Origin: Alphaproteobacteria bacterium
GTDB taxonomy: Bacteria; Pseudomonadota; Alphaproteobacteria; Rickettsiales; VGDC01
DNA length: 32,344 bases
Assembly (NCBI GenBank): GCA_022450665.1
Contig: JAKUPQ010000023.1
Location: 1-32,344 of the forward strand
Reading direction: 5' to 3'
A model generated the notes under the pieces. It saw nothing but the letters and a program-made list of their open reading frames with translations. It was not told where the DNA came from and did not search any database. Numbering within the stretch: position 1 is the stretch's first letter; the number at the start of each line of letters is the position of its first letter. The position numbers and the translations under genes are program-made. Shown one piece after another: positions 1-32,344 of the stretch.

Positions 1-263
1 TCGCCCTCGTCGGCGTTGATGACAAGATAATGGGGCCTCTCGGAGGATTCCTTCGGCATGAACGACCATTTCATGCCGGTAGAGAATCCTGCTCCACCAC
101 GCCCACGCAAGCCGGATTCCTTCATCTCACCGATAATCCAGTCCCGACCTTTGACAATCAGCGATTTGGTTTTATCCCAATCACCCCGCGCCTGCGCGCC
201 TTTTAAGAACGGATCGTGAAAGCCGTAAAGATTGGTAAAGATGCGATCTTTATCTTGCAACAT
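1..263 (-). CDS. nuoF: NADH-quinone oxidoreductase subunit F (5' part only)
   Basis: This is the N-terminal part (about 87 residues) of the NADH- and FMN-binding subunit of respiratory complex I, located on the cytoplasmic peripheral arm. The start ATG is at 263, nine bases after the nuoE stop, and the frame stays open to the window edge. The visible protein contains the NuoF segments [20 protein letters not shown] and VINADEGE; the Gly-rich stretch is part of the NADH/FMN-binding region. The Shine-Dalgarno sequence is weak, so translation is probably coupled to nuoE. The FMN pocket remainder and the 4Fe-4S cysteines lie outside the window. Identity is very likely from the motifs and from the operon position. 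Confidence 0.95.
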
Positions 264-272
264 GCTTTACAC

Positions 273-1199
273 TCACTTCTTTGTTTTCGGTTTAGCTGCA
301 GGTTTTTTTGCAACTGTTTTTTTAGCTGACTCCGCGCCAGCCAACTGAGTTTTCCGCGCTTTTGCCGGTGTGGATTTCACCTTTGATTGTGCCGCTTTTT
401 TTGGCGTTTCGCCTTTTTTTATTTCTTTAGTAGTCGGCACGGTATCCACCGCTGGTTGACGCAGATTTTTTGGCTTCGCTTTCGGATCATCCTGCGATGG
501 GCGGTTAGGCACATCATCACTATGTGCTTTCGTTTTTTTCTCTTCGGATTTTGATTCTTTTGCCAACTTCTCATCTGTAAAGATAGTTTTTAGAGAGGTA
601 ATACCTTTAATCGGCTCACAGCTGCGGCGATCGTTTTGCGGCCCAACTTTTGGGGTTTTGCCAGCACGCAAATCAGCAATCAGCTTGCGTGTGGTTTCGG
701 GGGTGAGGTCTTCATAGTAATGCGCCCCAATCTGCACCATTGGAGCATTTACGCATGCCGCAAGGCACTCGGCCTCTTTAAGGGTGAATTCTCCATCGGC
801 TGTGGTTTCGCCAACACCGATACCCAGTTCGTCTTTGCAGGTTTTCACAATATCGTCTGAGCCGCGCAACCAGCAAGGGGTTGTGGTGCATACCTCAATC
901 ATATGACGCCCCACAGGGGCAAGATTATACATGGTATAAAACGTGGCAACTTCATAGGCACGCATATGTGGAATAGCCAGCATATCCGACACATAATCCA
1001 TTGCCGCTACCGGAAGCCAGTTGTCATTTTGTTCTTGCGCCAACGTCAGCAAAGGCATAAGCGCACTTTGCTGTTTAGTGGCAGGATATTTTGCGATTAT
1101 CGCTTTGGCAGTTTTTTGATTTGCCGCAGAAAACACAAAGCTTTCCGGCTGATAGGCGGCCATTTGCGCATCAATCAGTTTTTGTCCTTGGCTGCTCAT
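273..1199 (-). CDS. nuoE: NADH-quinone oxidoreductase subunit E with long basic tail
   Basis: This is the thioredoxin-fold 2Fe-2S subunit (24 kDa homologue) of complex I, which pairs with NuoF at the NADH end of the peripheral arm. The four cluster ligands are visible as Cys104, Cys109, Cys145 and Cys149 (CTTTPC and CLAAC). The ATG overlaps the nuoD stop by four bases (ATGA), so the two are translationally coupled. At 308 residues it is about 90 residues longer than usual. From about residue 216 to the end it is a low-complexity tail rich in Lys, Ala, Pro, Thr and Ser, ending in [12 protein letters not shown], with no recognisable fold. The core assignment is secure; the role of the tail is unknown. 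Confidence 0.96.
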
Positions 1200-2377
1200 C
1201 TATCTACTTCTCCGAACACGATATCGAGTGAACCCAGCACTGCTCCCACATCGGCAAGCATGTGCCCCTTACACATAAAATCCATTGCCTGCATATGGGT
1301 AAAGCCAGGAGCTTTGATGTGGCATTTATAGGGACGGTTACTGCCATCTGCAACGAGGAAAACACCAAACTCCCCCTTTGGCGCTTCTACTGCAGTATAG
1401 GTTTCACCTTTTGGCACATGATAGCCTTCACTGTAAAGCTTGAAATGATTAATAAGCGCTTCCATTGAGTACTTCATTTCACTTCGTTTTGGTGGAGTGA
1501 TGCGTGTATCCAACGTAGAAACTGGCCCCGAAGGCATATCATCGATACATTGGTGGATGATGCGTAGGCTTTGACGCATTTCCTCCATGCGCACCAGATA
1601 GCGATCGTAGCAATCGCCATTAGTGCCAACAGGCACATCAAAATCCATGATAGCATACACGTCATAAGGCTGGCTCTTACGCAGATCCCATGCGGTATTC
1701 GATCCACGTAGCATAGGCCCACTAAAGCCCCAATTAAGGGCTTCTTCTGCCGTTACCACTCCAATATCCACCGTGCGCTGCTTCAAAATCCGGTTACCCG
1801 TTAACAGCCGCTCCACATCGTCCAGATACTCCACGAAATTATTCGCCCAATCGCGAATATCTTCCAATATCCCTACCGGCAGATCCTGATGCACTCCCCC
1901 AGGGCGGAAGTAGGCCGAATGGAAACGCGCACCCGAAACACGCTCATAAAACTCCATCATTTTTTCGCGCTCTTCAAACAGCCATAACAGCGGTGTCATT
2001 GCCCCCACGTCCAATGCCATGGTGGTAACGTTAAGCGTGTGGTTTAATATGCGTGTGATTTCAGAAAACAACACGCGGATATATTGCCCACGAAGCGGCA
2101 CTTCGCAGCCCAGCAGTTTTTCTACTGCCAGGGCAAACGCATGCTCTTGGCACATAGGCGACACATAGTCGAGGCGGTCAAAATATGGCACTGCCTGAAG
2201 ATATGTTTTATATTCAATCAGCTTTTCTGTTCCCCGATGCAGCAACCCAATATGCGGATCCGCCCGTTCGACCACTTCACCATCCATCTCCAGCACCATG
2301 CGCAACACCCCAGGCGCCGCAGGGTGCTGTGGACCGAAGTTGATGGTCATATTTTTCAAATCACGTTCTGCACTCAT
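1196..2377 (-). CDS. nuoD: NADH-quinone oxidoreductase subunit D
   Basis: This is the 49 kDa subunit of complex I, which with NuoB forms the quinone-binding pocket at the junction of peripheral and membrane arms. The 393-residue length is normal. Recognisable segments include [14 protein letters not shown] at the N-terminus, [14 protein letters not shown], the middle [14 protein letters not shown], and the C-terminal DIVFGEVDR ending expected of the family. The ATG lies one base after the stop of the small exported protein gene upstream, and the stop overlaps the nuoE start. Nothing in the protein looks abnormal; only its upstream neighbours are unusual, because nuoC normally precedes nuoD directly or is fused to it. 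Confidence 0.97.
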
Positions 2378-2378
2378 A

Positions 2379-2714
2379 TCACTGTTTTGCTGCGAGCATA
2401 TGCTCTATGCAACTCCTAAAATATTCTTGATTCTCACCAAAATAGTCCTGTCGCTTTACGCCATGTTTATCTGCAACTTCCATCATTGTATCAAAACAAA
2501 TTTTCCCTTCCTCGGGATGATCTTCAGCAAATTTTTGATTATCCATCGCCTCATCTCTGCGCCGAACCTGCTTTTTATAATCTCCAACCGCATCGCTCAA
2601 GCGATCAAACTTTGATCGGGCATGCACCTCGGTAGGGTTGGCCACAGCGGCGCTCACAAGCATTAACGCAACCATATAAAGGCACATTTTTGATCCAAAA
2701 AGATTATTTTGCAT
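2379..2714 (-). CDS. Small exported protein embedded in nuo operon, paralogue 2
   Basis: I do not recognise this 111-residue protein. It starts with a hydrophobic signal-like segment (about residues 10-26, ending near VHARS) and the rest is charged and probably helical, so it should act in the periplasm. It is a paralogue of the neighbouring 104-residue protein: both contain FA-x2-HP-x-E, KxC, a (L/M)MExA block, YF-x3-Q-x-Y(F/Y)R and CIEH(L/M), with two cysteines exactly 29 residues apart (Cys73 and Cys102 here). The start overlaps the paralogue's 3' end by 11 bases, and the stop is one base from the nuoD ATG, so it is co-translated with complex I genes. A role in complex I assembly or stability is an inference from position only. 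Confidence 0.85.
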
Positions 2715-3018
2715 AAACTAAGTGCTCTATACAGTTACGATAATATTTCTGATGTTTTAAAAAATACTCATGCTTGGCTACTTGCTGAGCCTCGGCTGCT
2801 TCCATCAGCGCGCCATAGCATTTTTTGGCTTCACGTGGGTGCGCCGTAGCAAATATCTCATTTTCTTTTACCACATGGCGCATATGCACCAAATCGTTCA
2901 CATCGTCTTTAATAATTTTAGACTTTACTTCTGGTATTTCATATCCACGTGCCATTGCTGTATGAACTGGCATTAATGTGGCAAGGATTAACCCAAATGC
3001 GATAAGTATATTTTTCAT
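2704..3018 (-). CDS. Small exported protein embedded in nuo operon, paralogue 1
   Basis: This is an unrecognised 104-residue protein with a clear signal peptide: basic MKN start, hydrophobic core [13 protein letters not shown], and a probable cleavage after AMA near residue 23. The mature part is charged and likely all-helical. Cys67 and Cys96 are 29 residues apart, matching the spacing in its downstream paralogue (Cys73/Cys102), which suggests a conserved disulphide in the periplasm. The C-terminal block [16 protein letters not shown] is the best conserved part. Its ATG overlaps the nuoC stop (ATGA), and its end overlaps the next gene, so it is fully integrated in the operon. No known complex I subunit matches it in my reading. 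Confidence 0.86.
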
Positions 3019-3638
3019 TTTTTATCTCCCTTGGATGCTGTTGCCTTTTCATCTCCGGGAAGCACATATTTTTCGGGTCCTTCCCAAGGACTAAGAAAAT
3101 CAAAATTACGGAACTCCTGCCGTAACTCCACAGGCTCGTAAATAACACGCTTTTGTTCACTGTCGTAACGCATTTCCACATATCCTGTAAGTGGAAAATC
3201 TTTACGGAGTGGATGCCCGTCAAACCCATAATCCGTAAGAATACGACGCAAATCCGGGTTGCCGCTAAAAAACACACCATACATATCAAATACTTCGCGC
3301 TCATGCCATCCAGCGGCGGCAAATAATTGCACGGCTGAAGGTACGGGCGTATCTTCATCTACAGCAAGTTTCACACGTACCCGCCGGTTCCATTTCACAC
3401 TTAAAAGATTATATACCACCTCAAAACGCGGTGAGCGTTCCGGATAATCCACAGCGGTAATATCAGCAAGCACCTTGAACAAACAATTCGCATCGCTTTG
3501 CAAAAAAGAAAGCAATTGCAACAGCTTATCTTCGCTACTATGCACCACCATCTCGCCCTTGCTGATAGTGACTTCAGTAAGAAAACGCGCACCTGAATCG
3601 GTGATATGTTCGGCAAGATCGCCCAATGTAACTTTCAT
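3015..3638 (-). CDS. nuoC: NADH-quinone oxidoreductase subunit C
   Basis: This is the 30 kDa subunit of the complex I peripheral arm, which packs against NuoD. The 207-residue protein carries the family signature in one block: EREVFDMYG, then [24 protein letters not shown] and GYVEMRYD. It is separate from nuoD, as is normal in alphaproteobacteria, but here two small genes lie between them. The start ATG is nine bases after the nuoB stop, and its stop overlaps the first small gene. It ends in a short Lys-rich tail ([10 protein letters not shown]). The identity is secure. Confidence 0.97.
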
Positions 3639-3647
3639 GGCGCTTCC

Positions 3648-4232
3648 TTATCTACGAATAGTGCCGGTACGGCGGATTTTCTTCTGCAATTGCAAAATAC
3701 CATAAATTAATGCTTCAGCAGTGGGAGGACAGCCAGGCACGTATATATCTACCGGTACAATACGATCACAACCACGCACTACAGAATATGAATAATGATA
3801 ATAGCCGCCACCATTTGCGCAACTACCCATAGAAATCACCCAACGCGGTTCGGCCATTTGGTCATAAACTTTACGCAACGCAGGTGCCATTTTGTTACAA
3901 AGCGTGCCTGCCACAATCATTACATCCGCCTGACGGGGCGATGGACGAAACACCACACCAAAGCGATCCATATCATAGCGACTTCCGGCAGCTTGCATCA
4001 TCTCAACAGCACAGCAGGCCAGACCAAAAGTCATTGGCCACAACGATCCGGTACGCGCCCAGTTCACAAGGCTATCCAGATTCGCGACTACGTAGCCTTT
4101 ATCGTTAAACTCATCCATTACCGCACCCAAAAGCGCATCTTGATCTTTTCCGGCAGGCAAAGGCTCTCCGCCCGCATAAGGATGTGTAGCTACAGTCGGC
4201 GATGCTGGGGGTGCTTTAGTAGAACCGCTCAT
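3648..4232 (-). CDS. nuoB: NADH-quinone oxidoreductase subunit B
   Basis: This subunit carries cluster N2, the last iron-sulphur centre before quinone in complex I. The four ligands are present: the adjacent Cys73-Cys74 pair in [10 protein letters not shown], Cys138 in GSCANGGG and Cys168 in VPGCPP. The length of 194 residues is typical. A strong Shine-Dalgarno (GGAGAAG) precedes the ATG, which overlaps the stop of the membrane-protein gene upstream by four bases. The first 30 residues are Pro/Ala-rich and vary between species. Confidence 0.97.
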
Positions 4233-4642
4233 GATCGCTTCTCCTTTGAAACATTATTATCGGTTGGCTGCTTTGCTACCACAGGGGTAAGGATAGACAA
4301 ACACGCTACCACGACCAGCCCTAACAACATACCTCCAACCGCCAATATCATGCCACCCAAGGCAATTATAATCAGCTTCGGTTGGCTCATCAGACGCTTT
4401 GCTTCCAATATTTTATAACTCAAAAATCCCACGTAAATCAGAGATACAGCGCTGGAGACTTTAGACAAGCTAAGCAAGGTGGCACTATTATTAGACAAAC
4501 CAACAACTAATTTATAACTCACCACAGCCGCCACAAACCCAAGCAGACCTATGGCGAGGTGAAACAAATAAAAGCCCAGCGCTTGCTTTGCATTACGTGG
4601 AAAAGCAAAATCGGTAATACGATAAAACATACTGTCCTGCAT
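4229..4642 (-). CDS. Unknown multi-span membrane protein between nuoA and nuoB
   Basis: I do not recognise this 137-residue protein. The start MQDSMFYR at 4642 is chosen because it lies two bases after the nuoA stop; longer readings of the same frame run into nuoA. It has a short basic N-terminus, a first membrane segment at about 22-48, a second at about 58-80, and a long hydrophobic Gly-rich stretch at about 90-122 that could be one or two further spans. The tail is charged ([16 protein letters not shown]). Its stop overlaps the nuoB start, so it is translationally coupled on both sides. It does not resemble NuoK, NuoJ or other membrane-arm subunits. An accessory role in complex I is inferred from position only. 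Confidence 0.85.
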
Positions 4643-4644
4643 GG

Positions 4645-5118
4645 TTATTCCCACTCTAGTGCGCCTTTTTTCCATTCGTATATGAAGCCTACGGTCAACA
4701 CACCCAAAAAGATCATCATCGACCAGAAGCCATACAGGCCTATATCTCCCAAGGTTACAGCCCAAGGAAATAAGAATGCCACCTCGAGATCGAAAATAAT
4801 GAACAATATTGCCACCAGATAAAAGCGCACATCAAATTGCGCACGCGCATCGCCATATGACTCAAAGCCACATTCATAGGCAGAAAGCTTTTCGCTATCG
4901 GGTTTTTGCTTGAGCAGCAACATGGGCAGCACTGCCATTACAAGCGCCATTCCAGTAGCAATAACCAAAAAGATTAATATGGGCAAATAATCTCCGGCTA
5001 CTGCCTGGGCGCCTAGCACCCCACTGTAGGAAACTTCATTCATAAGAATACCGTCTACTGGCATTGCAGCAGGATCAATTTGCGGAACGGGCGTAATAAC
5101 AGGTGCTTCGCTGGTCAT
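4645..5118 (-). CDS. nuoA: NADH-quinone oxidoreductase subunit A
   Basis: This is a small membrane subunit at the joint between the peripheral and membrane arms of complex I, and the first gene of the operon. Three transmembrane segments are visible at about 45-67, 97-117 and 127-148. Family features include the loop [20 protein letters not shown] with the conserved Cys, [26 protein letters not shown], and the C-terminal [10 protein letters not shown]. At 157 residues it carries about 35 extra N-terminal residues compared with typical NuoA. Internal Met19 or Met26 are alternative starts, and no Shine-Dalgarno clearly decides between them. Confidence 0.95.
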
Positions 5119-5215
5119 GGTTTAGTCGGAACCTCGAACACGGCCCTACGGCCTTCAGGAATATTTTGATCAAAGATGTGTGCAATGTACCACAATGGTG
5201 GCAATCTGCAACTGT

Positions 5216-5245
5216 GTTATAACGAAGTTAGGGGGCGTTAAACAA
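5216..5245 (-). promoter_or_regulatory. Candidate promoter for the nuo operon
   Basis: Reading the minus strand, TTGTTT (5240-5245) is separated by 18 bases from TATAAC (5216-5221), about 100 bases upstream of the nuoA start. A second possible pair lies closer, TTGCAG with TACATT. Both are consensus matches only, so the choice is uncertain. Confidence 0.35.
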
Positions 5246-5324
5246 GCATTTTTCCAATAAATTTACGGAATTTCTAGTTGTTAAGAATGCCTCGCAAAAC
5301 CAGACAGCGATAATATCTAAAAAC

Positions 5325-5350
5325 AAAAAAGCCGGTACTAAACCGGCTTA
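5325..5350 (-). terminator. Rho-independent terminator after tRNA-Asp
   Basis: On the minus strand the stem AAGCCGG pairs with CCGGCTT around a seven-base loop (TTTAGTA) and is followed by TTTTTT. It lies just downstream of tRNA-Asp and upstream of the nuo promoter region, so it separates the two transcription units. Confidence 0.85.
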
Positions 5351-5376
5351 ATTATTTACTGTCTTAATAAGGTGAA

Positions 5377-5453
<77 letters not shown>

Positions 5454-5463
5454 TTCACCAAAT

Positions 5464-5487
5464 GTTCAGCAATGTACTGTGCTGAAC
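5464..5487. repeat. 8-bp perfect hairpin in the tRNA-Asp leader
   Basis: GTTCAGCA (5464-5471) and TGCTGAAC (5480-5487) form a perfect inverted repeat around an eight-base loop, ending 10 bases before the mature 5' end of tRNA-Asp. It may be a processing or stability structure in the pre-tRNA leader. Confidence 0.6.
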
Positions 5488-5495
5488 GGAGTTGG

Positions 5496-5525
5496 ATTAA
5501 AACCATTCCGCGCCACTATAGTCAA
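5496..5525 (-). promoter_or_regulatory. Candidate promoter for tRNA-Asp
   Basis: On the minus strand TTGACT (5520-5525) is followed after 18 bases by TTTAAT (5496-5501), placing a start about 35-40 bases upstream of the tRNA. The -35 is good and the -10 is weak. Confidence 0.4.
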
Positions 5526-5728
5526 GCAAAATAATGCATGACATAAGCATATTTATTGCTTTTGCTAAACCCATTAAATTTAAGCACAAGAAATTTATGA
5601 AATTATGCGGATGGAGGGGGTGTTACAACACGTAATAAAAAAGAGGGGAATACTACTGGCAAACGGCAGCGCCAGATAAAGATTGCACCGCTAAGGAAGC
5701 GGCTATGCAGAAAAAAAAGAGGAAGGGG

Positions 5729-5804
5729 TGGTGGGTGATGACGGGGTCGAACCGCCGACCTACTGGGTGTAAACCAGTTGCTCTACCAGCTGAGCTAATC
5801 ACCC
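5729..5804 (-). tRNA. tRNA-Val (TAC)
   Basis: A 76-base tRNA on the minus strand. The acceptor GGGTGAT pairs with ATCACCC, with discriminator A and an encoded CCA. The anticodon stem ACTGG/CCAGT holds the loop TTTACAC, anticodon TAC, reading GUA-type valine codons. The T-arm is GGCGGTTCGACCCCGTC. It lies between HU and tRNA-Asp, the usual position in alphaproteobacteria. Confidence 0.98.
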
Positions 5805-5821
5805 ACTCAAAAACAAGTGCC

Positions 5822-5851
5822 TTCATATATGAAAGCGGCTTCATTTGAAGC
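5822..5851. repeat. Two palindromes in the tRNA-Val leader
   Basis: The 12-base palindrome TTCATATATGAA (5822-5833) is followed by GCTTCA-TT-TGAAGC (5838-5851). Both lie 18-47 bases upstream of the mature tRNA-Val 5' end on the minus strand. They could be operators or leader hairpins; nothing in the sequence decides this. Confidence 0.5.
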
Positions 5852-5880
5852 GGTGTTCCAGATGCTAGCTTTTAAATTAA

Positions 5881-5948
5881 GTAGCGGAGGAATTGCGGGA
5901 CAATATACTCAACGAGAGAGTTTTGTCTAGCAGCTTTTCCTCCGCTAC
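5881..5948. repeat. 68-bp element with 12-bp perfect inverted repeats
   Basis: GTAGCGGAGGAA (5881-5892) and TTCCTCCGCTAC (5937-5948) are perfect 12-base inverted arms around 44 bases. Inside, GACAA/TTGTC and ACTC/GAGT give further nested pairing, so the whole unit could fold as one long structured RNA or cruciform. It is not a terminator on either strand: the run of nine A (5951-5959) lies on the wrong side of the stem for both readings. It sits between the HU terminator and the tRNA-Val leader. It could be a small palindromic repeat element (as in Rickettsia), a MITE-like remnant or a small RNA. No second copy is seen in the window. Confidence 0.7.
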
Positions 5949-5950
5949 GT

Positions 5951-5980
5951 AAAAAAAAATAAGTGATTATTTATTCACTT
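5951..5980 (-). terminator. Terminator overlapping the end of HU
   Basis: On the minus strand AAGTGA (5975-5980) pairs with TCACTT (5961-5966) around an eight-base loop, followed by one A and nine T. The 5' arm lies in the last codons of HU and the loop contains its stop codon. The stem is short and AT-rich but the T tract is strong. Confidence 0.6.
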
Positions 5981-6242
5981 GATCTTTCAAAGCCTTACCT
6001 GGCTTAAATTTAGGCTGCTTGGAAGCTGGAATTTTGATTACAGCGCCGGTGCGTGGGTTGCGTCCTTCGGTTGCTTTACGTTGCGCAACACCAAAGGTAC
6101 CGAAACCTACCAGGCGCACTTCACCGCCTGATGCCAGTTCATCGCTTACGGAATCAACAAATGCATCAACAGCTTTTGCAGCATCTACTTTTGTCAGGCC
6201 GGCTTGGGTTGCAACTTTTGCTACCAGTTCGTTCTTGTTCAT
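5967..6242 (-). CDS. DNA-binding protein HU
   Basis: This is a 91-residue histone-like HU protein that bends DNA and compacts the nucleoid. It begins [15 protein letters not shown] and carries the HU signature [19 protein letters not shown] followed by [19 protein letters not shown], the DNA-binding arm with its Pro tip. The start at 6242 is chosen because AGAAAGG lies seven bases upstream; a longer reading by seven residues (MSRKVQK) is unlikely because its codons are that Shine-Dalgarno. It follows lon, the usual alphaproteobacterial order. The C-terminal codons form part of a terminator. HU versus the IHF subunits is decided by sequence and by the lon neighbourhood. Confidence 0.96.
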
Positions 6243-6448
6243 TTTTTGAACCTTTCTACTCATTTAAGTTTAACACCTAAATTCCACGCAAACCCGCTGT
6301 GGAACTCTAACTAAGCTAAGTGTGCTACCACAAAACCATGTATATTTTGTGTTGTAAACCCCAAAATGCGGTTTTTAGCTAAAAAAGCTAAAAAAAACAC
6401 CATAAAAGGAGGGTTTATAGTTTTTTACGTCACATTTTATTAGGTGCA

Positions 6449-6466
6449 TTGCAGCATTTGCTGCAA
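6449..6466. repeat. 8-bp palindrome between HU and lon
   Basis: TTGCAGCA-TT-TGCTGCAA is a near-perfect dyad just beyond the lon terminator. It has no T tract in either direction, so it is not an obvious terminator; it may be an operator for HU, which is transcribed away from it. Confidence 0.4.
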
Positions 6467-6471
6467 AACAC

Positions 6472-6500
6472 AAAAAAAAGCGACACCCGTAAGCGCCGCT
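6472..6500 (-). terminator. Terminator after lon
   Basis: On the minus strand AGCGGCGC pairs with GTGTCGCT (two G-U pairs) around a short loop, followed by eight T. It lies 20 bases after the lon stop. Confidence 0.75.
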
Positions 6501-6520
6501 ATTTATACAGGATGGTTGCA

Positions 6521-8923
6521 TTAATGGTGAAGTACGCCCGATTCCGAACCCTCAGTACCAATTGCACCGGATGCAGATTCTTCCCAAACTTCTTCAGGGA
6601 TAGGTGATACTGCTTCGGGTAACGCATGTTTCAACACATCATCCACATTAGCTACAGGAATAATGTCTAAACTTTCTTTTACATTTGCCGGTATGTCCGC
6701 CAAATCTTTCACGTTATCCTGCGGAATTAGCACCGTTGTTATGCCACCGCGCAAAGCTGCCAAAAGTTTTTCTTTTAGTCCGCCAATGGGCAGGACACGC
6801 CCACGCAATGTAACCTCACCCGTCATAGCAACAGATTTTTTCACTGGAATACCCGTTAGCACCGAAACAATAGTCACTGTCATGGCAATACCCGCAGAAG
6901 GACCATCTTTCGGAGTAGCTCCCTCAGGAACATGCACGTGAATATCGCGCTGCTGATAGGTTTTGCGCGATATACCAAGAGAGTTTGCACGTGAACGCAC
7001 ATAACTTGCTGCCGCTTGCACCGATTCCTGCATCACATCGCCGAGCTTGCCCGTAATCGTAATTTTACCTTTACCTGGCACAACAATGGATTCAATAATT
7101 AGCAACTCACCGCCTACTTCGGTATATGCAAGGCCAGTAGTCACACCAATTTTGTCTTCTTCTTCTGCTAAACCGAAGCTGTGTTTGCGCACACCGGCAT
7201 AATCATTCAGATTATCAGCTGTGATATGCACCTGTGTTTTATCGGTCATCAGAATTTCTTTGATTGCTTTACGGCATAGTTTGGCAAGTTCACGCTCTAA
7301 ATTCCGCACTCCCGCCTCTCTCGTATAATAACGAATCACATCGCGTAGCGCATCGTCTGTGATCGACCATTCTTTCGTTTTCAGCCCATGCGCCTTAATC
7401 TGTTTATCCATTAAATGGCGCTTTGCAATCTCGACCTTTTCATCCTCGGTGTACCCCGAAAGGCGAATGATTTCCATTCTATCCAATAACGGTCGCGGCA
7501 TGTTATAACTGTTGGACGTTGCAATAAACATAACATCAGATAAATCATAATCGCCCTCGAGATAATGATCCGCAAATGCACCGTTTTGCTCTGGATCCAG
7601 CACCTCTAACATTGCCGAAGCAGGGTCACCGCGATGGTCATTCCCCATTTTGTCAATTTCATCCAATAAGAACAATGGGTTAGATGATTTGGCTTTTTTC
7701 ATGCTCTGAATCACTTTGCCTGGCATTGCACCAATATAGGTACGGCGATGTCCACGGATTTCCGATTCATCTTTCACACCACCCAGTGATACGCGCACAT
7801 AATTACGCCCCGTGGCTTTAGCAATCGAACGCGCAAGCGAGGTTTTACCCACACCTGGCGGGCCAACCAAACATAAAATAGGCCCTTTTAGCTGCTTAGT
7901 ACGCTGTTGCACTGCGAGGTATTCTAAAATACGGTCTTTTACCTTTTCCAAACCATAGTGATCTTCTTCTAATATCACTTGTGCACGCTTAACATCCCGC
8001 AACACTTTAGTTGGCTTTTTCCATGGAATAGACAACATCCAATCGAGATAGTTGCGCACCACGGTGGCTTCTGCCGACATAGGGCTCATCTGGCGGAGCT
8101 TTTTGATTTCTCCCAAAGCCTTTTCGCTGGCTTCTTTGCTAAGCTTGGTTTTCTTTATCCGCGCTTCCAGTTCACCTACTTCGTCAACACCTTCTTCTCC
8201 TTCAGTTAACTCCTTCTGAATCGCTTTCATTTGCTCATTCAGATAGTATTCGCGCTGGGTTTTTTCCATTTGTCGCTTCACACGACTGCGAATGCGTCGC
8301 TCGGTGTTGAGCACACCAATTTCCGACTCCATTAGCGAATACACGCGCTCAAGCCGGTCAGGAATGGAAAGAACCTCTAAGATTTGCTGTTTTTCATTCA
8401 ACTTGATAGATAAATGCGAGGCAATGGTATCCGCCATGCGGCTGGCATTATCAATCTGTTCAATAGAACCAAGAATTTCTGGAGGAATCTTTTTGTTCAA
8501 CTTCACATATTGCTCAAACTCCCCCACCAAAGAGCGCATCAGCGCTTGGGTATCTGTGGGCTTATCATCTATTTCATCTATAACTTCCGCTTCGACTTTA
8601 AAAAAATCATCGCTATCTACGAATTTATGAATTTCTGCCCGCTCCAAGCCTTCGATAAGCACTTTTACTGTGCCATCAGGTAGGCGCAGAAGCTGCAAAA
8701 TCGATGACACTGTGCCCATCTTATATATATCGTTCTCGCCCGGGTCGTCCTGCGATGCATTCTTTTGCGCGACAAGTAAAATGCGCTTATCTTCACGCAC
8801 TACATCTTCGAGTGCTTTTACGGATTTTTCGCGGCCAACAAAAAGCGGCACGATCATGCCCGGAAACACGACAATATCGCGCAACGGCAAAACTGGGAAC
8901 ATATGATTTTGTGGTAGATTCAT
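6521..8923 (-). CDS. lon: ATP-dependent protease Lon
   Basis: Lon is a cytoplasmic hexameric AAA+ serine protease that degrades misfolded and regulatory proteins. The 800-residue length is typical of LonA. The N-terminal substrate domain ([15 protein letters not shown]) occupies about 1-200, followed by a coiled-coil. The AAA+ module has Walker A GPPGVGKT (354-361) and Walker B FLLDEID (418-424). The protease domain has catalytic Ser676 in PKDGPSAG and Lys719 in GGLKEKLL. The C-terminus has a short Glu/Ser/Gly-rich extension. GAGGGC precedes the ATG by six bases. It lies upstream of HU and, unusually, is separated from clpX by an unrelated Ala-rich gene. All key residues are present. Confidence 0.98.
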
Positions 8924-8983
8924 CTATCAGCCCTCATGGTCTGTAACGCCACTACATGCAGCAACGCTGAATTAGGTATATTC

Positions 8984-8989
8984 ATTATA
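8984..8989 (-). promoter_or_regulatory. Candidate -10 element for lon
   Basis: A perfect TATAAT on the minus strand about 60 bases upstream of the lon ATG. No good -35 hexamer is seen at 16-18 bases, and no clear heat-shock sigma-32 promoter was recognised in the 185-base gap. Confidence 0.35.
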
Positions 8990-9108
8990 TAGGAGTTTTT
9001 ATAACGATTACCAGAGGGGAAACGCAGGTTTTTTGCTTTATTTAGCATAAAACGCGAAACAACCCCGAATTTTCACCCGAAGTTGTTAGCAAAATATTTA
9101 AAAACATA

Positions 9109-10344
9109 CTACCTAGCATTACCAACAGCAGCTGGTGCAGTTTTTGCTGGGCTTGCGGGGGTAGGAGGAGGGGAAGGAATATTAGAAGGAGAACGCGCAC
9201 CGGACTCTGATGCAACAGTTTTTATGGTTACGCCTGCTTGCTTAACGGCACCACCAATTGCGGTTACGGTATCCGAATTTTTTACAGCAGCAACAGTTTT
9301 ACTATTTGCTACTGCGCCAGCAGCTTTATTTATAGCTTCTCCAGATGACTCAACACCAGCTTGGGCTGCTTTTCCCGCCTGTGTATTAAGCGCACCCTCA
9401 GCAACCGCTTTAGTGCCCTGCCCTAATTTCGATTCAGCACCACCTTGTGCTGCTTCAACAACACCTTTTCCCACAGCTTCCGATGCCCTTGCTACCCCGT
9501 TTAAAGAGCTTACGACCGCTTTAGCTGCGGATTGCGCCGCTGCCTTTGCATCTGGCGCACCAGCCTGAACCGTAGTTTCAATGGCACCCTTAACGGTTTG
9601 CTCGCCTTGCGCAACCTCTTTCACGCCTTCGACTCCAGCTACCATACCCTTACTAGACGCTTTGCTAGAAGAAACAACTGCATCCGTAACGCTTTCACCA
9701 AATTCTTTACCTGCAGCGTCGAGCCGTTTTCCTGCTTCACGACCAGCAGTAGTGGCAGCCTCAGCCATTGCAGCGCCACCCGATACTTCGTTGACCCTTT
9801 TTGCTGCATCAGCAACCTGCGAATTTCCCGCCTGACTGCTTACAGATTTTGCCACATCCACAATTACCTCTCCGCCAGTTTTTGGCGTGTCCGGGGCTGT
9901 ACCAACATTTGCTGAATTCGTTAAATTTCCCGATGGATCTTGCGCTTTTGATGCCTGCGGCTGCACTGCACCTGTAGGCTCAGGAGCAACGTAGGTCGTT
10001 GTTTTCGCAGCTGCATCTTTAGCTGCACCACCAACTGTTTTTGCTACATTACCCACTGGCTCAACTGCCAAACCCACACCGATATTTGTTGGGCTACCGG
10101 GTGTATTTGCCTCATCCCGTACAGCCTTTACGCCTTCACGGGCCGCATCCACTCCCGTCTGCGCATGTGAGGTTGCGTTATTGTACTGTTCCACCATTGC
10201 CTCGCCAGCTTTGCCCGCAGCAGAGCCGGCCCTTTCCAGGCCTTTGATATATTGCTTATCTGCTTCTTGGACTATAGCCGCACCTTTTTTATCGGCGCTT
10301 CCTGCTATTTCATGTGGGTTAACTAATGGCTGGGCATCATCCAT
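9109..10344 (-). CDS. Ala-rich low-complexity protein of unknown function
   Basis: I do not recognise this 411-residue protein. It has no signal peptide or convincing membrane span. It is dominated by Ala, Gly, Val, Lys, Glu and Ser in loosely repeated blocks such as GKAGEAMVEQ, AAKDAAAKT, AAQSAAKAVV and AGAVANSKTV, resembling amphipathic helical proteins such as the LEA or apolipoprotein type. A Pro-rich linker near the C-terminus (SPPPTPASP) is followed by KTAPAAVGNAR. GAAAG lies seven bases before the ATG. It interrupts the usual clpX-lon adjacency and is preceded by the strong clpX terminator, so it is its own transcription unit. Ala-rich composition is shared with the two large proteins at the end of the window. 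Function could be structural, protective or secreted; the sequence does not say. Confidence 0.75.
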   Translation of the reverse strand: MDDAQPLVNPHEIAGSADKKGAAIVQEADKQYIKGLERAGSAAGKAGEAMVEQYNNATSHAQTGVDAAREGVKAVRDEANTPGSPTNIGVGLAVEPVGNVAKTVGGAAKDAAAKTTTYVAPEPTGAVQPQASKAQDPSGNLTNSANVGTAPDTPKTGGEVIVDVAKSVSSQAGNSQVADAAKRVNEVSGGAAMAEAATTAGREAGKRLDAAGKEFGESVTDAVVSSSKASSKGMVAGVEGVKEVAQGEQTVKGAIETTVQAGAPDAKAAAQSAAKAVVSSLNGVARASEAVGKGVVEAAQGGAESKLGQGTKAVAEGALNTQAGKAAQAGVESSGEAINKAAGAVANSKTVAAVKNSDTVTAIGGAVKQAGVTIKTVASESGARSPSNIPSPPPTPASPAKTAPAAVGNAR

Positions 10345-10403
10345 GGTGAAACTTTCAATTAATTATGTTTTGCAAATTGTAACACCAGTAACTGCAACGT
10401 GCC

Positions 10404-10438
10404 AAAAAAATTACCCTCTAAAACGGATTAGAGGGTAA
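10404..10438 (-). terminator. Strong rho-independent terminator after clpX
   Basis: On the minus strand TTACCCTCTAA pairs perfectly with TTAGAGGGTAA (11 bp, six-base loop) and is followed by seven T. It lies 23 bases after the clpX stop. Confidence 0.93.
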
Positions 10439-10461
10439 TCTTCATATAACTGTAATATTTG

Positions 10462-11745
10462 TTAAGATGCTTCAGGTTGCTTTTTGCCACCTGATTTCTT
10501 TTTATCAGCATAAACAATAACCGGCTCTTTTTTACCGCGTACTGCCTCACCGCTCACAATTACTTCTTCTACACCTTCAAGGCTTGGAAGTTCGTACATT
10601 GTAGTCAACAAGATACCCTCGAGAATCGAGCGCAACCCACGAGCACCCGTTTTACGTTCAATCGCTAGCTTAGCAATTTCCGATAATGCATCTTCTTGGA
10701 AGGTAAGTTTAGCACCCTCCATTTCAAACAATTTCTGATATTGTTTTACAATGGCATTTTTTGGTGCGGTCAAGATAGTTACCAACGCGTCCTCGTCCAA
10801 ATCTTCCAGTGTAGCAATCACAGGCAAACGACCAATAAATTCAGGTATTAAGCCAAATTTCAACAAATCTTCTGGCTCTACGCGCTTAAATAAATCGCCA
10901 ATTTTCTCTGCATCTTTATCCCGCACATCCGCGCCAAATCCAATAGATTGGCCTTTACCACGGGTGGCAATAATTTTATCCAACCCTGCAAATGCACCAC
11001 CAACAATAAATAATATGCTTGCGGTATCCACCTGCAAGAACTCTTGCTGAGGGTGCTTTCTTCCACCCTGCGGGGGCACGGAAGCCACTGTGCCTTCAAG
11101 CATTTTAAGCAACGCCTGCTGCACACCTTCGCCTGACACATCACGGGTAATGGAAGGGTTGTCCGATTTGCGGGAGATTTTATCCACTTCATCAATATAA
11201 ATAATTCCGCGCTGGGCGCGATCAACATTATAATCTGCAGCTTGCAGCAAGCGGAGAATGATGTTTTCTACATCTTCGCCCACATAACCGGCTTCCGTCA
11301 GCGAGGTCGCATCAGCCATAGTAAAGGGAACATCCAAAATCCGCGCCAACGTTTGTGCCAGCAGCGTCTTACCGCACCCTGTAGGACCAATCAGCAGAAT
11401 GTTGGATTTTGCGATTTCAACTTCACCGCTTTTTTCGCCTATAGCCAATCGCTTATAGTGGTTGTGCACTGCGACAGATAATACTTTTTTTGCATCATTC
11501 TGCCCAATTACATAATCATCCAAAACTTTACGAATATCACGTGGGGCGGGGATTCCCTCTCCCAAGCCTTTAATAGATCCACTCTTATCTTCTTCGCGGA
11601 TAATATCCATGCACAACTCAACGCATTCATTGCATATGAATACGGTAGGTCCAGCAATCAACTTGCGCACCTCGTGTTGGCTTTTTCCACAGAATGAACA
11701 ATATAATGTATTATTCTTGGAATCTCTGCCACCTGTCTTCGTCAT
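10462..11745 (-). CDS. clpX: ATP-dependent Clp protease ATP-binding subunit ClpX
   Basis: ClpX is the AAA+ unfoldase that recognises tagged substrates and feeds them to ClpP. The zinc-binding domain has Cys16, Cys19, Cys38 and Cys41. Walker A is GPTGCGKT (120-127), Walker [11 protein letters not shown] (181-190), and the ClpP-docking IGF loop is at 268-270. The start at 11745 (MTKTGG, 427 residues) is chosen because AGAAAGG lies six bases upstream; an ATG two codons earlier abuts that site and is less likely. It lies downstream of clpP with a 104-base gap holding its own candidate promoter, and ends in a strong terminator. Confidence 0.98.
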
Positions 11746-11768
11746 GTGCATCCTTTCTTGTTACTGCT

Positions 11769-11798
11769 ATTTTACCGCATTTGCAGTATCACTAGCAA
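11769..11798 (-). promoter_or_regulatory. Candidate clpX promoter
   Basis: On the minus strand TTGCTA (11793-11798) is followed after 18 bases by TAAAAT (11769-11774), about 24 bases upstream of the clpX start. This would allow clpX transcription separate from clpP. Confidence 0.4.
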
Positions 11799-11849
11799 AA
11801 CATGCCTTATATCATTCATATTCTCAATCAACGCAGCTACGCAACAGGA

Positions 11850-12497
11850 TTATTTTTTATCTTTGTTTTTTTCATCTAAAAAGCGTGGGCGATTTGTTAC
11901 AATCTCATCAATTAAGCCGAATTCTTTTGCCTTTTCAGCTGGCATAAAATTGTCACGCTCCATGCTGCGCTCAATAACCGAGAGTTTTTGCCCAGTATGT
12001 TTCACATACATTTCATTCAGACGTTTACGCAAATCAATAATCTCGCGTGCGTGAATTTCGATGTCCGAAGCCTGCCCCTGAAATCCTCCAGATGGCTGGT
12101 GAATCATCACCCGCGCATTCGGTAATGCATAACGCATTCCCGGCTCGCCTGCGGTTAAAAGCAACGACCCCATAGATGCCGCTTGCCCCAAACACAATGT
12201 CGCAACCTTCGGACGGATATACTGCATCGTGTCATAAATAGACAATCCGGCAGTCACTACACCCCCCGGCGAGTTGATGTACATAAAGATATCTTTTTCA
12301 GGATTGTCCGACTCTAAAAACAATAACTGCGCCACAATTAGTGAGGCCATGCCATCATGCACAGGACCGGTGACAAAAATAATGCGCTCTTTAAGCAGAC
12401 GGGAGAAAATATCATATGCACGCTCGCCACGGGCAGATTGCTCCACCACCATAGGCACCAAATCCATCATTTCATCGAAGGTCGATCTATCCGTCAT
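11850..12497 (-). CDS. clpP: ATP-dependent Clp protease proteolytic subunit ClpP
   Basis: ClpP forms the tetradecameric proteolytic barrel that works with ClpX (and ClpA). The catalytic triad is Ser108 in GQAASMGS, His133 in MIHQPSGG and Asp182 in ERDNFM. The 215-residue length is typical, with a Lys-rich C-terminus (KNKDKK). The ATG at 12497 is chosen because AAAGGAG lies six bases upstream; the in-frame TTG two codons earlier falls directly after that site. The gene follows tig by 48 bases, including a perfect 16-base palindrome. Confidence 0.98.
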
Positions 12498-12525
12498 TTT
12501 CAACTCCTTTGTTGATACTATCTGT

Positions 12526-12541
12526 ATGTCATCGATGACAT
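12526..12541. repeat. 16-bp perfect palindrome between tig and clpP
   Basis: ATGTCATCGATGACAT reads the same on both strands and fills a third of the 48-base gap between the tig stop and the clpP start. With no T tract it is not a typical terminator. A dimeric regulator binding site controlling clpP is possible. Confidence 0.45.
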
Positions 12542-12545
12542 GAAG

Positions 12546-14033
12546 TTATTTTTTTGCGGCTGTCTTTTTTGCTGCGGGCGCCTTTGTGGCAGACTTAGCA
12601 TCGGCTGATTTCTTTTCAGCAGGCTTTTTCTCCGCTACCTTCTTAGCATCTGTAGCTTTTTCGTCAGCAGCTGGTTTTTTGGCCGTAGATTTCTTAGTGG
12701 CTTTTTTTGGTGCTTCTTCATCCATATCCATTTGCACCAGCTCTTCTAAGCTAAATTTCTTTTCTTTAGTTTTGATTTTACCAAATACGTTATCCACCAC
12801 TTTGTCTTCGAATATAGGGCCTCGAAGCTCCTCTATGTGATTTGGATTTTTTTGATAAAACTCAACAACTTGCTGCTCTTGGCCAGGGAATTGGCGCGCC
12901 TGCTCAACCACCGCATTCATCAACTCTTGCTGACTCACCTGCACCTTTTGCGCACGTCCTAATTCGGCAAGATACACCCCTAGGCGCACACGGCGCTCAG
13001 CAATTGCACGATATTCTTTTTCCAGATCTTTATCGTCACGTCCGGAGACCGAAGGATCGCCTTGCTCCTGCGCCTGTTTAAGCTTCGCCCAGATTTGCTT
13101 AAACTCCGATTCCACCATACCTTCAGGCACTTCAAATGTGCATATATCTTCCAGCTGATCGAACAAATCTTTCTTCATTTTATTACGCACATATTGGTCG
13201 TAATCTTTAGAAAGATGCTCGGTAATCATTTCTTTGAGAGATTTCACATCCTCAAAGCCAATGCCCTTAGCAAACTCGTCATTAATCTTGGGCGAAGATG
13301 CCTCCAGCACCTCATGCACCTTCACTTCAAACACAACAGGCTGCCCAGCAAGGTCCGGAGCGTGATATTCCTCAGGGAAAGTTACCTCCACATTTTTCTT
13401 GTCGCCCTTTTTGGCGCCAATCAGCTGCTCTTCAAACCCCGGAATAAACTGGCCGCTACCAAGTTCGAGGTTGAAGTTTTCTGCCGTACCGCCTTCAAAC
13501 GCCACACCATCTTTCATGCCTTTAAAGTCAATGCGCACTGCATCGCCTTTTACGGCCTTAGCTGAATCTGCCTTAGGTGTACGGCTTTGATTGCGGGAGG
13601 CGATACGTTCAATAGCTTCATTAATTTCTTTATCGGTAATATCGTAAGTTGGCTTAACAATCTCGATGTTTTTCAGATCAATTTCAGGAACTTCGGGGAA
13701 AAGCTCTACCACCATATCAAATTCCAGATCTTTTCCATCATCAAAACTTTTGATTTTAATTTCTGGTTGCAATGCAGGACGGAGTTTTTTCTCGTCAATT
13801 ACTTTATGCTGCGCATTATGCACCGCGCTTTCCAGCACCTCTCCCATAACGGACTTCCCATAACGCTGTTTCAGCATTGAAACAGGCACATGCCCCGGGC
13901 GAAAACCTGCTATTTTAGCGGTTTTACCCACTTCCAATAATTTTGCCTGAGTTTGTGCTTCTATATCCTTGGCGGGAACCACCACGGTATATTCGCGTTT
14001 AAGACCTTTTTTCGCCGTTTCCTTAATTTGCAT
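12546..14033 (-). CDS. tig: Trigger factor with Lys/Ala-rich tail
   Basis: Trigger factor is the ribosome-bound chaperone and peptidyl-prolyl isomerase that meets nascent chains first. The ribosome-binding signature GFRPGHVP is at 43-50, the FKBP-type isomerase domain at about 150-245 (KGDAVRIDFKG to VKVHEVLEA), and the helical C-terminal domain follows. The core is about 438 residues, as expected, but residues 439-495 are a low-complexity tail of Lys, Ala, Asp and Pro (KKPAADEK, AEKKPAEKK, AAKKTAAKK), similar in style to the NuoE tail. An AAGAG site precedes the ATG by seven bases. It lies upstream of clpP, the standard order. Confidence 0.97.
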   Translation of the reverse strand: MQIKETAKKGLKREYTVVVPAKDIEAQTQAKLLEVGKTAKIAGFRPGHVPVSMLKQRYGKSVMGEVLESAVHNAQHKVIDEKKLRPALQPEIKIKSFDDGKDLEFDMVVELFPEVPEIDLKNIEIVKPTYDITDKEINEAIERIASRNQSRTPKADSAKAVKGDAVRIDFKGMKDGVAFEGGTAENFNLELGSGQFIPGFEEQLIGAKKGDKKNVEVTFPEEYHAPDLAGQPVVFEVKVHEVLEASSPKINDEFAKGIGFEDVKSLKEMITEHLSKDYDQYVRNKMKKDLFDQLEDICTFEVPEGMVESEFKQIWAKLKQAQEQGDPSVSGRDDKDLEKEYRAIAERRVRLGVYLAELGRAQKVQVSQQELMNAVVEQARQFPGQEQQVVEFYQKNPNHIEELRGPIFEDKVVDNVFGKIKTKEKKFSLEELVQMDMDEEAPKKATKKSTAKKPAADEKATDAKKVAEKKPAEKKSADAKSATKAPAAKKTAAKK

Positions 14034-14280
14034 GGAATCACTCTTTTAGAAGATTTAGTAGGTAGGAGGTGAGATAATACTCTTGAAGATATGCACATAA
14101 CCACAGAAAAACAAGAAGGGCAAGAGTCTGAATAGCTGCAATGCCGCTTTTATCGTTCCAAATTCATATTAATTGCTCAATATATAGATATTTATAAAAA
14201 AGCAAACAGGATTCGATTTTCTTGCCAAGGATGGCTTCAGGAACGGCAAAAGAGTTTAATTTTACCTAGAAAAAATTAAT

Positions 14281-15036
14281 CTATATAGCGGTAACATACA
14301 TCACCGAGTTTCCATCCAACGTAATGATATTACACAAAAACACATCGCCACTCGTAGCGGTAAAGTCATCTCCTTTAATTGCACTAAAGCCACTAGTTGT
14401 AATCACGCCAGCAAAGGCAGTATTGGTGTATTTAACCACAATATTACAATTACCAGAAGGGGGTGTGAGTGTATGATTTCCACCATTTCCTGCTTTTTGG
14501 AACACCCCATTTGCAACCAATGGCTGAAAGCTCCCGCTGGATTTTGTGCCAGCATTATACACTGCCGCCGTGTAAGCAACACTGAGTTCAGCGGTTTCAT
14601 TGGATTTTAATGTGTTAGGGTCTGCCGCTGCCAGAGCAATATTCACCCATTGAGAATTAACTCCATCAAAGCCCAGCACTTGTCCATCGGCAGGGTTATT
14701 AATTGCAACATCATACAAAGCGGCTATTTGCATTGTTGCAACATCCACCCCTCCTATCGAGAGCAACACAAGCAAATCGCTACTCGCTTGCGGGGTAATG
14801 GTGATCGTCCCTAATTTTGCATAAATCCCTCCGCTGACTGATAGTAATACGTCATACACACCGTCAGCCAATGTAACACTATAATTATATGCTATATTTT
14901 GCACTAAACCGTAGCTTAGGCTTGTTTCCTGCACCACATCGCTATCGCTATTAGACGCTTTAGTAATAAACAATAACTTTCCCTCTAAGGCGTTACCATC
15001 GGGGCCATTTAGAAATCCTTGAATTAACTGAGACAT
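14281..15036 (-). CDS. Phage tail-fibre-like protein
   Basis: This 251-residue protein looks like a phage or GTA receptor-binding fibre. Residues 1-95 form a beta-rich domain (FLNGPDGNALEGKLLFIT, then GVYDVLLSVSGG) like the N-terminal domain of prophage tail fibres. Residues 110-135 hold the common fibre linker NPADGQVLGFDGVNSQWVNI. The C-terminal 90 residues (NGVFQKAGNGGNHTLTPPSG to GDVFLCNIITLDGN) match, from memory, a terminal module frequent in alphaproteobacterial phage fibres. GAGG lies six bases before the ATG. It is alone here, between tig and tRNA-Leu, 6 kb from the tail module at 21-29.5 kb, which it may serve. It is intact. Fibre function is inferred from architecture. Confidence 0.7.
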   Translation of the reverse strand: MSQLIQGFLNGPDGNALEGKLLFITKASNSDSDVVQETSLSYGLVQNIAYNYSVTLADGVYDVLLSVSGGIYAKLGTITITPQASSDLLVLLSIGGVDVATMQIAALYDVAINNPADGQVLGFDGVNSQWVNIALAAADPNTLKSNETAELSVAYTAAVYNAGTKSSGSFQPLVANGVFQKAGNGGNHTLTPPSGNCNIVVKYTNTAFAGVITTSGFSAIKGDDFTATSGDVFLCNIITLDGNSVMYVTAI

Positions 15037-15061
15037 CGTAATCCTCTTAAATTTAATGCAT

Positions 15062-15091
15062 AAAAAAACCCCCGTTAACTATGAACGGGGG
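15062..15091 (-). terminator. Terminator after tRNA-Leu
   Basis: On the minus strand CCCCCGTT pairs perfectly with AACGGGGG around a seven-base loop, followed by seven T. It separates tRNA-Leu from the fibre-like gene, whose start is only 25 bases away. Confidence 0.92.
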
Positions 15092-15232
15092 TAGATAGAT
15101 GTTATGGCTAAGAAACCAAAAGCAAGTTTGAAGGCGCATCACAAATGATTCGCCAAATTAATAAAATTAAAACCTGAGAAAAAACCGAAACCCACTCTAT
15201 GGGCAACCTTCAATAAATGACTGTTAGTCATT

Positions 15233-15317
<85 letters not shown>

Positions 15318-15374
15318 ACGAATATGGAAAATGGATTATACGCATTCATTTTCAGAATGCCAGCCTAATATGCA

Positions 15375-16676
15375 TCAATTATGCACAAACAGCTTTTCAA
15401 AACGGGCTAAATCACGCGAAGGCATACGCACATCAAATATAAGCGATTCACCCTCATCGCTCTCATCGCATTTCATCACTTTTCCATGGCTGTATAACCA
15501 AGCAATGGCCTGCCCATCGGCGGCAGACAAAACAAACTGCCGGCTTGAATAAAGCTGGTCGCGCAATAACTCATCAAGCGCTAAGAGCAACGACTCCACG
15601 CCCGCCCCCGTCAATGCCGAAACCGCCACACGCTGCTGCTCGCGTTTATTTGGTTGCTCTGATATAGAGGCCTGCATATCCGCAGGAAGCTGGTCAATTT
15701 TATTCCACACCTCAATAATAGGACATTGTGCTTCTTTGTCGCGCAGGCCGTCTAACACCTCCAGCACATCGTCTCGCTGATAATCTGTATCGGGATGTGA
15801 AATATCCCTCACATGCAACAATACGTCTGCCTCCACCACCTCTTCAAGCGTTGCGCGAAAGGCGGCTACCAACTCAGTTGGCAAATCCGAAACAAATCCC
15901 ACTGTATCCGATAAGATAACCGTAATTCCCGAGGGTAGTTTAATCGCCCTCAGGGTTGGATCGAGCGTTGCGAAAAGCTTGTCCTCTGCCATCACGGCAG
16001 CGCCTGTCAAACGATTAAATAAGGTGGATTTTCCAGCATTAGTATATCCGACCAATGCCACTTGCGGATACGGCACATCGCGGCGCACTTTTCTGTGTAG
16101 CTCGCGTGTTTTTACTACCGTTTGCAATTGGCGCTTAATTTTAGTAATGCGCTCATTAATCAGGCGTCGATCCGATTCAATTTGCGTCTCACCCGGGCCA
16201 CCCATAAATCCCACACCACCGCGTTGCCGTTCTAAATGGGTCCATGAGCGCACCAAGCGGCTCTTTTGATAGGTTAACTGCGCAAGTTCAACTTGTAGCT
16301 TACCTTCTTTAGTTTGCGCGCGATCTGCAAAGATTTCTAAAATCAACGCTGTACGGTCAATGACTTTGCAGCTCCATGCGCGCTCTAAATTCCTTTGTTG
16401 GCCGGGGGTAAGTTCGGTATCAATAATCACCAGATTCACTGTGTGCGCTTCAATAAACTCACCCAGCTCTTCAACTTTTCCTTTGCCAAACAAAGTCGAG
16501 GGTCGTTGCGCGCTTAGCGTAACGACCCTCGCTTCTATTACTTCCAAATCAATTGCCGCTGCCAAGCCCACCGCTTCTGCTAATCTGTCGTCAGGCTTAC
16601 GCATATCTGCGCCGCCAGAGCCAAATTTTAGTGCCGGGTGGATAACCAGCGTTACATCTGAAATATTTTCAGTCAA
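15375..16676 (-). CDS. hflX: GTPase HflX
   Basis: HflX is a ribosome-associated GTPase that splits stalled or heat-damaged 70S ribosomes. The N-terminal HflX domain spans about 1-200, with [19 protein letters not shown] near 153-171. The GTPase domain has G1 GYTNAGKST (210-218), G3 DTVG (257-260) and G4 NKID (325-328). The start is a TTG at 16676, supported by GAGG eight bases upstream inside the end of hfq; the next in-frame ATG (codon 25) would remove conserved N-terminal sequence. It is co-transcribed with hfq (four-base gap), a conserved pair in proteobacteria. Confidence 0.96.
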
Positions 16677-16680
16677 ATAT

Positions 16681-16965
16681 TTATGCCTCTACCTCGGCAA
16701 CAGCTTTATGCTCGACATCTGATTCTTCAGTACCACCTTCAGGCTCAAACAACCTTACAGGCTCAGACGGAACAACGGTCGCCATTGCGTGCTTATATAT
16801 CAACTGCATTTGCGGCCCACGGCGCAACACTACAGAAAAATTATCGAATCCTGTGATTGTCCCTTGGAGCTTTACTCCGTTGGCCAAATAAATGGTTACA
16901 GGGGTTTTATTTTTACGCAGGGCGTTAAGGAGAACATCCTGCACATTTTGGTTTTTCTCGGCCAT
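16681..16965 (-). CDS. hfq: RNA chaperone Hfq
   Basis: Hfq is a hexameric Sm-like protein that helps small RNAs pair with mRNAs. The 94-residue protein has the Sm1 motif ([21 protein letters not shown], residues about 23-43) and Sm2 ([11 protein letters not shown], 57-67), the proteobacterial signature. The C-terminal tail (about 68-94) is short and acidic ([14 protein letters not shown]). GAGAGG precedes the ATG. It is the first gene of the hfq-hflX unit. Confidence 0.97.
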
Positions 16966-17023
16966 AGCTTTTACTACCTCTCAAGTAAGAAAATCACCGT
17001 ATAATTACGGCATTCAATTGCTG

Positions 17024-19744
17024 TTATGCCACATCGCTCTGTTCTGCAAACAGTACTGACACAATAAATTTATTGTCTTCAGTTTTCGTTGTAGCCATGC
17101 GCGAGGAGTCGCCTCCCTGCATAACGCCCCAGTCTACCTGCGCTGCATTTGTGGCTCCTTTCAGATCCGCAAATGCTCCCTTCAGCATAGGCTCCAGAGC
17201 ATAAATTTGCTGTACGTGAACTGCAATTTTTTCAAGCGGATATTTGATAGAAACATTCCGCTCTGATTTATGCTTACGTACAGATTCAAGAAGATTTACA
17301 CAGTCTATTCCCACTATCTCTGCCTCTGCATCGCAGGGATAGTAATTCGCTTGCGGCCACATGTGACGCGCATGGATAGAACCATGTTTTTCAAAATCTT
17401 CTTCAAAGATATAACTGAACAGTTCTTCAGTAATATGCGGCACGAAGGGCGCAAAGAGTTTCAATATACCATCCAAACAGTAGTAAATAGTATATACTGC
17501 ACTCATTTGCGCGGCTGCAGTTCCTTCATTTCCATATACCCTATTTTTCACGAGCTCTAGATAGTTATCACAAAAATCGTTCCAAAAAAAGTCTTCTGCT
17601 GCATTTCTTGCATCTGAATACTCATATTTTTCAAAATCAGCGGTGGCTTTACTTACCGCACGGTGTAGACGGGTTAGCACCCATTTATCTAACACCTCTG
17701 TAATACAACCATTTTTTACATCATCTATGGCACTAACTGGTGCTTTATCTAACTTTTCAAGGTGAATCGCTGCAAATTTAGTAGCGTTCCATAATTTATT
17801 GACCAGCTTCTTGCCAATCTTCAACACATCTTCCGAAAACGCAGTATCAGTACCAAGCTTTGAGGTCGAAGCCCAATAGCGCACTACGTCCGCGCTTTTA
17901 TTGCGGATCAGGTCTACCGGAGTCACTACATTGCCCTTGGATTTGCTCATCTTGGTTTTATCCGATGCTAAGCACCAGCCAGAAATCATCAGGTTTTTCC
18001 ACGGCACCACATCTTCATGCAAATACGCTTTTACTAATGTGTAAAACGCCCAAGTGCGGATAATTTCATGAGCCTGCGGGCGCAAATCTGCCGGAAACAG
18101 TTTAGCATGGCGCTCCGCCGTACCATCACGCAAATTAGCATTAATACTACGCGAGCTAAGCTGCGGCGAAATGGAGCTGGTTGCCCATGTGTCCATTACA
18201 TCTGCATCAGGCCGCACAATATAAATTTTTCCTTCTTTCTCAAAAATTTGAGAAAATTCGGCCGCTGGGTTAGGGCCTGAGTTGCCACCAAGAGCGTCAA
18301 ACCGCTGATACTTATAACCTAGCTTCTCAAAAAACTCTTTCGTAGTATCCGTGTCTAATGGATTAAGTGGCAACATATCTATAGTAGGAACAATTATTTC
18401 CTCAGCACCTACAGGATTATACTGAAGCCCATGCACAAAAGCACCTTTTTCAGTGCTTGCTGAATAGTTTTGCACTTCTACTTGCTGCACGTACCAAACA
18501 GGAAAGGGTACCCCAAAATAGCGTTGTCGCGAAATGCACCAATCCCAGCTAAGACCCTCAATCCATTGATTCATGCGCACTTGCATATATTTAGGATACC
18601 AATTGGCTTCATCTGCCTTAGCTTTCAGCGCTTCTTTTTGATCTAGAACCCTTATAAACCATTGATATGTTGGCAAAATTTCTAGTGGCGCACCCGAACG
18701 TTCGGCGCATTTTACTGCGTGGATGATTGGCTTGCTATCCAACAAATCACCCGATGCCTCTAGCAACTCGATAGTTTTTTCGCGGGCGGCTTTTGCTTTC
18801 AGTCCATTCAGGCTATCCGCATGCGCCCCTTCTAAGCCTTCGATTTTGCCATACTTATTCAAAATTACACGTGTAGGCAAATCATGCTTGCGCCATTTTT
18901 CAATGTCAGCTTCATCGCCAAAGGTGCAACACATCATAATGCCGGTGCCTTTTTCGGGCTCCACGGCCTCGTCTTCTATAACAGGCACTTTCACACCAAA
19001 CAATGGAGTGACGGCAAATTTGCCTCTAAGATGCTGATAGCGTACATCTTCTGGATGATAAAACACCGCTACACACGCAGGCAACAATTCGGGGCGGGTA
19101 GTGGCAACAACAATTTTCTCATCGCTGCCATCAATAGCGAAATGAATGTCATTAAAAAAGCTTGGCTGCTCTTTGTCTTCCACTTCGGCCTGTGCAATGG
19201 CAGTTTGATCCACCGGATCCCACAGCATCGGCTGCAATTTGCGATAGGCGTGTGAGTTACCGAACAAATCAAGAAACGACATTTGCGAAATGCGACGACT
19301 CTGCTCACTCACTGTATGATATTCTTCATTCCAATCTACACTTAGCGCAATTGAAGAAAATAACTCGCGGAACTCTTTGCGCGCTTCTTCACTCACACCC
19401 ATGCATAGCTCTATAAAGTCTTCACGGCTCAAATCCGATGCCCGTACTTTTTTGGCCTTTTCCACCAAACGCTCGGTTGGCAGGCCATTATCATCAAAAC
19501 CCATGGGATAAAATACCGTTTTGCCGCTCATGCGCTGGTAACGGACAATAAAATCCGCTTGGGTGTAGCTATATATATGCCCCATATGCAACATACCCGA
19601 AACCGTAGGCGGTGGCGTATCAATCACATAGGTTTCATCACGCGTAAGACTGCTGTCCCAGCGATACACCTGCTTTTGTTCCCAGGTGTCATGCCAACGG
19701 CTCTCAGCTTCGCTATGATCATATTTTTCCGGCGGTGTTTTCAT
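17024..19744 (-). CDS. valS: Valyl-tRNA synthetase, archaeal-like type
   Basis: This enzyme charges tRNA-Val with valine using ATP. The class I signatures are HMGH (53-56) and KMSKS (598-602). The editing domain (about 200-350) contains VVATTRPELLPACVAV. Instead of the bacterial GTDHAGIATQ-type segment after the HIGH motif, it has GFDDNGLPTE (82-91), the form seen in archaeal ValRS and in Rickettsia. The length of 906 residues and the rest of the protein agree with that type. It begins with ATG at 19744 with a poor Shine-Dalgarno; a promoter candidate lies 36 bases upstream. The enzyme identity is secure; the archaeal affinity is from motif recognition and needs a tree. Confidence 0.97.
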   Translation of the reverse strand: MKTPPEKYDHSEAESRWHDTWEQKQVYRWDSSLTRDETYVIDTPPPTVSGMLHMGHIYSYTQADFIVRYQRMSGKTVFYPMGFDDNGLPTERLVEKAKKVRASDLSREDFIELCMGVSEEARKEFRELFSSIALSVDWNEEYHTVSEQSRRISQMSFLDLFGNSHAYRKLQPMLWDPVDQTAIAQAEVEDKEQPSFFNDIHFAIDGSDEKIVVATTRPELLPACVAVFYHPEDVRYQHLRGKFAVTPLFGVKVPVIEDEAVEPEKGTGIMMCCTFGDEADIEKWRKHDLPTRVILNKYGKIEGLEGAHADSLNGLKAKAAREKTIELLEASGDLLDSKPIIHAVKCAERSGAPLEILPTYQWFIRVLDQKEALKAKADEANWYPKYMQVRMNQWIEGLSWDWCISRQRYFGVPFPVWYVQQVEVQNYSASTEKGAFVHGLQYNPVGAEEIIVPTIDMLPLNPLDTDTTKEFFEKLGYKYQRFDALGGNSGPNPAAEFSQIFEKEGKIYIVRPDADVMDTWATSSISPQLSSRSINANLRDGTAERHAKLFPADLRPQAHEIIRTWAFYTLVKAYLHEDVVPWKNLMISGWCLASDKTKMSKSKGNVVTPVDLIRNKSADVVRYWASTSKLGTDTAFSEDVLKIGKKLVNKLWNATKFAAIHLEKLDKAPVSAIDDVKNGCITEVLDKWVLTRLHRAVSKATADFEKYEYSDARNAAEDFFWNDFCDNYLELVKNRVYGNEGTAAAQMSAVYTIYYCLDGILKLFAPFVPHITEELFSYIFEEDFEKHGSIHARHMWPQANYYPCDAEAEIVGIDCVNLLESVRKHKSERNVSIKYPLEKIAVHVQQIYALEPMLKGAFADLKGATNAAQVDWGVMQGGDSSRMATTKTEDNKFIVSVLFAEQSDVA

Positions 19745-19779
19745 TAGGCAACATACTAAATTTTACAAAATAAACGTCG

Positions 19780-19808
19780 TTAATACTCTGATTCCATCTT
19801 AATTTCAA
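19780..19808 (-). promoter_or_regulatory. Candidate valS promoter
   Basis: On the minus strand TTGAAA (19803-19808) is separated by 17 bases from TATTAA (19780-19785), ending 36 bases before the valS ATG. Consensus match only. Confidence 0.45.
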
Positions 19809-19900
19809 TATTTGCCACGGCAATTTTGAATTTTTTTTAGACTTATTCTATTTAAACTTAATATCGCAGCACTTGTGCAACACAAATTCCGCACAAAACT

Positions 19901-19925
19901 AAAGGGAGGCCTGAGCCTCCCTTTT
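19901..19925 (-). terminator. Terminator after the small lipoprotein unit
   Basis: AAAGGGAGGC and GCCTCCCTTT form a perfect 10-bp stem with a four-base loop. The minus-strand reading ends the lipoprotein and small membrane-protein unit; the stem is symmetric and might also stop plus-strand transcripts. Confidence 0.8.
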
Positions 19926-19951
19926 AACCTTAGCACTGCTGTCACACTTAG

Positions 19952-20032
19952 CTAGAGAGTTTCCACCCAGCCTGCAACTGCATTAAACACCATATATGCA
20001 ATCACCAGAACGCCCAAAATTAGCAGTTCCAT
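19952..20032 (-). CDS. 26-residue single-span membrane peptide
   Basis: A short open frame coding for 26 residues, MELLILGVLVIAYMVFNAVA followed by GWVETL. It is almost entirely one transmembrane helix with a single acidic residue in front and an aromatic-acidic end, like known small membrane proteins. The ATG lies six bases after the stop of the lipoprotein gene, which suggests translational coupling, since there is no Shine-Dalgarno. A terminator follows 27 bases after the stop. Nothing homologous is recognised, and a frame this short could arise by chance, but its position and hydrophobicity favour a real gene. Confidence 0.5.
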   Translation of the reverse strand: MELLILGVLVIAYMVFNAVAGWVETL

Positions 20033-20038
20033 GTATGA

Positions 20039-20212
20039 TTAACGCACATTCAATGCATTAAAATCTACTGCGCTATAACCATAGATATGGGGGCCAGCAG
20101 AAGTTGGGCTGTAGTACAGCGCATCGGAACTTGAACCAACACATGCGGAAAGGCTGGTGCAAAGAAGGGCGCAAGCGACTAAGCGCATGGCATTTTTTTG
20201 AATGTTTTTCAT
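20039..20212 (-). CDS. Small lipoprotein of unknown function
   Basis: This 57-residue protein has a basic, hydrophobic signal peptide and a lipobox LSAC at about residues 21-24 (LLCTSLSAC), so the mature protein is a lipid-anchored peptide of about 34 residues rich in Ser, Tyr and Gly (SPTSAGPHIYGYSAVDFNALN). The ATG at 20212 is preferred over a TTG five codons upstream because a GAAAG-type site lies before it. It seems to form a two-gene unit with the downstream 26-residue membrane peptide. I do not recognise a family; it has the size of entericidin-like lipoproteins but no clear similarity. Confidence 0.7.
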   Translation of the reverse strand: MKNIQKNAMRLVACALLCTSLSACVGSSSDALYYSPTSAGPHIYGYSAVDFNALNVR

Positions 20213-20642
20213 TGTCTTTTCTTTCAATTTATCTGGGCTGCATTCGCAACCGGTGTTTTAAGGTTGATGCAGTTCTAACCCAGCGAAGAATGAATGAGAA
20301 ATGCCATAATCACCAAAGCCCATGCAAAAAACGCATACCTAATAATAGCTGCCTCATATTGTGGATAATATGAATAACCATCTATATATAGTGGTAATTC
20401 TACAGTTTATGATATCAGAGCATAAACGCGTTTCTTGGCAACGCACAAAATTAAAAAATCAAATCGCAGCGATAACGACAAGATTAATTCACAAATATAA
20501 CTAAAGCATACGCAATATGCCCAAAGTGTTAACGCATTAACCAAATATTAAATTTCTTCCTGTTGATTTGTATAAGGGCGCAAATTCTGCTATGTTATTA
20601 GCTCACCCCAAATAACTAACAAAAAACAACCATGGGAGTGCA
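20213..20642. other. Intergenic region, 430 bases
   Basis: This AT-rich stretch lies between the divergently transcribed lipoprotein gene and the 90-residue gene. It contains a CtrA-like box at 20537-20551 and a possible -10 TATAAG at 20571-20576. A 44-codon minus-strand frame (20275-20406) has no usable start codon. No tRNA, terminator or repeat was recognised here. Confidence 0.6.
20537..20551 (+). promoter_or_regulatory. CtrA-like box upstream of the 90-residue gene
   Basis: TTAACCAAATATTAA is an exact TTAA-N7-TTAA match to the CtrA consensus. It is 91 bases upstream of the start codon, and 19 bases before TATAAG (20571-20576), so it would overlap the -35 region, the usual place for CtrA-activated promoters. 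A near-identical box occurs at 26180-26194. Confidence 0.55.
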
Positions 20643-20915
20643 ATGTCGCTATTCAATACCATCGTTAAAGGATTAGAGAATTTCTTCTCTAATCCTCCTC
20701 AGCCAACTTCCGTACAATCATCTGAAGATGAAGCGGAGCATTTGGCACTGCTTACACAATCGGCTAATCGAATTCGCGACACTTTGGGAGCTATAGAAAG
20801 CGGCAGATTAATTGCCGACTCATCTGTCACGACCAATGCCGCCACTACCGCACAAATGCGTTATCAAGATTTAATTGCTCAGCCAAAGCCTGACACCCGT
20901 GAGATTTCACGTTAG
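20643..20915 (+). CDS. 90-residue protein of unknown function
   Basis: I do not recognise this protein. It is soluble, with an N-terminal amphipathic segment (SLFNTIVKGLENFFSN), a Pro-containing linker, an acidic stretch (SSEDEAEHLALL) and a helical middle (SANRIRDTLGAIESGRLIAD). There is no signal peptide or Cys. GGGAG lies four bases before the ATG. It stands on the plus strand against the tail genes, downstream of a CtrA-like box. An 11-bp perfect hairpin lies within its first 20 codons. It ends 20 bases from the stop of the convergent DUF2793 gene. Confidence 0.7.
   Translation: MSLFNTIVKGLENFFSNPPQPTSVQSSEDEAEHLALLTQSANRIRDTLGAIESGRLIADSSVTTNAATTAQMRYQDLIAQPKPDTREISR
20670..20695 (+). 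repeat. Perfect 11-bp hairpin inside the start of the 90-residue gene
   Basis: GGATTAGAGAA (20670-20680) and TTCTCTAATCC (20685-20695) are perfect inverted arms around TTTC, 28-53 bases after the start of the ATG. In mRNA it would form a stable stem soon after initiation. It may control translation or decay, or bind a protein in DNA. Confidence 0.6.
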
Positions 20916-20935
20916 TAGCCTATGATAAGAGGCTA
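20916..20935. terminator. Possible shared hairpin between convergent genes
   Basis: TAGCCT and AGGCTA form a six-base stem with an eight-base loop, filling exactly the gap between the two stop codons. There is no T tract, so termination is only a possibility. Confidence 0.3.
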
Positions 20936-21589
20936 TTATGCTGCACTATCCCCCGATAATATATATTCAGCACTACTACCATCGCTATTTGACAACACAA
21001 ACAACTTACATAATGCATATTGTCCTGCTGTTTTGGTGTGCGACTGTCTATGCCGTAATATAGCTCCTGAAGCAGCACTAAACGTTACCGCACCCGCAGC
21101 TACTTGCAGCACCGTACATTCAAATCCTGCCGGCAAATCATTCGGCAATGTCATTGTGATCGCCGAGGCATTATCGCAAGTTATCAGATCACCGCGATCC
21201 GTTACAGCCAGAGTATAACCAGTTGCAATTTGCGTGTTTATCGCAGAACGCATCGAATAATTTGCCACCCATGCAGCGCCATCATATACATAAAATCTGG
21301 ATTCATCTGCCACCCACAACGTCATACCCGAATTTGGAACAATAAAACGCCAGATTTGCTCAAAATACGCTATTTCGCCATCATGGCCAGCCCAGTCCTC
21401 TGTTGCTCCCGAAGCGATAATGTACATATCACCTTCAGCCGGACTAGCGGGTGGCACTGCTAAATCCTTATCCAATCCATGCCCATTCAGCAAAGCATCT
21501 ATGCGCGTAAACGCCATATTAACCGTTATCTCTTTTTGCGCTTGCGACTGCTCAACAAGCGTCATCCCCAAATTTGGAGTAGTTGCCAT
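20936..21589 (-). CDS. DUF2793 family phage/GTA tail-associated protein
   Basis: The N-terminal 110 residues match the DUF2793 pattern: TPNLGMTLVEQSQAQKEITV with NMAFTRIDALL, then PPASPAEGDMYIIASGATEDWAGHDGEIA and WRFIVPNSGMTLWVADE. This domain is found in alphaproteobacterial phages and GTA-like clusters near the tail-tip gene, where it probably belongs to a fibre or tip structure. The C-terminal 100 residues (GYTLAVTDRGDLITCDNAS onward) are a beta-rich module. AAGGA lies six bases before the ATG. It follows the TIM-barrel tail gene on the same strand, with the PH-SHOCT gene wedged between them on the opposite strand. The molecular role of DUF2793 is unknown to me. Confidence 0.8.
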   Translation of the reverse strand: MATTPNLGMTLVEQSQAQKEITVNMAFTRIDALLNGHGLDKDLAVPPASPAEGDMYIIASGATEDWAGHDGEIAYFEQIWRFIVPNSGMTLWVADESRFYVYDGAAWVANYSMRSAINTQIATGYTLAVTDRGDLITCDNASAITMTLPNDLPAGFECTVLQVAAGAVTFSAASGAILRHRQSHTKTAGQYALCKLFVLSNSDGSSAEYILSGDSAA

Positions 21590-21667
21590 AACAAATCCTT
21601 AATGTTAAATATTAATAGGTTAAATGCATATTGATAGCATTAATTAACAAACTGCTTGTGCAAGTTA

Positions 21668-21696
21668 TTGACCTTGCTTGTACAATAGATCATAGT
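21668..21696 (+). promoter_or_regulatory. Candidate promoter of the PH-SHOCT gene
   Basis: TTGACC (21668-21673) is followed after 17 bases by CATAGT (21691-21696), 26 bases before the ATG. Good -35, moderate -10. Confidence 0.45.
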
Positions 21697-21722
21697 AAAA
21701 AAAACAACTGCGAGAGTCCGTT

Positions 21723-22358
21723 ATGCCCACAATGAAGCAAGTCAATGATCAAATCGAAAAGCTTCCTTCATCCGCCCGTTATATATTCGGCACAAAAAAA
21801 GAAGTTCGAAAACTTCCTTCCATTTTAGAAAATAACGAGCATATTCGCGCCTTAACCTCGGGTTATGTAGGCAGCAATACATGGTTATTAGTATGCACCG
21901 ACCGCCGCATTATCTTTCTGGATCGCGGATGGCTATACGGCTTAAAACAAATTCAAATGCCTTTAAACCGCATAAACTCCATCGATCACGAAATTGGCAT
22001 GGCCATGGGCAGCATTTCTGTTTGGGATGGTGCCACACGCATGACCGTAAACAATATCATCCGCAACAAAGTAGATGCATTTGTTAAAATTGCTAAACAG
22101 TCTATGGAAGAATACAACTATCGCGTAGCGCAATATCAGCAGCAACGCATGCAACAACAGCAACCGCAGCAACAACAGCCTGCTCCACAGCCACAGCAAG
22201 CACCTCAACCGCAACCCGCAGCAGAACTCACTCCACAGCAAAAAGCGCAGCGCATGAGCCAGCTATCTGAGCATTTAGAAAAACTTGCTGTGTTGCGGGA
22301 CAAAGGCATTCTCACCGAAGAGGAATTCCAAGAGCAAAAAACAAAAATGCTCTTATAG
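21723..22358 (+). CDS. PH-domain and SHOCT-domain protein with poly-Gln linker
   Basis: This 211-residue protein has three parts. Residues about 30-127 resemble a bacterial pleckstrin-homology domain (SGYVGSNTWLLVCTDRRIIF with LDRGW, then ISSIxxx-type strands up to VDAFVKIAK). Residues 137-165 are a Gln/Pro-rich linker (QQQQPQQQQPAPQPQQ). Residues 184-211 are a SHOCT motif (LEKLAVLRDKGILTEEEFQE), a short C-terminal domain usually found at the end of other proteins and thought to mediate oligomer contacts. There is no signal or membrane segment. GAGAG precedes the ATG. Its stop codon directly abuts the stop codon of the convergent tail gene. A link with the tail module is only positional. Confidence 0.85.
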   Translation: MPTMKQVNDQIEKLPSSARYIFGTKKEVRKLPSILENNEHIRALTSGYVGSNTWLLVCTDRRIIFLDRGWLYGLKQIQMPLNRINSIDHEIGMAMGSISVWDGATRMTVNNIIRNKVDAFVKIAKQSMEEYNYRVAQYQQQRMQQQQPQQQQPAPQPQQAPQPQPAAELTPQQKAQRMSQLSEHLEKLAVLRDKGILTEEEFQEQKTKMLL

Positions 22359-25300
22359 TTACACCACCGCTTCCGCTGCATATCCTCGACCTACAACTTG
22401 CGACATCTGATAAACCCGTAGTTTTACAGCAGGTTGCGCGGCACCAAAATCTGCAATCTGCATAGATTCCGTATATTCCACTTCATTAGAATTTACAAAT
22501 AATGTACGCACCACATTATTTTCCTCATCCAAAACATCCACTTCGTAACGCTCAAACGCTTCGTTCATAGGAATATCCACATAATCGCGCCAGCCGCCTC
22601 CTGCCCGATCGCGCCGCACCCACATAATACTAATGGTATTCGAGCTGCTCCGCGCCGCCGAAAGATGCACAGGGCTATAAGGGCGCCATCCATTGCCACC
22701 ATAGGCATAGTCTACTGTGTTAGTATTCCCCAAAGTCGCCCCTATAGTCACAGGCTTGTATAAGCGGCTAAGACCAATGCCACTATGCGATGCCACAACT
22801 TTCTCTATACGACCATTCAGCAAAACAAAACGCTCACCAACCATATGACTAGCTATAGCATATTCCGTACCTAATCGCCCGCGCAGCAGTCCGGTTAGCC
22901 GGTACTTTCCGGTCGCCAGCATCTCTGCATTAGTAAATTGCACCAACTCCTCACCTATCAAAGCCAGATTTGCTCCATTCAATACGGCAGCAAATGTCGC
23001 ATTTTCTAACCCCTCACTGCCCAGCAGCACCACATCCACAGAGCTTATTTCATCCAGCACGGTATGTTTGCCATCTGGAAGCACAGTCAGTGCCGTTCCT
23101 ACAATGGCAGGGCTGTCACTAATGGCTACTTGGCCATAACTCCCTCCCCCATCATCCGAGCGATACACAACCGCTCCACGCCATCCCGCATCCAATCCTG
23201 TGAGTGCAAAATGAAGCAATGATTGATTAGGGTCATCAAAAGGCAATATTGGCAAATCCAGTATTTCCATTTGCGTATTTCCTAACGGCACCACCACTTG
23301 CGTTCGCGATTGCGCATTGGCAGGGGGCAAATAAACATCATAACTTGCAATGTCTTCTGCGACCCCTCGCAGTCGCAGCAGCCCTGGCTTGGTTTGCAAC
23401 ACATCAACAATGCGCATGCGATGAAATGCACCATCAACATTTATCTCCACAATATCAGTAGGCTCCAGCAAACCATATTTCATTGGCACATTGCATTCAT
23501 ACTGCGTGCGACTAATCCAGCTATGATACAACCATTGATCAGCCAGCACTTTTGCCCCCTGATCCGATAGAACTAAGGGCAAACTCACCGTTTTAATTTC
23601 ACGGCTTTTGGTCACTTGCCGTTGCGAGAACTGATTCCCTTGCAAATAGTTACTACTACGATTGACATAAAGCACATTTACCTGCCGTGGCAGTTCCAAT
23701 TCTTGTTGCCTACGCACCAACACTAAGTCCTGCGCATTATTTTCTCCTTCCATCGCAATTAAATCCTGCTTATCCAGATTGGCAGCTATACCACCTCCAC
23801 GCGGTACAAATTTTATCAAACCATCCGATTCCACCGCATCAAAGAAATACGCTGCCATCAATTGTTCAATTAACCTGCGGGCATTATTTGGTGCCGCTAC
23901 TACATAGCCCTCCACCAAATCCGTCAATCGCGTTACATCAAATTCGCTATCATCCAACCCTACTTGTCGGCATAAATCCGCTACAATCGCCGCTAGTGCA
24001 GATATACCTAATTTACCATTTATCCAATGTCCGGTTTTCCACTGCCCACCATCTGCCCACACAGAAAGCAAATCAGGCCAATAAGGAAAAGGCCGTGCAT
24101 CCCATGTCCAAACGAACATACGTTCAATCATTAAGGAGTCTTTCCATTGCAACTCTGTTGCCTTCAGACCCGTGCGTTGCGCCCTAAAATCAACCCGCCC
24201 CCGCGAGAAACGAGGAAAGAATCCTTCCGAGCTATCGGGATCATAAAACACATTCGGCTGATTCGTTGCACCGTCCACACTAGGAAACCCATATTCTGTG
24301 AACCATATTGGTTTAGACTGCGGCACCCATGCTGTGGTCTGGCCGTTAGGGTTTACATGGGTGTTATTCCACCACCATGCTATATCCTTAGATGCATAGG
24401 CTGCTCCTAGGGGCTGCTTATTCGTGCGCTCTGCATCAGCATAGTAAAAATCATAGTCTTCCCCCTGCGTCCACCCATCAATCACAGCATTCACGTCGTA
24501 GCCTTGCTGCGGCGCGTCCGTGAGTGGGAAATATGCATCAATACCCACAAAATCAATGTTTGGCGATGCCCATAAACTATCCAGATTATACCATCCACCA
24601 TCCGTGTGGTGATATTCTGACCAATCCGCCGCATAAGTAATTTTTGTGCCTGCACCCATTATTCCTTTGACCGATGCTGCCAGACTTACCAACGCATCCA
24701 CCGCAGGATACACACCTGTTGCACTAGTTACTTTTGTCAAACCTATTAACTCCGAACCAATAACAAACGCGTCCACTTCCCCGTTCATTAAGTTAGCGTA
24801 ATGGATTATAAAATTATTATAACCATTAGATTTCACAAAAAAGTTTTGCACATCTGCTGCAGAACCTGTCACACGACCGCGCCAAGGCTTATCCTCTACA
24901 TCCATAAAAAACATAGGATAGAACAGCACTTTCCACCCCTTTGATTTAATTGCATTTACCAACCGCAACACACTTGCATCATCGGGCGTTCCGCCATAAC
25001 GTGGCGAATTATTCACCAATGTAATTTGCCGTGCGGTAGCGCGATTATACCCCGCCACCCCCCATAGATCCGGATTAGTTGTAGCCCCTTGCTGATACTC
25101 CACTCCCGGCACAATATTACACTGCCCCGCATCCAAGTCGGTACCAAACCACGTCACCACCAAGCCAACCCATTCCAGATTAGGCAGCGCCTCCTCCATT
25201 TGATCAAGCGCCAATAATGCATTTGCGACTCCATCCGGGTTATGCATGTTCACCGGCACCCGTGTTCCTTGCTGCACCCAATTACCTGCAACATCTTCTC

Positions 25301-26042
25301 CCGAAAGCTTTTGCTGAATTTTGGTGTCGTAAACAAACTCACCCGCACCTGGAATAAGAATTACTGATTTAATCATTTCTTCAAGAATTTCTTCTTCATT
25401 ATTATAATGTTGTGCCTTTTTATTCACTTCAAATGTAAAGTTAGGTATGCGGTTTCCATACTCTGCCAATGGAAAGTCTTCCACCACAATATAAGCTAAG
25501 CCGCGATAAGCAGGAGCAAAACCCACACCTTCAAAACCTTCTATAAAAGCATCTGGCATCTGCGCTTCATCACCCGTATAAATACGATACGTGCCTAATG
25601 ATAAATCCAGTTGTTTTGCATCTGCCCAAATCCGCAATACCGAATCTATTGACCCTTCACAAATAGCAATAGCCAGACTTACTGTATAAGAATAAGTCGT
25701 TGTATTTTGCGTCACGCCACCGCCGCCGCCTTTACCACCCCCACCTGATGTCGTGGTTGTAGTCGTGGCCACCTCCTTTATAGGGCGCGACCAAATAATA
25801 TTGCCCGCTAAACGCATAGTGCCGTAGAGCATTGGTATCATTTTACCATATGTGGAGGTTTGCACTGCTAAATCTGCAACGCGTGGCCCCTCCAAACTTG
25901 GCAGTGATCCACTACCAAACACTGTGCCATCAACAGCCGAGCCAACATAACGTCCAATGCTTGATCCAATAGCAGCACCTAATGTTCCGCCTGCTGCACC
26001 GCCCAAAGCCGAACCTACTGTACCCAGAACAATAGAAGCCAT
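22359..26042 (-). CDS. GTA/phage tail-tip protein with TIM-barrel domain (RcGTA g15-like)
   Basis: At 1227 residues this is the largest protein here. It matches the architecture of the RcGTA g15 hub/megatron protein at the tail tip. Residues 1-50 are Gly/Ala-rich (SALGGAAGGTLGAAIGSSIG), and a Gly-rich loop lies at 100-109. The GTA TIM-barrel-like domain spans about 290-670, with WKVLFYPMFFMD, the FVIGSELIGL segment (Glu431), YAADWSEYHH, NIDFVGIDAYFP and PIWFTEYGFPSVDG (Glu583). The phage-tail domain follows (about 690-900), then beta-rich C-terminal modules. Glu431 and Glu583 sit where glycosidase acid/base and nucleophile residues would be, so wall or envelope glycan cleavage is possible. 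GAGG lies five bases before the ATG. The frame is intact. Confidence 0.93.
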   Translation of the reverse strand: MASIVLGTVGSALGGAAGGTLGAAIGSSIGRYVGSAVDGTVFGSGSLPSLEGPRVADLAVQTSTYGKMIPMLYGTMRLAGNIIWSRPIKEVATTTTTTSGGGGKGGGGGVTQNTTTYSYTVSLAIAICEGSIDSVLRIWADAKQLDLSLGTYRIYTGDEAQMPDAFIEGFEGVGFAPAYRGLAYIVVEDFPLAEYGNRIPNFTFEVNKKAQHYNNEEEILEEMIKSVILIPGAGEFVYDTKIQQKLSGEDVAGNWVQQGTRVPVNMHNPDGVANALLALDQMEEALPNLEWVGLVVTWFGTDLDAGQCNIVPGVEYQQGATTNPDLWGVAGYNRATARQITLVNNSPRYGGTPDDASVLRLVNAIKSKGWKVLFYPMFFMDVEDKPWRGRVTGSAADVQNFFVKSNGYNNFIIHYANLMNGEVDAFVIGSELIGLTKVTSATGVYPAVDALVSLAASVKGIMGAGTKITYAADWSEYHHTDGGWYNLDSLWASPNIDFVGIDAYFPLTDAPQQGYDVNAVIDGWTQGEDYDFYYADAERTNKQPLGAAYASKDIAWWWNNTHVNPNGQTTAWVPQSKPIWFTEYGFPSVDGATNQPNVFYDPDSSEGFFPRFSRGRVDFRAQRTGLKATELQWKDSLMIERMFVWTWDARPFPYWPDLLSVWADGGQWKTGHWINGKLGISALAAIVADLCRQVGLDDSEFDVTRLTDLVEGYVVAAPNNARRLIEQLMAAYFFDAVESDGLIKFVPRGGGIAANLDKQDLIAMEGENNAQDLVLVRRQQELELPRQVNVLYVNRSSNYLQGNQFSQRQVTKSREIKTVSLPLVLSDQGAKVLADQWLYHSWISRTQYECNVPMKYGLLEPTDIVEINVDGAFHRMRIVDVLQTKPGLLRLRGVAEDIASYDVYLPPANAQSRTQVVVPLGNTQMEILDLPILPFDDPNQSLLHFALTGLDAGWRGAVVYRSDDGGGSYGQVAISDSPAIVGTALTVLPDGKHTVLDEISSVDVVLLGSEGLENATFAAVLNGANLALIGEELVQFTNAEMLATGKYRLTGLLRGRLGTEYAIASHMVGERFVLLNGRIEKVVASHSGIGLSRLYKPVTIGATLGNTNTVDYAYGGNGWRPYSPVHLSAARSSSNTISIMWVRRDRAGGGWRDYVDIPMNEAFERYEVDVLDEENNVVRTLFVNSNEVEYTESMQIADFGAAQPAVKLRVYQMSQVVGRGYAAEAVV

Positions 26043-26101
26043 AAATACCTCAAATTATATTAATGAATTTAGTTTTTAAATATGATGCAATAACGAAAAA
26101 T

Positions 26102-26135
26102 ATAGCATTTTCCTGATGTTTTATATAAATGCTAT
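26102..26135. repeat. 9-bp inverted repeat in a divergent promoter region
   Basis: ATAGCATTT (26102-26110) and AAATGCTAT (26127-26135) are perfect inverted arms 16 bases apart, a spacing suited to a dimeric regulator. They lie between the tail-tip gene and the divergent lipoprotein gene. Confidence 0.5.
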
Positions 26136-26179
26136 TGTTAACTATTACATAAGAGTTTATGCGATTTACATTGACACAC

Positions 26180-26194
26180 TTAACCAAATGTTAA
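26180..26194 (+). promoter_or_regulatory. CtrA-like box upstream of the 149-residue lipoprotein gene
   Basis: TTAACCAAATGTTAA matches TTAA-N7-TTAA exactly and differs from the box at 20537 in one base. TTTCT follows within three bases in both places. TATAAT (26206-26211) or TATAAA (26217-26222) could be the -10. Confidence 0.55.
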
Positions 26195-26253
26195 TTTCTA
26201 TGCCATATAATTAACTTATAAAAACTGAATAACTTTTATACGTGAGCAGTGAA

Positions 26254-26703
26254 ATGGCTATAGTAAAAATCCTCAAAAAATTCCTACCCGTCGCTTTGCT
26301 GGCTTTCCTAACAAGCGCCTGTGGAAATCATGTGAATTATGTATCTGCTAAAGATCGCAGCTATAATGTAGTACCCACCTTCGCTACCGAGAAAATTACA
26401 CATAACAGTTGGGTAGAGAAAAAAGAGAACGCCTCCTCTGCCCTTTACACTTCCAGCAACATGGTTGCGCGTGAGCGTTATCACAGCGCTGTATTGGGCA
26501 AGCTTCACCTCAAACAGTCTGATGATCCTCAGGTAGAATCCACCACCTTTACGATTCGTAAAGAAAATCGCGCCTATATGGCCGAAACTCCCATCATGAG
26601 CTCTTTTAAAATGGGTAAAAAAGACGTGACCTCTAACTTCGCCTTTGGCCATCATAAAGATCATAAAATCATGGCTGGCATCACATTTAGAATGCCCTTC
26701 TAA
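26254..26703 (+). CDS. Putative lipoprotein of unknown function
   Basis: This 149-residue protein has a signal peptide (MAIVKILKKFLPVALLAFL) and a lipobox ending at Cys23 (LTSAC), so it is probably lipid-anchored. The mature part is polar and basic, without further membrane segments, and ends KIMAGITFRMPF, where the terminal Phe and alternating pattern recall outer-membrane beta strands. I do not recognise a family. The ATG at 26254 is preferred; a GTG four codons upstream (26242) is possible. It is transcribed against the tail genes, after a CtrA-like box, and its stop overlaps the convergent NlpC/P60 gene by four bases. Confidence 0.75.
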   Translation: MAIVKILKKFLPVALLAFLTSACGNHVNYVSAKDRSYNVVPTFATEKITHNSWVEKKENASSALYTSSNMVARERYHSAVLGKLHLKQSDDPQVESTTFTIRKENRAYMAETPIMSSFKMGKKDVTSNFAFGHHKDHKIMAGITFRMPF

Positions 26704-27179
26704 GTCGGGTTAGCTACACGGTAGACCTGTACTATACGAGATAACCACTGCTCGTCCAGCCGATGCTCCACCACTTTGCGTGCGCTTGCCAGAGCATGCA
26801 CTAATCCTAAACCACCATATCTGTAATCACTAACAATCGCCACATGCTGTGGGGCTTTCTCCAAACGCATTAGCAACACATCCCCCGGCGCCATACTCAT
26901 TAATTCAATCGGCATCAATACACGCGAAAACACCGCTTTCAACTTTTCTCCGTTCGGCATATGCCCGTAATCACGCTCATCGAACGTCTGCAGAGCATTC
27001 CCGTTGATTGCTTTAAGCTGAAGCGCCTCAGCCACCCCTACCAGCAAACCCAAGCAATCGCACCCGCCTCGATCTAATACTGTAGCCTTAGAGCGCCCTT
27101 GGTGTAAAAACGGTGTACCAACCCAGCTTCGCGCTTCGTTCACTATATCAACGCCAAACGTGACTACGGCATTATTCAT
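26700..27179 (-). CDS. NlpC/P60 family tail peptidase (RcGTA g14-like)
   Basis: This 159-residue protein is a phage/GTA cell-wall peptidase of the NlpC/P60 cysteine peptidase type, expected to cut peptidoglycan peptides during DNA delivery. The catalytic Cys42 lies in GGCDCLGLLVG and the His112 in APQHVAIVSD; WVGTPFLHQGR is the typical opening segment. The start at 27179 (MNNAVV) is chosen because GGAG lies six bases upstream; longer readings from ATG or TTG codons upstream lack such a site. It lies between the DUF2335 gene and the tail-tip gene, matching the g13-g14-g15 order of RcGTA with insertions. Confidence 0.93.
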   Translation of the reverse strand: MNNAVVTFGVDIVNEARSWVGTPFLHQGRSKATVLDRGGCDCLGLLVGVAEALQLKAINGNALQTFDERDYGHMPNGEKLKAVFSRVLMPIELMSMAPGDVLLMRLEKAPQHVAIVSDYRYGGLGLVHALASARKVVEHRLDEQWLSRIVQVYRVANPT

Positions 27180-27329
27180 AATTGGCTCCATAAAAAATGC
27201 GCCATCAGCCGAAGCCAAAAGCGCCATTATTGAATAATCATTCAGCAAAAATACAGCTTGCTGATATGCTACATATATTGTTGAGTATATATTTTAAGAT
27301 ACGTTAGGAAACTGCGGAAGTAGCAACGC

Positions 27330-27785
27330 TTATTTTTCCTGCTCAGGCTCTGCCCGAAAATGCCGCCGGAAACTTGGGCGGCCAAATAAGGGGCGTTGTC
27401 CCATGCTTTTTGCATAGGTCCATACAAGCCCCGACATCATAATAATCGACATACCAAACACCCAAACAAACGATGCAATGGCACTGTCACCATACAACCC
27501 GATTACCGCCGCCGAGCCAAATACCGAAATAGCAATAACAAAGCCCAAAACCTGTCCAAAAATACTACTTACGGTATAGGCTTTAAGCGCTTGTATTTCC
27601 CAGTTATGCCGGTGCTTCTGCTCCAACTCGAACATATGCAGAATTTGCGATGCTGCACCTTCTACAACATAGTCGTAACTTTCCAAAATAGTAGGATCCG
27701 GCAGCATCTCAACTGCTTTCGGGGTATAGTGACCTTTGTTCTTTGGCTTATTATGGGAATTCTGGCGTTTAGGGTTATTCGTCAT
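27330..27785 (-). CDS. DUF2335 family membrane protein
   Basis: This 151-residue protein has a basic N-terminus (MTNNPKRQNSHNKPKNKG) and the DUF2335 core: LPDPTILESYDYVVEGAASQIL followed by ELEQKHRHNWE, then two membrane spans (about 93-115 and 120-140) and a basic tail. DUF2335 proteins are small membrane proteins often encoded in phage or mobile regions; their role is not known to me, though a holin-like role has been a natural guess. The start at 27785 is preferred, with AAGGTG nine bases upstream; it overlaps the end of the 66-codon gene before it, so the two are coupled. It sits between g13-like and g14-like genes. Confidence 0.8.
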   Translation of the reverse strand: MTNNPKRQNSHNKPKNKGHYTPKAVEMLPDPTILESYDYVVEGAASQILHMFELEQKHRHNWEIQALKAYTVSSIFGQVLGFVIAISVFGSAAVIGLYGDSAIASFVWVFGMSIIMMSGLVWTYAKSMGQRPLFGRPSFRRHFRAEPEQEK

Positions 27786-27975
27786 CTGTAGATTCACCTT
27801 GTTTTGTTTCTTCAAAAACATAGGAAATATCTTTTCCAATGCGCGACCAATCCCCGCGAAATGCCTCCGCAGAATTACGATATGGATAGCGATAAAGGGG
27901 CGATGGCATTACAGTTAATACCGATACAATACCCTTAAAAAACTCTCGTATAACAAGCATCATTCTCACTTTCAT
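27775..27975 (-). CDS. Small protein of unknown function upstream of the DUF2335 gene
   Basis: Up to 66 residues; the start could also be Met5 or Met6, which have a GTGAG-type site nearby. It has a hydrophobic amphipathic N-terminal part (MLVIREFFKGIVSVLTV), then a Pro/Tyr/Arg segment (MPSPLYRYPYRN) and a helix (SAEAFRGDWSRIGKDISYVFEE) that looks like a conserved small-protein motif, ending acidic. Its last codons overlap the start of the DUF2335 gene by 11 bases, which implies coupling. No family is named with confidence. Confidence 0.6.
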   Translation of the reverse strand: MKVRMMLVIREFFKGIVSVLTVMPSPLYRYPYRNSAEAFRGDWSRIGKDISYVFEETKQGESTDDE

Positions 27976-28028
27976 ATATCAAGAGCTTAGTGTAGCGAAT
28001 ATGCCTATAAAAATGAAGCTCTTTTCAG

Positions 28029-28883
28029 CTATTCCCATTCGCTGCGCGTAGCGGCAGTTTCCAACATACGGTCAAATCCCGGAACATGCGGCTCCCCTCT
28101 GAAATTAATGGCATTATTAAACCGCGCTATACAAGTATCAAAACTCTTGTCACATCCGGCTTGCAATGTATAGCTATCGCCAATAGCAATGTCATAAGGC
28201 ATGGGCAATGCCAATGTGAACGTAGACTGATCAAATGCTTTGACTTCCATACTTAATCCAGCATTTTCTCCGTCAGTAAATGTAATTTTTCCTGCTCTGA
28301 AGTATCCATTGTTCTCATTGCGTGCATTGTCTAAAAAGACTGCATTGCTTGTTACATCATCTATCGTCCCCATGACAGTGTAAGCTGCCATATCCACACC
28401 ACATTGCGCATCCCCTAATTCGGCACGGCAGGCAGGAGCATATAATTTTCCAAGCTGCTGTGAAAACTTCTGTGTCAGCCCCCGCACCTCTGCCACAAAT
28501 TGCTTATTTTTTATGCTAATTTCGCCTAACCACCCCCGGCGCAAAATAAGCTTGCCAGATTCAGGCGCCTGATAATTCACTTGAAAAATTTCTATTTCAG
28601 CAAAATCATATATTCCAGCCATCACATCACGCTCTTCAATGGTGCTGGCATCCAACATTCCTTGCACATCCAGATTATCTACATTCAAGTTTGATGACGC
28701 AGAGATAGCCGTTGGCGTAAATCCGGTTTGCGCCAAATATACGACTCCACCCACAGTTAAATCCACATCATGATCAGTAAAACCCTGCATGGTTTCATCA
28801 CGGCGTGTCAATTTCCAACATGTGGCAAGGGTAGTTATTTCATTTGCTAAATGGCTTTCCAAAGCGCTACTGGTAGATTTCAT
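28029..28883 (-). CDS. Phage/GTA tail protein, DUF2163/BR0599 family (RcGTA g13-like)
   Basis: This 284-residue protein matches the DUF2163 phage family (TIGR02218), a tail-hub component in RcGTA-like particles. Family features are the N-terminal CWKLTRRDETMQGFTDHD, the middle ALxxRRGWLGE-like segment (LILRRGWLGEI), the Cys-containing block CRAELGDAQCGVD, and the C-terminal GCDKSFDTCIARFNNAINFRGEPHVPG. The cysteines are a family feature, and RcGTA g13 homologues have been proposed to bind an iron-sulphur cluster. GGGAG precedes the ATG by eight bases. It follows the g12-like gene by 15 bases. Confidence 0.92.
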   Translation of the reverse strand: MKSTSSALESHLANEITTLATCWKLTRRDETMQGFTDHDVDLTVGGVVYLAQTGFTPTAISASSNLNVDNLDVQGMLDASTIEERDVMAGIYDFAEIEIFQVNYQAPESGKLILRRGWLGEISIKNKQFVAEVRGLTQKFSQQLGKLYAPACRAELGDAQCGVDMAAYTVMGTIDDVTSNAVFLDNARNENNGYFRAGKITFTDGENAGLSMEVKAFDQSTFTLALPMPYDIAIGDSYTLQAGCDKSFDTCIARFNNAINFRGEPHVPGFDRMLETAATRSEWE

Positions 28884-28898
28884 ACCCTTCGCTCCCTT

Positions 28899-29498
28899 TT
28901 ATACACGTAATTCAACCAAAGGGATGTTTCCCCAGGAATACACCCCAAAATTATCCAATCGCGCCGATAAGCTATCCGTATCGAAGCGTACTGGCACATC
29001 AAATTCAAAATCAGCGCTTATAACTGCTCCCGCACTGGGAGCCACAGAAAAGCTGATATCCCCCATAGTGTCGTCAACACTAAAGCCTGTGCTTTGCAAT
29101 ACACTATCCACATATAATTTCACACTCGAAGCAACAGGCTTAGTGATCACTCGCACATCATCCACGCCGCCGCTGATATAATGCTTAACCATCTGAAAAT
29201 TCTGTGTTGCACCATCGCCTGTAGCAAGAATTTGACCAATAGCTTCGTAATCGCTCCAATCTTTAAATCGAAACCCATAAGCGCGTCCTTTACGGGCGCG
29301 AAAAAAGGCAATCAGATTGTCCAGCTGCGTCTGAGTTTTCACTCCATGCGCTACGTCATATCGTGTGCGGGCATATTCCCAATTAATATTTCGCTGCTCA
29401 TGGCCGCTATTAGTCATCACTACATCTGTCGAATAGCTAGGACCACCAGAAGACCCATAAGCAATATCCTCAGGGAAACGAATTTCTACAAAGCTCAT
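28899..29498 (-). CDS. Phage/GTA tail protein, DUF2460 family (RcGTA g12-like)
   Basis: This 199-residue protein matches the DUF2460 family (TIGR02217), which forms the distal tail ring in RcGTA-like particles. Typical features are FVEIRFPEDIAYGSSGGPSY, ERRNxxW-like EQRNINWEYARTRYDVAHGVKT and FFRARKGRAYGFRFKDWSDY. The C-terminal half is beta-rich. A strong AGGAGG lies five bases before the ATG. It is the first gene of the minus-strand tail unit, 36 bases after a terminator; the tape-measure gene that precedes g12 in RcGTA is not here. Confidence 0.93.
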   Translation of the reverse strand: MSFVEIRFPEDIAYGSSGGPSYSTDVVMTNSGHEQRNINWEYARTRYDVAHGVKTQTQLDNLIAFFRARKGRAYGFRFKDWSDYEAIGQILATGDGATQNFQMVKHYISGGVDDVRVITKPVASSVKLYVDSVLQSTGFSVDDTMGDISFSVAPSAGAVISADFEFDVPVRFDTDSLSARLDNFGVYSWGNIPLVELRV

Positions 29499-29533
29499 AT
29501 ATGCCTCCTCAATAAAGGGTTAAAAAATCCCAT

Positions 29534-29556
29534 AAAAAAAGGGCCCAAAGGCCCTT
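29534..29556 (-). terminator. Terminator between the Ala-rich genes and the tail module
   Basis: On the minus strand AAGGGCC pairs with GGCCCTT around a four-base loop (TTTG), followed by a T run of seven bases overlapping the stem end. It lies 22 bases after the stop of the 401-codon gene. Confidence 0.88.
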
Positions 29557-29578
29557 AAAAAACATTCTGTATTTAATG

Positions 29579-30784
29579 CTAGCGTTGTAAGGTCGGCTCT
29601 TCAGAGCGCTTAGTACGCTGCGTATAATTTTCAGGCGATTGTTCTTTAGCTGCAAAACCTGAGGCTTCTTTAGGCGCGTCATTTCTTTCCGGCTCGTCAC
29701 GATGCATACGCCCATCTTCCATAGTTGGGCCATGAATAGTCGTCTCTGGCGCCGTCACCGCTTCATCTTTCTGACGTTCCAGCAAAGCTTCGCTAGCCGC
29801 TTGTGCATTTGAAGATTCCACTCGTGGTGGCGTAATCAACGCCGCAGGACCCAAATCAGGGTGTCCAGGGGCAGTGAAAGGCATTTCACCATCATTGGAT
29901 TTTGATGGGCGATCCGGCTTATCCGCTTTTTCCTCTGGTTCATTATGCGCTTTGTTCCGCCTTGCTGCTGGCACATGGCCAAACAACAGCTGCTGAGGGC
30001 GTATACCATCCTCATTAATGCGTTGCGCCATAACTTTATTTGCCGCATTCAGCTCAGGAAAATCTTTTTCCAACACTTCTGCTTGTTGCTCTGGCGACAT
30101 TTTTTCAAAATTCTGTCCAGCATTTTCTTTAATGGCTTGTTGTGCCTGCGGATTCAACGCAAGTTGCACCCCAAACACATCTACAGCGGTGGTTTCTTCG
30201 CCGCGCTGCTGTTTTTCCTTAATATGCATAATTTTATTATGCGCAGTGTTTTCCATTGCATCTTCAATACGGCTGGTATGCAGCACTTTACGCACCAGCT
30301 TTCCCGTCACAACAGCGCTTACCGTGGCGGCAACCCCGCCGGCAATGTTAGAAGGGTCTTTACCACTACGCTTACCGGTCGGCTGCTGCTTAGGGCGCGT
30401 GGCAGAAGATGCCGCCAAACCTGCCAAAACACCTGCGCCGGTTGAAATTGCCGAGCTTGCAACACGCACGGTGTCGCTCATCTTGGCCACATCTTTAACC
30501 TGCTTCAAAACAGGATTATCCTGATAACACTGTTGATAATGCTCTTGTGTTACCTGATCTTCTGCCACGCCCAATCGTTCGGCGATTTCCGGACGGTATT
30601 CATCGGCAATATCACTAAAAAACCCGCGCTCATCCCGTGTAGCAGAAACCATATCAATTCCCGCACCTGCAGAGGCGCTTGCCATACTCACAATATTAGA
30701 TCGCTTTTTCAGCGATGCCGTCACTGCACCTACGCCTGCAGCGATCGAGTTTTTATTAGGCAGATTGTTAGAAGAATCTTCCAC
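29579..30784 (-). CDS. Large Ala-rich protein of unknown function (401 residues)
   Basis: I do not recognise this protein. It starts with GTG, supported by AGGAG six bases upstream. There is no N-terminal signal peptide. Weakly hydrophobic Gly/Ala stretches lie at about 13-45 and 105-125 (AISTGAGVLAGLAAS) and at 140-160 (NIAGGVAATVSAVVTGK). The middle is helical (QQAIKENAGQNFEKMSPEQQ) with the segment EDGIRPQQLLFG. The last 150 residues are disordered, rich in Glu, Pro, Lys and Asp. A similar segment, EGVRPADILKE, occurs in the 500-codon neighbour, so the pair may be related. The two form an operon (35-base gap) closed by a terminator. They could be exported effectors or envelope-associated proteins, but nothing shows this directly. 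Confidence 0.75.
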   Translation of the reverse strand: MEDSSNNLPNKNSIAAGVGAVTASLKKRSNIVSMASASAGAGIDMVSATRDERGFFSDIADEYRPEIAERLGVAEDQVTQEHYQQCYQDNPVLKQVKDVAKMSDTVRVASSAISTGAGVLAGLAASSATRPKQQPTGKRSGKDPSNIAGGVAATVSAVVTGKLVRKVLHTSRIEDAMENTAHNKIMHIKEKQQRGEETTAVDVFGVQLALNPQAQQAIKENAGQNFEKMSPEQQAEVLEKDFPELNAANKVMAQRINEDGIRPQQLLFGHVPAARRNKAHNEPEEKADKPDRPSKSNDGEMPFTAPGHPDLGPAALITPPRVESSNAQAASEALLERQKDEAVTAPETTIHGPTMEDGRMHRDEPERNDAPKEASGFAAKEQSPENYTQRTKRSEEPTLQR

Positions 30785-30819
30785 GTATAACTCCTGATTT
30801 CAATTCACCTTCACAATAC

Positions 30820-32344
30820 TTAACGCAATTGCGGGGCGGTTGCATCTGGTTGCGGTGGCGCAACACCTTGATTTTGCAAGCGGCGTGTATGCTCACCAAC
30901 CACGTTGGTTTGTGCATTTGCACCCGAAATCGTATGTCCGCCTTTACTCTCCATGCCTATGCGATTTGCCTCGGCTTTCGCAATGGTACGTTGGTCAAAA
31001 CGACCAGTTTCAATTTCTTTCAAAATATCCGCTGGGCGGACTCCTTCACGGGCATAATCCGTTGCCAATGCCTGCACCATACCGCTTTCAACGCCTCCCG
31101 CTTTATTTGCATCTTTCGATGCTGCCGAAAGAAATTGCGCATAATGCATTTCAGTAAGCTGCGGAGCTTGGTTCATTGCCTCATACATTGGCAATACCGA
31201 ACTCGCCTGCGTTACATTATTAATCATTTGCGTGGCCATACCAATACCGGAGTTGACCAACACATATTTCATGCCGCTTTTTTTCTTGCCAACCGTAGCT
31301 GCAATGTTCGCGGCGTTGAGTACAGCGCGGGGGCCAAATTCTTTGAAAATCTGGTTACGAGCCCGTTTCACAACATCCGGCACTTTTTTGCTGGTTAGTA
31401 GCTTGCGGGTACTAATTTTCTTGTCACCAGTAATATCGCAATGCATTTGCTTGAGCGTATGCAAATTATCTGCAATGCCTCGGGCGGTGCTGGTAACCTG
31501 CAAGGCAGTACCGGTATAGACCGCACCTTTTACCGCTACATCTGCAATATTCGTTTTAGCCACAGATTGCGGAATATTGCGAACTGTATCGCCAAAATTC
31601 TCAATTCTCGACGCACGGCCACCAAATCGCATACCGTCACCTGCTGCCGCATACGCCTCAGCAGTTGCTTTACGCACATCGCTAAGCACTTTTTTATTTA
31701 TGGAAGAATTTTTATCTTTAGCAAGCTCTTCAAATCTTTCATAGGCAGCCTTCACTGCTCCATCCAACTCTTCTGCAGAAGAACCGCCTAACACTTTGGC
31801 CACTTTTCCTAACGCGCCGTGCGCTTCTTTGGCTTCATCTCTTGCTAAAACATCTTCCAGACTATGCGCTGCGGCTTTGAATTTAGATTCAGATTTGCCA
31901 CCATAATGTCCGGCTAAAAATCTACGTGGTGCCTGAGCAAAATCATCTACTTCTAATCTTGAGAATGCACTAGTAATCCTACTGCCTACAGTATTTGCCA
32001 ATTGTCCTTCCACGCCTCCCGCTGCTTCACCCGCACGCGACAGCCGCTCCGCAGCTTTTCCAGCAAACTCTTGCCCAACTCTAAATTTAGCGCCTTTTTC
32101 ATCGCCGGCAGCATATGCAGCCGCATGTGCTCCAGCAGCGCCCAGCGCCGCAGATGGAGCATGAATTACATTGCCAAACGTGGCTTTGCCTGCAACTTCA
32201 GAAGGAGTCTTCAATACTTTTGCCGCTTTGCCAAACGCTGCGCCTACAATAGGCAATGACGCCATTGCACCCAACATACCACTTGCCGTCAATCCGCGCA
32301 CACCAATGCTTTGCGCCTTCATAAATCCGCCATTGACACCCTTT
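30820..32344 (-). CDS. Large Ala-rich protein of unknown function, probably 5'-partial
   Basis: At least 500 residues from the first ATG (32322), but the frame stays open to the window edge (KGVNGGF precedes that ATG) and no strong Shine-Dalgarno is seen, so the gene probably begins outside. The N-terminal visible part is Gly/Ala-rich and hydrophobic (LTASGMLGAMASLPIVGAAFG), followed by long Ala-rich helices (AAERLSRAGEAAGGVEG, AAYERFEELAKDKNS). Gly-containing hydrophobic stretches recur near residues 265-280 and 360-375. The segment REGVRPADILKEIETG near residue 430 recalls EDGIRPQQLLFG in the next gene. The C-terminus is Gln/Pro-rich. No family recognised. Confidence 0.75.
   Translation of the reverse strand, partial: KGVNGGFMKAQSIGVRGLTASGMLGAMASLPIVGAAFGKAAKVLKTPSEVAGKATFGNVIHAPSAALGAAGAHAAAYAAGDEKGAKFRVGQEFAGKAAERLSRAGEAAGGVEGQLANTVGSRITSAFSRLEVDDFAQAPRRFLAGHYGGKSESKFKAAAHSLEDVLARDEAKEAHGALGKVAKVLGGSSAEELDGAVKAAYERFEELAKDKNSSINKKVLSDVRKATAEAYAAAGDGMRFGGRASRIENFGDTVRNIPQSVAKTNIADVAVKGAVYTGTALQVTSTARGIADNLHTLKQMHCDITGDKKISTRKLLTSKKVPDVVKRARNQIFKEFGPRAVLNAANIAATVGKKKSGMKYVLVNSGIGMATQMINNVTQASSVLPMYEAMNQAPQLTEMHYAQFLSAASKDANKAGGVESGMVQALATDYAREGVRPADILKEIETGRFDQRTIAKAEANRIGMESKGGHTISGANAQTNVVGEHTRRLQNQGVAPPQPDATAPQLR

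Follow-up and report, generated by a model that had tools for sequence, protein, structure and literature searches.

We propose that one of the two exact TTAA-N7-TTAA boxes in a 32,344-nucleotide stretch of alphaproteobacterial DNA (the window), the CtrA-type box TTAACCAAATGTTAA at 26180..26194 (+), serves as the site from which CtrA activates a sigma-70-type promoter in front of an antisense lipoprotein gene, and that the other box, TTAACCAAATATTAA at 20537..20551 (+), is not part of this arrangement; we would put this reading at roughly 80%. It is built on features read in the DNA itself: the box, the spacing of its -10 element, the conservation, the antisense position of the gene, its lipobox and the presence of ctrA in the genome. 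The most likely target is the lipoprotein embedded among the GTA genes, not the tail genes themselves.

The setting is a GTA tail cluster, as the preliminary description had surmised in speaking of a GTA-like tail region. The 1227-aa protein encoded at 22359..26042 (-) is an Rcc01698-like tail protein (PF13547, PF13550, PF23666) that scores 1213.8 bits against NF048004, the NCBIfam GTA_megatron equivalog, with a cut-off of 800, and the adjoining tail genes are GTA genes. They encode an NlpC/P60 phage peptidase (26700..27248, -; TIGR02219, below its cut-off), a GTA/phage baseplate hub protein (28029..28883, -; TIGR02218) and a distal tail protein of the Rcc01695 family (28899..29498, -; TIGR02217). 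The megatron, hub and distal tail proteins stand in RcGTA-like order, with NF048004, TIGR02218 and TIGR02217 all over cut-off, and the contig ends inside the cluster. On the other side of the megatron gene lie a DUF2793 protein gene (20936..21589, -) and, between the two, an antisense bPH_3/SHOCT protein gene (21723..22358, +) with no box upstream. This antisense bPH_3 gene is conserved at 15 further loci, twice with an identical sequence, and in one contig-end fragment; none of the 17 cases listed has an exact box upstream of it.

Between the megatron and NlpC genes is a gap that contains the 26180 box, upstream of the lipoprotein gene (26254..26703, +; alternative GTG start at 26242), which encodes 149 residues. 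This gene adjoins both of its neighbours, is antisense to the tail genes, and has a stop codon that overlaps that of the NlpC gene by 4 bases. A TATAAT hexamer, the putative -10 element, is found at 26206..26211 (+), 11 bases past the box.

Scanning the whole window bears out both boxes as exact matches and yields no third site. The bases 3' of the two boxes are indeed alike (ATTTCTTCC and TTTCTATGCC, with a one-base offset), and each box lies 5' of a plus-strand gene, namely a 90-aa ORF at 20643 and the lipoprotein gene at 26254. It could be argued that neither box is more than a fortuitous pair of TTAA words in an AT-rich gap. Two sites in the window are within chance, since 1.24 are expected and at least two were reached in 39 of 100 shuffles, and the genome has fewer sites (67) than the reversed control pattern (112); the bare motif is in excess in neither. 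A variant, TTAACC-N5-TTAA, was tried and set aside, with 10 sites against 9 for its reversed control and thus no excess. However, neither the conservation of the 26180 site nor the peak of -10 elements at N11, both described below, can arise from base composition, and chance is a very improbable account of the two boxes together. Significance comes from conservation and promoter architecture, not from count, and attaches to the 26180 box alone. A motif density no higher than chance, named beforehand as an outcome that would tell against CtrA, is what we find for the bare motif, but not for the motif plus its -10 element.

For the 20537 box, chance remains the preferred reading. It has TTGATT at N11, and no TANNNT occurs at that spacing in either orientation. 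The orphan ORF past it (20643..20915, +) has the best codon score of the six frames; its 90-aa product was matched in only one of 55 genomes, its own, and in none of the 54 others. This box is probably incidental, without promoter support, and the suggestion that the two boxes form a functional pair is not supported.

Within the genome to which the window belongs, TANNNT following a box is commonest at N11, the spacing seen at 26180: 18 of 100 oriented boxes have it there, against a mean of 2.16 at other spacings. The full pattern TTAA-N7-TTAA-N11-TANNNT occurs 23 times, against 9 for the reversed pattern. The genome-wide look at targets that had been suggested finds the box with its fixed-distance -10 before Flp pilin, CpaB and prepilin-like genes, and the box also before a flagellin gene.

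Thirteen Rickettsiales-type genomes, spread over five families, have a homologue of the lipoprotein in this antisense position, seven of these GTA-embedded homologues belonging to a single family. An exact box lies at most 200 bp upstream in 11 of the 13 (shuffle mean 0.25, maximum 4, in 3000 rounds), and the full pattern in nine (shuffle mean 0.006, maximum 1). Among the remaining ORFs of these loci, 894 in number, 26 had a box and six the full pattern. Two embedded members, L073 and L128, have no exact box; in L077 the -10 element stands at N12, and L083 has an exact box with none at N11. Homologues outside the GTA gap mostly lack the box (four of six). With just 29% identity in the sequence flanking the boxes, recent common descent alone does not account for the box. 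The lipobox cysteine is present in all 12 aligned members.

Could the 26180 box instead regulate the divergent megatron gene, and thus place GTA tail synthesis under direct CtrA control? CtrA sites can in principle function in both orientations, and the box lies in the intergenic gap shared by the two genes, 138 bp from the megatron start. However, the -10 element points at the lipoprotein gene. Moreover, in L058, L074 and L079, where genes intervene, the box adjoins the lipoprotein gene and is 626-1028 bp from the megatron gene; since it stays with the lipoprotein gene, it probably does not serve the tail genes. Among 20 loci with wide NlpC-megatron gaps, the box is present in nine of the 11 that hold the lipoprotein gene and in none of the nine that do not, and no short gap contains one. 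Regulation of the megatron gene is accordingly very improbable. The link to a CtrA or GTA regulon first suggested for this region thus survives in part: ctrA is present and the 26180 box is conserved 5' of a GTA-embedded lipoprotein gene, whereas the box pair and the tail genes as target are not supported.

The presence of ctrA, one of the checks proposed at the outset, is clear in the window's genome (406.7 bits, cut-off 350), and the gene is over cut-off in 17 of the 18 other lipoprotein carriers. A search of the same genome with PF20057 (DUF6456), which we take to be the GafA-type protein, gave no match, while the control was matched in Caulobacter. The promoter might be genuine and yet answer to a different response regulator whose site resembles that of CtrA, given the four further full-length OmpR-type regulators in the genome. 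Against this, TTAA-N7-TTAA is described as the site that CtrA canonically recognises (PMC9437464), the ctrA of Rickettsia reportedly complements that of Caulobacter (PMC2877005), and the pilin, CpaB and flagellin genes are CtrA-type targets as elsewhere. We regard a different regulator as most unlikely, and keep CtrA as the probable activator.

The profile of the lipoprotein, run against 160 contig loci and the window, recovered only the 12 members from which it was built, with none in 80 viral contigs, and in a class-wide sample it matched one of 385 genomes, the window's own. No clear match was obtained in PHROG, Pfam or the folds: against solved structures the sequence gave nothing below E 0.08, and in fold searches no hit reached E 0.001 and Z nowhere exceeded 5.2, although a missing match does not make a new fold.

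We suggest that phosphorylated CtrA would bind TTAA-N7-TTAA over the -35 region and that RNA polymerase would use the TATAAT 11 bases past it, CtrA presumably acting by activation, not repression. A single antisense gene would be driven, that of a small exported lipoprotein, located in the GTA tail cluster between NlpC and megatron. The protein would then be produced along with the pili, prepilins and flagellin of the surface programme that CtrA controls in the cell, and not via transcription of the GTA operon. Presumably residing in the outer membrane, it may act at the cell surface towards GTA particles, for example by preventing their adsorption to the producing cells or to sister cells; GTA self-exclusion, or some other surface role, is a guess. 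It is tempting to extend this to the view, in our opinion rather doubtful, that Rickettsiales-type GTA clusters carry an antisense, CtrA-timed outer-membrane lipoprotein that gates particle adsorption and, with no GafA involved, ties GTA reception to the programme of cell cycle and surface.

A conserved CtrA-type promoter within the tail cluster of Rickettsiales-type genomes would tie the host regulator to the GTA locus in a second and direct way. The antisense lipoprotein offers a testable gene for how GTA-bearing cells control particle exchange, and TTAA-N7-TTAA-N11-TANNNT a working motif for the CtrA regulon of the order's uncultured members. In the literature on CtrA, GTA, lipoproteins and Rickettsiales, searched by title and the start of the abstract with most subscription journals outside the scope, neither gene nor promoter was found; in the accessible text of PMC10883770, the single mention of a lipoprotein concerns the BAM complex.

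A close regulatory parallel is gafA of Rhodobacter capsulatus, whose CtrA site, 65-71 bases from the start codon, is conserved among species (PMC6363796). In both cases a CtrA-type site recurs across species, at a short and conserved spacing from where a GTA-linked gene starts. However, CtrA control of GTA production in Rhodobacter is described, in the accessible text of that report, as indirect only: CtrA acts by way of GafA, an activator, without itself binding the RcGTA promoter (CtrA to GafA to RcGTA). Here, in contrast, the tail cluster itself contains the box, which precedes an antisense lipoprotein gene, in a genome where no DUF6456 protein was found. In architecture the promoter resembles the full-motif promoters of Caulobacter, which have TTAA-N7-TTAA near -35; the activated ctrA P2 has it at -39 of the start (PMC4287350), and the distance from box to -10 element found here implies about -38 or -39 for a predicted start site, the target being a GTA-embedded lipoprotein instead. 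Phages of Alphaproteobacteria with lytic deferment likewise are virus-type elements with host CtrA boxes. Theirs were shown by gel shift to be bound (PMC9437464); they are unusually placed groups of sites in phage genomes, ours a single putative promoter in a domesticated element. Finally, the lipoprotein may be likened, by size and gene position, to the superinfection-exclusion lipoproteins Llp and Cor, small lipoproteins beside a tail tip or receptor-binding gene, the T5 Llp gene adjoining pb5 (PMC9586334); unlike those, the gene described here is antisense and has a putative CtrA-type promoter.

Both exact TTAA-N7-TTAA boxes reported in the preliminary description, at 20537-20551 and 26180-26194 on the plus strand, were borne out by a motif scan as the sole ones in the window. 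Since at least two boxes arose in 39 of 100 shuffles of the window, and the genome-wide count of 67 sites lies below the 112 of a control with the pattern reversed, the bare motif is uninformative. The same description had called plausible a link of both boxes to CtrA and a cell-cycle or gene transfer agent (GTA) regulon; this proposal gains support at 26180, where a conserved CtrA-type promoter is predicted, and loses it at 20537, where TTGATT follows the box after 11 bases (N11) and no fitting -10 was found in either orientation. The interesting part, which that description did not contain, is this predicted promoter of an antisense lipoprotein gene in the GTA tail cluster.

The window is one whole contig (C23) of a draft genome of 2.48 Mb in 154 contigs, and most of the named genomes with a relative of its tail gene are metagenome-assembled and carry the label Rickettsiales or Alphaproteobacteria; the order is taken to be Rickettsiales on the strength of these labels. 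Minus-strand GTA tail genes (distal tail protein, hub, DUF2335 protein, NlpC peptidase, megatron and DUF2793 protein) occupy its right third. Set among them on the plus strand are the lipoprotein gene (26254-26703), a bPH_3/SHOCT protein gene (21723-22358) and a 90-residue orphan (20643-20915). The bPH_3/SHOCT gene, between the megatron and DUF2793 genes and recurring in 15 other loci, is another antisense passenger and lacks a CtrA-type box. Where the lipoprotein and NlpC genes converge, their stop codons share four bases (26700-26703), likewise in several relatives. Two more megatron-like genes (G000:C39:8812-9879 and G000:C32:4729-5796; 54% and 52% identity over 350 residues) lie in the same genome, which may therefore hold other GTA-like or prophage clusters.

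The frame of the 90-residue orphan has the top codon score of the six, and among 55 genomes searched no homologue but itself was found. The 20537 box is probably incidental; CtrA might still touch this region, because the starts of three TTAA (20529, 20537 and 20548) fall within 20 bases.

Of 262 genomes from the order, 195 match the megatron over its first 350 residues, and a relative in the same family but a different genus has the lipoprotein gene in this position, likewise preceded by boxes. In a set of 80 named loci plus the window, 20 have a wide NlpC-megatron gap (more than 150 and less than 4000 bp from NlpC end to megatron start). In 11 of these gaps lies an antisense gene for a lipoprotein from a single family, marked by a lipobox and a GLxxRWEF-type C-terminal strand, and the other 9 gaps lack it; the exact box is in 9 of the 11 as against none of the 9 (chance 55/167960, by hand calculation). 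The gap (in L103, L079, L083, L128, L060 and L078) is also a slot for varied passengers, among them a toxin-antitoxin-like pair in L103, recognized by eye, and a secreted protein with YTTYKKHxPY common to L079, L083 and L128.

The family was first recognized in these gaps with the matches already known, and the cleaner test is a protein profile built from 12 members, blind to the box. Searched in 343 genomes of the order, it matched 19, in single copy each: 13 embedded in the tail cluster and 6 elsewhere (L171, L172, L174-L177). The embedded members, from 5 families and 11 genera (7 of the 13 from family f29), comprise the 11 wide-gap loci, L083 (NlpC beyond the contig end) and L173. L171 may be a variant GTA site, because an NlpC-like match lies about 1.2 kb from its lipoprotein gene. 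Within 200 bp upstream of the chosen start, the exact box precedes 11 of the 13 embedded genes and 2 of the remaining 6; in 3000 shuffles of the 13 embedded upstream stretches the mean was 0.25 and the maximum 4. The box followed at N11 by TANNNT (the full motif) occurs in 9 of the 13 (shuffle mean 0.006, maximum 1). Among 894 other ORFs of the same loci (at least 100 residues), the box precedes 26 and the full motif 6. The 26 include 3 cases of the lipoprotein itself with a longer start and 6 megatron genes on the other side of the shared gap; 17 remain without these. Four embedded members count against the pattern. The exact box was not found in the 200 bp checked in L073 or L128, the latter having by eye a near-box, TTAACGAAATCGTAA, with one mismatch and TAAACT at N11. 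In L077 the -10, TATACT, sits at N12, and L083 has the exact box with no -10 at N11.

In an alignment of 11 promoters (10 embedded plus L171), in which both TTAA are invariant because the rows were selected for them, the first TTAA is followed by C in 9, TTAAC stands on at least one side of the box in 10, and each of the three fixed bases of the -10 (T, A and final T) occurs in 10. Mean identity over the 40 bases upstream is 29%, and conservation is limited to the promoter. In L058, L074 and L079, where other antisense genes intervene, the box adjoins the lipoprotein gene, and its distance to the megatron is 626 to 1028 bp. The predicted target is the lipoprotein gene, because the box stays beside it despite intervening genes and the -10 (TATAAT at 26206-26211 in the window) is oriented towards it.

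The N11 spacing, derived from the lipoprotein set, was tested independently in the window's own genome, on the 50 of 67 sites with listed positions, read in both orientations (100 oriented boxes). TANNNT follows at N11 in 18; at the 25 other spacings (3 to 30 without 10-12) the count averages 2.16 and never exceeds 6 (Poisson p 2e-11 for N11); the lipoprotein box accounts for just one of the 18. The full motif occurs 23 times in the whole genome, as against 9 times for its reversed control. The 23 sites include those at genes for Flp pilin (PF04964), CpaB (PF16976), a TPS exoprotein, MreC, a MASE1/CHASE sensor, malate dehydrogenase and four proteins with a prepilin N-methylation match (that of L150 slightly below cut-off). 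The others are sites before genes that fit no known family, sites that overlap each other, or sites within an ORF (L140). The four separate prepilin-like proteins (L146, L147, L150 and L152), one with RCC1 repeats, form what would be an unusual CtrA-type prepilin set. Flagellin (L007), with box TTAACCATTTATTAA and CATGAT at N11, fails the strict pattern. Fifty receiver-type matches to the CtrA family, many in long proteins, suggest that signalling in this 2.5-Mb genome is rich for the order. Across 105 genomes of the order, the full motif exceeds its reversed control in all 15 sampled lipoprotein carriers (404 against 35, a sum made by hand). It is strongly above the control in some families (f6, f8, f11, f22 and f29) and rarer than the control in many genomes of families f12, f14, f15 and f28, which would fit a reduced CtrA regulon in the latter.

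Each lipoprotein of the family combines a lipobox cysteine with a stretch that varies in length and a beta domain. An AlphaFold model from a 12-member alignment (mean pLDDT 72.5) has block means above 90 for residues 81-140, six strands starting at residue 78 and a linker of low confidence spanning 34-75; no known fold stood out in fold searches. The final residue is F in 11 of 12 aligned members and Y in one, and outer-membrane strands often terminate in such a residue; the modelled domain seems small for a usual barrel. In its lipid anchor and tail-tip neighbourhood the protein is like Llp of phage T5, a lipoprotein that, according to an excerpt of PMC9586334, has its gene next to that of the receptor-binding protein and closes the receptor from within the periplasm; an Llp-like role is a lead drawn from this analogy.

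ctrA is present in the window's genome (406.7 bits, cut-off 350). Of the 18 other carriers, 17 likewise exceed the cut-off, and the remaining one, G143 (73% complete), has a partial match of 195 bits. CtrA binding specificity should hold here, because Rickettsia ctrA is reported, in an excerpt of PMC2877005, to complement a Caulobacter ctrA deletion. If transcription starts at the usual spacing after the -10, the 26180 box would lie at about -38 or -39 (15 for the box, 11, 6 for the -10, and 6 or 7 more bases), the activating position. An excerpt of PMC4287350 places the full motif of Caulobacter at -39 relative to the ctrA P2 start, which is activated, and at -14 relative to P3, which is repressed; with its start so predicted, the lipoprotein promoter would resemble P2.
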